Below are positions 1 through 64,000 of a DNA stretch of 64,000 bases, one piece after another. Below the pieces are notes generated by a model. It did no database searches. It worked only from the letters and a program-made list of their open reading frames with translations, and was not told where the DNA came from. The stretch's first letter is position 1. Every line of letters begins with the position of its first letter. Source of the DNA: Candidatus Anammoxibacter sp. (lineage in GTDB: Bacteria > Planctomycetota > Brocadiia > Brocadiales > Anammoxibacteraceae); the NCBI GenBank assembly GCA_021777055.1, contig JAIQZO010000093.1, positions 1 to 64,000 of the forward strand, written 5' to 3'. A program made the position numbers and the translations under genes.

Positions 1-160
1 AAATGCCTAAAATTATAGAAATTTATTATTAATAAAAAACAAAGCTATTAACTTTAGGTACTTTTTCGCATCATGATGTTGCAAAATGTTCATAAATATG
101 GAACATTATTGCACTGCAAAAGGCTAACCGGACAATGCTGAGAATAAATAGGAAAAGGTA
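1..160. repeat. Truncated copy of intergenic repeat also found near 53.0-53.15 kb
   Basis: This stretch shares long near-identical runs with 52991-53150. Both hold a TTATAGAAATTTAT block, an ATTAACTTTAGG block and a CCGGACAATGCTGA block, in the same order. The copy here is cut by the window edge. No gene is seen. It looks like a dispersed palindromic repeat and not a promoter-specific element. Confidence 0.6.
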
Positions 161-224
161 AATTTATACAGATTTAAAGTGTAATGGGCATAGATTAAAT
201 AAAACCAAATGTAGCCTAACGTCT

Positions 225-1133
225 TTACCTCCATGTATTTACTTTTAGCTTCTTTAACAACTCTTTCCCTATCTGATTTTCTGGGTTCAGAGAAAGGGCA
301 AATTGTATACGACGCATTATATCCTCTTTTTTTAATCCATTACACTGTGTAATGTACGTATCATATTGGATTTGTGCCAACGCGATATTAATACTTTCTT
401 GAAAAGGATTAATGGATAACGATTTCTCGAACGCGACAGCGGCATCTTTATTGTTTTCACCTGAAAGGTATAACTCGCCTAGAGTGTTCCAGATATCGTT
501 ATTCTCCGGCATTAAAGGTATAAGTCTTTTAAAATAATCAATAGCATCCCAGATATTTCCCAACTGAATATACAGATTTGATAAATTTAACAAAGATTTT
601 GCATGGTAAATCTCTCTTTCCAAAATCAATTTGTATTCCGCAATCGCCTCATCAAACATATCATAACGGTCATAAAGAAATGCAAGACAAAAACGTGCAG
701 AAATGGACTCGGAATCAAGCTTAATAGCCTTTAAGTATTGGTCAACGGCACCATAAAAATCACCTTCCAATTCCAACACCTTGCCTATATTAATAACGGC
801 TTCAGTATTACCAGGATCGAACCTCAGGACATATTCATAGATCTTTTTTGCACTTCCAAATCTATCCATCTTTTCATAAGCATAGCCAAGATTATTTAAT
901 GCTTCGGCATTATCAGGTGCTAATTCAAGAACCCATTGGAAATACTTTACTGCTCTAGCATACTCATTTCTTGCAATATAAATAAAACCAAGGTTTATAT
1001 ACGCGGAGACAAAACTATTCTCATATTTTATGCACTTTTTATATGCTTCTATTGCTTTATCAGATTCCGGTTCATGTCTGTCAAGATAACACCCCTTATC
1101 AAACCATTTAATCGCAAGTTTGTGTTTATCCAT
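225..1133 (-). CDS. TPR-repeat protein
   Basis: The 302-residue product is built almost entirely of tetratricopeptide repeats of about 34 residues. The recurring pattern is A-x-x-x-[FY]-x-x-x-[LI] followed by P-x(2)-x-A-x-x-N-[LI]-G, seen for example around residues 40-75, 76-110 and 111-145. No signal peptide or membrane segment is visible, so it is probably a cytoplasmic or peripheral scaffold that binds other proteins. It lies 73 bp downstream of an ExeA-like ATPase on the same strand and may be co-transcribed with it. The partner and pathway cannot be told from the sequence. The TPR assignment is secure; any specific role is not. Confidence 0.85.
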   Translation of the reverse strand: MDKHKLAIKWFDKGCYLDRHEPESDKAIEAYKKCIKYENSFVSAYINLGFIYIARNEYARAVKYFQWVLELAPDNAEALNNLGYAYEKMDRFGSAKKIYEYVLRFDPGNTEAVINIGKVLELEGDFYGAVDQYLKAIKLDSESISARFCLAFLYDRYDMFDEAIAEYKLILEREIYHAKSLLNLSNLYIQLGNIWDAIDYFKRLIPLMPENNDIWNTLGELYLSGENNKDAAVAFEKSLSINPFQESINIALAQIQYDTYITQCNGLKKEDIMRRIQFALSLNPENQIGKELLKKLKVNTWR

Positions 1134-1206
1134 TATAAATTAATCTTCCCAAACAAAGAAAAAAGCTAATATGCAATTTTGTAATGAATCGCTTACATCC
1201 GTATGT

Positions 1207-2496
1207 TCAATTCATTTCAACAATTTTGTTCATAATAAAGTCTCTGATCTCCCCCCATACGCAAACAGGGTCTATAAAAAACGAAGCAGTTAAGTTGGGA
1301 TTCTCCTTTAGTGTCTTAGTTGCAATGGCCCCGGCAAGGTTTATCTGTTTCTCTTCAGTAAATGATATTGCCTCACTTAATACATTTCTGGGAATAGTAA
1401 TATTTACTTTAGACTCCCCTATCTGTATGTTAAAACATTCTTCAACATCTCTGAAACCATTTACTTCTGGCAATTCTTCTCCCACTTCAGACACTTTTTG
1501 CCGCAAACCAGCAAAAAGCCTTTCATCTTTTTCTTTAGCTAAAACTATTTCAGAATTTTTCTCCTTGACTGCCATATTTCCCATGACAGGTAATTGAATA
1601 TCTTCTTTTTTGACCACCTTCTTTGTCACCTTTTTAACTCTTTTTCTTGGCATCCTTTTTGGTGGAGCTGAAAATGTTACCTTTTGAAAGCGTCTACCAA
1701 TTTGGTCAACAACTTCTGCATTAATTTCATCGAGCTCATTTGTCTCACCTGCTTTTAATGATAATTTACACATTTTATTAATTAAACGAGGAATACCTCC
1801 CTCCGAATGTCTCCATATATTTTCATATGCATCATCACAGAAAATCTTTCTGGTACAATTGGCAAGTAACAGACGTGAGTTAACATATTTTATCATCAAA
1901 TCCTTACTTTCGATCTTGTCAAGTTTGCAATAAGTCCCTATTCTCTGAAACAAGTTTGCAAATTTTGGATTTTCCAAACGTTTTGCCAGCTCCAATTGAC
2001 CAGCAAGTACTATAGTAAAAAGGTTTCGGCTATCATCTTGCATATTGGTAAGGAGTCTTATGCTTTCAAGGTCCTTTTGTGAAATAACGTTAGCCTCATC
2101 TATAAAAACTAATACCTTTTTCCCTTCATTAATGGTCTCAATCAATAACCTATTAAAATTTTCCAACAGATCTGCTTTCCTTTTTCCCTCGCACAGTTTA
2201 CCCGTCAATTGTCCTATAATCTCCCGCAATAACTGTAGAAATGTTAAACCAAGGTTAGTTATTAATGCTATCTTATACTTTCCCTTTTCCAATGAGTCAA
2301 TAACCATACGGATAGATAAAGTTTTTCCAAGGCCAACATTACCTACTATCACAGCAATAGACTCATCACCCTCTTCAATTGAAAACCGTGTATCCGCAAT
2401 AGCGTTTTCCATAGTAATATGACAATCTACATACATACTTGGATCAGGAACATTATCAAAAGGCGGTTTGGTAAGCCCCCAATAGTCGTAATACAT
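1207..2496 (-). CDS. ExeA/GspA-like AAA+ ATPase with basic C-terminal extension
   Basis: The N-terminus (MYYDYWGLTKPPF, then NVPDP) is the hallmark of the ExeA/general-secretion ATPase family. A Walker A motif GNVGLGKT lies at residues 52-59 and a Walker B-like VLVFIDEA at about 125-132. After the AAA domain comes a Lys/Arg-rich linker (about 275-300) and a C-terminal region of unknown fold. The start chosen is the ATG at 2496: a GGAGG Shine-Dalgarno sits about 8 bases upstream, whereas the longer frame opens with a GTG inside that ribosome site. Relatives assist assembly of envelope complexes or exopolysaccharide/secretion machinery, often next to TPR proteins as here. The exact client is unknown. 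Confidence 0.85.
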   Translation of the reverse strand: MYYDYWGLTKPPFDNVPDPSMYVDCHITMENAIADTRFSIEEGDESIAVIVGNVGLGKTLSIRMVIDSLEKGKYKIALITNLGLTFLQLLREIIGQLTGKLCEGKRKADLLENFNRLLIETINEGKKVLVFIDEANVISQKDLESIRLLTNMQDDSRNLFTIVLAGQLELAKRLENPKFANLFQRIGTYCKLDKIESKDLMIKYVNSRLLLANCTRKIFCDDAYENIWRHSEGGIPRLINKMCKLSLKAGETNELDEINAEVVDQIGRRFQKVTFSAPPKRMPRKRVKKVTKKVVKKEDIQLPVMGNMAVKEKNSEIVLAKEKDERLFAGLRQKVSEVGEELPEVNGFRDVEECFNIQIGESKVNITIPRNVLSEAISFTEEKQINLAGAIATKTLKENPNLTASFFIDPVCVWGEIRDFIMNKIVEMN

Positions 2497-2661
2497 AACG
2501 ATTACCTCCACCCAAAAGAATTATTTGTTAAAGTTAGTTTTGTGATAAATGTCACATCCAAATTTATACTAGCCATATATAATAAATATCGTACGGTTAC
2601 AAATAAATTAAACAGCAAATAATTATTTAATTCACTATGTTCATTAAAAATGGAGAAGAAT

Positions 2662-3141
2662 ATGAATAAAAATAATATATACCAGCTAATGAGCATTAAA
2701 GCCTTTGAAAATCTTGATTACAACGATTTTGACGTTATAAATAATATTCTAATTCTGTCCAGATTTAAGCCCAACGATGTTATACTAAAAGAAGGTACCC
2801 ATGGAGATTCAATGCATTTTGTAATAGAAGGGATACTTGAAGTACTTAAGGAAAATGACAAGAATGAGAGTATTCCAATTGCAACTATTTCCCATGGGGA
2901 ATTTATTGGAGAGATTGCAATGATTGTGGGATTTGTACGCACTGCAACCATAAGGGCAAAGACAGAGGGATCACTACTTACCCTAAAGCGTAACGATTTT
3001 GAAAAACTAATAGAAACTCATTCAAGAATCGCAGCTGGAATCCTGAAAAGTATAGTAAAATTAGTTAGTATGAATCTTCTCAAAACATCAAACAATTTTG
3101 TAAACAGTAAAGAGAAAGATAACAGGTCTATTGCTATCTAA
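2662..3141 (+). CDS. Cyclic-nucleotide-binding-domain protein without DNA-binding domain
   Basis: The product is about 159 residues and is a single cNMP-binding (CAP effector) domain. It shows the beta-roll signature GDSMHFVIEGILEV and a phosphate-binding cassette GEFIGEIAM followed by R-T-A-T. There is no helix-turn-helix, so unlike Crp it cannot act as a transcription factor by itself. The ATG at 2662 is preferred over the ATG at 2650 because GGAG lies 7 bases before it. It is divergent from the ExeA-like gene and followed by a good intrinsic terminator. A second protein of the same type is encoded at 43807. The ligand (cAMP, c-di-GMP or none) cannot be predicted. Confidence 0.8.
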   Translation: MNKNNIYQLMSIKAFENLDYNDFDVINNILILSRFKPNDVILKEGTHGDSMHFVIEGILEVLKENDKNESIPIATISHGEFIGEIAMIVGFVRTATIRAKTEGSLLTLKRNDFEKLIETHSRIAAGILKSIVKLVSMNLLKTSNNFVNSKEKDNRSIAI

Positions 3142-3168
3142 TGTCATTAAGGAGATCCGGCGATGATG

Positions 3169-3202
3169 GAGACGTCCTTCAATTAATGACGTCTCTTTTT
3201 TC
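3169..3202 (+). terminator. Rho-independent terminator
   Basis: A perfect 8-bp stem GAGACGTC/GACGTCTC with an 11-base loop is followed directly by a run of T residues. It sits about 28 bases after the stop codon of the cyclic-nucleotide-binding gene, and would end that transcript before the convergent tilS gene. Confidence 0.8.
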
Positions 3203-3234
3203 TAACAAATAAATCAAGAAACGCTTGAACAATA

Positions 3235-4710
3235 TTAATCACATGGGAGACATCGTAAAATTATTACATTGCGCGTCTCTTCCGAAATTTTTACCCGGTT
3301 ATCCAAACGAAACCCAACAATCCATACGGGAAAATCTTTTGACATCACAATGGGAACATTGTCCCTATTTTCAATGGAAATCTTTTTATCGATAAAGAAG
3401 TCTTTTAGCTTCTTACTCCCTTTTGAACCTAAAGGCCAGAAACGGTCGCCATTTTCTCGAGATCTGACATATAAAGGAAAATTAATCTTTGACAAATCTG
3501 CAACCTCTTCATTTTCCGTCTTCATATTCGCAAAATCTTTAAAAGAAAACTTCTCATATTCCATTACAGTTGCCTCAATCTTATATGTAGTACCGGTTAG
3601 TTTTGTTATCCCAGGAACATTTAATACAGTTTTTTTTAATTCTCTATTTGTCAGGTTCTTACTCAATCCCGAACCAGAAGGTATTAATTCATTTTCCGGC
3701 TGCCATTGAATGACAAATTGGCCGTCTTTTTTATAAACAGATAAACCTGATAACAGAATAAGCACCTTACGGCTACCGCCTTCTTTTACATAGTTTATGA
3801 TGCGCAGGTATTTTTTATATCCTATCTGTTTTAGAGGAATGCCCATTTCAGTGAAAACATCATGAAGTAAACTTTGCTGTACAATCTCTGAAGACATTAA
3901 AAAGTTATGGACATCCAGAACAGACCTGTTATTACCTAACTCAAGAACAGAAGCTTTTGATAACGATGCGGCCAACTCGTCGATCACTCTATAATTAGAA
4001 TTTGCGATCTTGCACAAATTTTCAATGGCATGTTTGATCCTTCTGTTATAACTCTTCTCTAAGGTAGGTATAAGATCCAGACGAATCTTGTTCCTTAGAT
4101 ATGTTTTTTCCATATTGGAGGAATCAACTCTAAATGATAGGTTCGCAGTTTCCAAATAATTAAGAATATCTTCTTTCCAGATATTTAATAATGGGCGAAT
4201 AAGGGTTATTGTAGATTTTGCAGAAATTGGACGTGTTGATTTTATGCCGCATAAACCAAGAAATCCCGTTCCACGTATTATGCGATGGAGCAGAGTTTCT
4301 ACATTATCATCTGCGTTATGGGCAACTGCAACATATTGAGCACCAACGTCTAAAGCACAAGCTTCTAAGAACTTGTATCTTTCTATTCTGGCAGACTCTT
4401 CGATTGAGAGTTTTGATTCTTTTGAAACCGAGGTAATGTCAATTTCGCTGATTATAAGAGGAAGGTTTAACCGCAGGGCAAGGCTTTTAACATAATCAGC
4501 ATCTTTGTCCGATTCTGTTCCGCGCAGTTTATGGTTAAGGTGGGCTATATATAATTTGCGTCCAGGAAAAAGTCTTTGGTTTATATCATATAAAACATTA
4601 ACCAAGGCCACTGAATCCGCCCCACCAGAGACACCGATTACCATGTGACATAAATCATTTATCAAACCGTTTGACTTAAGAAATCCTATTACATCACGTT
4701 CTAACTCCAT
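3235..4710 (-). CDS. tilS: tRNA(Ile)-lysidine synthase TilS
   Basis: TilS uses ATP and lysine to convert C34 of tRNA-Ile(CAU) to lysidine, so that the tRNA reads AUA and is charged with isoleucine. The PP-loop ATPase signature SGGADS is at residues 28-33. The N-type ATP pyrophosphatase domain continues through HLNHKLRGTESDKDADYV and the AHNADDNVETLLHRIIRGTG motif typical of TilS. The C-terminal third carries the TilS C domain with PLYVRSRENGDRFWPLGSKG. The length of 491 residues is normal for a long-form TilS. The gene for a 64-residue protein ends 2 bp upstream of this start, so the two are probably co-transcribed. Confidence 0.95.
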   Translation of the reverse strand: MELERDVIGFLKSNGLINDLCHMVIGVSGGADSVALVNVLYDINQRLFPGRKLYIAHLNHKLRGTESDKDADYVKSLALRLNLPLIISEIDITSVSKESKLSIEESARIERYKFLEACALDVGAQYVAVAHNADDNVETLLHRIIRGTGFLGLCGIKSTRPISAKSTITLIRPLLNIWKEDILNYLETANLSFRVDSSNMEKTYLRNKIRLDLIPTLEKSYNRRIKHAIENLCKIANSNYRVIDELAASLSKASVLELGNNRSVLDVHNFLMSSEIVQQSLLHDVFTEMGIPLKQIGYKKYLRIINYVKEGGSRKVLILLSGLSVYKKDGQFVIQWQPENELIPSGSGLSKNLTNRELKKTVLNVPGITKLTGTTYKIEATVMEYEKFSFKDFANMKTENEEVADLSKINFPLYVRSRENGDRFWPLGSKGSKKLKDFFIDKKISIENRDNVPIVMSKDFPVWIVGFRLDNRVKISEETRNVIILRCLPCD

Positions 4711-4712
4711 CC

Positions 4713-4907
4713 TTAATCATTGTCAAACTGTTGTTTAAATACCAAATCCAAATATGTAAATTCATTTACACGCAGCTGTTCCGGCACGACCTCTATTGTG
4801 GAGTTATCTTCAAGTTTTAATTGTAAATAAGGTGATAACTCAACATCAATAATCTTCTTACCTTCCAGCAACTCTTTTACTTGTTCTTTTGTTAACTTTT
4901 TTTCCAT
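4713..4907 (-). CDS. Small hypothetical protein upstream of tilS
   Basis: This encodes 64 residues, rich in Lys and Glu at the start (MEKKLTKEQVKELLEGK) and then alternating hydrophobic residues that suggest a few beta strands. I do not recognise a family. It is likely a real gene: it is tightly spaced (2 bp) ahead of tilS, and an AAAGGTG-like ribosome site lies just before its ATG. No signal peptide, membrane segment or metal motif is seen. Confidence 0.6.
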   Translation of the reverse strand: MEKKLTKEQVKELLEGKKIIDVELSPYLQLKLEDNSTIEVVPEQLRVNEFTYLDLVFKQQFDND

Positions 4908-4983
4908 AAACTCTCTAATTCTTTACACCTTTCATATTTCAATTAAAAAAGGAGTCGTCCAGAAATAACTTGTAAACAGCACC

Positions 4984-6672
4984 TTAAAGTTTACCAGAAC
5001 GAAAAATAGCAAAAACTAATGAAAACCCCATCACCAAAGCAAAAACATATCCAACTATCCCCAAAACAGAAACATTACCCAGCACCAATGGGCCAACCTT
5101 TCCCATCATTATCATGGATGAACCTATTATTGTCGATGCAAGTATTACACTTAAAGCAAGCCTGTTGCTTGATTTATCCAGATCCGTTATTAATCCGTCC
5201 AATCCTTTATGCTTCATGATAATCTGCATGTCACCACCAATAATTTTCCTCAAAATGTAGCGAAGCTCTTTAGGTGCCTGTCTAATCAGGTTAGTCGCAT
5301 GCCATGTACTGGCAGCCGCAGACTTAGACAAACTATCTATAGACATCCTATCTTTAAAGCGTCCATCCATAAATGGACTTACAACATCAATAAAGTTAAA
5401 CTCCCTGTCCATTAAACGGGCCATACTCGTAACAGTAACAAATGATTTAAGCATCAGGATAAGATCTCTGGGTAGAACCATATCATGTTCCCTGGCAACC
5501 CTCATGGCATCAGAAAACGCATTCTGGATATCAACATTTTTAAGCGGTATACCGTAGTACTTATCAATAATTTCAAACAATGAAAGCCTCAGCCATGCCA
5601 TATCACAACTAGCCGACACCACCCCCATTTCAATAAAGATTTCAACAAACAGGTCTAAGTCTTTCTTTATTAACGCTAGAGCCGCCCCAACGAGCTGCTT
5701 CCTCAGATCCTCTGTTACGTACCCCACCATACCAAAATCAATCATGGCAATGCAGCCATCCTTAGAAACCATCAAGTTTCCAGGATGTGGATCTGCATGA
5801 AACAGACTCTTTTCAAAATATTGGGACATAAATGCGGTAACCAGGTCAAATGCAAGCCTGGATCTGTTTACACCCATTATGTCAATGGCGTTGATATCTG
5901 TTAAGGTCGTATATTCAAATCTTTCAATGGTTAAGACATTATGCGTACTGTAATCCCAAAAAACTTTGGGAATCTTTACATTTTCTGTTTTATCAAAATT
6001 TTTAAAGAAACTGGCCGTACTTGACGCCTCGGAAACAAAGTCCAGCTCCCTCTCTATCTTGCGCGCAAATTCACTAACAATCAAAGCTGGCCTGTAAACT
6101 TTAAACTCATCAATTTTTCCCGCCTGTTCAGCTATGTAGGACAATATCTCCAGATCATTAAGGATAACAGAACCAATCCCGGGCCTTTTTACTTTTACAA
6201 CAACATCTGATCCATCAAGAAGCGTTGCTTTATGTACCTGGGCAATAGAACCGGAGGCAAAAGGCTTTTCACCAAACTGCAGAAACAGTTTGCGCACCGG
6301 GGCCTTTAGTTCTTTTTCTATTATTGATCTGGCAACAGAAGGATCAAAAGGTTTTACATTACTCTGAAGAGATTTTAACTCTTCAATAAAACTTTCAGGT
6401 ATTATATCCGGCCTGGTGGATAAGACTTGCCCCAACTTTACAAAAGTAGGTCCCAACTCCTGACACACCGTAGTAACACGCTTTGCAAGTGAACCATTGG
6501 AAAGCTTAACGCCTTTTACTTTCTTATCCTGTAATCTGTTTAATAACGGAAGGTATGTATGCAGCCTAAGATTATACACCAAATGGCCAAAGCCATGCTT
6601 AACTAATACTTGTAATATTTGCGATAATCTATATATCCTTTTAGGAGTTTTGATAAAACCCGATATTGACAT
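4984..6672 (-). CDS. ubiB: UbiB/ABC1/ADCK-type atypical kinase, membrane-anchored
   Basis: The 562-residue product has all the marks of the UbiB family: the KxGQ motif (K79-Q82), an Ala/Ser-rich nucleotide loop GSIAQVHKA at 141-149, the VKVKRPG lysine region at 160-164, a catalytic HADPHPGNL loop and an IDFGMVG metal-binding loop. Two hydrophobic helices close the C-terminus and anchor it in the membrane. Family members support isoprenoid quinone synthesis or homeostasis by an ATP-dependent role that is not fully defined. Here it could serve menaquinone or other membrane lipids. No other quinone genes are nearby, so the pathway is inferred only from the family. Confidence 0.9.
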   Translation of the reverse strand: MSISGFIKTPKRIYRLSQILQVLVKHGFGHLVYNLRLHTYLPLLNRLQDKKVKGVKLSNGSLAKRVTTVCQELGPTFVKLGQVLSTRPDIIPESFIEELKSLQSNVKPFDPSVARSIIEKELKAPVRKLFLQFGEKPFASGSIAQVHKATLLDGSDVVVKVKRPGIGSVILNDLEILSYIAEQAGKIDEFKVYRPALIVSEFARKIERELDFVSEASSTASFFKNFDKTENVKIPKVFWDYSTHNVLTIERFEYTTLTDINAIDIMGVNRSRLAFDLVTAFMSQYFEKSLFHADPHPGNLMVSKDGCIAMIDFGMVGYVTEDLRKQLVGAALALIKKDLDLFVEIFIEMGVVSASCDMAWLRLSLFEIIDKYYGIPLKNVDIQNAFSDAMRVAREHDMVLPRDLILMLKSFVTVTSMARLMDREFNFIDVVSPFMDGRFKDRMSIDSLSKSAAASTWHATNLIRQAPKELRYILRKIIGGDMQIIMKHKGLDGLITDLDKSSNRLALSVILASTIIGSSMIMMGKVGPLVLGNVSVLGIVGYVFALVMGFSLVFAIFRSGKL

Positions 6673-6846
6673 AATTTTACTTAAGGCTCAACCAATAACA
6701 ATTTAGTGTCTTCTGGCCAAGCCCTTAATGAACTTTCACGGCAACAATACACAACAATAATATTAGACTCAATATTTTGTTGCAAACTTTAGGTTACTAT
6801 ATATTATGCGGTATTAATAAATTCTAAGACTATACTCAAAGTGATC

Positions 6847-8619
6847 CTAATCATCAATTTTAAGGCCTAGTTCTTTAAGCTGCACCTGATCTACTGCAGA
6901 AGGAGCACCAGTCATCAAACATGTCGCTTTTTGCGTCTTTGGAAACGGTATAACTTCTCTAATATCATCAAGGCCCAGCATTAGAGCTACCATCCTGTCA
7001 AGCCCAAGAGCTATTCCGCCATGGGGAGGAGCGCCATATTTTAGGCCATCCAATAGGAACCCAAACTTGCTTCTAGCACTTTCATCATCTATATTAAGCA
7101 GCTTAAATGCCTTTTTCTGGATCTCCGGATCGTGTATTCTTATACTTCCGCCACCCAGTTCAACACCATTAACCACAAGATCATATGCACGGGCCTTAAC
7201 CTCTAACGGTTTTTCGTCAAGAATAGAGAGATCTTCACTTCGAGGTGAAGTAAAAGGATGGTGTAATGAATCAAACCTATCCATATCACTGTTAAACTCA
7301 AATAACGGAAACTCAACTATCCAGGTAAACTGAAAGTCATCTTTTTTCGTAAGATTTAATATTTTAGCTAGATTCAGCCGAAGTTGCGCTAATGACGAAT
7401 CGACAACTTTATCCTTATCTGCAACAAATAAAAGCAAATCTCCAGGTTCAGCTTCCAACCTATCTGCTATTTCATCCTGCAGCTCTTTAGAAAAGAATTT
7501 CGCAATGGAAGAGGTCAATACTCGCCCATCTTCAACCTTAAACCATGCAAGACCTTTTGCACCGCAATCAGCCAAAGAAGCGGTAAGGTCATCTATATCT
7601 TTTCGTGAAAATTTTGAACAACCTTTAGCATTTATCCCTTTAACTTTACCACCAGATTCAACAGCTCCAGTAAAAACCTTAAAATCGGACTTCCCCGCAA
7701 GATCGGTAAGATTTTTTATCTTTAAACCAAACCGCAAGTCAGGTTTATCACACCCATAGGAGTCCATGGCATCTTTATAAGATAATCTTGGAAATGGTGT
7801 TGGAATATCAATCTCCAGTAGTTCACTAAACAGTTTCGCCATTAAACTTTCAATTATCTCATAAATATCTTCCTCATCAATAAATGATAGTTCAAGGTCA
7901 AGTTGCGTAAACTCCGGCTGTCTCTGAGACCTTAGATCCTCATCGCGAAAACAGCGTACAATCTGGAAATAACGGTCATAACCGGAAACCATCAACAACT
8001 GTTTAAAAAGCTGTGGAGATTGAGGCAAAGCATAACACTTACTCTGATTTACCCTGCTAGGGACAAGGTAATCTCTCGCTCCTTCCGGGGTACTTTTAGT
8101 CAGGAAAGGTGTCTCTATCTCAAGAAAATTGATATTGTCCAGGAATTTTCTTATTATTTGATAAGACTTATGCCTGAATATCAAGTTTCTCTGCATTTGA
8201 AAACGGCGTAAGTCTAAATATCTGTGTTTTAACCTTATCTCAAGAGAGGTAATGGTTTCACTTTCAGATATCTCAAATGGGGGAGTCTCGGAGCGGTTCA
8301 GGAGCTCAAGTTCGTCAGCAATTATTTCTAGCTTTCCAGTCTCCATATTGGGATTAATAGTTTCATCAGACCGTAATGAAACTACCCCTTTAACAGCAAT
8401 AACAAATTCAGGTCTTAAGATACGGGCATTTCTGTGGAGTTCCTCTCCCGCTTCCGGGTTAAAGACAATCTGCGTAATTCCATAACGATCACGTAAATCA
8501 ATAAAAGTTACACCACCATGATCCCTTGAACTATTAACCCACCCTGTCATAACAACGGTCTTCTTAACATCCTCTACTGTCAGCTCCCCACATGTATGTG
8601 TACGTTTTAATTTTGGCAT
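6847..8619 (-). CDS. aspS: Aspartyl-tRNA synthetase (bacterial type)
   Basis: Charges tRNA-Asp, possibly also tRNA-Asn in organisms that use transamidation. The 590-residue length is that of the bacterial form. An N-terminal OB-fold (GWVNSSRDHGGVTFIDLRD) is followed by the class II core. Motif 2 is FRDEDLRSQRQPEFTQLD, a GAD insertion domain lies at about 290-410, and motif 3 is GGIALGLDRMV near residue 550. It is transcribed downstream of hisS with a 229-bp gap that contains degenerate repeat sequence. Discriminating versus non-discriminating specificity cannot be read from the sequence alone. Confidence 0.97.
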   Translation of the reverse strand: MPKLKRTHTCGELTVEDVKKTVVMTGWVNSSRDHGGVTFIDLRDRYGITQIVFNPEAGEELHRNARILRPEFVIAVKGVVSLRSDETINPNMETGKLEIIADELELLNRSETPPFEISESETITSLEIRLKHRYLDLRRFQMQRNLIFRHKSYQIIRKFLDNINFLEIETPFLTKSTPEGARDYLVPSRVNQSKCYALPQSPQLFKQLLMVSGYDRYFQIVRCFRDEDLRSQRQPEFTQLDLELSFIDEEDIYEIIESLMAKLFSELLEIDIPTPFPRLSYKDAMDSYGCDKPDLRFGLKIKNLTDLAGKSDFKVFTGAVESGGKVKGINAKGCSKFSRKDIDDLTASLADCGAKGLAWFKVEDGRVLTSSIAKFFSKELQDEIADRLEAEPGDLLLFVADKDKVVDSSLAQLRLNLAKILNLTKKDDFQFTWIVEFPLFEFNSDMDRFDSLHHPFTSPRSEDLSILDEKPLEVKARAYDLVVNGVELGGGSIRIHDPEIQKKAFKLLNIDDESARSKFGFLLDGLKYGAPPHGGIALGLDRMVALMLGLDDIREVIPFPKTQKATCLMTGAPSAVDQVQLKELGLKIDD

Positions 8620-8848
8620 AATAACACTTCCTGGTAAATCATCTTAAAATATTGAGTAATATCTTGTAACTAATCAGTATACCGTAGTCAGAAGTCAGAA
8701 TCCAGCATGGGAGATGAATACGCCTCCAACAATTCGCAGACTTATTAAAAACAAATTTGAAATTTACTTGCCGGTTTTCACCATTCAGAATCCTGTTTTC
8801 GGACTACTGTATTCTTAATCTTTATTACGTTAAATAGTTACAATATCT
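8620..8848. repeat. Degenerate palindromic repeat between hisS and aspS
   Basis: The stretch 8680-8816 contains GTCAGAAGTCAGAATCCAG near one end and ATTCAGAATCCTG and ACTGTATTC near the other. These words match the better-preserved inverted repeats at 23514-23652 and 62738-62882, so this looks like a decayed member of that family. No gene is seen. Confidence 0.45.
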
Positions 8849-10171
8849 TCATTTGTTCAACAATAATTTCTTAATAAACTCTGCCACTTTTGCCTTTTCA
8901 AGCACATTCTCATCACTAGTCTGCATGTTTTTCAACTTTACAGTACCGTTATCAATCTCATCTTGCCCAATCACAGCAACGAAATTAACCTTCAATTTAT
9001 TTGCTGTCCTCATTTGCGCTTTGGGACTGCGGTCTTCATAATCCATATCAACAGAAATTCCCTCGCCCCTCAAACTATTTGTCAGCAAGAAACTTGCACG
9101 TCTACATTCACTCCCGATAGAGACAATATATACATCCGGCGCAGGTTCTTTTATATCAAACAACCTTTGCTTTGTTGAATCGGACATTTCACTCATTGAA
9201 TTCTTTAATGCAAGCATTGATGCTTCAATACCGGCCGCAAAACCAACCGCTCCGGTTTCAGGCCCCCCAATATCAGACACAAGATAATCATACCGACCAC
9301 CAGCACAAATGGTATCCCTTGCACCAAGGGATGGGTGTGTTATCTCAAACACTGTCTTTGTATAATAATCCAGCCCTCTAACTAAATGGGGTTCTATAAC
9401 ATAACCTATGTTTGAAGCTGACAATATATCTATTAACCCGTCAAAACTACTCTTGCAGCATTCACAAATATGTTCTCTTATATCCGGCACCACCGCGGTC
9501 ACCTCTTTACACTTCTCATTTTTACAGTCAAGAACCCTTAACACGTTTCTATTCATGCGAGTATTACACAATTCGCAAAGATTCTCACTGTTTTTGATAA
9601 GCTGTTCCTTAAGGACCTCCCTATAACCCGGACGACACTCTTTACATCCTATTGAATTTATCTTTACTTTACACCCTGGCAGCCCTAATTTATCATACAT
9701 TCTCATTGCAACAATAATTGCCTCAGCATCAAGCATTGGATCATCCGCGCCAATAGCCTCTATCCCCATCTGGTGAAACTGTCGTAACCTACCAGCCTGC
9801 GGCCTCTCTTTTCTAAACATAGGGCCAATATAATAAAACTTTTGAAACTTCTTTGTCTTATATATCTCGTATTCGACATAAGCCCTCATGACAGAAGCTG
9901 TACTTTCCGGACGTAAAGTAATACCCGAAGAATCTCCGTCCTTAAACGTATACATCTCTTTCTCAACAATATCCGTAACTTCACCAATAGAGCGAACAAA
10001 AAGATTTGTATCCTCAAATACGGGAGTTCTTATCTCATAATATCCTGCCAGCTCAAAAACCTCCCTGGCAGTCTCTTCAACGGCACGCCACAGCTGCCAA
10101 TCACCAGGCAACACATCCTCCGTACCACGCGGAGCCTTAAGGATTTTTGCAACATTTTTTTTAGACATCAT
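8849..10171 (-). CDS. hisS: Histidyl-tRNA synthetase
   Basis: Charges tRNA-His. The class II core is clear: PRGTEDVLPGD near the start, motif 2 MFRKERPQAGRLRQFHQ, the HisRS-specific VRGLDYYTKTVFE and AGGRYDYL, and a C-terminal anticodon-binding domain with VDMDYEDRSPKAQMR. The in-frame TTG at 10183 is not preferred, because two adjacent ATG codons at 10171 and 10168 precede the conserved region. A cysteine-rich insertion (C-x2-C-R-P-G-Y and C-x2-C pairs, about residues 170-240) resembles the zinc-binding insert seen in some HisRS proteins. Its role is not essential to the call. Confidence 0.96.
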   Translation of the reverse strand: MMSKKNVAKILKAPRGTEDVLPGDWQLWRAVEETAREVFELAGYYEIRTPVFEDTNLFVRSIGEVTDIVEKEMYTFKDGDSSGITLRPESTASVMRAYVEYEIYKTKKFQKFYYIGPMFRKERPQAGRLRQFHQMGIEAIGADDPMLDAEAIIVAMRMYDKLGLPGCKVKINSIGCKECRPGYREVLKEQLIKNSENLCELCNTRMNRNVLRVLDCKNEKCKEVTAVVPDIREHICECCKSSFDGLIDILSASNIGYVIEPHLVRGLDYYTKTVFEITHPSLGARDTICAGGRYDYLVSDIGGPETGAVGFAAGIEASMLALKNSMSEMSDSTKQRLFDIKEPAPDVYIVSIGSECRRASFLLTNSLRGEGISVDMDYEDRSPKAQMRTANKLKVNFVAVIGQDEIDNGTVKLKNMQTSDENVLEKAKVAEFIKKLLLNK

Positions 10172-10545
10172 ATAATCAACCAAAAGTAAGAATACGGAAT
10201 TCAGGAGACAGAATTCAGTATAAAGTATAAATTTGTAATCATTTTACTGTTTCCCGTACCCGACTACCAGTAGAAATTATGCGGCTGTCTTCGATTGTTA
10301 ATTTTTACCAACATCAACAAGAATAGAATTAATAAGGAAGAAACTAGTCAATTAACTATCGTTGGGGCAACCTTGTAGACTATTTTAGCCTCTATTTTTT
10401 ACAAACGAAAACTCGTTTAGCTTATTAAAACTTTACATCCTTTAGACTGACAAACGATGAAAGTAACAATGCAGAAAGACTAAAATATACCACTCACGAA
10501 GGAATATCTGAAACAGCGGATAAGACAGCTCCAGTAAAGATCTAA
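10172..10545. other. Intergenic stretch with repeat remnant
   Basis: No gene is seen in about 370 bases between hisS and the acyltransferase gene. The words GAATACGGAATTCAGGAG and AGAATTCAGTATAAAG at 10191-10219 belong to the same repeat family as 23514-23652. The lipid cluster ends on the right side of this gap. Confidence 0.5.
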
Positions 10546-11793
10546 TTAACTATTAACAAGTTCTTGATAGAGGCCAACCAGCAGTTCAGCCTGCGATCTC
10601 TCCATAAATGCATGATTAAACGTAAACAACATTGTATAATCACCTAACGGGCCCTGAAAGAACATAAAATACGGGAGATGTCCCTTTATAACCCTAAGAT
10701 AAATTGCATAATCCATTAAAGAGGTATCCATTTTCTCAAGAAATGTATTTGGAGTCAAAATGGAAGCTCTCATTGGCATATAAGTATACGTGGCTGTAAA
10801 CTTTGAAATATTAACCATCTTTTTTGCAATCCAGATAAAAAGCGCCCTTGGTATACGATTAATATTCTGAAGAGATACCCATTCCTGTAAAAGAGAAGGT
10901 AAATTAGACGTACCATCCAATTTATCACTATGCTTATTAACAAAATCACGAAACAGAAGATCTGATTCCTTTTTAAATCGCCAGACCATCCTCCCTGAAT
11001 AGTTACCTATTTCTTCATCAATAAGGCTAATCCTATTTAAACGCAGATTTTGCGTATGGCTTAATGCACATTCATCAAACTCGCGGTTACTATAAAATCG
11101 AAGGATTGTTTCTACAAGTTTTAGCATTAAAAACTTTTCCCTGGTTACTCCGTATTTTTTTGCATTCTCTTTTACAATTGACGACTTAATCTCTATTTTA
11201 ATCCCATCTGGAGCAGAAATAGATTTTTTATCGTAATTCTTCAAATCAAGATGCTTACCCACACCTTTTGATTTTTTTACCGTAACGTATTTAATTATTT
11301 GTGAGAAATGAGATTTACGAAAAGAGGTCTCTTTTAAAAATTTAATAGAATTCGCCCTCATTTGACTATAATTTACATGAGAAAAAATAGAATCTAAATC
11401 ATAACTGTTTAAAAGATAATATGCGAGTGCAACGGCAGAGATTCCATCTCCTATTACATGACTTATTGTAAATACAAATTCAGAACTGTTATCATCAGTT
11501 AGATAATCCAACCTGATAAACTGATAATTTACAAGGTCAAGGCCAAAATATTTAAAATCATCAGACGGTGAGATATTTCTCAGATCTACATCACCGGGAA
11601 GATTCTCAAACCTTAAATAAGGAGCCATTAACTCCTTAAAAAATAAATTTAAATGCGGGATTTTCTTCTCAATCTCAACGGCCAGATCATCAAGCCTTGG
11701 TGATCTGGTAAATTTAATAGAGTATGTCAGATTTACCTGCTCTTTTAAGAAAAAATGACATATCCCAAATAGATAATCAATGATGTTTATCAT
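10546..11793 (-). CDS. Condensation-superfamily acyltransferase (wax synthase/PapA-like)
   Basis: The 415-residue product carries H-V-I-G-D-G at residues 112-117, a form of the HxxxDG catalytic motif of the condensation/BAHD/WS-DGAT/PapA superfamily, where the His deprotonates an alcohol or amine that attacks an acyl thioester. A second superfamily-like segment is QNLRLNRI...GNYSGRMV around residues 245-272. Overall similarity to named families looks low. It is the last gene of the lipid cluster on this strand, after a 248-bp gap. That position suggests acyl transfer from ACP or CoA to an acceptor in ladderane-type lipid assembly. The acceptor is unknown. Confidence 0.7.
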   Translation of the reverse strand: MINIIDYLFGICHFFLKEQVNLTYSIKFTRSPRLDDLAVEIEKKIPHLNLFFKELMAPYLRFENLPGDVDLRNISPSDDFKYFGLDLVNYQFIRLDYLTDDNSSEFVFTISHVIGDGISAVALAYYLLNSYDLDSIFSHVNYSQMRANSIKFLKETSFRKSHFSQIIKYVTVKKSKGVGKHLDLKNYDKKSISAPDGIKIEIKSSIVKENAKKYGVTREKFLMLKLVETILRFYSNREFDECALSHTQNLRLNRISLIDEEIGNYSGRMVWRFKKESDLLFRDFVNKHSDKLDGTSNLPSLLQEWVSLQNINRIPRALFIWIAKKMVNISKFTATYTYMPMRASILTPNTFLEKMDTSLMDYAIYLRVIKGHLPYFMFFQGPLGDYTMLFTFNHAFMERSQAELLVGLYQELVNS

Positions 11794-11867
11794 ATTTAAT
11801 AAGTTTTATAACAGTAAAGATAACCCCATACTATCCTAAATGGGGAGAGGAAATGCAAAATTTAGGA

Positions 11868-11995
11868 ATTCAGATCTTGGTTAGATTTGGATGTTACTAT
11901 TGACCAGCCCACAGGTACCGCCATCGTTATATATAAAGAAATCAGAATTGAATAACATTCAAATATGGCCAAAAGAGTAATCGCCAAATGTGGTA
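11868..11995. repeat. Partial repeat related to 36820-36945
   Basis: This gap shares the exact 20-mer TTGGTTAGATTTGGATGTTA and the 21-base run AATTGAATAACATTCAAATA(T) with 36820-36945, with other matching words between them. It looks like a truncated copy of a dispersed non-coding element. It separates the acyltransferase gene from the reductase gene and could carry a promoter, though none is clear. Confidence 0.6.
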
Positions 11996-12041
11996 TTTTA
12001 TGTACCATTTGAATATATGTCAGATATATAAATAACTGTTT

Positions 12042-13124
12042 CTAATTGCTTTTAAATATCTCCACAAACTTCTGGAAACTTTCATTGCTTATAGGTTTCT
12101 TGAAACTGATTAGGTTGTCAGCAACAATTCCATGTTTCTTCCCCAAGACACCTATCTCTTCAATCTTCTCTATGGGCAATTTTCTACCTATTGAAAATGG
12201 CTCGCTTCTATCCTCCAAAGCAAGGAGAATTGTTTCACCAAGGCATCCCGGAATATCATTGCCATTCCAGTCAAACATCTTATACTTTTTCCTTCCGTTG
12301 CTGGGCAGTGTAACAATCCCTCCGTCAACAATCAAAACGTCTTCCCGCTTCTTCTTCTTTTCAATTACATCACGAGGTTGAGCAATATCAATAACAACGG
12401 TTCCTTTATCCAGCAAATCTGGGTCTATTATACTGCCGGTAGAAGTTGCGGTGAATATTATCTTTGACATCTTCAACCCATCACTAAGGCTATTTGTAAA
12501 CTCTACATCAACGTCTGTTGTATCCTTTATAAGAGACACAAACTGTTTGAGAAAAGAGGTCTCACGTTTACTTACCAAGACCAGATTAACTCCTTTTTTA
12601 GCAAGTATTTGAGAAACTGCAAGAGATATACTTCCTGGAAAACCAACAATAGTTACCTTAAGATCGCTAAAATCAAATCCAGTCTCATTAACTATTCTCT
12701 CAAAAACCTTTATCGTTGAATGGACCGTAAAACAATTACCACTTGTAACCGGAATAGATATCTGTTCATTAAGTTCCTTTCCCCTGGAACCCACTACACC
12801 GGTCAAGCCACCAAGCCCGATAACTCCGGCCCCCCAATCTTTTAACCGGTCGCTTGCAACCTTCAACAGTTCGAGAGCCGCCCCCTGATTCTCCAGAAAC
12901 TGTTCAGGAGCAAGATATACGCACAATACCTTACCAGCACACCTTGTACCATTTTCAGATACAACATTCTTAAGATCAAAGAGGTCTTTAACCAGCCCTT
13001 TTTTCAGGCATAACTCTTTTAATATGTCAGAGGTACCAAGTGGAAGAAATGGGATGCCATACGGAGGAAGCATAATACGCAGCTCACTCAGGCTCCTAGG
13101 ATGCATAATAAATCCAAAATCCAT
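12042..13124 (-). CDS. Acyl-ACP-reductase-like (AAR-like) NAD(P)-dependent oxidoreductase
   Basis: The 360-residue product resembles the long-chain acyl-ACP reductase of cyanobacterial alkane synthesis. It opens with MDFGFIMHPRSLSEL (AAR proteins open MFGLIGHLTSLE). It then has GLGGLTGVV at 103-111, TSGNCFTVH at 127-135, a Rossmann-like loop GFPGSIS at 161-167, and C-L-G-E at 294-297 followed by LLALED and KIEEIGVLGKKHGI. The Cys at 294 aligns with the catalytic Cys of cyanobacterial AAR. If correct, it would reduce acyl-ACP to fatty aldehyde. Anammox lipids contain ladderane alcohols in ether linkage, which would need such a step. The third Gly of the dinucleotide loop is Ser. A shikimate-dehydrogenase-like or glutamyl-tRNA-reductase-like enzyme is the alternative. 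Confidence 0.7.
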   Translation of the reverse strand: MDFGFIMHPRSLSELRIMLPPYGIPFLPLGTSDILKELCLKKGLVKDLFDLKNVVSENGTRCAGKVLCVYLAPEQFLENQGAALELLKVASDRLKDWGAGVIGLGGLTGVVGSRGKELNEQISIPVTSGNCFTVHSTIKVFERIVNETGFDFSDLKVTIVGFPGSISLAVSQILAKKGVNLVLVSKRETSFLKQFVSLIKDTTDVDVEFTNSLSDGLKMSKIIFTATSTGSIIDPDLLDKGTVVIDIAQPRDVIEKKKKREDVLIVDGGIVTLPSNGRKKYKMFDWNGNDIPGCLGETILLALEDRSEPFSIGRKLPIEKIEEIGVLGKKHGIVADNLISFKKPISNESFQKFVEIFKSN

Positions 13125-13181
13125 AATATTGTTTTTTCCTCAAATACAATATACTACCCAACCTATCGTTAAAGTTCATGG

Positions 13182-14102
13182 TTAATTATTGTATAATTTA
13201 ATTATCTGAAATTCCATTTGTGCAGAAGTGACCAACTTATTTTCCACTGTAACTTTGGCTTTAGCTAATGCTGTATTATCTGAAATGTCTACAAGCTTCA
13301 AATTCATGACGATCTGATCGCCAGGCCGCACATATTTTCTAAACTTAATCTTCCGATTCTCTTTTAACAGGATTTTTACTAATGTTCCAGCACTTTCCTT
13401 TGCCGTCTCCTGAATCAACTTTTCAGCCAAATGTACCAGAGATTCAATAATCATTGTACCTGGCATGACATGCCGCTTAGGAAAATGATCAACAACGAAA
13501 TCTTCCGTCATTGTCATGCTCTTTACTCCAACGATGTAGTCTCCGGCCTTCAAATCCAGCACCTTGTCAACAAGGTTTAGATCAAAATGTCTGTCGTTAT
13601 CAAACATTCCTGGTTCCCCAATGGATAAATCTGTTTCTGCAATGAATTGCTGAAGATCTCTACTTCCCACCAGTGAATAAGCCCTCTTTTTGACCATTTC
13701 CACATATTCCAGCTCTTCCATTGGGACAAAGGCACAAACACCGTTCTCTAATTCAGATACGACCTTTCCGTCAACCTCAACACTTCCGGCACACAGTGCA
13801 TCTTCATCATGCAAAGTCTTTATTTCTGCCTTAATAAGCATTTGATCTCCAGGCCTGATGTCCCCCGAAAATTTTGTAGAATCAGTCATCACCGCCACTG
13901 GTTTAACTGCAAAATCCTTTGTATATATTACCAGCCATGATATTAACTGTGATATAGCCTCAATAGTAAACGATCTTGGTAAAACAGGAAAACCTGGTAC
14001 AATGTTCACAAGATACTCATCACTGAAAGAAACATTCTTTATACCAACAGCAGACTTACCCTTTTCCAGTTCCAGTATTCTATCTACAAATAAAAATCTC
14101 AT
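13182..14102 (-). CDS. Double-hotdog FabZ-like fusion with a degenerate first domain
   Basis: Two FabZ-like hotdog domains lie in one 306-residue chain. Domain 1 (1-130) begins MRFLFVDRILELEKG and has I34 where FabZ has its catalytic His (NIVPGFPVLPRSFTIE), while the Glu is kept at 48. Domain 2 (about 165-300) has a complete site, DHFPKRHVMPG with H206 and E220. So one half is probably structural or binds acyl chain, and the other can dehydrate 3-hydroxyacyl-ACP. The ATG at 14102 is chosen because every hotdog protein in the cluster begins MRF; the longer frame opens with TTG. The gene lies 45 bp downstream of the methyltransferase gene, in an apparent operon. Confidence 0.85.
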   Translation of the reverse strand: MRFLFVDRILELEKGKSAVGIKNVSFSDEYLVNIVPGFPVLPRSFTIEAISQLISWLVIYTKDFAVKPVAVMTDSTKFSGDIRPGDQMLIKAEIKTLHDEDALCAGSVEVDGKVVSELENGVCAFVPMEELEYVEMVKKRAYSLVGSRDLQQFIAETDLSIGEPGMFDNDRHFDLNLVDKVLDLKAGDYIVGVKSMTMTEDFVVDHFPKRHVMPGTMIIESLVHLAEKLIQETAKESAGTLVKILLKENRKIKFRKYVRPGDQIVMNLKLVDISDNTALAKAKVTVENKLVTSAQMEFQIIKLYNN

Positions 14103-14147
14103 TATTTTTGTCACCAAATAATATTTTGGGAAAGATCAATTTACCAT

Positions 14148-14993
14148 TCACTGTTTCTCAAAACCAAGGACAGCATACCTGCTATGCCCTGACCGCTGCC
14201 CCCACTCAATCATACTCATAGTCAGGTTTGGAATAATAGAAAATCTCTTTAAACTGCTAAATAATTTCTTTAGAACGTAATAAGTTGGTAGTGTATTTTC
14301 AGTGATGTCTCGCTCCATACTAGACTTAAACCCCGCACTTTCAGCAATTTTCTTATACTCACCCACTGTAAACTCTATACCTGCCCGTCCGAAAAAGAGT
14401 TTTATCATTTTTTTTACAATCTTCCTTCTTCCGTCAATAAAATAAAGCTTTTCTCTATCAGGGACAAAATCAGACATCGCAAATTTCCCCCCTTTTTTCA
14501 AAACTCTAGACACCTCTTTAAAAAAAGCAATTTTATCACTGAAGTGGAATATACACTCCACTGCAAGCAAAACGTCCACAGAATTATCCTCTAGCGGAAG
14601 CCTGCAAGCATCACCCTGAACAAACGAAATATTGTTACCATTACATGGTTCTACATTTTCCTGAGCAATAGCAAGCTGCCTTTCATCAATATTTATTCCC
14701 GTGATCCTCAAATTTGAATACTTTTTATTTAAGCTATCAATTGTCCCGCCAAATCCACAGCCAACATCAATCACACGTAAATCATCTTTGATCTCCCCAG
14801 CATCAAAAAGTACCTCGCACATCCGGTCTGCAGCAGATACAAAATCATCAATAGTACCGTCAGCACACGTTGGATCATCCCAATAGCCCCAGTGAACGTG
14901 CTGTCCAAGACATTTTTTAACTTCAGGGTTTCCACTTTCAATTCCATTAATAATAACGTCAAAATATGGCAAATTTGATATCGAATCAAACAT
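14148..14993 (-). CDS. SAM-dependent methyltransferase (class I)
   Basis: The 281-residue product has motif I VIDVGCGFGG at 74-83, an acidic post-motif (TGINIDERQL), and VDVLLAVECIFHF plus VLKKGGKF later, as in small-molecule C/N/O-methyltransferases of the sterol/tocopherol type. The N-terminal HWGYWDDP resembles lipid and natural-product methyltransferases. Soluble; no membrane segment is seen. It lies between the second catalytic ketosynthase and the double hotdog gene. Methyltransferases recur in ladderane candidate clusters of anammox genomes, but methylation of the lipid is not established, so the substrate is open. Confidence 0.85.
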   Translation of the reverse strand: MFDSISNLPYFDVIINGIESGNPEVKKCLGQHVHWGYWDDPTCADGTIDDFVSAADRMCEVLFDAGEIKDDLRVIDVGCGFGGTIDSLNKKYSNLRITGINIDERQLAIAQENVEPCNGNNISFVQGDACRLPLEDNSVDVLLAVECIFHFSDKIAFFKEVSRVLKKGGKFAMSDFVPDREKLYFIDGRRKIVKKMIKLFFGRAGIEFTVGEYKKIAESAGFKSSMERDITENTLPTYYVLKKLFSSLKRFSIIPNLTMSMIEWGQRSGHSRYAVLGFEKQ

Positions 14994-15104
14994 TTTTCAC
15001 CCTAAATGCACAAATCAATGTTGTTCTATTGAAATAAAACAGCAGCAATTTGTTATATTAATAAACAAGTAACAAGCTCAAAATAACTTAATTTACAATA
15101 TTCA

Positions 15105-16403
15105 TCATTCCAGGATTTTCCTGGCAATCAAGGTTGAGTTTTGACCACCAAACCCAAATGAATTAGACAAAACAGTATTTATTCTCAAATCTCTGGCCTT
15201 ATTTGGAACATAATCAAGATCACACTCATCATCCGGGGTTTTATAGTTGATAGTTGGAGGTGCACAGTCGTTTTGCAGTGCAAGGATTGAGGCAACAAAT
15301 TCAACTGCCCCTGCAGCAGAGATCAAATGGCCTATCATCGACTTGGTACTACTAATCGGTATTTTATAGGCCCTTTCACCAAAAACCTCTTTTATGGCTT
15401 TTGTCTCCACTTTATCATTTTTTGGAGTTGAAGTACCATGGGCATTTATATAATCTATCTCATCTGGAAATAAGCCGGCATCATTTATCGCATTTATCAT
15501 AGCTCGGGACGCACCTCTACCTTCAGGGTGCGGATCTGTAACCCTGTATGCATCCATGGATGTTCCATAACCAACTAATTCTCCATAAATGTAAGCATTT
15601 CTCTTCTTTGCGTGTTCCAGTTCCTCAAGTACAATCACGCCCGATCCTTCCCCAAGTACAAAGCCATCCCTGTTTTTGTCAAATGGTTTTATCGCCTCTG
15701 TAAGCTCATCATTTTTTTTAGTCATCGCCTCCAGCAAGCAAAAACAAGCCACACCAAAAGGAAAAATCATGGAATCATAACCTCCGGCTAAAGAAATATC
15801 CAATTCATCCCTCTGGATAGCTCTAAAACCGAGGCCAATTGCATGTGAAGCAGCCGCACATGCAGAAATTGGAGTATAACATTGTCCTTTGATTCTGTAT
15901 TGGTTCGCAACCGTAACAGCTCCTAAATTTGCAGGAATGACAGAGAGTTCACCACTATTTGATAAGTTGCGGCTAAACGACTCAAAATTAAAGGATTTGT
16001 TGTCAGAAACATTTTCCTGAAAATCGCAAAACATGATAGGATCTTCTTTTGATATTGCAGTGTGAACGCCAGCACCAAAGGTTACTCCACACCGAAATGA
16101 ATTCAGAAGTGACTCATCAATGCATGAATCATTAACCGCTAACCTTGCTGCCGCGTTGGCAAAATGGGCGCGCCGATCACTAGTTATATTCAGCACATCC
16201 ATCCCCTTTAATATCTTTGCAGAATCAAATCCCTTTACCTCTGCGGCAATTCTAGTGGGAAAGCCTGAGGCGTCAAAAAGAGATATACCTGAAACACCGG
16301 ATTTCCCGGTAAAAAGAGATTCTTGAAACTCTTCTTTTCCTATCCCAATGGGTGAGACAACACCAAGACCGGTTACAACTACACGCCTTTTAACTATTTC
16401 CAT
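15105..16403 (-). CDS. fabF: Beta-ketoacyl-ACP synthase II-like, catalytically complete
   Basis: A 432-residue ketosynthase with the full Cys-His-His triad: C182 in PISACAAASHAIG, H322 in NAHGTST and H359 in MIGHL. It elongates acyl-ACP with malonyl-ACP by decarboxylative condensation. The GEGSGVIVLEE and GFGGQN signatures are intact. It is the second of two complete ketosynthases in the cluster. Compared with housekeeping FabF it carries a longer, divergent region around residues 120-165. It is followed by the methyltransferase gene 111 bp downstream and preceded by a hotdog gene 35 bp upstream. Chain-length or substrate preference cannot be read from the sequence. Confidence 0.93.
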   Translation of the reverse strand: MEIVKRRVVVTGLGVVSPIGIGKEEFQESLFTGKSGVSGISLFDASGFPTRIAAEVKGFDSAKILKGMDVLNITSDRRAHFANAAARLAVNDSCIDESLLNSFRCGVTFGAGVHTAISKEDPIMFCDFQENVSDNKSFNFESFSRNLSNSGELSVIPANLGAVTVANQYRIKGQCYTPISACAAASHAIGLGFRAIQRDELDISLAGGYDSMIFPFGVACFCLLEAMTKKNDELTEAIKPFDKNRDGFVLGEGSGVIVLEELEHAKKRNAYIYGELVGYGTSMDAYRVTDPHPEGRGASRAMINAINDAGLFPDEIDYINAHGTSTPKNDKVETKAIKEVFGERAYKIPISSTKSMIGHLISAAGAVEFVASILALQNDCAPPTINYKTPDDECDLDYVPNKARDLRINTVLSNSFGFGGQNSTLIARKILE

Positions 16404-16438
16404 ACCGTATATCTATCTGAAGCATAATAAGATAAACA

Positions 16439-16918
16439 TTAATCAATACTACATTTAGGCATGCCATCACTGCCAAGAAATCCGCCACTGTTGAAGATAT
16501 ATGTATCTAGAGACTCTATCTTTCCTGATTCTGAAACTTCATGATGGGCGTAAGAGAGGTTGTCAATTTCAGCAACAACAGAACCGTCAACACTGATCGT
16601 CCCCCTGACAATTGAACCGTAATCGTTTGACGAAACTATTTCAACCAGGATAGATAACTGATCTCCGGGCCGAACCGGCGTAAAAAATTTAGCCTTGCCA
16701 ATTTTCGCAAGAATAGTCGAATATTTATAGTCAGATGATATGGTTATAGCCCATCCCCCAATCTGAGCAACACACTCAACCATTAGGGCTTCCGGCATTA
16801 TCGGGGACTTGGAGTAGTGATCAATAAAGTACTCCTCACCAATAGTCACGTTCTTTATACCAACGCAGCTAACCCATCTTTTTAAACTAGTTATTTTGTC
16901 AAAAAGAATAAAACGCAT
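16439..16918 (-). CDS. FabZ-like hotdog dehydratase, MPE variant
   Basis: A 159-residue single hotdog protein. The catalytic pair is present (H34 in IDHYSKSPIMPE, E48 in LMVECVAQ), but the canonical MPG turn is MPE and the usual HFP is HYS. Both changes are shared with the hotdog protein encoded at 20180. The start MRFILFDKIT matches its paralogues. It probably dehydrates 3-hydroxyacyl-ACP, or isomerises or binds an unusual acyl chain. It lies 57 bp downstream of a more canonical FabZ gene in the same apparent operon. I am sure of the fold and less sure of the reaction. Confidence 0.85.
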   Translation of the reverse strand: MRFILFDKITSLKRWVSCVGIKNVTIGEEYFIDHYSKSPIMPEALMVECVAQIGGWAITISSDYKYSTILAKIGKAKFFTPVRPGDQLSILVEIVSSNDYGSIVRGTISVDGSVVAEIDNLSYAHHEVSESGKIESLDTYIFNSGGFLGSDGMPKCSID

Positions 16919-16975
16919 AGATTTAATGAATCAACATTATCTTAATTTATAAGCCATCTTAATATAATAATATAA

Positions 16976-17428
16976 TTATTTGCTACTTGTCTGCGTTAGC
17001 ATCTCAAAAAAAGCCTTTGCATCCTCAGGGTCTTCAAGCTCCTCAATATTAACATAGCTTAGTTTTCCTGACTTTACACTGGATTTTACCTTATCATCTA
17101 CTAACACTTTTGCTTTAAACTCTACGCCACTATCATCGATAGAAGTCAATTCCACATTCAATACCATCCTGTCGCCAGGGCGGACCATACCGCTATACTT
17201 TACTCCCTTTATTTCCACGACCTTTGTCTTTACTGTATAATCCTTTGAAACAAAAACCAGCCATGAAGCCAGCTGCAACACCGCCTCTAATTGTAAAGCG
17301 CCAGGCATGATAGGAAATTTCGGGAAGTGATCCGCAAGGAAATCCTCTGACATTGTAACATCTTTAACCCCAACGGCAGACTTGCCCTTCTCGTACTCCA
17401 ATATTTTATCTATAAGTACAAATCTCAT
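16976..17428 (-). CDS. fabZ: 3-hydroxyacyl-ACP dehydratase FabZ
   Basis: This 150-residue protein is the most canonical hotdog enzyme of the cluster: H34 and E48 lie in DHFPKFPIMPGALQLEA, the classical FabZ active-site stretch. It removes water from 3-hydroxyacyl-ACP to give trans-2-enoyl-ACP. It follows the acyl carrier protein gene by 36 bp on the same strand and begins MRFVLIDKIL like its paralogues. The length is normal for FabZ. Confidence 0.92.
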   Translation of the reverse strand: MRFVLIDKILEYEKGKSAVGVKDVTMSEDFLADHFPKFPIMPGALQLEAVLQLASWLVFVSKDYTVKTKVVEIKGVKYSGMVRPGDRMVLNVELTSIDDSGVEFKAKVLVDDKVKSSVKSGKLSYVNIEELEDPEDAKAFFEMLTQTSSK

Positions 17429-17464
17429 ATATAAACTCCGGTTCTATAGTCCTATGTACGAAAC

Positions 17465-17875
17465 CTATGCGTTTGCATCTCCTTCAGCCAATATTTTTTT
17501 AACAATGTTAACAAACGTCTGAACCGTAAAGAGAGTTGGGATATCGTCAGCTTTAAATCCTTCAGTTATCTTATCCGGATTAATTTCCGGCATATACTTC
17601 TTTAATTTTTCAATACCCAAAGCAGTCAACGCTCCGGCAGAAATCAAATCTTCCTCTTTTACACCGTCAGACTCAAGAATATCCTTCTGCATTCCTCCCC
17701 TTGGAATCTTAACATTAAAAGCATTTTCTATTCTAAAGATAATATCCAGGAAGTCAATGGATTCCGCACCTAAGTCATCCATCAAGATTGCATCAGGCGT
17801 AGCCTCTTCCTTTTCAACATCCAAAGCTTCCGCTATCGCATCGGCCACTTTATCGTATATCTCTTTCTCGTCCAT
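17465..17875 (-). CDS. Long acyl carrier protein
   Basis: A 136-residue acyl carrier protein. The phosphopantetheine attachment site is S39 in DDLGAESIDFLD, preceded by helix I (YDKVADAIAEALDV). Ordinary AcpP is about 78 residues. Here a long segment (about 60-115, including RGGMQKDILESDGVKEED) lies between the region of helix II and a final helix (TVQTFVNIVKKILAE). A good AGGAG ribosome site precedes the ATG. Its place between FabG and FabZ genes makes it the likely dedicated carrier for this pathway. An enlarged, unusual ACP is known from an anammox ladderane gene cluster, which fits. Confidence 0.92.
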   Translation of the reverse strand: MDEKEIYDKVADAIAEALDVEKEEATPDAILMDDLGAESIDFLDIIFRIENAFNVKIPRGGMQKDILESDGVKEEDLISAGALTALGIEKLKKYMPEINPDKITEGFKADDIPTLFTVQTFVNIVKKILAEGDANA

Positions 17876-18005
17876 CTATCTACTCCTTTTAAAATTAGTA
17901 ACGTTCCATCTATATTCATACTTCTATTCTATAAAAAGATACCGGCCCCACTTAATCAAGAATGTAAGAATAAGATCCCCAACCTTGATTATCTTACCGC
18001 AGAAA

Positions 18006-18749
18006 TCAGTTCCTGAATCCACCATCAACGTGTAGAATCTCTCCAGTAATGTAATTTGCCATATCAGAAGCAAGAAACACCACCGCCTTTGCTATATCAT
18101 CAGGCTTGCCAAGCCTTTTAAGGGCAATCATATCAAGGATATGATCTTTTGCCCTTCTTACAACAGTCTCACTCATCTCTGTTTCAATTACCCCGGGAGC
18201 TACAGCATTAACCGTAATCCCTTTTGGCGCGAGCTCCATTGCCATCGCCCTGGAAAAAGAATTTATAGCGCCTTTGGAAGCAGCATAATTAGATTGACCT
18301 TTTCCCGCCCTTTCAGATGCAACAGACGACATGTTTATTATCTTTCCGCTCTTTTTCATTATCATATATCTGGCAACTGCTTTTGTACAATTATAAACCC
18401 CACCAAGATTTGTATTTATAACTGCATTCCACTCTTCAGGCTCCATCATTACCAACAAATTGTCCCTAACTATACCCGCATTATTTACAAGCACATCAAT
18501 ACTCTTAAACTCGTTGAACAGATCTTCTATCATCTTGTCAACTTCGTCTTTATTGGCAACATCCGCTTTGAAACTTTTAGCAACGCCCCCAAAACCATTG
18601 ATCTCCTTCACGACCTCCTCTGCCGCATCACCCATTTGAGTGTAATTTACAATTGTTATTGCTCCTTCTTTAGCAACATTAATCGCAATGGATCTACCTA
18701 TTCCGCGCGAAGCACCCGTAATCAAAACTACTTTACCTTTTAACAACAT
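18006..18749 (-). CDS. fabG: 3-oxoacyl-ACP reductase FabG
   Basis: A classical short-chain dehydrogenase of 247 residues. The NADPH loop TGASRGIG is at 11-18, NNAG at 89-92, and the catalytic tetrad N114, S142, Y155 and K159 is in place (YAASK). The C-terminal GEILHVDGGF is typical of FabG. It reduces 3-oxoacyl-ACP to 3-hydroxyacyl-ACP. It sits 130 bp upstream of the acyl carrier protein gene and just downstream of a KS-beta-like gene. Confidence 0.95.
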   Translation of the reverse strand: MLLKGKVVLITGASRGIGRSIAINVAKEGAITIVNYTQMGDAAEEVVKEINGFGGVAKSFKADVANKDEVDKMIEDLFNEFKSIDVLVNNAGIVRDNLLVMMEPEEWNAVINTNLGGVYNCTKAVARYMIMKKSGKIINMSSVASERAGKGQSNYAASKGAINSFSRAMAMELAPKGITVNAVAPGVIETEMSETVVRRAKDHILDMIALKRLGKPDDIAKAVVFLASDMANYITGEILHVDGGFRN

Positions 18750-18803
18750 GATAAACTTTAACGACCAGCAGCCGTCCCCTTTTGTAGAATAATATTAAGG
18801 AAG

Positions 18804-20102
18804 TCAATCTTTGAATTTTTTAACAATCAAAGCCGCATTTTGACCACCGAATCCCTGATTAATCGAAAGCGCCGCATTAATCTCCATCTCCCTCGCCGTT
18901 CCAGAACAATAATCAAGATCACAATCAGGATCTTGATTGGTTAGATTAATAGTAGGAGGTACAATTTTTCTATCAATTGCCAAAGCACATATCATCAACT
19001 CCATTGCCCCTGCAGCAGCACCCGTATGCGCAACAACTGGTTTTGTTGCACTAAGGGTGATATTGTGGGCATTATCTGCAAAAACAGCTTTTACTGCTTT
19101 CGTCTCCGCAATGTCACTTTCAATAGTACCGATACCATCAACATTAATATAATCTATTGCATCCGTATTTATACCTGCAATTTTACCTGCTTTTCTAACC
19201 GCATCAGCTATACCGCTACAACCAGGTACTTCTTCATATAAGTGAGTAGCATTCGATGTATTACCATAACCAACTATTTCTCCGTAAATCTTGGCGTCTC
19301 TCTTTTTTGCGTGTGATAACTCCTCAAGGATAACTATACCTGCCCCCTCACCCAAAACAAAACCATCTCTATCCCTGTCAAAAGGACGAAAAGAGCTACC
19401 GTCGTTACTATTAGCGGTCAACATATTATGATTATAATAACAGAAAAAATTACTCGCCATGGCAAGAGTATCGTATCCTCCGGCAAAAGTAACGTCCACA
19501 TCCCCTCTTCTTATTGCCATAAACGCATCACCTATCGCATTAGAACCCCCTGCAAACGATGTTACAACATTATCATTCACACCCTGAGCATTGTAATAAA
19601 TAGATATGTAACAAAATAGATTATTGCAAAGAGTCTTCAACAACCATAACGGATGAAGCCGGTCAAGACCCTCCGACCCGAACTTTGACGAATCAAACAG
19701 TTTATTCTCCTCATCCCAGGAAGCCTTTATTACCTCCGCCAGGTCTTTATTATCAGGACCCTCATCATATCCACCACCACCAGATCCAATTATTGCTCCA
19801 AACCTGTGAGGGTCAACCGAACAGTTTTCTAACCCTGAATCGTCATATGCCATCTTTGCGGCAGCTAATCCGAGTTTGACATTTCTGTACATTATTTTTA
19901 ACGCTTTGCGGTCACTAATATAATCTTTCGGATTAAACCCCTTAACTTCACCGGCTATTTTAACAGGTAATCTCTCTTTATCACATAAAGTAACCTCACC
20001 GATACCTGATCGACCAGCAACAATATTTGACCAATTCTCTTCAACTCCAGTACCGGCACACGAAATCATACCCATACCTGTTATTACTACTCTATTATTC
20101 AT
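18804..20102 (-). CDS. Ketosynthase-like protein lacking Cys and one His (KS-beta/chain-length-factor-like)
   Basis: A 432-residue thiolase-fold ketosynthase homologue without a full active site. F183 replaces the catalytic Cys (VTSFAGGSNAIG), D322 replaces the first His (NVDGIGTIES), and only H359 remains (VVAHT). It keeps the overall KS fold signatures (GEGAGIVILEE, GFGGQN). This loss pattern is like KS-beta/chain-length factors of type II PKS, which pair with an active KS and set chain length. The start is ATG at 20102 (MNNRVVITGMG). An upstream in-frame extension of 32 residues would overlap the preceding gene and adds nothing conserved. Confidence 0.85.
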   Translation of the reverse strand: MNNRVVITGMGMISCAGTGVEENWSNIVAGRSGIGEVTLCDKERLPVKIAGEVKGFNPKDYISDRKALKIMYRNVKLGLAAAKMAYDDSGLENCSVDPHRFGAIIGSGGGGYDEGPDNKDLAEVIKASWDEENKLFDSSKFGSEGLDRLHPLWLLKTLCNNLFCYISIYYNAQGVNDNVVTSFAGGSNAIGDAFMAIRRGDVDVTFAGGYDTLAMASNFFCYYNHNMLTANSNDGSSFRPFDRDRDGFVLGEGAGIVILEELSHAKKRDAKIYGEIVGYGNTSNATHLYEEVPGCSGIADAVRKAGKIAGINTDAIDYINVDGIGTIESDIAETKAVKAVFADNAHNITLSATKPVVAHTGAAAGAMELMICALAIDRKIVPPTINLTNQDPDCDLDYCSGTAREMEINAALSINQGFGGQNAALIVKKFKD

Positions 20103-20179
20103 TCTTGTTTTTTTATTAACTAAATAGTTACAGATGTCCCTAAGATTACACAACAAAACATTGCAGCATAGTTGAATAT

Positions 20180-20656
20180 TTAAAGAGCCCGATACCAAAC
20201 ATTATCCAAAAACGATGCATCCCCACTTCGGTATAAATTAAATTCCTTTTCATACTCTTGCGAAAACCCCGGATACTTATAACTCCAGAAAACTATCCTT
20301 TCCACATCTGCCACAACAACATCCCCAACCGTTGCCTGACCTGACACTTGTGACCCAAAATCATTGTTTGACGAGATATCAACTTCAATCCTTAAAACAT
20401 CGCCAGGACTAACATCTTTATAACATCTAAAATTATCTACGGAAAGCAGAATCGACAACGCCTCAAAATCAATTGATGCCGCAGTCGCCCAGCTACCAAC
20501 CTGCCCAATGGCTTCAAGTATCATAGATTCAGGCATTACAGGACGTTTTTGATAATGGTTTGAAAAGAAGTCTTCACTGAAAGATACACTTTTGAGACCA
20601 ACACATTTCCCATTCTTCTCAAACTCAACAATCTTATCAAACAAAAAAAATCTCAT
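20180..20656 (-). CDS. FabZ-like hotdog protein, MPE variant
   Basis: A 158-residue hotdog protein with H34 (SNHYQKRPVMPE) and E48 (MILEAIGQ), so the dehydratase pair is kept, while HFP is HYQ and MPG is MPE. It is closest in these features to the protein encoded at 16439, which suggests that the two arose by duplication within the cluster. It starts MRFFLFDKIVEFEKNG. It lies between the two KS-beta-like genes. The likely role is dehydration of 3-hydroxyacyl-ACP or a related step. Confidence 0.85.
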   Translation of the reverse strand: MRFFLFDKIVEFEKNGKCVGLKSVSFSEDFFSNHYQKRPVMPESMILEAIGQVGSWATAASIDFEALSILLSVDNFRCYKDVSPGDVLRIEVDISSNNDFGSQVSGQATVGDVVVADVERIVFWSYKYPGFSQEYEKEFNLYRSGDASFLDNVWYRAL

Positions 20657-20791
20657 GTCACCAACCTTAGAAACTCAAAAGAAACTTAAATTAGTTTTAC
20701 CTCTACCGGCAAAATCAAAATTAATGTGATGTAGAATCAAGATACTTTATTTCCACTCCACCGCAATGCTTTCTCTTCCAACATCAGTCTC

Positions 20792-22093
20792 CTAACCGCA
20801 AAACCGTTTAACGATCAACGTTGCATTTTCACCGCCCAACCCAAACGAATTGGACATAACAGTATCTATCTTGGCTTCTTTTGCAGAATTTGGCGTATAA
20901 TCAAGATCACAATATCCATCAGCATTGTCATAATTAATAGTTGGAGGAACAAATCCGTCCCTGATGCTTAGCAGCGACACTATTAATTCAGCTGAAGCCG
21001 AAGAGCACAGCAAATGCCCCATCATTGATTTTGTGGAGCTTATAAATACCTCTCTTGCTCTATCGCCAAAAACCCGTTTAACGGCATCCGTCTCGGCGCG
21101 ATCAGCTTGTACAGAAGACTGTCCGTCCGCATTAATATAATCTATCTCATTACTGTTAAGACCTGCATTCCGAAGAGCCATATTCATACATGCCTCAGCA
21201 CCCTCAGCACTTGTAAAGAAAATGTCGTCGCCAGCATTTAGCCGATTGCCGTATATTGATGTGGAATAGCCCACAACTTCACCATAGATATTCGCTCCCC
21301 TCTTAAGCGCATGACCAAGCTCTTCAAGGATCACTATACCCGCCCCTTCACCGACAACGACACCGTTACGGTCCCTTTCAAAAGGACGACTAGCAGCTTC
21401 CGGTCTATCGTTGCTATGAGAGAGTAAATTGTGTAGTGCCAGATAGAGAATAGTAACGGTGTTTATAGACTCACTTCCCCCCGCAACAAATATATCAGCC
21501 TCATTATGTTTTATAGAGTTAACGGCCTCGCCCACCGCCTGAGCGCCAGCAGAGGCAAGGGAACAAAATGTCATATTAGGGCCTTGAATATTATAGTTAA
21601 TCCCAATATGACACAAACTCATATTAGGTGATGCCATTAACGGCCACAAAGGATTCAAGGTTTTATACCCTTCGCTACCGAATTTGTGCGGATTAAAGCC
21701 CTTACCAATGTCAGTGGATGCTTCAAAAGCGCTGGAGACCTCGTCTATTGTGTACTGTGTACCCTCAGTACCTAAAGATACGCCTACCCTGAAAGGATCC
21801 AGCTTCTCAATCTCCAATCCGGAATCTCTAAATGCTAATTCTGTTGCAGCGACAGCAAACTCAATGGTCCTGTTCATCAATTTTAGAGATTTCTTCTTTT
21901 TTACATACAAGGACGGATCAAAACCAGATATCTCACCTGCAATCTTTACCGGACAATGGCTGCAATCAAACGAATTAACAGGTTTTATACCAGAAACACC
22001 CCCTTTTAACGCGGCAACATTATCTTCAACCGTCAACCCAACAGGCGAAACCAGCCCCATCCCAGTAACAACTACACGCCTATCCATAATCAT
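20792..22093 (-). CDS. Second ketosynthase-like protein lacking Cys and one His (KS-beta-like)
   Basis: A 433-residue ketosynthase homologue. A180 stands where the catalytic Cys should be (FCSLASAGAQAVG), D323 replaces the first His (NADGQSS), and H360 remains (MMGHL). The rest of the KS fold is intact (GEGAGIVILEE, GLGGEN). It shares with the other KS-beta-like protein a block KFGSEG-x4-L-x-PLW near residues 137-150. Its gene ends the 46-bp gap after a catalytic ketosynthase gene, so the two form an adjacent alpha/beta pair as in type II PKS. ATG at 22093 or 22087 are both possible starts. Confidence 0.87.
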   Translation of the reverse strand: MIMDRRVVVTGMGLVSPVGLTVEDNVAALKGGVSGIKPVNSFDCSHCPVKIAGEISGFDPSLYVKKKKSLKLMNRTIEFAVAATELAFRDSGLEIEKLDPFRVGVSLGTEGTQYTIDEVSSAFEASTDIGKGFNPHKFGSEGYKTLNPLWPLMASPNMSLCHIGINYNIQGPNMTFCSLASAGAQAVGEAVNSIKHNEADIFVAGGSESINTVTILYLALHNLLSHSNDRPEAASRPFERDRNGVVVGEGAGIVILEELGHALKRGANIYGEVVGYSTSIYGNRLNAGDDIFFTSAEGAEACMNMALRNAGLNSNEIDYINADGQSSVQADRAETDAVKRVFGDRAREVFISSTKSMMGHLLCSSASAELIVSLLSIRDGFVPPTINYDNADGYCDLDYTPNSAKEAKIDTVMSNSFGLGGENATLIVKRFCG

Positions 22094-22139
22094 TCAATAC
22101 CCAAAAGAGCAAAACCCTCTTTCAGCATAAAGCCTCCAC

Positions 22140-23432
22140 CTATTCCTTAAACTTTTCAATAATCAGGCTTACATTCTGCCCGCCAAACGCAAAGGAGTTC
22201 GACAGAACCAGATCAACTTTTCTCTCTCTGGGAACATTAGGCACATAATCCAGGTCACAGTCAGGATCAGGGTACTCCTGATTAACTGTAGCCGGGATCA
22301 AATCGTTATTTATAGCCTGAATACTTACTATCGCCTCAACTGCAGCTGAAGCAGCAATAGTATGCCCCAACATCGATTTATTAGAACTAACAGGCACATC
22401 ATAGGCCCTCTTGCCAAAGACGTTCTTGATGGACCTGGTTTCGCATTTATCATTCAACTGCGTAGAAGTACCATGCGCATTTATATAGTGAACATCTTCA
22501 ATCCCCCTGCCGGCATCTTTAAGCGCCCACTCCATAGAAAGCGAAGCTCCTCGGCCGTCAGGCGGAGAATCAGTTATACGATAAGCATTTGATGAACACC
22601 CAAACCCCGTTAACTCAGCAAGAATATTTGCCCCTCTCGCTTTTGCATGGGACAACTCTTCTATTAGTATCATCCCGCTTCCCTCTGCCAGAATAAAACC
22701 GTTGCGGTTACGATCAAAAGGCCTACTAGCACTTTCAGGCTCATCATTTCTTGTCGACAAGGCGCCCAGCAAACCAAACCCGGCAACAGTAAACTCACTT
22801 ATGAGTCCTTCACATCCACCGGCAAGCATCACGTCCGAATCTCCCGATTCAATAAACCGCATAGCTTTACCAATAGCATGCCCGCTAGATGAACATGCGG
22901 TAGACGACGTACTAAGTGGACCACGGGCATTAAACATTATGGACATGATCGCAGCTGGAATATTTGCATTACGTCTAATGGGCCATAACATACCAAGATC
23001 CTTATAACTTTCGGGCATATATTTATTTGTAACGAAGGATTCATAGACATTTTCCGCACCGAAAACGGAGTCAAACTGTTCAAGCCCAGCATGCTCTTCT
23101 CCTGTCCCCACAGAAACCCCGAACATTACAGGATCCAGTTTCTTTATATCCAATTTAGCTGATTCCACTGCCATTTGCGCCGCACCAATCCCATGCATTG
23201 CGGAACGGGACAAAAACTGTGAAAAATTATTGTCATCCGGAACATATTTTTTTACATCAAACCCCTTAACCTCACCTGCTATCTTTGCGGGAAAAGTTTC
23301 AGGGTCAAACAATGTTATACGCGAAACACCCGACCTACAGTTAACTATCCCTTCCCAGGTACTCTCAACGTCAAGCCCCAGTGAAGTAACTGCACCCATG
23401 CCGGTAACAACGCACCGTCTCTTCTTATCCAT
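22140..23432 (-). CDS. fabF: Beta-ketoacyl-ACP synthase, catalytically complete (KS-alpha of the pair)
   Basis: A 430-residue ketosynthase with the complete triad: C180 in SSTACSSSGHAIG, H320 in NAHGTSTQ and H357 in MLGHT. It would condense acyl groups with malonyl-ACP. Typical signatures GSGMILIEEL and AFGGQN are present. It is encoded directly before a KS-beta-like gene (46 bp gap), so it is the probable catalytic half of a heterodimer. Upstream, 433 bp of repeat-bearing DNA separates it from fabD, so a promoter for the cluster may lie there. Confidence 0.93.
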   Translation of the reverse strand: MDKKRRCVVTGMGAVTSLGLDVESTWEGIVNCRSGVSRITLFDPETFPAKIAGEVKGFDVKKYVPDDNNFSQFLSRSAMHGIGAAQMAVESAKLDIKKLDPVMFGVSVGTGEEHAGLEQFDSVFGAENVYESFVTNKYMPESYKDLGMLWPIRRNANIPAAIMSIMFNARGPLSTSSTACSSSGHAIGKAMRFIESGDSDVMLAGGCEGLISEFTVAGFGLLGALSTRNDEPESASRPFDRNRNGFILAEGSGMILIEELSHAKARGANILAELTGFGCSSNAYRITDSPPDGRGASLSMEWALKDAGRGIEDVHYINAHGTSTQLNDKCETRSIKNVFGKRAYDVPVSSNKSMLGHTIAASAAVEAIVSIQAINNDLIPATVNQEYPDPDCDLDYVPNVPRERKVDLVLSNSFAFGGQNVSLIIEKFKE

Positions 23433-23513
23433 TAATTAATGCCCCAATATCTACCAATGTACTCTCATAGTACAATATATTAACTAATACCATAATGCAG
23501 CGAAACCGCAACC

Positions 23514-23652
23514 GAAATACAGGAGTCAGAATTCAGAGAAAAGCATAGATTCCTTATTGTTTTACAATAGAGCTATTAATTGTAAATTTGTATTCACTTC
23601 CTGAATCATGTTTTTTGTTATTCTAACTTCTGACTCCTGAATTCTGTATTCC
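23514..23652. repeat. Palindromic intergenic repeat, copy 1 (GAATACAGGAGTCAG family)
   Basis: The left arm AAATACAGGAGTCAG and the right arm CTGACTCCTG...TGTATTCC are inverted around an AT-rich centre. The element and its flanks (about 23490-23700) align over some 200 bases with 62715-62930, including a shared AAGAAGTTTTTATAAA downstream. No gene is present. It fills most of the gap between fabD and the ketosynthase gene. Confidence 0.8.
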
Positions 23653-23865
23653 ACAAAAGCTACAATATCTTAAAAAAAGAAGTTTTTATAAAATAATACA
23701 ACAGATGTCAGAAAAAAAACAAAAAAAAAGCTCAACGCATACAAGGTTAACCGGATACGGTATCATTTTACAGATACAGATATGATTCAAACGGCCATAT
23801 GTTTATATATAACCAACCCTGTACACATTGAGCCTTTTCCGTAAACCGTTGCCACGGCAACCGGT

Positions 23866-24801
23866 TTAATTATAGCGAAACGCCCCAAATTTGTCTATGC
23901 TATTAATCTTTTTCTTTCTGTTAACTTTCTTCATAATACCTACCATTGTACGCCCTGGCCCCACACCGTAAAACTCCTCCACTCCATCCTTAATCATATT
24001 TTCCAGAGAATGACACCACAAGACAGGACTTGTCAGCTGCTTTATCAGAGAATCCCTTATCTCATCAGGCTCACAGATGTAATTACCGTCTACATTTGTA
24101 GCAACAGGAATCTCCGCTTTAGATATTGATATACTCCTTAACTCCTCCTCCAATTTCTTACTTGCGGAATCCATAAGATGCGAGTGAAAAGCGCCGTTAA
24201 CATTCAGAGGAATCACCATTTTTGCGCCACGTTCCATGGCCCTCTTTTCTGCCTCTTTAATCGCATTTATCTCGCCGGAGACAACAACCTGCCCCGGATA
24301 GTTATAATTTGCAGGACTAATAGCGCCCGCCCACTGGACATCATCACAAATATTTTCCACCGCCTCATTATCAAGCCCTATGATTGTAAGCATTCCACCT
24401 GGAGACTCTTGGCACGCCTCTTCCATGTACAATCCCCTGTTATGCACCAACCTAATAGCATCTTCAAACTTAATAGCACCAGCAAAGACCAATGCCGTAT
24501 ACTCACCAAGACTCAGCCCAGCCACAGCAAAACATTCATTACCAGAATCACCAAGCTCTTTAAAAGATTCAATAATCGCCAGGCTTGTTACAAGTATTGC
24601 AGGCTGACACAAAGAGGTCCTGTCCAGATCCTCCTGCCTTCCATTAAAACAGATATCAGCAAGGTCAAACCCCAGCACGTCATTTGCTTTATCGTAAAGC
24701 CTCCTGGCGCCAGCCGAATTTTCATAAAAATCCTTCCCCATACCGATATACTGTGCTCCCTGCCCTGGGAAAAGATACGTTTTTTTTGCGTTGCTAATCA
24801 T
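23866..24801 (-). CDS. fabD: Malonyl-CoA:ACP transacylase FabD
   Basis: Loads malonyl groups from CoA onto the acyl carrier protein, supplying every ketosynthase step of the cluster. The acyltransferase signature FPGQGAQYIGMG is at 11-22, the nucleophile S97 is in GLSLGE and the catalytic H206 in NGAFHSHLM. The GLSLGE variant (Leu in place of His before the Ser) is also found in other FabD proteins. The ATG at 24801 is chosen: GGAGG lies about 8 bases upstream, whereas the longer frame starts inside the ribosome site region. It is the first gene of the lipid cluster on this strand. Confidence 0.95.
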   Translation of the reverse strand: MISNAKKTYLFPGQGAQYIGMGKDFYENSAGARRLYDKANDVLGFDLADICFNGRQEDLDRTSLCQPAILVTSLAIIESFKELGDSGNECFAVAGLSLGEYTALVFAGAIKFEDAIRLVHNRGLYMEEACQESPGGMLTIIGLDNEAVENICDDVQWAGAISPANYNYPGQVVVSGEINAIKEAEKRAMERGAKMVIPLNVNGAFHSHLMDSASKKLEEELRSISISKAEIPVATNVDGNYICEPDEIRDSLIKQLTSPVLWCHSLENMIKDGVEEFYGVGPGRTMVGIMKKVNRKKKINSIDKFGAFRYN

Positions 24802-25254
24802 TATAACCACCTCCAAAAAATAAACATGCAAAAGACTTATTACTCTAACTTACTAAACTTTCGCACATTTCATGCCAAAACAAAACAATACTCTTCACAT
24901 TGTATACCGCCTCATACTATCCAACAAAACATGACCACCGTAAAGCTTTTAAAATACACCACTTACGCTAACCAACAGCAGGTATATTACCTGCCGCAAT
25001 ATTACCAAAATCTTCAATTTAAAATATAAATACTGAAAATGTTACATTGCGTATCAACAAAGACTATCCATTTAAACAAATAGTTGCAAGAGTGTTAAAA
25101 CTAACATAACTCCTATAATATCGGCAAATTAACACCATACTAAAGTGTTACACATTGTAACATTCATATATTGAGTCAAAAAGTACCACAACGGCAGGCC
25201 TCGAGAAAGTCAAATTTTAATAACTCCTCCACACATTAGCAACACACAACACAA
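24802..25254. other. Non-coding stretch upstream of fabD
   Basis: I see no gene here. It is AT-rich and should hold the promoter of fabD, but I cannot point to a convincing -35/-10 pair. Confidence 0.4.
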
Positions 25255-25440
25255 CTAAGGAGCAGTCCCAAAATAAGTTGAGTTTCTAGTGTTTAGATTT
25301 TGGTTAAATGTAACAAATCTGATTGAACCAAACCGGAAGCGCAGCCTCAGCGGCATTGAGGATTTGGAGATTGAAGATTTGTTAAAGTTGGCAAAAAGAT
25401 GAATGCGAGAAGCTCAACTTATTTTGGGACTGCTCCTTAG
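25255..25440. repeat. 186-bp MITE-like element with 28-bp perfect terminal inverted repeats
   Basis: The ends 25255-25282 and 25413-25440 are perfect inverted complements (CTAAGGAGCAGTCCCAAAAT.. and its reverse). The interior has no reading frame and includes TTTGGTTAAATG and GGCATTGAGGATTTGG, words that recur in altered form at 36820-37050. The structure is that of a miniature inverted-repeat element or a long-stem palindromic repeat. No clear target-site duplication is seen. Confidence 0.85.
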
Positions 25441-25856
25441 GATCTACACTTGAAACTAATTCAATTTATGCAATTGAAATTATAAATTTATTAAACGATA
25501 ATTAAATAAGGGAAACGTGAAGCTTGAAACTTGAAACTTGAAATAGAATAATAAATTCCGATGTCAAGGTATCCAAAGATATCTAAATTAGCGCATTCGG
25601 TATGCTTTTTGCTCTAAAATTTTAATCATATTTTTAATCGCAGAACGTGGATTAAGATTAAGAGTATGATTAGGATTAAGGCCATAGCAACTTTGGCTAT
25701 CAAGACTTCCATACATTATTATTAAAATGAAAATCTCCATCAAGAAATATGAGATTGAACTATTTACATAGTATCTAGAATCTCGCACCAAGTATTTTGA
25801 TTACGTCTTTGCCATACTATGTACAATTTATAAAAAAGTATTTTCAGGTATAAACC
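25441..25856. other. Non-coding stretch with short tandem repeat
   Basis: Contains a short tandem of GAAACTT units near 25526-25546. A 67-codon frame on the minus strand (25588-25791) lacks a ribosome site and recognisable features, and I do not call it. Confidence 0.4.
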
Positions 25857-26648
25857 ATGGATATAGAAAATGATTTGCAGAAATTTCAAACCAGAAATTT
25901 AAGGGATCTGACGGAAAAAGATATGCTCTTTCTAATAGAAGCCTATGCGTCTAGGAGAAAAGACTATAACAATATAGCCAGTATAATAAAAGGCGATGAA
26001 GAGATTATCTGCAGAATGATCGATAGCGAAAGAGTCTTCAACAAAGTTATGGAGTGTAAAAATAGAATCATTGAGATCTCTCCATATTTCCTCTTTTCAT
26101 TACTTTTAAGAAAATCTTTTAGAGAAAACCGGAAAAACCAAAAATTTATCGATATAGCATTGGAACAGTTAAACAGTTCTGACCCTCTTATACCATGGAA
26201 CGAAAAGAGACTTATGGATATGCTTAAGGATAATGGTATCGCAAACTATATGGCCAACATGCTAGCTCAATTCACAAAGAGCTTCGATCTTTTCAAGACA
26301 TCCCAAAGCGACAAAGAGAACACCCATCATATAGTTGACATGATTGAAGATTCAATAAAATCAGACAACAAAAGAAAATTTTATATTTTCTGCCATATAG
26401 GAGACTACTCACTATTCTTAACAGGTATGCTATCAAACTATATAGAATACGGAGTAGTCCACAAGCAAATGCTGCTGGACAAAGACTCTTATGTCAGTTT
26501 TGGCAAAGTATATTACAGCCTAGCTTCCGAAACTGATAGCGCTAAGAAAAACATGCTCGCGGATACATTATCCCAACTTTCAGAGTGTTTTGAAGTTTTT
26601 GTTCAAGTGTTACATTTTATGAACCGTAAGTATTTTTTGCGAAATTAA
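25857..26648 (+). CDS. Hypothetical helical protein
   Basis: A 263-residue protein I do not recognise. It is rich in Lys, Asp, Asn and Phe and predicted by eye to be mostly alpha-helical, with no signal peptide or membrane segment. No catalytic or metal motif stands out. It is isolated: about 1 kb of repeat-bearing DNA lies before it and a secreted rhodanese gene follows 83 bp later on the same strand. The continuous frame and the codon use typical of its neighbours support a real gene. Confidence 0.6.
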   Translation: MDIENDLQKFQTRNLRDLTEKDMLFLIEAYASRRKDYNNIASIIKGDEEIICRMIDSERVFNKVMECKNRIIEISPYFLFSLLLRKSFRENRKNQKFIDIALEQLNSSDPLIPWNEKRLMDMLKDNGIANYMANMLAQFTKSFDLFKTSQSDKENTHHIVDMIEDSIKSDNKRKFYIFCHIGDYSLFLTGMLSNYIEYGVVHKQMLLDKDSYVSFGKVYYSLASETDSAKKNMLADTLSQLSECFEVFVQVLHFMNRKYFLRN

Positions 26649-26731
26649 TATACTCAAACTGATAAAGTGACCAAAAACTCTATATCTATATATAGAGATC
26701 ACCATTACTATCACACTCTAAACTATTAACA

Positions 26732-27247
26732 ATGATAAAGAAAATAATAGGAACAATGACGACCGGCACACTACTTCTATTTTGCAACATCTTGGTCGGC
26801 AACGACAACATCACAATCGCCCAAAGAGTAGCAGACCTTGCAGATGAATGTGTGCAAAAATATCCTGCCGCAAACTTAATTTCCGCTGGGGAATATTTCC
26901 ACGAAAGCAGAGATAAGTCGTGGATTATTGTTGACGTCCGCTCAAAAAGAGAACGTAACGTATCCCACATACCTAACGCCATAAGTAAAGAGCTGTTTGA
27001 AATGCAGAAAACAGGCTTTAAAGAAAATTTAATTTTAGTATACTGTACGGTTGGATGCAGGAGTGGAGCCTATTCAGAAGAACTACAAGATGACGGTTTT
27101 AATGCATTTAATCTTTACGGCGGCATACTTGCGTGGGCACTTGAAGGTGGAAGGTTTATTACTCCAGAAGGAAAATCAACAAACAGAGTACACGTATATA
27201 GCAAGAAATGGAGCGTACTACCCCCAGCCTTTGAATCTGTATATTAA
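26732..27247 (+). CDS. Secreted rhodanese-like sulfurtransferase
   Basis: A 171-residue protein with an N-terminal signal-like segment (hydrophobic 11-22 after K3-K4) and a rhodanese domain: IIVDVRSKRERNVSHIPNA is the entry motif, and the active loop C105-x4-R110 lies in YCTVGCRSG. The loop has the length of a single-domain rhodanese. It should bind persulfide at C105 and act outside the cytoplasm or in an internal compartment. The second Cys (C109) within the loop is uncommon and could form a disulfide with C105. The substrate is unknown. Confidence 0.85.
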   Translation: MIKKIIGTMTTGTLLLFCNILVGNDNITIAQRVADLADECVQKYPAANLISAGEYFHESRDKSWIIVDVRSKRERNVSHIPNAISKELFEMQKTGFKENLILVYCTVGCRSGAYSEELQDDGFNAFNLYGGILAWALEGGRFITPEGKSTNRVHVYSKKWSVLPPAFESVY

Positions 27248-27248
27248 G

Positions 27249-27369
27249 TTAGGCTGAAGGCTGAAGCTTAAAAGCAAAATGCAAAAGGCAGTATTGTGGG
27301 GTTTTACATTTCTTCCGTACACTTAAAAAGCTTTACGCTTTTACCTTCAGCCTTCAGTCTTCAGCCTAA
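27249..27369. repeat. Palindromic intergenic repeat (CTTCAGCCTTCAG family), copy 1
   Basis: TTAGGCTGAAGGCTGAAGCTT at the left is inverted at the right as CTTCAGTCTTCAGCCTAA, with further weaker pairing between (AAAAGC...GCTTTT). It lies between the rhodanese and SNF2 genes. A related copy is at 43551-43698. Confidence 0.8.
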
Positions 27370-27387
27370 TCACCTAAGATTTGAATT

Positions 27388-30168
27388 ATGATAGAAGAAA
27401 ACATATTTGAAAGATTAAAAAACAATTCCGTCATTGATTACAAAGAGGATAAAAGCTACACACCGCTGTTTTTCCAGTTAAAATTTCATAATGGGCAGGC
27501 CTACCTTGCGGTTGTTGATCAACAGAGCAAGAAGGAGGTTGAAGTTGACAGCCGCTATTATAAAGGAGATACCAGGTCTATATTAAAATCTATAGAAAAG
27601 ATCCAGGAAAAGAGTAGTTTCTCCATCAATTGGGATCAACCTGAAAACAGGGTTTACTTTTATGAAAACGATGCACTGCTGTGGCAGTTAAAAAAAAGCA
27701 ACAACTTTGTGGATGCTAAGTTTAAAAACATTGAATTTGTAGAGGGGGAGTTTGAGATTTCTCTCCATATAGAAGGGGAAGAGGACCTTAAATGCGTAGT
27801 TTGCCTTTATTACAATGACGAAAAAGTAAATAACTTATCAGTAATAACCGAAAAGCACATCTTTTCATGCGGACGTATCTATGAAACCCAATCTCTTGGC
27901 GAAAATTACCATATGATTAAATGGTTTGAGACCACGTTCCCAAGGGCAGAGCTAGAGAAGTTTCTCTCTCTTCTGTTTTCACATTTTGACAATATTAACG
28001 TCAAATTCGAAGAGTATAAACAAAAATATGGCCAACCATATAAAGTCAAACCCACAATGATCTTTGAAAAGATCGATAAAAGAAAATCCCTGCATCTGAA
28101 CATTGGAATCACACTACCCGGATTTGATATGGACACCGTCAAAGAGTATGACATCAGGAGGATTGCAACATTAAATGAAATGGAAAAGATTATTAATATA
28201 AGGGAAGTTGATTATGGTGAAGACACACTGCACGTAGACTCTTTTAATAAACTTCTAAAAAAATACAGCAAGGAGTTAAAGGGCAAACCTCTATCAGACT
28301 TTCTTTCTGATGGAGCATTTTTTGTAATAGAGGAAGAACTGGCCGCGCTATTTATTCATAGAGAGCTACCTAACCTGTTAAGAAATTTTACCGTATTAGG
28401 GGCCGAGAAATTAAAGTCATATAAAGTACACGCAGCAAAGCCAAGATTAAAGCTTGCTCTTAACCATGGCATAGACTTCCTGGAAGGCGATGCCAGCCTG
28501 GAGATTGACGGCCAAGAGTTCTCTCTATTTGATGCAATAAACCAGTACAAAAAAAGATCATACATCCTGCTCAATGACGGGACACACGCTATTGTTAACC
28601 AATCATACATAGATAAACTAACTCGTATCTTTAAAAAAGAAGATGAAAACGTAAAAATATCGTTCTTCGATCTACCACTTGTGGAAGATATGATAGACGA
28701 AAAGGTTTCTGAAGAGTCATTTGCCCACTCACGAGAGGTGTTTCTTGGATTTAACAAACTCCAAGAAACAAAGGTTACTCTACCTGAAATAGACGCAGAA
28801 CTAAGAAACTACCAGGTACAAGGGTATAAATGGCTTGATTATCTGCATACACACAATCTCGGTGGCTGTCTGGCTGATGATATGGGATTGGGAAAAACGG
28901 TGCAAACCATTACTTTACTCACTTCTATCTATAAGGAAAAGAGGCCTCCTTCGTTAATCGTGATGCCTAAAAGTCTTATCTTTAACTGGGCAAACGAGTT
29001 TGTCAAATTCAAGACTAACCTCTCTTATTATATTTATTATTCTAATAACCGGGACCTTTCGGATGCTATGAAAAGTAATATAATACTAACAACATACGGA
29101 ATGGTTCGTAATGACATCGAACCCTTGAAAGAAGAGAGGTTTTATTACGTAATTCTTGACGAATCTCAGCACATAAAGAACGTTAATGCCCAGATTTCAA
29201 AGGCTGTAATGCTGTTGAACAGCGAACGCCGCCTGGCATTAAGCGGAACGCCTATAGAAAATAACCTGGGAGAACTCTACTCACTTTTCAGGTTTCTCAA
29301 CCCATCAATGTTCGGATCATTTGATCAGTTTAACCACCATTATGCCTTACCCATACAAAACCGTGAAGACAAAGAAGCAGCAAAGGAACTCAAGAAAAAG
29401 ATCTATCCCTTTGTACTCCGAAGGCTAAAAAAAGATGTACTAAAAGACCTACCGGACAAAATAGAACAGACACTTTTTGTAGAAATGACATCGGCACAAA
29501 GAAACCTTTATGAGCAACGAAGGCTTTTCTACTATGAGGCAGTAAAGACCCAAATATCAGTCAACGGCATTAAAGGCTCTCAATTCTTTATTTTTCAGGC
29601 TCTTAACGAACTAAGGCAGATAGCATCAACACCGGAATCAAAAAGCAACGGCCAGATATTTTCACCTAAACGTGAACTCTTAATCGAAAATATCCAGGAT
29701 GGCGTTGCAAACGGACATAAAATCCTGGTTTTTGCCAACTTCCTGAATTCAATTGACAATATTGGTACAGATCTTAAACGTGAGAAAATTGGATATCTTA
29801 TGATGACAGGCGCCACCCGTGATCGTAAATCCGTAGTTGAAAGGTTCCAGAATGACCCAGAGTCAAAAGTATTCCTCTTAACATTGAAGACCGGCGGTGT
29901 GGGGCTTAATCTTACGGCGGCAGATACAATCTTTATTTTCGATCCATGGTGGAACATTGCAGCGGAAAATCAGGCTATTGACAGGACACACCGTATTGGC
30001 CAGGACAAGACAGTTTTCAGTTACAAGTTAATCACTAGAAACACTATAGAGGAAAAGATACTTTCCTTGCAGGAAAAAAAGAGGGAACTCTTTGATAGTG
30101 TAATCTCCAGTGACAGCGCATCCATTAAATCACTGGATGAGAAAGATGTTGAATTTATGTTGGGATGA
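27388..30168 (+). CDS. SNF2-family DNA helicase/translocase
   Basis: A 926-residue protein. The C-terminal half is a SWI2/SNF2 ATPase: LRNYQVQGYKWLDYL starts near residue 471, Walker A DMGLGKT near 497, motif II DESQ near 590, ALSGTPIENNLGEL, and the motif VI region DRTHRIGQ near 866. The first 470 residues resemble the N-terminal extension of bacterial SNF2 proteins, but no SWIM zinc finger (CxC...CxH) is present. Such enzymes translocate on double-stranded DNA and may remodel protein-DNA complexes. The next gene (80 bp downstream) encodes an unknown 642-residue protein likely to be its partner. Confidence 0.92.
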   Translation: MIEENIFERLKNNSVIDYKEDKSYTPLFFQLKFHNGQAYLAVVDQQSKKEVEVDSRYYKGDTRSILKSIEKIQEKSSFSINWDQPENRVYFYENDALLWQLKKSNNFVDAKFKNIEFVEGEFEISLHIEGEEDLKCVVCLYYNDEKVNNLSVITEKHIFSCGRIYETQSLGENYHMIKWFETTFPRAELEKFLSLLFSHFDNINVKFEEYKQKYGQPYKVKPTMIFEKIDKRKSLHLNIGITLPGFDMDTVKEYDIRRIATLNEMEKIINIREVDYGEDTLHVDSFNKLLKKYSKELKGKPLSDFLSDGAFFVIEEELAALFIHRELPNLLRNFTVLGAEKLKSYKVHAAKPRLKLALNHGIDFLEGDASLEIDGQEFSLFDAINQYKKRSYILLNDGTHAIVNQSYIDKLTRIFKKEDENVKISFFDLPLVEDMIDEKVSEESFAHSREVFLGFNKLQETKVTLPEIDAELRNYQVQGYKWLDYLHTHNLGGCLADDMGLGKTVQTITLLTSIYKEKRPPSLIVMPKSLIFNWANEFVKFKTNLSYYIYYSNNRDLSDAMKSNIILTTYGMVRNDIEPLKEERFYYVILDESQHIKNVNAQISKAVMLLNSERRLALSGTPIENNLGELYSLFRFLNPSMFGSFDQFNHHYALPIQNREDKEAAKELKKKIYPFVLRRLKKDVLKDLPDKIEQTLFVEMTSAQRNLYEQRRLFYYEAVKTQISVNGIKGSQFFIFQALNELRQIASTPESKSNGQIFSPKRELLIENIQDGVANGHKILVFANFLNSIDNIGTDLKREKIGYLMMTGATRDRKSVVERFQNDPESKVFLLTLKTGGVGLNLTAADTIFIFDPWWNIAAENQAIDRTHRIGQDKTVFSYKLITRNTIEEKILSLQEKKRELFDSVISSDSASIKSLDEKDVEFMLG

Positions 30169-30247
30169 TTTATTATACTCAAAGTAACCATGAATTCGAA
30201 AAAACAGTAATAATATCATCATTCACAAGCTAAGGAATTTTTATCGT

Positions 30248-32176
30248 ATGAATGAAAGAGTACTCGCATCTGAGATTGCGGAATTCTACAAGACCCAAGA
30301 TTTATTAGAACTTTGTAAACAAGGATATATAAAACATATCTTCAGAAACAACGAGAAACGTTTCGAAGGACTAATAAAATTAGAACAAAAGGAAAACAAA
30401 CTTTTAGGTGTATTAAAACAAGATGAAATTCGCATACAAATCCCTACAAACCATAACGACCTGGTTAAAATTTTCTTAATAATATTCTCTAATAAAGATA
30501 TCTTAGCTGAGCTATATAACATTCTTCCTGAAAATGTCAAAAATGCCATAACCATAATTACCTGGGAAGGATCAAAACAAGTTCGCTTTCTGGAAGAAAA
30601 ATTAGGAGAAAAGGTACTTATAAGAAAAAAGGGAATCCTTAAAGGCTACGATACGGTACATGTTAAAGATAAATTCACAATTCTTTCACTTGACGATGAA
30701 TATTTCTCTTTTATGTGCACTCACACCATAAGCCTTCCATCAGAAGTAAGAAAACTGTTAAAAAAAATTATACCCACACCGGATGGGTATAATATTATAC
30801 CCATACAAGATATAGAAAAAACGGAGTTCTTATACGAATACAGAGAGAAAATATTTCTTGAGTTCCCTCTCTGTTTAAGGTTTATCAATCAGGGGGAGTT
30901 AAATACAGGCAAAAATGGCAAGCCTTTAAAATCCGCCCTTAATAAGCTAAACCAGGTTTGCGAAATTGAGGAGTTTTACAAGAAAGGGCAGAAGAATACG
31001 GTATCAATTAAAACAAAATTCCTTGCCTCATTCCTCTTGAATGCAATCAACATTAAAAAGGGAAACATCAATCCGCTGGATCTGTTACAACAATTTAAAG
31101 ATGTACACAAATCATATTTAGAGATGAAGAGTCAGGTAGATGGAGTTGAGATGTTTCTCTCCCATTTAAAAAGGACGTCAAACTATCAAGATCAAGATGG
31201 AAATGCTTACGCTACATTGTTTCAACTTGTAAGAAAACTCCCGGCAAACCAATGGGTATCAATGGATAATCTTTGCAGGTATGTAAAACTACACGATTTA
31301 GACCCGGAAATATTTTCATTGGAACTTAGAAGAGAATACATAGTAGACATCTGGTATCACAATCATAATAGAAAAAGGAGATTTGGTGATGATTTTGATA
31401 ATGACCTTGATATAGATGGTATGTACTACGACCTAGTAACCGTACCATTAATCAAGGGAGCAATGTTCTTTTTTGCATCCTTAGGCCTTGTAGATGTTGC
31501 ATACAACCACCCTTCAGAACAGATAAAGACTCAGGATATAAGTTTTACTGGCTCTCCATATGGTGGTCTTAGATATGTTCGGCTCAATGACTTCGGAGCA
31601 TATATCACAGGTAGTCTAAAGAATTATACGGTATCAGTAAAACAAAATACAGAGACTGCAAATGTAATCCTGGACAATAAAAGACTGGTTGCATTCCTTG
31701 ACGGTAAAGACAGGCTGAAAGCGACCTTAATGGAAAAGATGGCAGAAAAGATGGGGGAAAGCAGCTTTAAATTCAGTTACAACTCTTTCTTGAAAGGATG
31801 CAAATCAGAAAAGGAGATTAAAGACAAAATCAAATTGTTTAGAAAAGAGGCACCAAAAGATATCCCTTCAATTTGGGAGACATTCCTTGAAAATGTATTG
31901 ATACGGTTTAATCCCCTGAGGCAGATGCATTCCATGTCTATATATAAACTATCAAAAGACAAAGAGCTTCTCCAGCTTATAATAAAGGACCCCGTATTAA
32001 AAAAGAACATCCTCAAGGTAGAAAATTACCACATTGCCATCGAAGATGATAATTTCAATATTGTAAAAAAACGGATAGAATCTTTCGGTTATATTATGCC
32101 CGAGGAAAACAAACCTACGTCAGGAATCATGGACAATATTAATGATTCCGTCTTAAGGAGAATTTTTAACAGTTAG
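30248..32176 (+). CDS. Unknown protein, putative partner of SNF2 helicase
   Basis: A 642-residue soluble protein I cannot place in a family. It is charged and probably helical, with no membrane segments, zinc motifs or nuclease motif that I can identify. The segment GSPYGGLRYVRLNDFGAYITG (about 438-458) has a look common to defence- and repair-associated proteins that end in a winged-helix fold, which is only an impression. An AAGGAA site precedes the ATG. The tandem arrangement behind the SNF2 gene suggests joint function, in DNA repair or foreign-DNA control. Confidence 0.6.
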   Translation: MNERVLASEIAEFYKTQDLLELCKQGYIKHIFRNNEKRFEGLIKLEQKENKLLGVLKQDEIRIQIPTNHNDLVKIFLIIFSNKDILAELYNILPENVKNAITIITWEGSKQVRFLEEKLGEKVLIRKKGILKGYDTVHVKDKFTILSLDDEYFSFMCTHTISLPSEVRKLLKKIIPTPDGYNIIPIQDIEKTEFLYEYREKIFLEFPLCLRFINQGELNTGKNGKPLKSALNKLNQVCEIEEFYKKGQKNTVSIKTKFLASFLLNAINIKKGNINPLDLLQQFKDVHKSYLEMKSQVDGVEMFLSHLKRTSNYQDQDGNAYATLFQLVRKLPANQWVSMDNLCRYVKLHDLDPEIFSLELRREYIVDIWYHNHNRKRRFGDDFDNDLDIDGMYYDLVTVPLIKGAMFFFASLGLVDVAYNHPSEQIKTQDISFTGSPYGGLRYVRLNDFGAYITGSLKNYTVSVKQNTETANVILDNKRLVAFLDGKDRLKATLMEKMAEKMGESSFKFSYNSFLKGCKSEKEIKDKIKLFRKEAPKDIPSIWETFLENVLIRFNPLRQMHSMSIYKLSKDKELLQLIIKDPVLKKNILKVENYHIAIEDDNFNIVKKRIESFGYIMPEENKPTSGIMDNINDSVLRRIFNS

Positions 32177-32183
32177 GGTCTGC

Positions 32184-32228
32184 GCATAAATGACTTGTTC
32201 TATTGGTCATAGAACAAGTCATTTATGC
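32184..32228. terminator. Long hairpin between convergent genes
   Basis: GCATAAATGACTTGTTCT (32184-32201) is perfectly complementary in inverted orientation to 32211-32228, with a 9-base loop. It lies between two convergent genes and probably ends transcription from both sides, although no strong T-run follows in either direction. Confidence 0.65.
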
Positions 32229-32236
32229 CTAGCCAC

Positions 32237-33250
32237 TTAATTAGTGTTTGCCATCTCCTCAAACACTTTATCCTTGACGCGATGGAACCGCTTAGCAATC
32301 CCAAAGAACAGATGAAAGTCTATCTTTGGCAGAATGAACTCTGATTCAACCATAGTCTGATATTTTGCATGGGGGTGAGGTTTAAATTCCGAATATATCT
32401 CGGCAAAATCGTCAAACCCATCTTTTATAATATCCATCTCCTCAACATTCATAGTACCAAGCCCCTTGTTATGACACAAAGGCAAATAAGGAACATAACC
32501 AAGTCCTGTTAAGTTTGCCATAACCGTATCAAGTGCAATACTGTCCATACTGCACATAGCAATCCCTAAAGGGATCTCCGTGCCAAACATAGGCCCATTA
32601 CCCTCCATCCCCACATATCCGTCCAATATACTGAGGTCAGGATATGACGCCTCAATAACATTTACCAGATTAATCTTGTTTATCGCATTACTTCTTATTA
32701 CCTTCTTCACGATTAATCGTTCGTTAAGTTCCATAGCATGAACGTACGGCCGCTTGGTTAGCACGCACCCCATCCCATTCTTTGAACATCCTGTAAAGAC
32801 AAAGGTATCGTGTGTCTTCGGCAGTGACATAGATATGGAAAACATCTCTTTTGGTAATGTAGAAATAGAACCGGTAACAACACTTCCGTTAAGCTGCAGA
32901 AACTCTATCGGTTTTGATCCGAAGTTTGTTAAGTCAGATAGCTCTACCTTTTTAAACAGTTTTGGAAAGTGGCTGTAGATGTTGGTATCCATATACTTCT
33001 TAAAAACAAATGAGTTGTCACCTACAACTATTCTTTCAAACTTATCATAAAAATAGCGAATTACCGTATCCAGGGTCTCAGGTCGGGTTACAGCCAAAGG
33101 AAAATGAGTATCAATGGCATTTACTTTTATAAACAAAGAGTCCGACCCTTTATTTTCTATAGCCCTGTCAATATCACTACCAATCAACCCTAAAACATTA
33201 TTAATATTTTCCAGCCTGTCGCCGCCCTTTAGAATGGCAAGTCTTGGCAT
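32237..33250 (-). CDS. DUF362-domain protein
   Basis: A 337-residue protein with the features of the DUF362 family: KVNAIDTHFPLAVTRPETLDTVIRYF, an acidic GDNSFVFKK-type turn, VSLPKTHDTFVFTG-like central strand (SMSLPKTHDTF), and SMDSIALDTVMANLTGLGY toward the end. Many DUF362 proteins carry a ferredoxin-like Fe-S domain; no CxxCxxC cluster is present here, so it is the short form. The function of the family is largely unknown. The gene lies 25 bp downstream of the SGNH-like gene and is probably co-transcribed with it. Confidence 0.85.
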   Translation of the reverse strand: MPRLAILKGGDRLENINNVLGLIGSDIDRAIENKGSDSLFIKVNAIDTHFPLAVTRPETLDTVIRYFYDKFERIVVGDNSFVFKKYMDTNIYSHFPKLFKKVELSDLTNFGSKPIEFLQLNGSVVTGSISTLPKEMFSISMSLPKTHDTFVFTGCSKNGMGCVLTKRPYVHAMELNERLIVKKVIRSNAINKINLVNVIEASYPDLSILDGYVGMEGNGPMFGTEIPLGIAMCSMDSIALDTVMANLTGLGYVPYLPLCHNKGLGTMNVEEMDIIKDGFDDFAEIYSEFKPHPHAKYQTMVESEFILPKIDFHLFFGIAKRFHRVKDKVFEEMANTN

Positions 33251-33275
33251 TTATTTATCTCCGTTTTATACTTTA

Positions 33276-34274
33276 CTACATCAAATTATTCTTCCTGAAA
33301 TAATCAATTAGAAGTTCCTTTATATGGATACCAGCCTTTCCATTTGGATGGTTATCATCAGGTATCCTCATTTCCTTCCAATTATTCGGAGCATCCACAA
33401 GAGTACTAATAGTATTAATACCCTGGAATATATCCTCATAGTTATACTTTTTTTCTTTCCATCTCCAATTAATTACAACAAAATGGGCTCCATGGTCTTC
33501 ACTGTACTTATTCATCTCTTGAACAATCGCCCTTGTTAACTCTTTAGGTTTGGGAGGAAAAACTCCCAGCAATTTACCTACCCTCATTTTAAGAAAATCT
33601 ACCAGATATGAGTGTCTATAATTTTCAAAAAGAAGAGGCCTCTTTTTCAGATAAATGTGACCCTCGCTATCCAGTGCAAAAAGCGGTTTTGTTCCAACGT
33701 ACCTTGCTCCCCGGCGTAACATACGCCTGTCGTAGTTCCCGTTTCTAGTCACATGGCTTGAAATAAATGTGTACACAACTACTTTTGTATTAAATTTCAG
33801 CAAGAACTTCCTTAAGGACATCAGTGTCTGATCCGAACCATACCCCTGAACCCCAACATTCACTACTTGATAAGGCATGTCACTGACATGGGCAAACCGC
33901 CCGGCAAAACTCTCATCATACTCTAGACCATGCCCCATGGTAAAAGAGCAACCAATAAACAAGACCGTAGGTTTAGAATAATCAAACTGAAATCCAGCAT
34001 GTGGTACACGGATACCATCTTTGTCGAAACTAACATTAATCTTCCTCTCCCTAAAATCAAAGGTAGTGGATTTATTGGGAATATAAGACCAACCCATGGT
34101 TTCATCAAACTGACCGAAAACGTTTTCGGGAGGCGTCCACTCTGCTTTAAATGGAAAATTCATAGATCTGAATGTTAATTCTACTAGAGTAAAAAGCAAA
34201 AGGAATGTGACAATATTAATAGAAACTATTATCCCAATCTTTTTTAACGACCTTCCGGTATCAGATTTGTCCAT
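33276..34274 (-). CDS. Membrane-anchored SGNH/GDSL-like hydrolase
   Basis: A 332-residue protein with one N-terminal membrane segment (about 13-33). The SGNH-like block I is LFIGCSFTMGHGLEYDESF, where GCSFT stands for the GDS nucleophile region (Ser in C-S-F), and the C-terminal block V is DDNHPNGKAG, supplying the Asp and His. NVGVQGYGSDQ fits block II/III. The usual Asp of GDS is Cys, a variant common among large SGNH proteins linked to surface polysaccharide or lipid modification. It is probably an extracytoplasmic esterase or acetylesterase. The substrate is unknown. Confidence 0.8.
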   Translation of the reverse strand: MDKSDTGRSLKKIGIIVSINIVTFLLLFTLVELTFRSMNFPFKAEWTPPENVFGQFDETMGWSYIPNKSTTFDFRERKINVSFDKDGIRVPHAGFQFDYSKPTVLFIGCSFTMGHGLEYDESFAGRFAHVSDMPYQVVNVGVQGYGSDQTLMSLRKFLLKFNTKVVVYTFISSHVTRNGNYDRRMLRRGARYVGTKPLFALDSEGHIYLKKRPLLFENYRHSYLVDFLKMRVGKLLGVFPPKPKELTRAIVQEMNKYSEDHGAHFVVINWRWKEKKYNYEDIFQGINTISTLVDAPNNWKEMRIPDDNHPNGKAGIHIKELLIDYFRKNNLM

Positions 34275-34479
34275 AATCTTAAATCAGAAAAAGCAGGAAA
34301 TTATTTTATTACGGGTGCAATATTTGCAATAATATACAATGTTTACTAAAATCCCAGATAAAAAGGAATAATTATTATATAGTGAATGATACAATATTCA
34401 CAATATTTTTAACATATCAATTTTTCTTGCTGACCTTAACGTCCTTCTAAAATAAGGGTTATAATTCAGACAATATCAT

Positions 34480-36747
34480 ATGAAAAAAAAAGGTATTAGT
34501 GTAAAGGAACGAATAGATCTGAAATCTTTTTATAAGAACGATGCCCTGTTCGGCCATGACAAAAAGGAACATATTGTTGCGTGCGAGCTCACAAAAGATG
34601 AAAAGATACATCTATTTTGCCGTGAAAACGGCAAAATAGTTTCCACAATAGAAGAGTTTAGACCGTTCCTTTTCCTTGCAAACTGTGAAATATTAGATGA
34701 GTGGGACGGAAGAACAGAAAATAAAGAGTTAAAAGGCGATGAGTATTACAAATATTTAGCCTTCGCAGACAGCTGGTCGGAAATTATTGAGCTGACAAAG
34801 TTTCTTAAAAAAAAGACCAAGTTTGCACCCGGAAGCTTTCAAGCCCCATATTATTTTCTTAACGATCCAATCCTCCAGTATCTTCTCTTGACAGGCCGAA
34901 CTTTTTTTAAGGGGATGGAGTTCAACAGCATTGTAAGGCTGCAACTTGATATTGAGACATACTGCAAGGAGGGGTATGAATTCTCCAACGCTAAACGAGA
35001 GGAAGACCGCATTACAGTAATTTCACTGTCTGACACCCTTGGATGGGAACTGGTAATCTCAGGAAAGGATTGCAGTGAAAAAGAGATGTTGGTCCAAATG
35101 GTTAAAGAGATTAACGATCACGACCCTGACATTATAGAGGGACATAACATCTTCAATTTTGATCTTGAATATATTAAAGAACGGGCAAGATTACATAAAG
35201 TATCACTCAAATTAGGCAGAAATGGCACGACTGTAACATCCCGCAAATCAAGGTTCAACATAGCGGAAAGGAACATCACATACACCAGGTTTGATATATT
35301 TGGACGGCATGTAATAGATACTATGCACCTGGCACAGATGTATGACGTAACATCAAGAAGCCTTGAAAGTTACGGGCTTAAGTCAATAGCCAGACATTTC
35401 AACGTTGCAGCACCGGACCGTACATATGTGCCGCCGGAAAAGATCAGCTGGATGTTTGATAATGATATAGACACGCTTCTGGCATATGGTATGGATGATG
35501 TAAGAGAGACAAAGGAGATCAGTAATATCCTCTGTCAAAGCTTCTTTTATCAGTGCCAGATATTTCCATACAGTTTTCAAAATATTGTTGTCCGCGGAAA
35601 CGCAACCAAGATAAACAGCATCTTTCTGCGTGAATATTTGCGGGAAGCCAGCTCTATCCCAAGACCATCCCAATCCAAAAACGTAGTTGGAGGATATACG
35701 GATATCTTTATGCATGGAGTCATAAACAGGGTCTTACATTGTGACGTTCAATCCCTGTATCCATCCGTCATGCTGGCATTTAAATATTTCCCGCAAAAAG
35801 ACCATTTAGGAATATTTCCAGTTCTTCTTAATGATCTTAAGAATTTTCGGATTCAAGCCAAAGAACAAAAACAACAGGCAAAAACCAAAGAAGAGGAACA
35901 GTTCTTTGAAGCGTTACAGTCTACCTTTAAGATCCTTATAAACTCATTTTACGGCTACCTGGGATTCTCTTTCGGACATTTCAGTGATTTTACGGCGGCA
36001 AACGATGTCACAACCAAAGGAAGAGAGCTGATAAATGCGATGGTGGACTGGCTTAGAGAGAAAAACTGTAATGTGATAGAGATAGACACGGATGGGATAT
36101 ATTTTGTACCACCAGACAACATAAAGACACCTGGTGACGAGTATAATTTCACAGCAAATCTCTCAGATTCGTTGCCAGAGGGGATTAATACAGAGCTTTC
36201 AGGACGCTACAAAGCGATGTTCAGCTACAAGATGAAGAACTACGTTCTACTGGATTACACAGATAAAATAACAATTAAGGGCTCAGGCCTTAAATCCAGG
36301 GGACTTGAAAAGTTCCAGAGAACATTTATGGAAGAGATGTTCAAATTTCTCTTGAATAATAGTAAAGAGAAGATTGATATATTGTTAAACAAATACATTG
36401 AAGACTTAATGAATCATCGATGGAAAAAGGAGATGTTTCTAAAGAAAGAGACTCTTCAAGAATCACTTGATATCTACACCGAAAAGATAAGAGAAAAAAA
36501 ACGTACCCGGTCTGCACCTTATGAACTGGCCTTGCAGTCTGGTAGGAGCTACCAACCCGGCGATGTTATTGCTTACTATGTTACCGGCAGTAAGAAAACA
36601 GTAACAGCGTTTGAAAACTGTAAGTTTGCTGCACACTGGAACCCGGATTCACCGGATGAAAATGTAGAGTATTACAAGAAAAAATTACTGGCATTGTATA
36701 AAAAGTTTAGCGCCTTTTTTACTGACGAAGTGACTGGAACATCATGA
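34480..36747 (+). CDS. Family-B DNA polymerase with 3'-5' exonuclease
   Basis: A 755-residue DNA polymerase close in size to bacterial Pol II. The exonuclease is complete: Exo I LDIETYC near 156, Exo II GHNIFNFDLEYI, Exo III YGMDDVRET. Polymerase motifs are intact: motif A DVQSLYPSVM near 421, motif B INSFYGYLGF and motif C EIDTDGIYF near 536. A C-terminal thumb follows. It is probably a repair or translesion polymerase, as in other bacteria with PolB. No Shine-Dalgarno is obvious, and it stands alone between the SGNH gene (divergent) and a repeat region. Confidence 0.95.
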   Translation: MKKKGISVKERIDLKSFYKNDALFGHDKKEHIVACELTKDEKIHLFCRENGKIVSTIEEFRPFLFLANCEILDEWDGRTENKELKGDEYYKYLAFADSWSEIIELTKFLKKKTKFAPGSFQAPYYFLNDPILQYLLLTGRTFFKGMEFNSIVRLQLDIETYCKEGYEFSNAKREEDRITVISLSDTLGWELVISGKDCSEKEMLVQMVKEINDHDPDIIEGHNIFNFDLEYIKERARLHKVSLKLGRNGTTVTSRKSRFNIAERNITYTRFDIFGRHVIDTMHLAQMYDVTSRSLESYGLKSIARHFNVAAPDRTYVPPEKISWMFDNDIDTLLAYGMDDVRETKEISNILCQSFFYQCQIFPYSFQNIVVRGNATKINSIFLREYLREASSIPRPSQSKNVVGGYTDIFMHGVINRVLHCDVQSLYPSVMLAFKYFPQKDHLGIFPVLLNDLKNFRIQAKEQKQQAKTKEEEQFFEALQSTFKILINSFYGYLGFSFGHFSDFTAANDVTTKGRELINAMVDWLREKNCNVIEIDTDGIYFVPPDNIKTPGDEYNFTANLSDSLPEGINTELSGRYKAMFSYKMKNYVLLDYTDKITIKGSGLKSRGLEKFQRTFMEEMFKFLLNNSKEKIDILLNKYIEDLMNHRWKKEMFLKKETLQESLDIYTEKIREKKRTRSAPYELALQSGRSYQPGDVIAYYVTGSKKTVTAFENCKFAAHWNPDSPDENVEYYKKKLLALYKKFSAFFTDEVTGTS

Positions 36748-36795
36748 CCTCCCCAATATTTCATTATAATGTATGACCATTAATGAAGTAATAAA

Positions 36796-37112
36796 AAGGA
36801 CTTACATATTTAGTGATTAAAGTTTTGGTTAGATTTGGATGTTATGATTGCATGGTTCCGCAGGTGTCGCCTCTGCAACATAGAGAAAAGCACAATTGAA
36901 TAACATTCAAATATAGCTAAAATTGGTAGAGTAATCACCAAACTATTCATATTAGAAGAACGAAGGAATGCGCATGTAATAATTTGTTCGGGTTGATAAA
37001 ACCAAACCAGAACCGGCACCATAACATCATTGAGGATATGGTGATTGAAGTTTGGGAAAAGATAGCCTAAAGGTGAGCATAAAATGTACAACTTATTTCC
37101 AGACGTCTCCTT
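36796..37112. repeat. Full-length member of dispersed non-coding element
   Basis: The stretch contains TTTTGGTTAGATTTGGATG at the left, the palindromic TTGAATAACATTCAA, and CAACTTATTTCCAGACGTCT near the right. The right end resembles the inverted end of the element at 25255-25440, and its reverse complement recurs near 4950-4975. The left part matches 11868-11995. No reading frame of note is present. It looks like a roughly 317-bp relative of the smaller MITE-like element. Confidence 0.6.
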
Positions 37113-37170
37113 AGCTGGAAGATTAAAGACAGTCTTTTGGAATGAGAGGAATCCATTAATTTAACTTAAT

Positions 37171-38880
37171 CTACCCCAAAGCATTGAATTTGACCTTAAA
37201 GGTGACACCTTTATTTTCCTCACCTTCAACCAGTATGGTTCCATTTTGCGCTTCAACCGCCATCTTGCAAAATGCAAGTCCAAGCCCCACACCAGACTTT
37301 TTTCTATTTTTACCAGATTCTATTTGAAAATATTTGTCAAATATTTTTTCCTTATACTCTTCGGGTATCCCCTGCCCATTATCTGATACACTGATAGTGG
37401 CCCACTTATCATTTATTGACGTTGATATTATCAGTGAATCCCGGGTGTGCTTCAAACCATTATTTACAAGGTTTTGCAGGATTCTCACCAGCAGTTTACT
37501 ATCTGCCAATGCTATTATTTCATTCAATTCAGTCTTAACTGACAAATGTATGCCTTTCTCTTCAGCCTGAGGAATAAATTGATTGTAAATCTCTTTAACA
37601 ATCTGTGATACGTTTAAAGGCTCAAGAGTTATAGGCATCTTGCCAGACTCAAACCTGGAAACATCAAGAACGCTTTTTAGCAATACAGCTATATCATCAA
37701 CAGCTCTAACAATTCTCTGGGTATTTTTAGTCGTAGATTCATTATTATCATCACCTGCTTGCATAATCTGCACAGACCCTTTAATTACACCTAATGAATT
37801 TCTCATGTCATGGACCAGCATATGTGCCATTGTATCACGTGCCAATTCGGCCTTTTGTAAAGCAGCATAATTATCCTTCAGTCTTTTAAGAGATTTTTTC
37901 AGTTCGTTAGTTCGTACATCTACAGTCTTTTCAAGATTGTTACGTTCCATAGCTAGCTCATCTTCAATGAGCTTACGCGCAGTAATATCTTCGTTAATTC
38001 CAATAAAATGTTTTATTGTACCATCCTGACCTCTAAGTGGTGATATCGATACCAAATTCCAGCAAAGCTCTCCATTTTTTTTCTTATTCTGTAGTTCACC
38101 TTTCCACTGATATCCCGCAATAATAGTATCCCATAAACGTTTATAAACTTTAAAAAGTTGTGCCCCCGATTTTAGAATTCGTGGATTCTTGCCAATGACC
38201 TCTTCTGGTTCATACCCTGTTGTTACTGTAAACTGAGGATTAACATATTCGAGGTTACCTTGCGGGTCAGTAATCATTACAGAAACCGGACTCTGCTCAA
38301 CCACTTCTGACAATACGCTCAATTCAGCATTGGCCTTTCTCTTTTCAGTAATGTCTGTTAGTGATGTCCTGCATAACCCGGTATTGTCTGAACCTTCGAC
38401 ATATATACTTTCAAAATTAGCATGAAATTTACCACCATGTTTCTTGATGCATCTTAGTTCGCATGACTGAGCGCTTTTTGTCTTAAACACTTTCCGAAGA
38501 TACAGATGAAAACTATCTTTGTCCTCATTGGCAACATAATTTCCAAACCTTGATTTGAAAAGCGTATGCCTTTCTATATCAAGCATCCTGCTTGCGGTTA
38601 GATTTACCTCCAGAATAATCCCATCCTTATCAAGAGTAAGATACCCTACAGGCGCAAAATCATAGAGATTCGTATACTTACAATGAGATGCTTCAAGCAG
38701 CAGTTGAGTCTGCCGAAGTTCTTCATTCTGAATCTCCAGCTCCTCCTGATGAACCCTCAGCTCATGGATAATCTTCTGGACATCGGCTCCGGAATCTTCA
38801 TCAAACGATGGATCCTTTAATCTAATTTTTTCTTCTGCAAGGATTCGTAACCTGGTGAATTCCTTCTTTAACTTTTTCAT
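37171..38880 (-). CDS. PAS-domain histidine kinase
   Basis: A soluble sensor kinase of about 569 residues from the ATG at 38880 (MKKLKKEFTRL), which has an AAAGGA site 6-8 bases upstream. Longer starts would overlap the previous gene. The order is an N-terminal coiled coil (ELRVHQEELEIQNEEL), PAS (FAPVGYLTLDKDG), PAS-PAC (VVEQSPVSVMITDPQGN to EDITARK), HisKA with the phosphoacceptor in LVHDMRNSLG, and HATPase_c with DNGQGIPEE and GVGLGLAFCKM. The last Gly box GLGLAF is complete, so it should be active. It lies 95 bp downstream of a CheB-CheR-PAS gene on the same strand. No response regulator is adjacent. Confidence 0.92.
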   Translation of the reverse strand: MKKLKKEFTRLRILAEEKIRLKDPSFDEDSGADVQKIIHELRVHQEELEIQNEELRQTQLLLEASHCKYTNLYDFAPVGYLTLDKDGIILEVNLTASRMLDIERHTLFKSRFGNYVANEDKDSFHLYLRKVFKTKSAQSCELRCIKKHGGKFHANFESIYVEGSDNTGLCRTSLTDITEKRKANAELSVLSEVVEQSPVSVMITDPQGNLEYVNPQFTVTTGYEPEEVIGKNPRILKSGAQLFKVYKRLWDTIIAGYQWKGELQNKKKNGELCWNLVSISPLRGQDGTIKHFIGINEDITARKLIEDELAMERNNLEKTVDVRTNELKKSLKRLKDNYAALQKAELARDTMAHMLVHDMRNSLGVIKGSVQIMQAGDDNNESTTKNTQRIVRAVDDIAVLLKSVLDVSRFESGKMPITLEPLNVSQIVKEIYNQFIPQAEEKGIHLSVKTELNEIIALADSKLLVRILQNLVNNGLKHTRDSLIISTSINDKWATISVSDNGQGIPEEYKEKIFDKYFQIESGKNRKKSGVGLGLAFCKMAVEAQNGTILVEGEENKGVTFKVKFNALG

Positions 38881-38974
38881 TTCATTTCCTTTTACATCTC
38901 CATGCACAACAGGAAACAGAGCATAATTGCACACCATGATACAAGACAGATCATTGTAACGAACTGATAGCAGC

Positions 38975-41893
38975 CTAACTGCTAACAACTCTCCCTTCCT
39001 TTATCTTCGTTATATCTTTCATGATGTAAATAACGTGTGACACCTCTCCATCATTGTTAATCGTAGGCAACGCAGTTACTTCAAAATGAACATTAAATCG
39101 TGACTCAAAGAAATCATACGTTACAGGCCTCTTTTCATCTATAGCCTTCATATGCGGGCAGTTAAAGGTCTCATTGCCAGAACAATGTAGCACATCAAAA
39201 CACTTTTTCCCAACAAATTTTTCAGGTTCACTTTTAAAGAACTTAGCGTAAGCCTTATTCACTCTAAGTATCTTACGATCTTTATCAAGGAAAGAGACTA
39301 AATCGGTTACTAGATCTAAAGTAGTGTCCATCTCTTTGACTATCCGCTTGGCAATCGATTCTGTCCGTTTACGTTCCGTAATATCCACAAATCTAATAAC
39401 TACTCCATCAACAAGGTTTTCTGTTGTTCTGTAAGGCAGGATATGCATGGAAAACCATTTACCACCTTTTGCCTCTACCTCCGCGTCTTTTCTTTTTAGT
39501 GTGTCAAATACTTCTTCCGCTTCATTAATAATGTTTTCATGCATCACTTTTGAAGTAATATCTCTAATAGAACGGCCAATATCAGATGGTATCAGACTAA
39601 ACAATTCGGTTACAGACGGAGTATATCGTTTTACACATAGGTTTGTATCCAGAAAAATTATTCCCGTTTCAATACTAGTAAGAAGGTTATTCAGATCGTT
39701 ATTAGCATGTGATAATTCCTCAATCTTTTGCTGAAGTTCCGCATTTACAGTTTGCAACTCTTCATTCGCGGATTGCATCTCTTCTTGGGAGGTCTCCAAC
39801 TCCTCATTTGTTGATTGCAACTCTTCATTTATAGATTGTCTCTCTGTAACGGCACTTTTACGTTCCATGTTAGAGCATTCAAGTTCTTTAATCGTTTCCA
39901 GTAAATATTGCTTTGTAGAGTTTAGTTCCTGTTCAAGCGCAACGACCTCCGGGCTGATATCATTCTCATCTGGAATAACTTCTTCACCACTTCTTTTATT
40001 TATGCCGGGAACAAAATCATCAAATACTATCAAAAGTAATCCGCTTTGGTAATCGGAACGAGAAAGCGGTTTAACAATAAGATTATAGGTCAGAAATTCT
40101 TTACCATGTCTTATCTTCAGTCTTTCATGAATAACTGGTTTTCCCTCTTTTACAACTTTATGAAGCACCACGCTTAATTCATACCTAAGACTTTCCTTTG
40201 CCATCTTTAAGACATTATAGCTGGGTTCACCAGCAGGAACAACGAGATATCTCTCTATTGCCCCATGTGAATAGATAACCTCATACCCACCATTTACCAA
40301 AACGCACGCAGGAGCATATTCTCTGAGAATAGCCTTGTCCATTAAATCATGCGCTTTAATTGACACTGTCGTTCTTTTTTCTAATGTTTTTAATCCCGAA
40401 TCAATGGGGAAGAGATTCTGTCGCGCATATTTGAAAGAGGTCTCCAGCCCACCCCCGGTCTTGTGCTGAAAAAGATTATACTTTATATCGATAGATGTAA
40501 ACGTATCAGAAAACGCACCGATACTTTCCGATGTGCCCATCAAGAGATAGCCGTCCTGATTTAAAGAATAATGAAACGTTTTTAGTATCTTTTTCTGCAA
40601 TGTTGAATTCATATAAATTACGAGGTTGCGGCAACTAATCAGATCTATTTTTGAAAACGGAGGTGACTTAACTATATTGTGTATGGCAAATATAACCATC
40701 TCCCTAACTTGCTTTACTACCCTATATCCGTTTTCTTCCTTTGTGAAGAATTTACCTAACTTTTCTGTAGAGACATCAGCAACTATGTTTGCAGGATAAA
40801 TACCTTTTCGAGCAAATTCTATAGCATCCGCATTTAGATCTGTAGCAAATATTTGTAGACTAAAAAAACTGTTTTCTTTCTCCATATGTTCTAAAAACAA
40901 CATGGCGATTGAATATGCCTCTTCCCCGGTAGCACAGCCCGGTACCCAGATGCGTAATGAACGAAAAGTATGATTTTGCTTAAACAGGGAGGGTATGACC
41001 TTCTCTGTTAGCAGATTAAATACGGCAGGATCTCTGAAGAAGCTGGTTAATGTAATGAGAAGGTCTTTATAGATATTCTCTACCTCTTCAGGCTTATTAC
41101 GGACAAGATCATAATAATCAGTTATATTATTAAGCAGATTAATGGCTATTCTCCGCTCAATCCTACGTTTAATAGTACTTTGTTTGTATTGGCTAAAATC
41201 GTGCCCTGTGCAGCTGCGTACAAGCAGAAGTATCTTTTGAATGTAATCCTCGTAATCCGCCGGCTTATTATGTCTCTGTTCATGACGTATAACGTATCGA
41301 TGCTTTACATAGTTGATAAGTTTCTCAGGCATCTCTTCTACATTCAAAACATAATCTACCAGGCCTGTTCCCATTGCGCTACTTGGCATGCCACAGTATC
41401 TGGCCTGGTTCCTTTCCTGAACCATCGCCATTCCACCTGCGGACTTTATTGTTTTCAGCCCTAATGCACCGTCACTTCCTGAACCTGACAGAATAATACA
41501 AATGGCATTCTTGCCTTGATCTTCGGAAAGGGAACGAAGAAAATAATCAACACTAAACCTCTTTTCATGAGATTCAGCAGGATCAATCAACTGAAATGCA
41601 CGGTTTATAACTGCAATATCTTTGCCTGGAGGGTTAAGGTATATCTGGTTCTTCTCTATTTTCATGCCATCTTTAATATGCAACACCTTCATCTTTGTAT
41701 ATTTCTTCAAAAGAGAGTCCATAATACTTTTATGCTCTGGAGCTAAATGCTGGATAACAACAAAGGCCAAATTAGTTTGAGAAGGCATGTTGGCAAAAAG
41801 AGCTTCAATTGCAACCAACCCCCCAGCAGAGGCTCCTATACCTACAATAGGAAAGTCTTCTTTGTTACAGTCAATGTTCTTTTCTTGGCTCAT
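38975..41893 (-). CDS. CheB-CheR-PAS fusion protein
   Basis: A 972-residue fusion. CheB methylesterase: S22 (GASAGG), H49 (VIQHLAPEH) and D141 (SGSGSDGALG) form its triad, without the usual receiver domain. CheR methyltransferase (about 210-470): TSFFRDPAVF, WVPGCATGEEAYSIAM for SAM binding, and SCRNLVIYM. Then a long coiled coil (about 645-745, TNEELETSQEEMQSANEELQ) and two PAS domains, the last with C-x5-HC-x8-CPH near its end. Such fusions act in sensory adaptation or in signalling unrelated to flagella. It is followed by the PAS histidine kinase and probably forms a signalling pair with it. Confidence 0.93.
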   Translation of the reverse strand: MSQEKNIDCNKEDFPIVGIGASAGGLVAIEALFANMPSQTNLAFVVIQHLAPEHKSIMDSLLKKYTKMKVLHIKDGMKIEKNQIYLNPPGKDIAVINRAFQLIDPAESHEKRFSVDYFLRSLSEDQGKNAICIILSGSGSDGALGLKTIKSAGGMAMVQERNQARYCGMPSSAMGTGLVDYVLNVEEMPEKLINYVKHRYVIRHEQRHNKPADYEDYIQKILLLVRSCTGHDFSQYKQSTIKRRIERRIAINLLNNITDYYDLVRNKPEEVENIYKDLLITLTSFFRDPAVFNLLTEKVIPSLFKQNHTFRSLRIWVPGCATGEEAYSIAMLFLEHMEKENSFFSLQIFATDLNADAIEFARKGIYPANIVADVSTEKLGKFFTKEENGYRVVKQVREMVIFAIHNIVKSPPFSKIDLISCRNLVIYMNSTLQKKILKTFHYSLNQDGYLLMGTSESIGAFSDTFTSIDIKYNLFQHKTGGGLETSFKYARQNLFPIDSGLKTLEKRTTVSIKAHDLMDKAILREYAPACVLVNGGYEVIYSHGAIERYLVVPAGEPSYNVLKMAKESLRYELSVVLHKVVKEGKPVIHERLKIRHGKEFLTYNLIVKPLSRSDYQSGLLLIVFDDFVPGINKRSGEEVIPDENDISPEVVALEQELNSTKQYLLETIKELECSNMERKSAVTERQSINEELQSTNEELETSQEEMQSANEELQTVNAELQQKIEELSHANNDLNNLLTSIETGIIFLDTNLCVKRYTPSVTELFSLIPSDIGRSIRDITSKVMHENIINEAEEVFDTLKRKDAEVEAKGGKWFSMHILPYRTTENLVDGVVIRFVDITERKRTESIAKRIVKEMDTTLDLVTDLVSFLDKDRKILRVNKAYAKFFKSEPEKFVGKKCFDVLHCSGNETFNCPHMKAIDEKRPVTYDFFESRFNVHFEVTALPTINNDGEVSHVIYIMKDITKIKEGRVVSS

Positions 41894-42346
41894 AAAATAT
41901 TTAGTTAGTAGATTATAGGAATCAATAAGTCAAAGATTTGTATTAGAGACTTCGGCGGAATTTTTAGCTCTTAAGTAAGCGCAAAACTTTTACAAAATTA
42001 TCATTTTTCGTTCTTTTCTTATAAATTTATCAATCTTTCATTATAACAGAAAACAAAGAATTGTTGAGCTAATTACAGATCACAACACAAATTAAGCACC
42101 CCCTAAAGCAATAAAGGAAAAAATAATAGCACACCCTGTTAATCTTCAAGAGTTATAAAATTGTCATAAAATACCTGGCAACAACTAATCTCTAATGTGC
42201 CACCATTACTCCTAAACAACTCCATTAGCACTACTTCCATTTAATCACCTGCAAAAAAACTATCTTTCTGATTAAATTGTTTTTTACAAGAAAATCAGCA
42301 CTCGAAATCACAAGATTGCAATAGAAATTACAGATAATAATAAATA
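41894..42346. other. Non-coding upstream region
   Basis: No gene is seen. A block near 41985-42060 (ACTTTTACAAAATTATCA, TTATAAATTTATCAA) is repeated near 52705-52770, upstream of the porin gene. Divergent promoters for the CheB-CheR-PAS gene (minus) and the GAF-PAS gene (plus) should lie in this gap. Confidence 0.5.
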
Positions 42347-42362
42347 TTACACAAATGTGTAA
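42347..42362 (+). promoter_or_regulatory. Palindromic putative activator site (UAS), copy 1
   Basis: TTACACAAATGTGTAA has 7-bp arms around two central bases. It lies 73 bases before the sigma-54-like -24 element. A near-identical site with the same spacing lies upstream of the porin gene (52814-52829). The activator is inferred, perhaps the NtrC-type protein at 55418. Confidence 0.6.
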
Positions 42363-42435
42363 ACTTAAGAAAAAGCAAACCTTATGATGCACCTTGGTAA
42401 TTTTATTGAGCAGAAATCTTCTTTATATCTCATGT

Positions 42436-42451
42436 TGGCACAGTTATCGCT
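42436..42451 (+). promoter_or_regulatory. Sigma-54-like -24/-12 promoter, copy 1
   Basis: TGGCAC, a 5-base spacer, then TCGCT: the pattern of the sigma-54 consensus TGGCAC-N5-TTGC with one mismatch at the -12 block. It is about 95 bases before the ATG at 42546. The sequence around it (42410-42475) is nearly repeated at 52878-52945. Confidence 0.65.
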
Positions 42452-42545
42452 TATATAGAATTTAACATCAGGCGGATTTTTCGCTTTTATATATTAATGT
42501 TAGGTGGGGTGAATAATTGCTATTTTATGAGGAAATTCTCTAACA

Positions 42546-43463
42546 ATGTTTAATGCCACAAATCAAATCCAAAATGAACACGTTTGCAAAGCTCATATAA
42601 ACTATGAAAAAGTCTTGGCTGATTATTCACAATATTCAATTACGACTGTTGATATTAAAGCATTAAGCGATAAAGGAGTTAACCTGATAGCAAAATCACT
42701 TAATATTGATTCCTGTAATGTATTAGAGCATGTTCCGGAAAGCAACTGTTTTATCATGAAATCTGGTGCGGGATGGAATGGACCTATTATGGAGAATTCC
42801 GTTATTGATGTTGGGGATAATTCTCTTTCGAAATATACGGTAATGAACAAAGAAGCTGTTATTGCAGAAAATCTCCATACAGATAAACGCTTCCATGTCT
42901 CTTGTTTACTTAAGAACCATGGAATAACAAGCTGTATAACTGTAAATATTAATGATGGCAGAAATCTTTTTGGTGTGTTGGGAGTTTATTCAACCAAAAA
43001 GTTAAAATTTGCCGAATGCGATATATCTTTCTTACAAGCCATGGCCAACATTCTTGCAATGTCTATCAATTATGCAACACTCCAAAATAGACACAAGGTA
43101 TTATCAAAAGCAATAGAACGGAGCTCCAATATAGTAATGATTACAGACACAAACGGTAAGATTAATTACATCAACCACAAATATCTGGATAAAGTAGACT
43201 ATCCTGAAGAAGTAATACTGGGTGGAAAAATAGATATATTTGAACTAAACAGAACACAACCTTATGTGTTTGATCATTTATTAAAGGGAATTAACTCTGA
43301 AGATCAAGCAGCAAAAGGATTTTGCCATAACAAAATGGACAAAATCCAATGTTGGGAAGAAGTAAAAGTTTCACCACTAAAGGATAAAAAAGGAGTAGTA
43401 ACCAACTTTTTAGTAGTAAAAAGTGATATATCCTTACTAAAGCAAAAAGAAGTTAAAAAATAA
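42546..43463 (+). CDS. GAF-PAS sensory protein without output domain
   Basis: A 305-residue soluble protein. Residues about 30-185 form a GAF domain (LIAKSLNIDSCNVLE ... LFGVLGVYSTKKLKF ... DISFLQAMANILAMSI), and 190-300 a PAS domain with a PAC-like end (AIERSSNIVMITDTNGKINYINHKY). There is no kinase, cyclase or receiver domain. It may pass a small-molecule or redox signal to a partner protein by contact. It stands behind a sigma-54-like promoter and ahead of a cyclic-nucleotide-binding gene and a chemoreceptor gene. Confidence 0.88.
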   Translation: MFNATNQIQNEHVCKAHINYEKVLADYSQYSITTVDIKALSDKGVNLIAKSLNIDSCNVLEHVPESNCFIMKSGAGWNGPIMENSVIDVGDNSLSKYTVMNKEAVIAENLHTDKRFHVSCLLKNHGITSCITVNINDGRNLFGVLGVYSTKKLKFAECDISFLQAMANILAMSINYATLQNRHKVLSKAIERSSNIVMITDTNGKINYINHKYLDKVDYPEEVILGGKIDIFELNRTQPYVFDHLLKGINSEDQAAKGFCHNKMDKIQCWEEVKVSPLKDKKGVVTNFLVVKSDISLLKQKEVKK

Positions 43464-43550
43464 TGGAAAATTGCACAAGGCTACCTAGTACAGCATCAAC
43501 GTTCTAGTGACGGGTATGATTTCTTAAGTCTTGTCAGTTGTTAACTACTC

Positions 43551-43698
43551 AGGTGGATAGACTGAAGGCTGAAGACTGAAGGTGAAGGCATAAGGCATAA
43601 AGCATAAAACATTTTAGGTTGCCAGGCTAAAGGCAAAAAGCAAAAGCTACAGTCTTTTTGCCTTTAAGCTTTACCTTCAGCCTTCAGTCTATCCACCT
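43551..43698. repeat. Palindromic intergenic repeat (CTTCAGCCTTCAG family), copy 2
   Basis: AGGTGGATAGACTGAAGGCT continues four more bases (43551-43574) and is perfectly inverted at 43675-43698. The centre has further A/G-rich words such as AAGGCATAAGGCATAAAGC. It is the clearest member of the family, also present at 27249-27369. Confidence 0.85.
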
Positions 43699-43806
43699 AT
43701 GTAGTTGCTATCTGTTAACAAAAAGAGTTTAGATCGCAGGGCTATATCGCCAATACAACATAGACGTTGTACTAGGCCGCTGCAGTAAATACTGATGAAG
43801 GGAAAA

Positions 43807-44265
43807 ATGTTACTTAAAGATAGAATTAAAGGATTCGATATCTTTGCAGGATTATGTCCTGATGAATTGGAGGAAATCATACCTCTTTGTCAGATATGTA
43901 ATTTCAACGCAGATGAAATAATAGTTGAAGAGGATGCAATAGGCTCCGCCCTTTATATTATATTGGAAGGTAGATTAGAGGTTAAAATGAGAACACCGCA
44001 GCCTCAAATGCCAGAAAATGCAGACAAACTCATCGCCACACGAAAAGCGGGAGATATTTTTGGTGTAATGTCCTTTATGAAAAAAGACCGCACAGTTGCT
44101 CGCTTAACGGCAATAGAAAAAGTGGTCGTAATTAAGATTGATGGTGACAAACTAAATAAGTTATTCGAAAACAACAATCATTTAGGATATTTGATAATGC
44201 GAAATATTGCTTTAATTTTAGACCAAAGACTAATTGATCTTTTCTTCAAATTAAGGAACGGTTAA
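43807..44265 (+). CDS. Cyclic-nucleotide-binding-domain protein, second copy
   Basis: About 152 residues forming a single cNMP-binding domain: GSALYIILEGRLEVKM, AGDIFGVMSFMKKDRTVARLTA. The phosphate cassette is looser than in the protein at 2662 (G-D-I-F-G-V-M-S in place of G-E-x-x-G-E), so cyclic nucleotide binding is uncertain. There is no HTH. ATG at 43807 is chosen because AAGGG lies 6 bases before it. It is 39 bp upstream of the chemoreceptor gene. A decayed fragment of a close relative is at 55348-55412. Confidence 0.8.
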   Translation: MLLKDRIKGFDIFAGLCPDELEEIIPLCQICNFNADEIIVEEDAIGSALYIILEGRLEVKMRTPQPQMPENADKLIATRKAGDIFGVMSFMKKDRTVARLTAIEKVVVIKIDGDKLNKLFENNNHLGYLIMRNIALILDQRLIDLFFKLRNG

Positions 44266-44304
44266 ATAACTTAGCATTTTGTATGGAATAAAGGAGAATC
44301 TATT

Positions 44305-46539
44305 ATGGATAGCAAAAACGAGAATAATCAGTTAATAATCAAAAACGAAGATAATAGCGGAATCGGTCAACGTTCCGCCAAAAGCAGAAAAAGAGGTGTT
44401 TCTATGAATATTGGCACAAAAATGGGGATAGCGTTTGGAATTATTACTGTTTTACTAATTGGGGCAGTTGCTACCACAATTTTGAAAATAAAGTCCATGG
44501 GAACGGTAGAAACAGTTGAACGCCTTACAACCCTTCGCGTACCAACGGCTAATGCAAGTTTAATGACACTTAATGGTGTGAATCACTCCTTGGCCGCCTT
44601 ACGAGGATGGATTATTTTAGGCAAAGATAATTTCAAGCAAGAGCGTGCAATGGCCTGGTCTGAAGAGATAAAATCTTCATTGGCAGAGATGGAAAAGTTG
44701 TCCGCCAATTGGACTAACCCCACAAATGTAGAGAAATTAGACATTATACGGAAAAATATAAGGCTGTTTGAAAAATATCAACAGGAGATAGAGGATATTG
44801 CGAACACTATAGATAATACGCCCGCGTCTAAAATACTGTTTGAGCAAGCAGCACCTCAAGTGGCAATAATGGCAGAAAACATTACAAAAATGATAGATTT
44901 GGAAGCAGAACTTGAAGCCACCGCAGATAGAAAGGCTTTACTCGGTATGATGGCGGATGTCCGTGGTACCCTGGGACTGGGAGTTGGAAATATCCGGGCA
45001 TACCTGCTTTCAGGAGATGAGAAGTTCAGGAAAGGGTTTGAAAAATTGTGGGGGAAAAACAGTAGACGCTTTAATGATTTAACAAACAACAAAAACCTTT
45101 TGACACCGCAGCAAATGGATGCCTTTGGCAAGTTAAAGATAGCAAGAGCAACCTTTACCCCTTTTCCAGCAGAGATGTTTCGTATAAGAGGTGGTAATGA
45201 ATGGAACCTTGCAAATGCATGGCTTGGGACAAAAGCTGCACCCACCGCATCTGCGATTAAAGAGCAGTTGGAGTATATGGTCGCAAACCAGAAACAGTTG
45301 ATAGAGAATGACAGACTTGCGGTTAGTAGTGCTTTCGGTTCTTTGTTTCTAATAGAATGGATTTTGTTAGGAGTCGGCATTATTATTGCACCTTTGATCG
45401 GCCTCTATATGACTAGGTCAATCACAAAACCCATCGGCCTTATTGTAGATGCCATCAAACGGGTCGCCGGCGGAGATTATACAAAACAGGTTAACATTAA
45501 TAGTAGAGATGAACTTGGTGTTCTGGGTGACACATTTAATGAAATGGTAAAAGAGTTAAGGACAGACCTGCTTAATATTAAGGTAAATGCCCAAACTGTG
45601 TCTGCTGCGTCAGAAGAGCTATCCGCAGTTTCGACCCAAATGGCATCCGGTGCGGAGGAGATAGTAACACAGATTACTAACGTTTCCGGTGCAACCGAAG
45701 AGATGTCCAGTAACATTAATATGATGGCATCTGCCGCGGAAGAGATGAGTGCAAATGCTACAACCGTATCGTCAGCTTCAGAACAGCTTTCTAGTAATAT
45801 GAATATGGTGGCATCTGCGGTAGAACAGATGACGGCATCAATTAACGATGTTGCCAAGAACTCAAAAGAGGCATCGACTGTTGCTAATCATGCAACGGAA
45901 ATGTCGACCACCGCAACAAATACTATGGATATGCTTGGAACCGCTGCCAGTGAAATAGGAAATGTTACAGAGGTTATAAAACGTATCGCAGAACAAACAA
46001 ATCTCCTTGCCCTGAACGCAACAATTGAGGCCGCCTCAGCTGGAGACGCGGGTAAAGGATTTGCCGTTGTTGCTAATGAGATAAAAGAACTTGCTAATCA
46101 GAGTGCACAAGCGGCAGAAGACATCGCTAATAAGATAGGCGGAGTACAGAACAACACGACTGACGCAATTAAGATAATAGGAGAGGTAACTGGTATTATT
46201 AATTCAATAAATGAATCAGTGTCTGTAATTAACAGTGCAGTATCTGAACAGACAAATGCAGCAAATGATATATCTGCAAACGTTGCGGAGGCTAGTTCAG
46301 GGGTCGGAGACATTGCTTCATCCATTTCAGAGGTAGCAACCGGTTCTAGTGATGTAGCAAAGAACGCAGGTGAAGCCGCAACAGGTACAAACGATGTTTC
46401 TGCCAATATCGGTGGTGTAAATGAATCGGTCGCCGAGAGTAGTAAGAATGCACAACAGGTTAATGTTTCAGCTGTTGATCTTGCAAAGGTGTCCGGAGAG
46501 CTTCAGACCGTAGTTAATCGTTTTAAACTTGATATCTAA
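44305..46539 (+). CDS. Methyl-accepting chemotaxis protein
   Basis: A 744-residue chemoreceptor. A cytoplasmic basic N-terminus leads to membrane helix 1 (about 41-61), then a large helical periplasmic sensor with repeated W and long helices (about 65-340), helix 2 (about 347-370), HAMP (371-425, [20 protein letters not shown]) and a long cytoplasmic signalling hairpin. The conserved tip reads [23 protein letters not shown] followed by [12 protein letters not shown], with Ser and Asp where most receptors have Arg and Glu (EAARAGE). A good AGGAG site precedes the ATG. No cheA/cheW/cheY genes are nearby, so it must signal to a core encoded elsewhere. Confidence 0.93.
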
Positions 46540-47035
46540 AAAAACTCTTTAAGGAGGAATTTGATAACAGAAATGTGTTGAAAAAGCAAATACAGCCAAA
46601 GAGATACCTAAGGTGAAAGGCCTACTTGGCCATCAAGTTCTAATACAAGAAGAATTTAATAATGCAGAGATAAAACTTCTGTTCAAAATATTTAACTGAA
46701 GTTGAATATCATTTTAACCATTTTTTTATCTTAAAGATATGATTCAGATGCTTACATCTATTTCTTTACGTGCCCCACCCATGCAACAACAACTCTTAAC
46801 TATGGATAGAAATATTTGTTAATTATTAAATACTATATTAAGTTTACAAACATATAGTGTACCACCCATTAGAGATATTTCATCCGGAATTTTTTTGTAT
46901 TAGAAAGTTCACAGTTTTAAAAAGAGAGTAAATCTGCAAAATCATGGCATTACAAAATAAGCTGCATATTTTAACAAAACTGATTTTTATTTTTTAAGTC
47001 TACAAATAACAAAATACTAAAAGGAGGTTTTACAA
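46540..47035. other. Non-coding stretch before hemerythrin gene
   Basis: No gene or RNA is recognised in this AT-rich region. An AAGGAGGAATTTG at about 46550 looks like a ribosome site, but no frame follows. The promoter of the hemerythrin gene should lie here. Confidence 0.4.
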
Positions 47036-47443
47036 ATGGCATTTATGAATTGGAGTAAAGATTATAGTGTAAATGTTAATGAGATTGATACTCAACATAA
47101 AAAGCTTTTTGATATGGTAAACGAATATTCAGACGCACTGCAGCAAAAAAAATCAGCAGAAGCAGTAGGAAAATTAGTAAATGGGCTGGCATTGTATACT
47201 ATCTCCCATTTTAAAAACGAAGAGAAATTATTTGATAAATATGGGTACCCTGATGCGGGAGAGCACAAAAAAAAACATGCTGAATTATTAACGAAAGTTG
47301 CGGACATCAATAAAAAGGTTAAAGAAGGTACTATGGTTCTCTCCACTGAGGTAGGGTCATTTCTAAAAGAATGGCTCAACAACCATATTAAAATAGTTGA
47401 CAAACAATACAGTAAGTGTTTTAACGAAAATGGCTTGGCCTAA
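47036..47443 (+). CDS. Bacteriohemerythrin
   Basis: A 135-residue O2-binding di-iron protein. All seven ligands are in place: H21 (IDTQHKKLF), H58 and E62 (HFKNEE), H77 and H81 (EHKKKH), and H117 and D122 (HIKIVD). The helical bundle length is normal. AAGGAGG, a strong ribosome site, lies 9 bases before the ATG, which suggests high expression. In an anaerobe the role would be oxygen scavenging, storage or sensing. It lies between the chemoreceptor gene and the TRAP-type binding protein gene, but with large gaps. Confidence 0.95.
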   Translation: MAFMNWSKDYSVNVNEIDTQHKKLFDMVNEYSDALQQKKSAEAVGKLVNGLALYTISHFKNEEKLFDKYGYPDAGEHKKKHAELLTKVADINKKVKEGTMVLSTEVGSFLKEWLNNHIKIVDKQYSKCFNENGLA

Positions 47444-47911
47444 AACATTATTAGAGATTTTCAATTATAGGAAAAAGTCATAGTATTTGTATATAGTGGG
47501 CCGTTTTGGGGACAGATCTTGACAATAGGATACATATACCTAATTTAGTAATTTTCTGTTTAAGTATTAATTCCTTCAAGGTTATGTCCCTGAAATCCCC
47601 CTGGTAGAGAAATCCCGAGTTACATTTACATAAGGAAGGAACATGTAATAAATCAAATGTTCCTTCCTTAGCTTTAAAGTCGTTCCATACAATTTTATTT
47701 ATTTTAGTATTTAACAAAATAAAATAATATCTACGGGTAAAATTGAGTCTTGCATCAAAAAAGTTAAATATTACCAAGATATTTACCTATAGTTCCAACT
47801 CAAAAATATGAGTAAGGTTAAATGTTTGTAATCTTTGCAGAATATACCCTGCGAGTAAAATGTGCCAACGTAGAGAAAATTGTTTTTATAATTGAAAATC
47901 TGGAGAGTTAA
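47444..47911. other. Non-coding stretch with hairpin
   Basis: No gene is called; a 99-codon minus-strand frame (47478-47777) has no family likeness or ribosome site. A perfect 14-bp stem TAAGGAAGGAACAT/ATGTTCCTTCCTTA lies at 47631-47670 with a 12-base loop. It lacks a T-run and may be a palindromic repeat and not a terminator. Confidence 0.5.
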
Positions 47912-48958
47912 ATGAAAATAATTACGAAGCTTAGTATAGCAATATTTATCCTTTTTGTTTCTTGTTCCAGTTTAACTAAAGTATTTGCAGAAGCACCCAC
48001 TATCATTAAATTTGCGACAGTTGTTCCTGAAGGTTCAACATGGACAAATACATTAAGGGAAATTGATAAAGAACTAAGATCAAAGAGCAATGGAAACCTA
48101 CGATTAAAGATATATGCCGGTGGAGTACAAGGTGATGAAGTAGACATTATACGGAAGATGCGCATAGGACAAATTCACAGTGCAGGTTTTACCGGTGTAG
48201 GTTTAGGAGATATTGTACCAGAGGTAAGAATTTTTGATCTTCCGTTTTTTTTGCGAAACTATGAAGAGGTTGATTTTATAAGAAATAAATTTCATGAAAG
48301 ATTTGTAAATAAATTTGATGATAAAGGATATGTTATGCTTGGTTGGACAGAGGTTGGTTTTATATACTTTTATTCTAATATAGAGTTGCGAAACATAAAC
48401 GCATTACGTTCTACTAAGATGTGGATGTGGGAAGGTGATCCGTTAGTAAAGGCATTGTTTGACAATATTAATCTGACACCAATTCCACTAACTATAACAG
48501 ATGTTATTTCTTCTCTACAAACTGGGCTTATAGACAGTGTGTATGTCTCTCCACTTGGAATGATAGCTTTGCAATGGTTTCAAAAGGTTAAATACGCAAT
48601 GAATGTGCCAATGGCAGATGCAACTGGTGCCATTCTAATCTCAAAAAAAGAATTCAATAAACTTTCACCAAAATTTCAAAAGTTATTAAAATCAACATTT
48701 GCAACTTATTGTAACAGATTAATGGACATTATACGGAATGATAATGAAGTTTCTATAAATGTATTAGAAGATTCAGGTATTTCGTTTGTTCAAATGGATA
48801 AAGTCGGAATTAGAGAACTTGAAATTGCAGGTGAAAAAGCACGAAAAGCCCTTTCAGGCAAGTTATACACAGTGCACCTCTTAAACGATGTAACAAAAGC
48901 TCTGGATGAATTTAGAAGTAAAACAAACACCTCTTATACATACAAGTATAGTAACTAA
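47912..48958 (+). CDS. TRAP-type (DctP-like) solute-binding protein
   Basis: A 348-residue secreted binding protein with a signal peptide (MKIITKLSIAIFILFVSCSS, cleavage near FAEA at 26-29). The mature part has the DctP-family plan: IIKFATVVPEGSTW, RLKIYAGGVQGDEVDIIRKM (the common G-G-x-x-G-x-E motif varies), DLPFFLRNYEEVD, and LQTGLIDSVYVSP near 200. No DctQ or DctM membrane genes are present, so it is an orphan receptor. It lies 280 bp upstream of a hybrid sensor kinase, which may read its ligand. The ligand, probably a carboxylate or similar, is not predictable. Confidence 0.85.
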   Translation: MKIITKLSIAIFILFVSCSSLTKVFAEAPTIIKFATVVPEGSTWTNTLREIDKELRSKSNGNLRLKIYAGGVQGDEVDIIRKMRIGQIHSAGFTGVGLGDIVPEVRIFDLPFFLRNYEEVDFIRNKFHERFVNKFDDKGYVMLGWTEVGFIYFYSNIELRNINALRSTKMWMWEGDPLVKALFDNINLTPIPLTITDVISSLQTGLIDSVYVSPLGMIALQWFQKVKYAMNVPMADATGAILISKKEFNKLSPKFQKLLKSTFATYCNRLMDIIRNDNEVSINVLEDSGISFVQMDKVGIRELEIAGEKARKALSGKLYTVHLLNDVTKALDEFRSKTNTSYTYKYSN

Positions 48959-49238
48959 TAAATTATAACGTAAAGATGAAAACTATCCTTATGTGCATAA
49001 GAAGTAAACTATCATCAATCCTTCTTTAACATTTAGTGCCAATTTATCAATATTATTCTAATTAGATGGGGATTCGCAGTTTTCAAGAAGTACACTGTAG
49101 ACACCTCCTAAATATATAAAACAAATCATAAGTACAAAATTCATTTGTCCTTTTCTACTAGTTTAATAAAAACAACATAACTATTTCTCTTTTTCTAAAA
49201 AAGAACAAATTTATGATGTGTAAAAAGACAATTTACAA

Positions 49239-52200
49239 ATGTTCAAACGTATTGAAAAAAAACTCCTATTCTGCTTTTTGATATTTGCGATTGCCCCCCT
49301 GGCAATAAGCATGTCTGTCAATTATCGTACAGGAGTAGAAACTATAAGAGAAAATGCATTTAACCACCTCTCTGTTACTGCGTCTGCGTTACGTAACCAC
49401 GTACATACGTTTATTAGATCGCAGAAAGATATAGTGAGTGCTTTTGCTTCTGATATGATAATCAGGCAAACTCTTAAAACCTTACGGTTGGAAAACACAG
49501 ATCAATCAGAAAGTGGTTCTTCACTAAAGAAACACCTGGAAATCAATAAACTCCCTTTATACGCTCCAAATTTACTTGACATATCAGTACTTAACCATAA
49601 AGGTGTTGTTATTGCTTCAACTCTTGATGAAATGATAGGAACGGATAAATCATATGAAGATTATTTTGTTAACGTTAGAAGCAGAGGGTATTTTAGTGAT
49701 TTGCATTATTCTCCTATATTTTCGGAACCAGTTTTTGAAGTTTCTGCTAATGTCATAGATAATTTGACAGGGGAATTTCTAGGAGTGGTTGTAAATACAT
49801 TCAGCGGCAGTACATTGGCCAATATTACAAATATCAATTGGTTTGAAGACCATAATAATAAAGAAAACATTAATACAATAAGCTGTTACTCTTATGGAAC
49901 ATCACAAAACTATAGTATTAAGAATTCCCGATCTACTTTAGAATCAAATGAATGTGATATCTATATTGTAAACAAGGACAAAAAGATAATTACAGAATCC
50001 GCGAGATCACACAAGCCTGTTTTAGAACAACAGGTAGACACAAACCCGATTCGAAAAGCATTAGACAATGAAATAGATATGGCTGGAATTTACAATGATT
50101 ATAATGGTAATGCTGTTGTTGGAGCATCTGCCTTTATTAAGGGGCGAGGTTGGGTTATATTGGCGGAGAGAAATGCTTCATATGTGTTTTCTCCGTTATT
50201 CAAACTAAAAGCGCAAATGATAACTTTTCTGATTATTACATTAGGTATAGTTATCGCCGCATCTTCTGTTTTTTCAAGGAAAATTACAGAGCCAATTAGA
50301 TTGTTGATAGATGGTATGAGAAGACGGTCATTAGGGGAAGTTAATTGCAGGGTTAAGAATATTGCAAACGATGAAATGGGAAATTTGACAACTTCTTTCA
50401 ACAATATGTGTGATGAGCTGCAAAAACTTACTATTTCGCGTGATTTCTTTGGAATGATCCTGAATGATATGAATGACGCAGTAGTTATTACAGATACGTT
50501 ATACAACATTAAGGACACAAACAGTGCCGCATTGAAGATGTTTGGTTATAGCCGGAATGAACTTATAGATAGTTCATTTTTGCAACTTATAGGAATAGAT
50601 ACTCTGGTAGATTTTGATAGATCTATAAATCATGATTCAAATTATTTAGCAAAAGACAGAGTTATCTGTTACAAATCAAAAGATGAGAGAGACGTCATTA
50701 TCAATGTTTCATCCTTTTCTATAAAAGATTGTATACATAAGAAACATATAAATGATTGTGTTATGTATAGAAATAGTGCTAACGGGTGCATTAGATGTAA
50801 AAAGGTCAGCATAGTAAATATCGCCCACGATATTACAAAACAAAAAGAGATAGAAAAAACATTAATAGTGGCCAAAAAATCAGCGGATGAAGCAGCTGCA
50901 AGCAAGAGTACATTTCTTGCCAGTATGAGCCATGAGATACGCACTCCAATGAATGGCATTATAGGCATGACAGAATTGTTGCTGGATACCGAATTACTCG
51001 CCGAGCAGCGTGAATACACCAAAACGGTATACAGCTGCGCCAGCTCTTTATTAACCATACTCAATGATATCCTCGATTTTTCCAAGATCGAAGTAGGAAA
51101 ATTAGAAATGGAAAATATCGACTTTGATTTACGTACCACAATGGATGATATAATTGATATCTTCGCAGTCAGAACAAATGAAAAGAACGGTCTTGAGTTC
51201 TCCTGCTTTATCGATCCAAAACCCACATTTCTATTGCGCGGCGATCCTGGCAGGTTACGGCAAGTAATTATTAACCTGACAGAGAACGCAATCAAGTTTA
51301 CAAGTAAAGGTCAAGTATCAATCAATGTGCGGGGGGATAAAGATATGGAATCTCATACCACTGTGCGTTTTGATATCCAGGATACAGGTATAGGTATTGC
51401 TCCCGCACGGATGGATCGACTGTTCCGTTCGTTCTCACAGGTTGATTCTTCAACTACCAGAAAATATGGAGGAACCGGCCTAGGTTTGGCGATTTCGAAA
51501 CAGATAGTTGAGTTAATGGATGGGCAGATCGGAGTTGAAAGCCAAGAAGGTAAAGGGTCTACTTTCTGGTTTACAGTAACGTTCGAAAATCAACCTACAG
51601 TTCCGCAGAAAGATCCACGCGGCATTGAAGATATAGCGAATATGCGTATGCTTATTGTTGATGATAACAGAACAAATCGAAGAATTTTTGAGTCCTATCT
51701 AGAATCCTTGCATTGCAGATTTGGGGTGGCCGCCTCAGCAGAAGAGGCAATGTTTAAACTCCGTGCGGCGACTAACGAGGGAGATCCGTTTAAGATCAGC
51801 TTGATTGATTATTGTATGCCAGGAGTAGATGGAGAATCACTTGGCCGGCAAATAAAAGCAGACTCGCAACTAAAAGACATTATCCTTATCATGCTTACCT
51901 CTCTTGCCCAGAAGGGTAATGCTAATCGTTTCCAAAAGCTTGGGTTTGAATCATATTTGCTTAAACCTGTAAAACAATCACAGTTGATCAATAATTTGAA
52001 AACCGTTACTAGAAAATGCAAAAGCACTAAGAAAATTACATCAGACCAGGTTGTTATCAGACATTCCATCCCTGAAGATTACAGGAAAAAAGTCCGCATT
52101 CTTCTGGCAGAAGACAATGTAGTTAATCAAAAGATCGCCTTACGTTTTCTGGAGAAAAAACTTGGTTACCATACAGATGTGGCAAATAATGGTAAAGAAG

Positions 52201-52469
52201 CAATCAAAGCATTAGAAACCCTCGACTATAACTTGATTTTGATGGACTGCCAGATGCCTGAGATGGATGGTTACGAAACAACTCAAGCCATACGTAATGC
52301 AAATTCATTGGTTAAAAACCATAATATCCCAATTATAGCCATGACTGCCAATGCGATGGAAGGCGATCGAGAGAAATGCCTAGAGTCCGGTATGAACGAT
52401 TATGTTCCAAAACCAATAAAACCACAGGAACTTGCAGATGCAATAGAACGAAATCTTTGCAAATCGTAA
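49239..52469 (+). CDS. Hybrid sensor kinase (dCache-HAMP-PAS-HisKA-HATPase-REC-REC)
   Basis: A 1076-residue kinase. Membrane helix 1 (about 9-29) and helix 2 (about 324-345) flank a large dCache-type periplasmic sensor. HAMP (346-397) is followed by PAS (about 400-545), HisKA (H in MSHEIRTPMNG near 564), HATPase_c (DTGIGIAP, GGTGLGLAISKQ) and two receivers (MLIVDDNRTN near 803, LIDYCMPGVDG; ILLAEDNVVNQ near 952, LMDCQMPEMDG). No HPt domain ends it, so phosphotransfer needs a separate HPt. The PAS domain carries a Cys/His cluster, C498, H500, H503, C507, C517 and C520, that could bind metal or sense redox state. Confidence 0.93.
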   Translation: MFKRIEKKLLFCFLIFAIAPLAISMSVNYRTGVETIRENAFNHLSVTASALRNHVHTFIRSQKDIVSAFASDMIIRQTLKTLRLENTDQSESGSSLKKHLEINKLPLYAPNLLDISVLNHKGVVIASTLDEMIGTDKSYEDYFVNVRSRGYFSDLHYSPIFSEPVFEVSANVIDNLTGEFLGVVVNTFSGSTLANITNINWFEDHNNKENINTISCYSYGTSQNYSIKNSRSTLESNECDIYIVNKDKKIITESARSHKPVLEQQVDTNPIRKALDNEIDMAGIYNDYNGNAVVGASAFIKGRGWVILAERNASYVFSPLFKLKAQMITFLIITLGIVIAASSVFSRKITEPIRLLIDGMRRRSLGEVNCRVKNIANDEMGNLTTSFNNMCDELQKLTISRDFFGMILNDMNDAVVITDTLYNIKDTNSAALKMFGYSRNELIDSSFLQLIGIDTLVDFDRSINHDSNYLAKDRVICYKSKDERDVIINVSSFSIKDCIHKKHINDCVMYRNSANGCIRCKKVSIVNIAHDITKQKEIEKTLIVAKKSADEAAASKSTFLASMSHEIRTPMNGIIGMTELLLDTELLAEQREYTKTVYSCASSLLTILNDILDFSKIEVGKLEMENIDFDLRTTMDDIIDIFAVRTNEKNGLEFSCFIDPKPTFLLRGDPGRLRQVIINLTENAIKFTSKGQVSINVRGDKDMESHTTVRFDIQDTGIGIAPARMDRLFRSFSQVDSSTTRKYGGTGLGLAISKQIVELMDGQIGVESQEGKGSTFWFTVTFENQPTVPQKDPRGIEDIANMRMLIVDDNRTNRRIFESYLESLHCRFGVAASAEEAMFKLRAATNEGDPFKISLIDYCMPGVDGESLGRQIKADSQLKDIILIMLTSLAQKGNANRFQKLGFESYLLKPVKQSQLINNLKTVTRKCKSTKKITSDQVVIRHSIPEDYRKKVRILLAEDNVVNQKIALRFLEKKLGYHTDVANNGKEAIKALETLDYNLILMDCQMPEMDGYETTQAIRNANSLVKNHNIPIIAMTANAMEGDREKCLESGMNDYVPKPIKPQELADAIERNLCKS

Positions 52470-52813
52470 ACAAGGGAAGATTTCCCGGTTATCTATACTC
52501 AAAGGAGGATACAAATGAGGCATTTGTACTTCCGCTCAGTAAATTTGTATAGCAACATACAACCCTGAGCCCAAGCAATTAGCGGCAACCCGTCACTTAG
52601 AATATCGCATTACAAGGCAATGCCACTTGTAACAAGTTATCACTCACATTCTACCTTGACTATTTTGCCCACTAAATGCCCCTACACACATATATTAATC
52701 TTTGCCAAACTTTTATAAAATTATCACGTATAGTTCTTTCTTTATAAATTTATCAACTTTTTTATATATCGAAAAACAAAAATTACAATAAGATTGATAG
52801 ATTATTATTAATT
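52470..52813. other. Non-coding upstream region of porin gene
   Basis: No gene is seen. An AT-rich block near 52705-52770 (AAACTTTTATAAAATTATCA, TTATAAATTTATCAAC) matches the region 41985-42060. Confidence 0.5.
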
Positions 52814-52829
52814 TTGCACAAATGTGTAA
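52814..52829 (+). promoter_or_regulatory. Palindromic putative activator site (UAS), copy 2
   Basis: TTGCACAAATGTGTAA differs by one base from the site at 42347-42362. It lies 73 bases before the sigma-54-like -24 element, the same distance as in copy 1. Confidence 0.6.
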
Positions 52830-52902
52830 ACTTTTCTAAAATCATATCTTATAGATCACCTTGGTAATTTTATTGAACAGAAATCTTCTTTATATCTCAT
52901 GT

Positions 52903-52918
52903 TGGCGCGGTTATCGCG
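52903..52918 (+). promoter_or_regulatory. Sigma-54-like -24/-12 promoter, copy 2
   Basis: TGGCGC, 5 bases, then TCGCG. It is weaker than copy 1 (two or three mismatches to TGGCAC-N5-TTGCA), but the surrounding 60 bases are nearly identical to 42410-42475. It is about 510 bases before the porin gene; a palindromic repeat at 53036-53137 separates the two and may have been inserted. Confidence 0.5.
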
Positions 52919-53035
52919 TAAATAGAACTTAACACCTCCAAGGGACTTTCGGCTTTTATATATTTAATAATTACCTAGCATTTTACAATGTTGTCCGGTT
53001 AGCTGTTTGCTTCATACATATGCGTACGAACATTG

Positions 53036-53137
53036 ATTGTCCGGATTGCCTAAAACGAGCTAAAGTTATAGAAATTTATATATTATTAATTAAAAACAAC
53101 ACTATTAACTTTAGGCATTTTAGGCAATCCGGACAAT
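53036..53137. repeat. Palindromic intergenic repeat with 20-bp perfect arms
   Basis: ATTGTCCGGATTGCCTAAAA (53036-53055) is perfectly inverted at 53118-53137. Inside, TAAAGTTATAG pairs imperfectly with CTATTAACTTTA. The same words occur at 1-140 of the window. It lies in the leader between the sigma-54-like promoter and the porin gene. Confidence 0.8.
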
Positions 53138-53429
53138 GCTGAACATTTTAGGCTATAATTATACTTAGTAAGTTCTACCAACCAAAAGTCCATATAATCG
53201 TAATCGTCATCCCTGTAGTAGGATAAAGATTCTGGTTATAAATTTGATGATAATTAAAAAAAAGGAGGCCAAAATGGGTAATAAAGAATTGTTGAATCTT
53301 TACGATCTTAAGAGGGTAAGTTGTGTCTACTAATTTGGTATAACTTATGAAATAACAAACGGCAAGATTCAATTAACATCTACAACAGAAAAATCAGATA
53401 TTTTTATAGTTTTACGGAGGATTATGGTT

Positions 53430-55103
53430 ATGAACAGTCAAAGAAACATAAAATTTGTATTTGTAATTGCAGTATTTAGTTTTTTATCACTATTTGAATG
53501 TAATATATTTGCGCAGGAAAGTGTAATCGTAAAAGACCTGCAGGAGCAACTCGCTCTTTTAAAGGCACAGATGCAGAAATTGGAGAAGGCAGTTAATGAG
53601 CAAAAGGCAGTTAATGAGCAAAAGGCAGTTTATGAACAAAAGGCAGTTTATGAGCAAAAGGCAGAGAAAAAAGGAAGTGACGGAATATTAAATGTTTATG
53701 CCCCTGGAATTAAAAGCCTTAAGATTGGTGGTGAGATTCGAACCCGTTTTGAAAGTAATTCCAATTTTGATTTTGACGATGGTAAAGGGGATGGAAAGGA
53801 GTACACCTTGTTGCGTACTAGGTTGAACTTTGATGCCAAAGTAAATGACCATATCAGCGCATTTCTGGAACTACAGGACAACAGGTTATTTGGCGAATCT
53901 GCAGATGCCCCGGCATCGAGTGAATTTGCAGCGGGGCTTCCTCTAACTCTGGCAGGTACAAGTGGCGGAACTATTGGTAATCTGGGGCGAGTGGATGTGC
54001 TGCAGAGTTATGTAGATTTTTCCATTTATGAGCGGATGATGGATCAATCTGATGGGGCAAATTTATCATTCAGGATAGGTAGATGGCAGATGAACTACGG
54101 AGGGCAAAAGGTAATCAGTCCACTCGGATGGTTAAACCAGGGAAGATCCTGGGATGGAATCAGGATGCGATATGAGCAGAAAACCTGGTCAATGCCGTTT
54201 TGGGTAGATATTTTTGCAACGCAGGTGGATGAAGATTTTGTTGATAGCGGCCGTGGCGGAGAGGATGAAGATAAGATCTTTACAGGGATTTATGGGCATC
54301 TGAATTGGAAAACGGGGCATGAAGTGGAGCCGTATTTTTTGTATAGAAGGAGTAAAGGTGGTCCTAAAGTGGATCCTGTAAACGGAACTATTCGCCCATT
54401 TCCCAGGCCAGATGGGCTGCTTGGGTCCACCGGCAGGACTAATGAAGAGAGGGCGACTCTAGGAATACGTGTTCATGGAAAGTTGGCATCTCTTCCAGGA
54501 TTTCAATATACAGGGGAACTCAGTACACAGTTTGGTACCATAAATGGTGATGGTATTGAGAATCTGGATATTGAAGATGCATTCGGGGGATATGTCAATG
54601 TGTCGTACGCAAAGGAAGATTGGAGATGGAAACCAAAAATAGGCTATTCGTTTCACTTCGCCTCCGGCGACGATGATCCCAACGATGGAGAATCCGAAAC
54701 ATTTGACCAGATCTATCCTTTAGCGCACGCTTATCTGGGCTATATAGATTTTCAGGGATGGCAGAACGTCATATCCCATCAATTTACTATTAGCGTTAGC
54801 CCGTTAAGGAATATGTTGGCAAAACTTGATTTTCATTTCTTTGAACAGGAAGAAGAGGACGATGCATGGTACGGTGCTGGCGGAGCACCCAATGGCGGTT
54901 TTGGAAGCGGAGCGATTAATCGTGTAGACGCGGACGATGAAATAGGGCAGGAAATAGACTTTACACTGAAATATAAGCTTTTTAAACGTTTAAACATGAC
55001 ATTAGGTTACAGTCATTTCTTTGCAGGTGATATGATTGATGATGTTAAAGGTGATGATGACGGTGCAGACTGGTTCTATTTGATGACAACTGTAAAAATT
55101 TAA
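53430..55103 (+). CDS. Outer-membrane channel, alginate-export-like beta-barrel
   Basis: A 557-residue secreted protein: signal peptide about 1-29 (VFVIAVFSFLSLFECNIFAQ), a coiled coil at about 34-75, then an extended beta-barrel rich in Gly, Asp and aromatic residues (LKIGGEIRTRFESNSNF, LRTRLNFDAKVNDHISAFLE, FRIGRWQMNYGGQKV). This is the pattern of alginate-export-family porins, which here serve unknown solutes. The coiled coil contains four tandem AV[NY]EQK units encoded by 18-bp repeats. ATG at 53430 is chosen over 53424, as GGAGG lies 9 bases before it. It ends 315 bp from the convergent NtrC-type gene. Confidence 0.85.
   Translation: MNSQRNIKFVFVIAVFSFLSLFECNIFAQESVIVKDLQEQLALLKAQMQKLEKAVNEQKAVNEQKAVYEQKAVYEQKAEKKGSDGILNVYAPGIKSLKIGGEIRTRFESNSNFDFDDGKGDGKEYTLLRTRLNFDAKVNDHISAFLELQDNRLFGESADAPASSEFAAGLPLTLAGTSGGTIGNLGRVDVLQSYVDFSIYERMMDQSDGANLSFRIGRWQMNYGGQKVISPLGWLNQGRSWDGIRMRYEQKTWSMPFWVDIFATQVDEDFVDSGRGGEDEDKIFTGIYGHLNWKTGHEVEPYFLYRRSKGGPKVDPVNGTIRPFPRPDGLLGSTGRTNEERATLGIRVHGKLASLPGFQYTGELSTQFGTINGDGIENLDIEDAFGGYVNVSYAKEDWRWKPKIGYSFHFASGDDDPNDGESETFDQIYPLAHAYLGYIDFQGWQNVISHQFTISVSPLRNMLAKLDFHFFEQEEEDDAWYGAGGAPNGGFGSGAINRVDADDEIGQEIDFTLKYKLFKRLNMTLGYSHFFAGDMIDDVKGDDDGADWFYLMTTVKI
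53589..53660 (+). repeat. Four 18-bp in-frame tandem repeats in porin gene
   Basis: Units GCAGTTAATGAGCAAAAG (53589, 53607) and GCAGTTTATGA[AG]CAAAAG (53625, 53643) encode AVNEQK, AVNEQK, AVYEQK, AVYEQK. The pairs suggest a duplication of one unit followed by substitution and further duplication. Length variation between strains is likely. Confidence 0.9.
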
Positions 55104-55132
55104 GCAAAGATAACTTGATAACTAAATATCAA

Positions 55133-55260
55133 AGGGGTTGCACATAAATACGGTTTTATTTGTTCTTTCTGGTTAAGTCGAATCTTCAACGTAGCGATAG
55201 CTATGTTGAAGATTTGAAAATTGAATGTTTGACAAATATAAGCTAAACATGGGCTCTGAA
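55133..55260. repeat. Possible relative of the dispersed non-coding element
   Basis: Contains TTCTGGTTAAGTCGAATCTTCAACGTAGCGATAGCTATGTTGAAGATTTG, where ATCTTCAAC and GTTGAAGAT form an inverted repeat. It is faintly like the centre of the element at 25255-25440 (GAGATTGAAGATTTG). The relationship is uncertain. Confidence 0.35.
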
Positions 55261-55347
55261 ATATAAAGATAATTATCTAAAAAGCCCTTAGCATAGTTGA
55301 TATTTACTGATTAACTGCAACCGACATAATGGTCGTAATAAAATAGT

Positions 55348-55412
55348 ATGCAATATTGCTTTAATTCTAGATCAAAGATTAGTTGATTTCTTTCAAATTA
55401 AGGAACAGTTAA
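55348..55412 (+). pseudogene. Decayed 3' fragment of a cyclic-nucleotide-binding gene
   Basis: These 65 bases align with the last 69 bases of the gene at 43807-44265 (44197-44265): both hold ATTGCTTTAATT, a GATCAAAG or GACCAAAG word, and AAATTAAGGAAC[AG]GTTAA. Two small deletions break the frame. No upstream part of the gene remains. It lies between the porin gene and the NtrC-type gene. Confidence 0.75.
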
Positions 55413-55417
55413 ATAAT

Positions 55418-56788
55418 TTACCCCAGCTTCAATTTTTTTATCTTATATCTCAATTTCCATGGCTCAACATCTAATAACCTTGCGGCTTTTGTCAGTGTTC
55501 CATTTGACTGCTCCATGGCTTGATTAATTAAGTCACTTTCCATAGATGAAATAATGTTTTCCAGTGAATTATTTTTTGGCAACTTAGCTGATTGAAAATC
55601 TATGACATCATCTTTTCTTGTAAGTTCCACAGGTAAATGTTTCGGCAATATGGTTTTGTTAGTCCCGTGCAGCGATAAAACCCTCTCAATGACATTTTTT
55701 AACTCTCTAATATTGCCAGGCCAATCATAACTCTGCAGTATTTCTATTGCCTTAGATGAAAATGTCACAGTCTTACAATGAAGCTCTTTTCGAATATATT
55801 CTATTATATGCAATGCCAAGACGGGAATATCTTCTTTTCTTTGCCTTAATGGAGGCATTGTTACCGGGATAACATTCAGACGAAAGAAAAGGTCTTCCCT
55901 GAAATTACCGGTACCAATCTCATCCTCTAACTTTCTATTCGTTGCAGCTATAATCCTGACGTCTACTTTTATAGTCTTATGCCCCCCAACAAGGTTAAAC
56001 TCTCTTTCCTGAATTACCCTTAAAAGCCTAGCTTGGATAGACGGCTGCAACTCCGCAATTTCATCCAAGAAAACAGTCCCACCATTTGCAATCTCAAACT
56101 TTCCAACATGTTTTTCCGAAGCCCCTGTAAAAGCGCCTTTCTCATGGCCAAAAAGTTCACTTTCTACCAATTCTGTTGGTAAGTTGGGGCAACTTACTAC
56201 AACAAATGGCTTATCCCTTCTAGCACTACTATTGTGAATTGCGTGGGCAATCAATTCCTTACCTGTTCCGCTTTCCCCTGTGATGAGTACATTTGCCCAT
56301 GTATTAGCCGCTTTTTTCACAGTCTCTAAGATTTCATTAAGCTTTTTACTTTTGCCTATGATTTTATTAGATTTTAATTCATTTTCTCTCTTGTCAGGAC
56401 GTAAAGAACCCTCCTTATTTCTCACTTCATTGTTTTCTAGAATCTTTTTAACAACCGTTCTGACTTCGTCATAGTCTGGAGGTTTTTCAATATAGTTAAC
56501 TGCACCTAACTGCATAGCTTTTACAGCCGCTCTGATATCCCCTGTGCCTGATATTACTAATATAGCTATTTCAGGATAATATTGCTTCATCTTAGCAATA
56601 ATCTCGATACCGTTCATATCAGGTAAATCAAGATCAAGAAGCATCAAATCAATAAATTCCTTATCAATGATTTTAAGAGTTGTAGCTCCATCGTTTGCAG
56701 TCAAGATATTATATTTATCCGTCAGAAACCCTTGTAAAACAGAAACTAAATCAGGTTCATCATCAACTATTAGAATTGTCCGTTTCAT
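55418..56788 (-). CDS. NtrC-family sigma-54 response regulator
   Basis: A 456-residue activator of sigma-54 promoters. Receiver 1-120 has the acidic pair D10/E11 and phosphoacceptor D52 (LLDLDLPD), and K102. The AAA domain (about 145-375) has Walker A GESGTGKE, the sigma-54-contact loop GAFTGA near 222, Walker B GGTVFLDEI, and arginine-finger region. A Fis-type HTH ends it (GTLTKAARLLDVEPWKLRYKIKKL). The gene is convergent with the porin gene. Two sigma-54-like promoters with a shared palindrome are in the window, so it is a candidate activator of them. The cognate kinase may be the hybrid kinase at 49239. Confidence 0.95.
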   Translation of the reverse strand: MKRTILIVDDEPDLVSVLQGFLTDKYNILTANDGATTLKIIDKEFIDLMLLDLDLPDMNGIEIIAKMKQYYPEIAILVISGTGDIRAAVKAMQLGAVNYIEKPPDYDEVRTVVKKILENNEVRNKEGSLRPDKRENELKSNKIIGKSKKLNEILETVKKAANTWANVLITGESGTGKELIAHAIHNSSARRDKPFVVVSCPNLPTELVESELFGHEKGAFTGASEKHVGKFEIANGGTVFLDEIAELQPSIQARLLRVIQEREFNLVGGHKTIKVDVRIIAATNRKLEDEIGTGNFREDLFFRLNVIPVTMPPLRQRKEDIPVLALHIIEYIRKELHCKTVTFSSKAIEILQSYDWPGNIRELKNVIERVLSLHGTNKTILPKHLPVELTRKDDVIDFQSAKLPKNNSLENIISSMESDLINQAMEQSNGTLTKAARLLDVEPWKLRYKIKKLKLG

Positions 56789-57220
56789 TTATTATGATTA
56801 ATCGGTTTTATCCGGTTAAGTATTTGCAATGTCAGAGTTTTTTAGTTATTCTCCAACATTATCAGCAAAATTTTAAATTATAGATAGAAATTATCTAGCC
56901 TAACAAAGCCAAATTAGCATTAGTGTCGTTACCAGGGTATGAACTTACCCCAGAACACTTTAGCTCGTTCTTTTGAGTGCCCATTATGGCCCCACGTTAT
57001 TTAGGAATCGTTATACGGGTCCATCCCATAAACAGATGACATAGATCACAATCATTAATCTTTTTTAATATAAACAAAATCGTTGTCAATGTAATATATT
57101 TTGTGTGGCAAACTACAAACATGTAAGGTATTTCCTTACAAGAGAACATCTTTATGTTCGACATCTTTCCAGTTTAACTTAAGCAGTTAAGTGGTAAGTA
57201 ATAACGCAATAAAAATATCT
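56789..57220. other. Non-coding stretch upstream of NtrC-type gene
   Basis: No gene is seen. It should contain the promoter of the NtrC-type gene on the minus strand. Confidence 0.4.
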
Positions 57221-57371
57221 CCATGTAAACAGTTTTGTGCACAGAGGTTATATTCTATTGGTAAAGTCGTCTATTAATTAAACCAATAACAACCTATTCC
57301 ATGTATACAGTTTTGTGCACAGATGTTATATTCTATCGGTAAAGTCGTCTATTAATTAAACTAATAACCAT
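57221..57371. repeat. Two tandem 78-bp direct repeats
   Basis: Unit 1 (57221-57298) and unit 2 (57299-57371, slightly short) share ACAGTTTTGTGCACAGA, TTATATTCTAT and GGTAAAGTCGTCTATTAATT with only a few substitutions. The centre TTGTGCACAG contains a short palindrome GTGCAC. They could be binding sites, or a simple duplication. Confidence 0.85.
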
Positions 57372-57714
57372 TTTATTTTCACACCTCATATTTAACCGTT
57401 TCCTAAATGGATGTTTACCCGAATTTAATTTGAACTTTTCAGCTCAACTGTTGAAAATAAATTTATGAGATAAATTCGCACAATTACGGTATAAGAATTT
57501 AAGCCTGAGGGTAAATTAAATTAACGTCTACGGCGGACTAGAATCTCCAAAGAGAAGCTCCTCCTCCTATCACAAACGGATATCGCTCCCCTTACATCAT
57601 CAAGGCTAAAGCCTTGAGTTACGAAATGTAACTCAAACCTTCAGGTTTGATTCGATACTTAACAGTAATAACGAAAACCATTTCAATTATCTGCGAAACA
57701 CAATATTTTGTAAA

Positions 57715-57799
57715 TAGTAGGTTGGGTTAAGCGGTAGCGAAACCCAACCTACTATTCGTCATGCTCTGTTGGGTTAAGCGGTAGCGAAACCCAACCTAC
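57715..57799. repeat. Two copies of the GTTGGGTT...AACCCAAC palindrome
   Basis: A 32-base palindromic unit occurs twice (57721-57752 and 57768-57799), identical in both. Each has arms GTTGGGTT and AACCCAAC around AAGCGGTAGCGA-like centres. Similar short palindromes are widespread in bacterial genomes. They lie in an otherwise featureless gap. Confidence 0.85.
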
Positions 57800-57980
57800 A
57801 CCTTAACTCATAGGAAATACAGGCGTTACATCGTAACACTAACAGAAGAAACGTATTCGGCCCAAAATGAAAATTCCTATACTATCAAGTTATTTATGCG
57901 CAGGGCCCTATGGCCCTATTGGTATAGTGATAAGATACTGCAGCAAAAAAAGAAATGATACAATGATAACAAACAAAAGC

Positions 57981-58005
57981 AGGAGCAGTCTTTCAGACTG
58001 CTCCT
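57981..58005 (-). terminator. Hairpin downstream of rubredoxin-like gene
   Basis: AGGAGCAGTC/GACTGCTCCT is a perfect 10-bp stem with a 5-base loop, 44 bases after the stop codon of the minus-strand gene at 58049. The stem is followed by TGCTTTTG on that strand, so it is a plausible but imperfect intrinsic terminator. Confidence 0.6.
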
Positions 58006-58048
58006 AGGCGTTATTTTACAAGGTTGTAAAGATTAAATCTGTTATAGA

Positions 58049-58243
58049 TTAAGAATCATGTAAACTGCCGGGATCTACCTGAACAAAATAATCCGCATCT
58101 AATCCACATTCAGGGCACTCCTCTAAAGGCAACTCCTTATTAATATCTGTATCCCGATACCCACAACCAATGCATTCCCATACAAGAGCTTTCTTCCCAC
58201 ATGACCCACTTGAACCACTTGAACCACAGCAAGATGACTTCAT
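58049..58243 (-). CDS. Small rubredoxin-like iron/zinc protein
   Basis: 64 residues with WECIGCGYRDTDIN and ECPECGLDADYF, two C-x2-C knuckles spaced as in the rubredoxin-type domain found at the end of rubrerythrin. It should bind one Fe or Zn and act as an electron carrier or as a zinc ribbon. The N-terminus is a Ser/Gly/Cys-rich tail (SSCCGSSGSSGSCG) of unknown purpose. A GGAG-like site lies ahead of the ATG. Isolated on both sides by more than 1 kb without genes. Confidence 0.8.
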   Translation of the reverse strand: MKSSCCGSSGSSGSCGKKALVWECIGCGYRDTDINKELPLEECPECGLDADYFVQVDPGSLHDS

Positions 58244-59333
58244 TTTCTTTCTCCTTAGGAATGGTCATATTATAAATTAGGTAAGTAACACTCATTTTCA
58301 CATCGTATTTACCCATAGTTCAATTATCAAATCCTCAAACGGGGTGAAAAGGCCTCACTACCGATTTGGTTTCATCTGTTTAAACACCTCTAACTTAAAT
58401 TTGCAAGTTATATGCACAATTTATTAAATGCCCATTCCTTAACATTTAAGACGTAAAAATAGATTGTCAATTATTCAGCTCCGTCCAATCAAAAAAAATA
58501 TTGAACTCCATCCCCTGATATTAATTGTTCCTCAACCTGGTTCAAATCACATAAGATATATGTAAAAAGCAGTTTAAACATACCAAGAACAATAATATCA
58601 TTAAATCTATAGTCTTTATACTCTTCTGTTTGAATAATAGCTTACAAAACAAAAAAAGTCAAGTATTGGAACATTAACAAACCTAAACAGCTGTTTTGGT
58701 AATCAATTCATATTATATGATAAAGAATTGCATATCAGCACATTAACTAGTGTTGATATAAATTATATTTTTTGATATTTTTCACTTAGGTCTTGCCGCA
58801 ATGATTTACGATTTGATTATTCTCATCAGCTTTGATCGCTCACTTTTCCCCTTCTTATTTCTCAATGCTTTTCCCTGTTTTCCGATTCTTACACCGTAAT
58901 TGCGGGAATTTATATCGCAAATTTATAATCAACGAAAAACAAATTGTTTTCGAGTTAATGGTTCAAGATTCACGGTCCAAAAGTTAAATATATGGAAATA
59001 AAAAAGGGGGCAATTTTCATTTTACGTAGATATATATTCTACTTCATAATATAATTGTCAAAATAGCCAACAAAAAAGATGTTTTCAATCTTAGTCTTAC
59101 AGGCTTAATGCTATCTTTACTTAATCGTCAAGTACAATGAACATTTATTCCTGTATATGCTTTTTCTTTCATAAAATAAAATTGTACCCATAAAAGATAA
59201 CCTTGAAGGTTAAGCCTTTAAACACCAAAAATTTCAAATATTTTTGAATCGTATTTATATATTCTCTTTTAACGAAGAAGAACTCCTAACGCCGCTGACG
59301 CTGCCAGCAGTAGTCTGGAGCAAATTGTTAAGA
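58244..59333. other. 1.1-kb stretch without recognised genes
   Basis: AT-rich with many short T- or A-runs. I see no tRNA, coding frame or clear repeat. The word GGTTCAAATCAC near 58551 looks like a T-loop, but no acceptor stem or other tRNA arms accompany it. Confidence 0.5.
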
Positions 59334-59627
59334 TTAGCCTATTTGGAACATTTCATTTAATGTAAAGTCTACAACTGAGCCATCTGTGGCATCTAAATAA
59401 ACCTTTAAATGATCGCTATGCATATGGGTTTGCCATAACTCGCGGTTTTCCCACTTTTCATAAAATATAAATATTTCAGGATTATCATTATCTTGGTGTA
59501 AATCGTACTGTATACATCCTTGCTCCTTGCGAGTTGGTTCAATTAACCTTAGCACCTCTGATTGCATTAATTCAATCTTCTCTATTTTTGCTTCAATACG
59601 AGCAATGACGGTTAATGTTTTATTCAT
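59334..59627 (-). CDS. Antibiotic-biosynthesis-monooxygenase (ABM)-domain protein
   Basis: A 97-residue ferredoxin-like ABM domain of the YgiN/quinol-monooxygenase type: LTVIARIEAKIEKIELM, a central RLIEPTRKEQGCIQYDLH with the conserved E-x-G-C/x-x-x-Y pattern, FIFYEKWENRELWQTHM and the following H-x2-H. Dimers of such proteins act on quinones or small aromatics without cofactor. AAAGGAGAG precedes the ATG at good distance. Its gene has no functional neighbours here. Confidence 0.88.
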   Translation of the reverse strand: MNKTLTVIARIEAKIEKIELMQSEVLRLIEPTRKEQGCIQYDLHQDNDNPEIFIFYEKWENRELWQTHMHSDHLKVYLDATDGSVVDFTLNEMFQIG

Positions 59628-59806
59628 CTTATCTCTCCTTTAAGTCTATTACGGTTTAGCCTAACTGTAAAATAACATGCATTGCAGACAAAGTTGCATA
59701 CATGGTTCCTGAGACAATACACTATCCGGCAAGATTGGATGATAATGATATCAAATGAGCATTTTCAATACTGGGATATACAAAAGGGTAGGTTATCAAG
59801 ATTTGA

Positions 59807-60823
59807 TTATCCTTGTACTGCTATAGATTGGAGGGTTAACTTTCCTATTAGTATAGATAACATCTCTTCTGGCATGTTATCTATAAGACATCTCTCTTTT
59901 AATATATATGCAGATATGGACCTAAGTATTATTTCCGGGTTTTCAAATAATAACTTTTCCGGTTCGATAGTTTGATAAACGTCACTCTCAGCAATAGTAT
60001 CTTTACTGTTCACTACTTCTTTTCGCTTCTTATTTACCGTCTTAAGTTGTTCTTTCATTATTTTCTTTCTCATGTAGAAACTATTTTCAAGCTTTTTCTT
60101 GGAGAGGTTCGCCATTTCTTCTGATAATCCTTGTTGGTTAATCTTGCTTATTTGCTTTTTCAATTCAACTGGTAGATTTTCTAACTGTTTTTCTATTTCC
60201 TTAACACACTCATCCAATTCCACAATTCTTTGATCCGCATTTTCCATGAGTTTTTTCTTCTGTTCTTTATTAAATGGTCTATACTCTAACATACCTTTTC
60301 CATCTTTAATCGAAAGAATAACTACGTCTCCAATTTGCCTGGTTGAGATAAAGCGGGCAATTGCAGACCCATAATTTACAATATCACCCTGTATATCCTT
60401 GTATTTTTCCCCTTTCACACCAAGGATAAATTTATCGTTCATAAAATCTTTGTCATCTTCTTCAAAACCAAAGGTTTTTCTAACAGATTTACATAAACGT
60501 ACAACCTCCTGCTCTAGATATAGTTTATTTGTTGTCATTGTTACTATATTGAGCTTAATATCGTTCCGGTTTGCTGAATCAATAATAGTTGATGATATTT
60601 CATCTAACAACTTATCTTTATCTATGGGTGTTTTCTCTGGACTATGGTTTGCTCTGTACTCTTCTATAAGATCATCAATATTGGTTTCTAGATAGGCTTG
60701 GTAAACATGTAAAAACTTAAATACATATCTTTCATAGGAACCACAACTATCTGCCCCATAAATATGTAAAGAATTATATGATAAAAAGATAATAGTGATT
60801 ACCAACGATACAAAGACTTTCAT
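59807..60823 (-). CDS. Secreted coiled-coil protein of unknown function
   Basis: A 338-residue protein with a signal peptide (MKVFVSLVITIIFLSYNSLH, cleavage near IYGADS at 21-26) and long charged helices. A coiled coil is clear from about 180-270 (ELDECVKEIEKQLENL, KKKLENSFYMRKKIMKEQL). It has a Cys at 27 and others in the first 120 residues. It resembles Skp/OmpH-like chaperones in plan, but no sequence signature supports that. No family assigned. Confidence 0.6.
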   Translation of the reverse strand: MKVFVSLVITIIFLSYNSLHIYGADSCGSYERYVFKFLHVYQAYLETNIDDLIEEYRANHSPEKTPIDKDKLLDEISSTIIDSANRNDIKLNIVTMTTNKLYLEQEVVRLCKSVRKTFGFEEDDKDFMNDKFILGVKGEKYKDIQGDIVNYGSAIARFISTRQIGDVVILSIKDGKGMLEYRPFNKEQKKKLMENADQRIVELDECVKEIEKQLENLPVELKKQISKINQQGLSEEMANLSKKKLENSFYMRKKIMKEQLKTVNKKRKEVVNSKDTIAESDVYQTIEPEKLLFENPEIILRSISAYILKERCLIDNMPEEMLSILIGKLTLQSIAVQG

Positions 60824-61212
60824 AATTAGTACCTATTTCAACTTGAATGTAAATAATGGCATTATGCCGAGAATAAAAGCTGTCAGACGTAACAAACCAC
60901 TTGAATAGTCAGCTTTCGTCTAATAGAGGACTAGACATCTTTACAGTAAAAACATACTGCCCTTGACAGAGAATACTTGCAACAAGGGCTAATCATAACA
61001 TGTAATTAGACAACAAAAAGTAAAAAAAAGTTCCAATATTGAAATTATTATATTTCTATTAATGATCATAGCACCGTATCTATTAAGACTCTATACATTT
61101 AAACTGTTTTCAGAAAGGAACAATGTCCTACTCAGTGCAAATTAGACACACCCTGCTTACGCAGCTAATCCTCTTTCTAGAGAGAGATTAAATAACATAC
61201 ACATAAAGCTTA

Positions 61213-61240
61213 TAAATCCCCTCTTATAAGAGGGGATTTA
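61213..61240. repeat. Perfect 28-bp palindrome
   Basis: The two 14-base halves are exact inverted complements without loop. It sits 573 bases from the nearest gene stop codon. Possibly a remnant of a repeat family or a terminator. Confidence 0.85.
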
Positions 61241-61427
61241 TGGATGTGTTACATGATTTCACGGCATCATTAGAGAACAATTAAAACTTATAAAAATCCT
61301 AACTACCCAAAGTTTAAGGGGTCAGATCATTGTATTATTAAGAAAGGTGTAAGGATTTTAGCGGTGGAGATACTGCGGCATGGCGATTTACCCTCTTTAC
61401 CCTGCAAGGGTAGGTAATATTCCGCTG

Positions 61428-61461
61428 CCCATGTAGGGTAAGCGGAGTTACCCTACATGGG
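61428..61461. repeat. Inverted repeat with 14-bp arms
   Basis: CCCATGTAGGGTAA and TTACCCTACATGGG flank GCGGAG. Nearby words TTACCCTCTTTACCCTGCAA suggest further degenerate copies of the arm at 61389-61408. Confidence 0.8.
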
Positions 61462-61812
61462 TATATGTGTAATAAAGAAAATAATCCATGAATTGGTTTA
61501 AAATAAAACGAATAAGGTGTTATCAGCATATAAATTCCATAAAACCACTACCCTTATTCAATATATACACAAAGCGATCAGGAATCCGACATTCGCTGAA
61601 CCAGGTTTTAGTTAGGTTTATATGTTATGACTAACCGTTTACGCGGATGTATTCATAAAAACACCTTCCAGGTAAGAGTTGTACTCATTTCTGCAGTGGT
61701 AACAACATCAAATATTACCAGTTCATGGTCTTAGACTCCTATCCATAATAGATCCGCCTTTACATTAACAGGTTCCCCCACTTCTTTTACCATTTTTAAA
61801 TCACCGGACAAT

Positions 61813-62553
61813 TCAATGGTTTTCAGTTTCTATTCCCTGTGTCCTCACAAGCAAATCTACTATAATCTTAAATTCGTGGTGAGTAAACCAATCCTTTTTC
61901 AATTTTTTCCTTGTGATTTTACGCATCTCTGTCACGCACCGTTGCCAATCTCTTTTTGATTTTCGCTCAAGAAGGATCCTGTCACCTTCATGACAGACAA
62001 TGCATCTGTTTACCAGAATATCAGAAGCAACATCTTCCTTCATGATATGACTTCTTTCAGTAAGAAAATCTGCAATTATAGGTAGATCTTCATCAAGGAA
62101 AAGTTCAGGGGCATTATCACGCATCCTTTGGACTGTCTCATCCCACCCTTTCCTGTTCTTGTTTTGCGAAAGGATTCTATCCGATGAGTGACAACGGGTA
62201 CATCTGTCAATAAATAGTAAACGCGCATCAGCATATTTCTTTATCTGCGGTTCCGAAACAACGACCTCATCTTTAGACATAACTATCTCATCTACAATGT
62301 GTGCCCCTTCCTCAGGTGTGATCCACTGAGGATTCTTCTCTATCATTCTCTTAACACATTGTTGCCACTCTTCTTTAGTCTTTTTATCTGCAAAGACTCT
62401 ATCAAGTGCGTGGCACTTAGAACATTTCTCTTCATACTGAAATTTCCAAGTTTTATATTCATTTTTCTTTTCAACTTCTTGTGCATAGCTATAGTCTTGC
62501 AAATATAAGAAAGGCAGAGTAAATATAACGACAAACATAAAGAATAATTTCAT
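61813..62553 (-). CDS. Secreted triheme cytochrome c with triplicated domain
   Basis: A 246-residue protein: signal peptide about 1-24 (FLYLQDYSYAQ), then three related segments, each with one C-x2-CH heme c site: C44-C47-H48, C118-C121-H122 and C184-C187-H188. Each site is followed by [AS/EG]DR[VI][FL], a Trp about 15 residues after the His, and a Met exactly 22 residues after the His (M70, M144, M210), the probable sixth ligand. It looks like a repeated small cytochrome with low-spin His/Met hemes. It should shuttle electrons outside the cytoplasm or inside the anammoxosome. The partner is unknown. Confidence 0.92.
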   Translation of the reverse strand: MKLFFMFVVIFTLPFLYLQDYSYAQEVEKKNEYKTWKFQYEEKCSKCHALDRVFADKKTKEEWQQCVKRMIEKNPQWITPEEGAHIVDEIVMSKDEVVVSEPQIKKYADARLLFIDRCTRCHSSDRILSQNKNRKGWDETVQRMRDNAPELFLDEDLPIIADFLTERSHIMKEDVASDILVNRCIVCHEGDRILLERKSKRDWQRCVTEMRKITRKKLKKDWFTHHEFKIIVDLLVRTQGIETENH

Positions 62554-62737
62554 AATATGTCTCCTCTTTTTACTATGTTATAAATACAGTAATAATTATG
62601 CGACGTGCCATTTTAATTCTGAAAACTAATAATTACGCCTGCATTATTTCAAGTTCAGGTAAATGTTATAGTAAACTTTCTTAAAAAAAGAAGGCTAAGG
62701 TTCCATTTACCAACATATCGCTGCAAAGCCGCAACCA
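62554..62737. other. Non-coding stretch upstream of cytochrome gene
   Basis: AT-rich; no gene is seen. The promoter of the triheme cytochrome gene should be here. Repeat sequence begins at about 62715. Confidence 0.4.
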
Positions 62738-62882
62738 GAATACAGGAGTCAGGATACAAAATTCAGAATAAAGCATAGATTTCTGTTTGTTTTACAGTAG
62801 AATTATTAATTGCAAATTTGCATTCAATTCCCGAATTATGTTTTCTATTATTCTGAATTCTGTATCCTGACTCCTGTATTCA
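62738..62882. repeat. Palindromic intergenic repeat, copy 2 (GAATACAGGAGTCAG family)
   Basis: GAATACAGGAGTCAGGATAC at the left is perfectly inverted at the right (GTATCCTGACTCCTGTATTC), and pairing continues inward through AATTCAGAATAA. This is the best-preserved copy; 23514-23652 is a diverged sister. Downstream AAGAAGTTTTTATAAAGTAATACT recurs near 63095. Confidence 0.9.
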
Positions 62883-63199
62883 ATAAAAACCACAAAATCT
62901 TTTTAAAAAAGAAGTTTTTATAAAGTAATACTATAAAGCATAAAGCAACGATTCTCTTATTTTGCACGTGTCTTCTTACATTTACTTTACTATTTTAAAT
63001 CCGCAAAGTCCATTTCTTAATTAATCAATTTTCTCTTCAAGTTCTTTATTTTATAACATCGTATATTTTAACCCTCCAGGTTCTATAAATCTCTGAAGTT
63101 TTTATAAAGTAATACTACAATCGTGTCCATTATTTTTCCTAGTTTTTTTATAATAGGATTCTTCGTCTAAGCTCAGTACCTACCGATACCACTGGTTTG
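62883..63199. other. Non-coding stretch, AT-rich boundary
   Basis: No gene is seen. A GAAGTTTTTATAAAGTAATAC word occurs twice (about 62911 and 63096). Base composition changes sharply from AT-rich here to GC-richer at 63200. Confidence 0.5.
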
Positions 63200-63769
63200 T
63201 TAGAAAACTACGCGTACTCCAGCATCTTGCATTTCTTGACGGGCTTTTTCACCACCTTCGTATGTAATGGGGCGTGTTGCATTCCCAATGAGCATTGTTT
63301 CAAAGCCTTCCTTGCGCCCATCCAGCACAGTTGCAAGCACGCAGACATCTTCGGCAAGGCCACCAACCCACAACCGTTTGATGCCTTCTTTTCGAAGCTG
63401 CTGGGCTAATCCCGTTTGGTCAAAGGCCGAGATCTGATCCTGGTCAAAGCATGCACCTTTAGTCACAATGATGGCAGAGTCTGGCAACTTGAGATCTGGG
63501 TGTAACCTTGCACCCATGCTATCTTGGATGCAGTGCGGTGGCCAAGGTCCACCGCGCTCGCGGAAGCTAATATGTCCGTTAGGGTGCCAGTCGCGTAACG
63601 CATATACAGGAACACCCTTTGCCACGGCCGCGGCAATCCAACGATTGATAAATGGGACAATCTTGTCACCTTCTTTAACCGGTAGAGCTCCACCAGGGCA
63701 GAAGTCGTTCTGAACATCGACAACTATCAACGCATCACCGCGTTCTAAGGTGTTGTTATTATTGGTCAT
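63200..63769 (-). CDS. pncA: Nicotinamidase PncA
   Basis: A 189-residue isochorismatase-fold amidohydrolase that converts nicotinamide to nicotinate in NAD salvage. The catalytic triad is D18 (VVDVQNDF), K104 (VTKGACF) and C143 (GLAEDVCV), and the metal ligands D60, H62 and H66 are in DWHPNGH. The length and motifs are canonical. The next gene upstream, partly in the window, is a nicotinate phosphoribosyltransferase, the next step. GC and codon use are clearly higher than in the rest of the window, which suggests recent acquisition from another lineage. Confidence 0.95.
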   Translation of the reverse strand: MTNNNNTLERGDALIVVDVQNDFCPGGALPVKEGDKIVPFINRWIAAAVAKGVPVYALRDWHPNGHISFRERGGPWPPHCIQDSMGARLHPDLKLPDSAIIVTKGACFDQDQISAFDQTGLAQQLRKEGIKRLWVGGLAEDVCVLATVLDGRKEGFETMLIGNATRPITYEGGEKARQEMQDAGVRVVF

Positions 63770-63805
63770 CCTATTTCATCTCTCATCTTAGACAGTACCA
63801 TGGAC

Positions 63806-64000
63806 TCAGATGGCAAGGTCATCCTCAACTCTCCTTTGAAAATCAGAAAGTGAAGCACTCACTTCAACTGGGTATTGGAAATCAGCTGCAGCAACAGCCC
63901 TTATCCTTTCAGGTAAACGAGCAACCTGTTCCCGAGCATAACGACGGGAGGTCTCTAGCCCAACCCTTCCTTCGGGTAGACGCTTGCCTCTCAACATCAT
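63806..64000 (-). CDS. pncB: Nicotinate phosphoribosyltransferase, C-terminal fragment (cut by window edge)
   Basis: Only the last 64 residues or so are visible; the gene continues beyond 64000. MLRGKRLPEGRVGLETSRRY followed by AREQVARLPERIRA resembles the C-terminal end of nicotinate phosphoribosyltransferases (a PLM-x-G-x-R-L...LP-E pattern). With pncA just downstream (36-bp gap) it forms an NAD salvage pair. The GC-rich composition matches pncA. Without the catalytic core the call stays tentative. Confidence 0.7.
   Translation of the reverse strand: MMLRGKRLPEGRVGLETSRRYAREQVARLPERIRAVAAADFQYPVEVSASLSDFQRRVEDDLAI

Follow-up and report, generated by a model that had tools for sequence, protein, structure and literature searches.

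Two cysteine-less ketosynthase paralogs as probable KS-beta-like partner subunits in a gene cluster of Candidatus Anammoxibacter

A cluster with two intact and two substituted ketosynthases

The window, meaning the whole 64,000-nucleotide stretch of Candidatus Anammoxibacter sp. DNA analysed here, comes from a 5.9 Mb genome that encodes hydrazine synthase alpha and thus belongs to a member of the anammox family. Two intact ketosynthases (KS1a and KS2a) and two Cys-less paralogs (CLF1 and CLF2) are encoded there alongside ACP, ketoreductase (KR) and dehydratase (DH) genes, an arrangement like that of KS-beta or chain-length factor (CLF) subunits (Table 1). Intergenic gaps measure 30-135 bp from KS1a through the reductase gene and 433 bp before KS1a. 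KS1a and CLF1 are adjacent, separated by 46 bp, and four genes (KR, ACP, DH2 and DH3) lie between CLF2 and KS2a. No enoyl reductase was recognised in the cluster, its listed ORFs include no FabH-like KSIII, and no cyclase or aromatase was found among the cluster's genes. We rejected identification of the cluster as the known ladderane cluster itself, since a phytoene desaturase gene and a radical SAM gene are both missing from it and the genome's ladderane-type pairs map to contigs C14 and C66.

Table 1 Features of the ketosynthase cluster in the window.
Feature	Coordinates	Strand	Basis
FabD-like malonyl-CoA:ACP transacylase	23866..24831	-	TIGR00128 308.6 bits (cutoff 260.9); OFTM214 syntenic ortholog 73%
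KS1a, intact ketosynthase alpha	22140..23432	-	C180/H320/K352/H357; 72% to OFTM214 ortholog
CLF1 (KS-beta 1)	20792..22093	-	A180/D323/K355/H360; Cys and first His replaced
DH1, FabA/FabZ hot-dog dehydratase	20180..20656	-	PF07977; active-site alignment NHY..MPE..LE
CLF2 (KS-beta 2)	18804..20102	-	F183/D322/K354/H359; Cys and first His replaced
KR, FabG-like ketoreductase	18006..18749	-	TIGR01830 285 bits, below cutoff 297.75
ACP, 136 aa	17465..17875	-	PF00550; Ser motif LGAESID; long C-terminal extension with LFTV motif
DH2, FabZ-like dehydratase	16976..17428	-	PF07977; DHFP..MPG..LE
DH3, FabZ-like dehydratase	16439..16918	-	PF07977; DHY..MPE..VE
KS2a, intact ketosynthase alpha	15105..16403	-	C182/H322/K354/H359
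Class I SAM methyltransferase	14148..14993	-	PF08241; no counterpart in OFTM214 cluster
DH4-DH5, fused double hot-dog protein	13182..14117	-	Two PF07977 stretches
Acyl-thioester reductase	12042..13124	-	NF053554 positions 2-358, E 4.8e-82, under full-length cutoff; TIGR04058 E 1e-17
415-aa protein	10546..11793	-	HxxxDG-type motif SHVIGDG; adjoins cluster

The reductase resembles the N-terminal reductase part of PigE and, more weakly, the acyl-ACP reductase AAR. Membership of PigE itself was rejected, as the aminotransferase part is absent and the N-terminal reductase part alone matches. The adjoining 415-aa protein returned no Pfam, NCBIfam or PDB relative and was not found in the corresponding locus of the relative OFTM214 (see below); its motif would fit a possible CAT/condensation-fold acyltransferase, and its membership of the cluster is uncertain. 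Within DH4-DH5, the catalytic His is gone from the N half, while His and Glu are present in the C half. These dead and live halves echo the pairing of active and inactive KSs.

An initial annotation of this DNA had described two KS-beta-like proteins with Ala180 and Phe183 at the Cys position, Asp at the first His and a retained second His, encoded near two complete KSs. Alignment to E. coli FabF (C164/H304/K336/H341, Met1 counted) reproduced every one of these states, and the residue numbers proved exact. The first His is D323 in CLF1 and D322 in CLF2, the second is H360 and H359, the catalytic Lys is also retained (K355 and K354), and both KS1a and KS2a carry the full C-H-K-H set. The Phe gate (F401) is replaced by L419 in CLF1 and is unchanged in CLF2. 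CLF1 is 433 aa long; the CLF2 ORF opens upstream at 20198, and its likeliest start, an ATG at 20102, gives 432 aa. An AlphaFold2 model of CLF2, built from a 47-row alignment, has a complete thiolase fold (mean pLDDT 91.6). Its best PDB match is B. subtilis FabF (TM 0.90), and the structures nearest to it are FabF homodimers, not CLFs. These data support the view that CLF1 and CLF2 are KS paralogs of full length and thiolase fold whose active site cannot serve condensation.

A second feature of the two paralogs is a PLW-type loop at FabF positions 132-136, a segment that, going by FabF and CLF structures, we take to line the partner's acyl tunnel. It reads NPLWPL in CLF1 and HPLWLL in CLF2, the Trp being W150 and W153, respectively. 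KS2a lacks this beta-type loop and carries a GEL loop, reminiscent of the acidic ELEQE type of alpha subunits described below. The corresponding loop of KS1a (GMLWPIRRN) has the W without the PLW motif, so the loop asymmetry is clean for KS2a and CLF2 only.

Conservation and relatives across Planctomycetota

Among named genomes, the closest relative is Candidatus Anammoxibacter OFTM214, the sole genome of the same family that we found. There the genes run fabD-KS1a-CLF1-DH1-CLF2-KR-ACP-DH2-DH3-KS2a-DH4/5-reductase, the same order as in the window; the methyltransferase is missing, and a B12-radical SAM protein and two sulfotransferases adjoin the reductase. CLF1 and CLF2 share 67% and 62% protein identity with their syntenic orthologs, which show identical residue states (A-D-K-H for CLF1 and F-D-K-H for CLF2). 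Between the two genomes, dN is 0.25-0.30 for CLF1 and CLF2 versus 0.20 for the intact KSs, with synonymous sites saturated. Both paralogs are under purifying selection almost as strong as that on the intact KSs; low dN together with saturated synonymous sites therefore marks them as functional genes and not decaying copies. Because the same states recur in the OFTM214 orthologs under purifying selection, the residue losses reflect neither decay nor chance.

The core of the cluster extends well beyond this family. The long-extension ACP family occurs in 99 of 392 sampled Planctomycetota genomes, mostly in compact loci with a DH-(KR)-ACP-DH-(KS-beta)-KS-alpha core. We had considered the cluster unique to this genome and dropped that idea when the wider ACP search revealed the core as a trait of the phylum. 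The long ACP with its LFTV motif is thus the heart of a phylum-wide DH-KR-ACP-DH-KS cluster.

Where two KS genes lie side by side in the sampled Planctomycetota, C-H-K-H is intact in the alpha, which at FabF 133-139 mostly carries acidic, ELEQE-like residues. In the beta this stretch is PLWLLK-like, usually accompanied by losses of catalytic residues; all four are reliably present in the alpha alone. Betas have a loop hydropathy of +1.4 and 0.08 acidic residues, alphas -1.6 and 2.8. We also checked ten genomes in which the retrieved core region contained no neighbouring beta; in G399 and G098 that region contained no adjacent KS of either type. All ten encode Cys-less W-loop (PLW) paralogs elsewhere in the genome, generally two each, although one G399 entry may duplicate the same ORF. 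The Cys site of these paralogs (L219-L238) is Glu or Asp, and once Ser. Other planctomycete betas are mostly E/D-H-K-N or E-H-K-H.

Three beta-type relatives depart from this pattern: two have an intact C-H-K-H (L198/G116 and G087), and that of G063 is C-C-K-H, having lost one His only. Staged loss is suggested because two beta-type relatives are intact and one lacks just a His; from these sequences, the beta lineage may have shed its catalytic residues stepwise.

Phylogenetically, the KSs and CLFs of the window fall within a clan of 20 rows (support 100/98) that includes planctomycete KSs and some from Streptomyces plasmids. The clan lies apart from the aromatic CLFs (Aro1/Aro2) and from this genome's own ladderane-type CLFs. 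With catalytic and loop columns removed, its betas all fell on one side of a single branch with weak support (71/65), suggesting that the beta type arose only once. This masked tree implies at least three changes of Cys state, and a sister relationship of CLF1 and CLF2 was neither demonstrated nor rejected (p-AU 0.34). Linkage between the W-loop and residue loss on the tree was not significant, as the independent events are too few (1 to 3 independent pairs).

Candidate partner subunits and alternative roles

We consider that CLF1 and CLF2 are probably KS-beta-like (CLF-like) partner subunits of ketosynthase heterodimers, a reading to which we give a probability of roughly 70%. The KS-beta/CLF assignment made in the initial annotation holds insofar as these are Cys-less KS-fold paralogs beside an intact KS, an ACP and a KR; by descent, however, they fall outside the aromatic CLF clade. 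Aromatic type II PKS KS-CLFs of the actinorhodin kind likewise pair a full-length Cys-less paralog with an intact KS, but they carry Gln at the Cys site, where CLF1 and CLF2 have Ala and Phe, and form a separate clade. The window, unlike those systems, also encodes several DHs.

Other parallels are the aryl polyene ApeO-ApeC and highly reducing Iga11-Iga12 systems, which combine a KS-CLF with KR and DH as the window does and make conjugated chains; in KS-CLFs, both subunits contribute to the wall of the cavity (PMC8358021). The window betas are full length, whereas ApeC is half-size and has a single domain, and the window, unlike either system, combines a doubled KS-CLF set with a thioester reductase and a long ACP. 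Two Streptomyces plasmid clusters (NZ_CP106799 and NZ_CP108813; L123 and L126) share with the window fabD, KR, two DHs, an intact KS, a Cys-to-Ala KS and an ACP that belongs to the same long-extension family. They differ in an extra KS:CLF fusion and a KSIII, and in keeping both His residues in the Cys-to-Ala protein. KS-CLFs have been catalogued from Planctomycetes (PMC10132072). Cys-less KSs are thus a known kind of protein; what is new is the lineage itself, its apparent intermediates and the presence of two sets in one cluster.

The initial annotation had further matched each alpha with one beta (22140 with 20792, and 15105 with 18804). These pairs fit the gene order, because KS1a and CLF1 adjoin and the gene content of CLF2-KR-ACP-DH2-DH3-KS2a matches the phylum-wide DH-KR-ACP-DH-(CLF)-KS core. 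Strict KS1a-CLF1 and KS2a-CLF2 pairing and control of chain length by the betas are both plausible. Pairing could instead be shared or exchangeable, with KS1a, for example, accepting either beta, as the W common to the loops of KS1a, CLF1 and CLF2 and the four-gene distance between KS2a and CLF2 might suggest. We regard this as unlikely, if a real contender: KS1a adjoins CLF1, the conserved core genes lie between CLF2 and KS2a, and the GEL loop of KS2a recalls the ELEQE type of alphas.

Heterodimer partners need not set chain length. In cispentacin synthesis, AmcF-AmcG is a heterodimer of a KS and a non-catalytic partner that carries out one elongation and ring closure, AmcG being termed a 'cyclization factor' (PMC10698177). 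CLF1 and CLF2 might similarly shape another step, such as cyclisation, substrate selection or release of an intermediate. Beyond the precedent of a dead partner, the carboxylate (Asp) that replaces the first His in both betas would be in keeping with such a role. We nevertheless think it rather improbable, given that AmcF is only distantly similar to the window KSs, the family searches gave no match specific to AmcG, and no cyclase-type partner is recognisable.

A different function has been proposed for comparable proteins. Kuenenia (Kuste3606, Kuste2805 and Kuste3348) and R. baltica (NP_865682 and NP_866153) have FabF paralogs that lack the catalytic Cys and His; these proteins, which like those of the window belong to unusual FASII clusters, were read as enzymes recruiting non-FAS moieties and not as partner subunits (Rattray et al. 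2009, PMC2649909). The R. baltica proteins carry a D/E substitution, as do the planctomycete betas surveyed here. The window proteins differ in having Ala or Phe with Asp and in keeping the second His, and they stand apart from the genome's ladderane-type CLFs. The retained H360 and H359, and a position on the tree away from the CLFs of contigs C14 and C66, separate them from the Kuste3606 kind. Two further pairs of a KS and a Cys-less KS, of ladderane type, lie elsewhere in this genome (C14:45000-64000, L066; C66:95000-114000, L067). In PDB entries 9s5h and 9s5i, chain B resembles the intact KS of contig C14 (661 bits) and chain C its Cys-less neighbour (575 bits); each entry holds eight copies of B and of C, and 9s5i adds ACP. 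From these chain sequences and counts, through which we know the entries here, we infer that a complex of an anammox KS with a dead KS has been solved. Like the pairs proposed for the window, it would join a Cys-bearing FabF-like chain to a Cys-less one, but these are other, ladderane-type paralogs, in which the second His is Glu. With a comparable anammox dead KS found together with an intact one, and no nucleophile at the Cys site of CLF1 or CLF2, a partner subunit is the better fit, and recruitment or transfer of a non-FAS moiety onto the pathway by these proteins seems very unlikely.

KSQ-type enzymes have Gln in place of Cys and both His residues, the first of which is needed for decarboxylation; a role for CLF1 and CLF2 as KSQ-like malonyl-ACP decarboxylases making starter acetyl-ACP, which the absence of a FabH-like KSIII from the cluster and the retained Lys and one His might favour, is the least probable of all, since Asp has replaced that first His in CLF1 and CLF2 and in their OFTM214 orthologs.

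A proposed pathway and its wider bearing

In the partner-subunit reading, KS1a with CLF1 and KS2a with CLF2 would form two heterodimers of one reducing type II PKS-like cluster, each with a single working site in the alpha. FabD would load malonyl onto the long ACP. The beta would complete the dimer and place its hydrophobic PLW loop at the floor of the partner's acyl tunnel, limiting the size or shape of the chain, while Ala or Phe together with Asp would prevent the beta itself from being acylated or decarboxylating malonyl. C2 units would be added and dehydrated by KS, KR and the DHs, yielding an unsaturated chain for want of an enoyl reductase, and the PigE-like reductase would free this chain as an aldehyde. 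The product, judged from gene content, may be a reduced, dehydrated and possibly polyenoic acyl chain.

More tentatively, and at clearly less than even odds, the Planctomycetota may possess an alpha/beta lineage of their own in which the beta loop arose before residue loss and intermediates still live. The anammox-family cluster would use two such pairs one after the other on a single ACP, with a polyunsaturated aldehyde or lipid as the product. The apparent intermediates would run from C-H-K-H (G087/G116) and C-C-K-H (G063) through E/D-H-K-H/N, the state of most betas, to the A-D-K-H and F-D-K-H of the Anammoxibacteraceae.

Type II polyketide synthases pose the question of how a homodimeric KS turned into an obligate pair in which one half is dead. 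Apparent living intermediates and two differently substituted dead subunits in one cluster are both available in this lineage, making subunit specialisation and residue loss separately testable in planctomycete KS-betas. Seen this way, the 'aberrant FabF' proteins known from anammox bacteria and from other planctomycetes would be partner subunits, a view that bears on the lipid pathways of planctomycetes, that for ladderanes included. The same genome additionally encodes many modular PKS ketosynthase domains, in frames of ~1,250 to 4,665 aa on contigs C47, C74, C77, C84 and C9, a richness in modular PKSs that is unusual for the anammox family.
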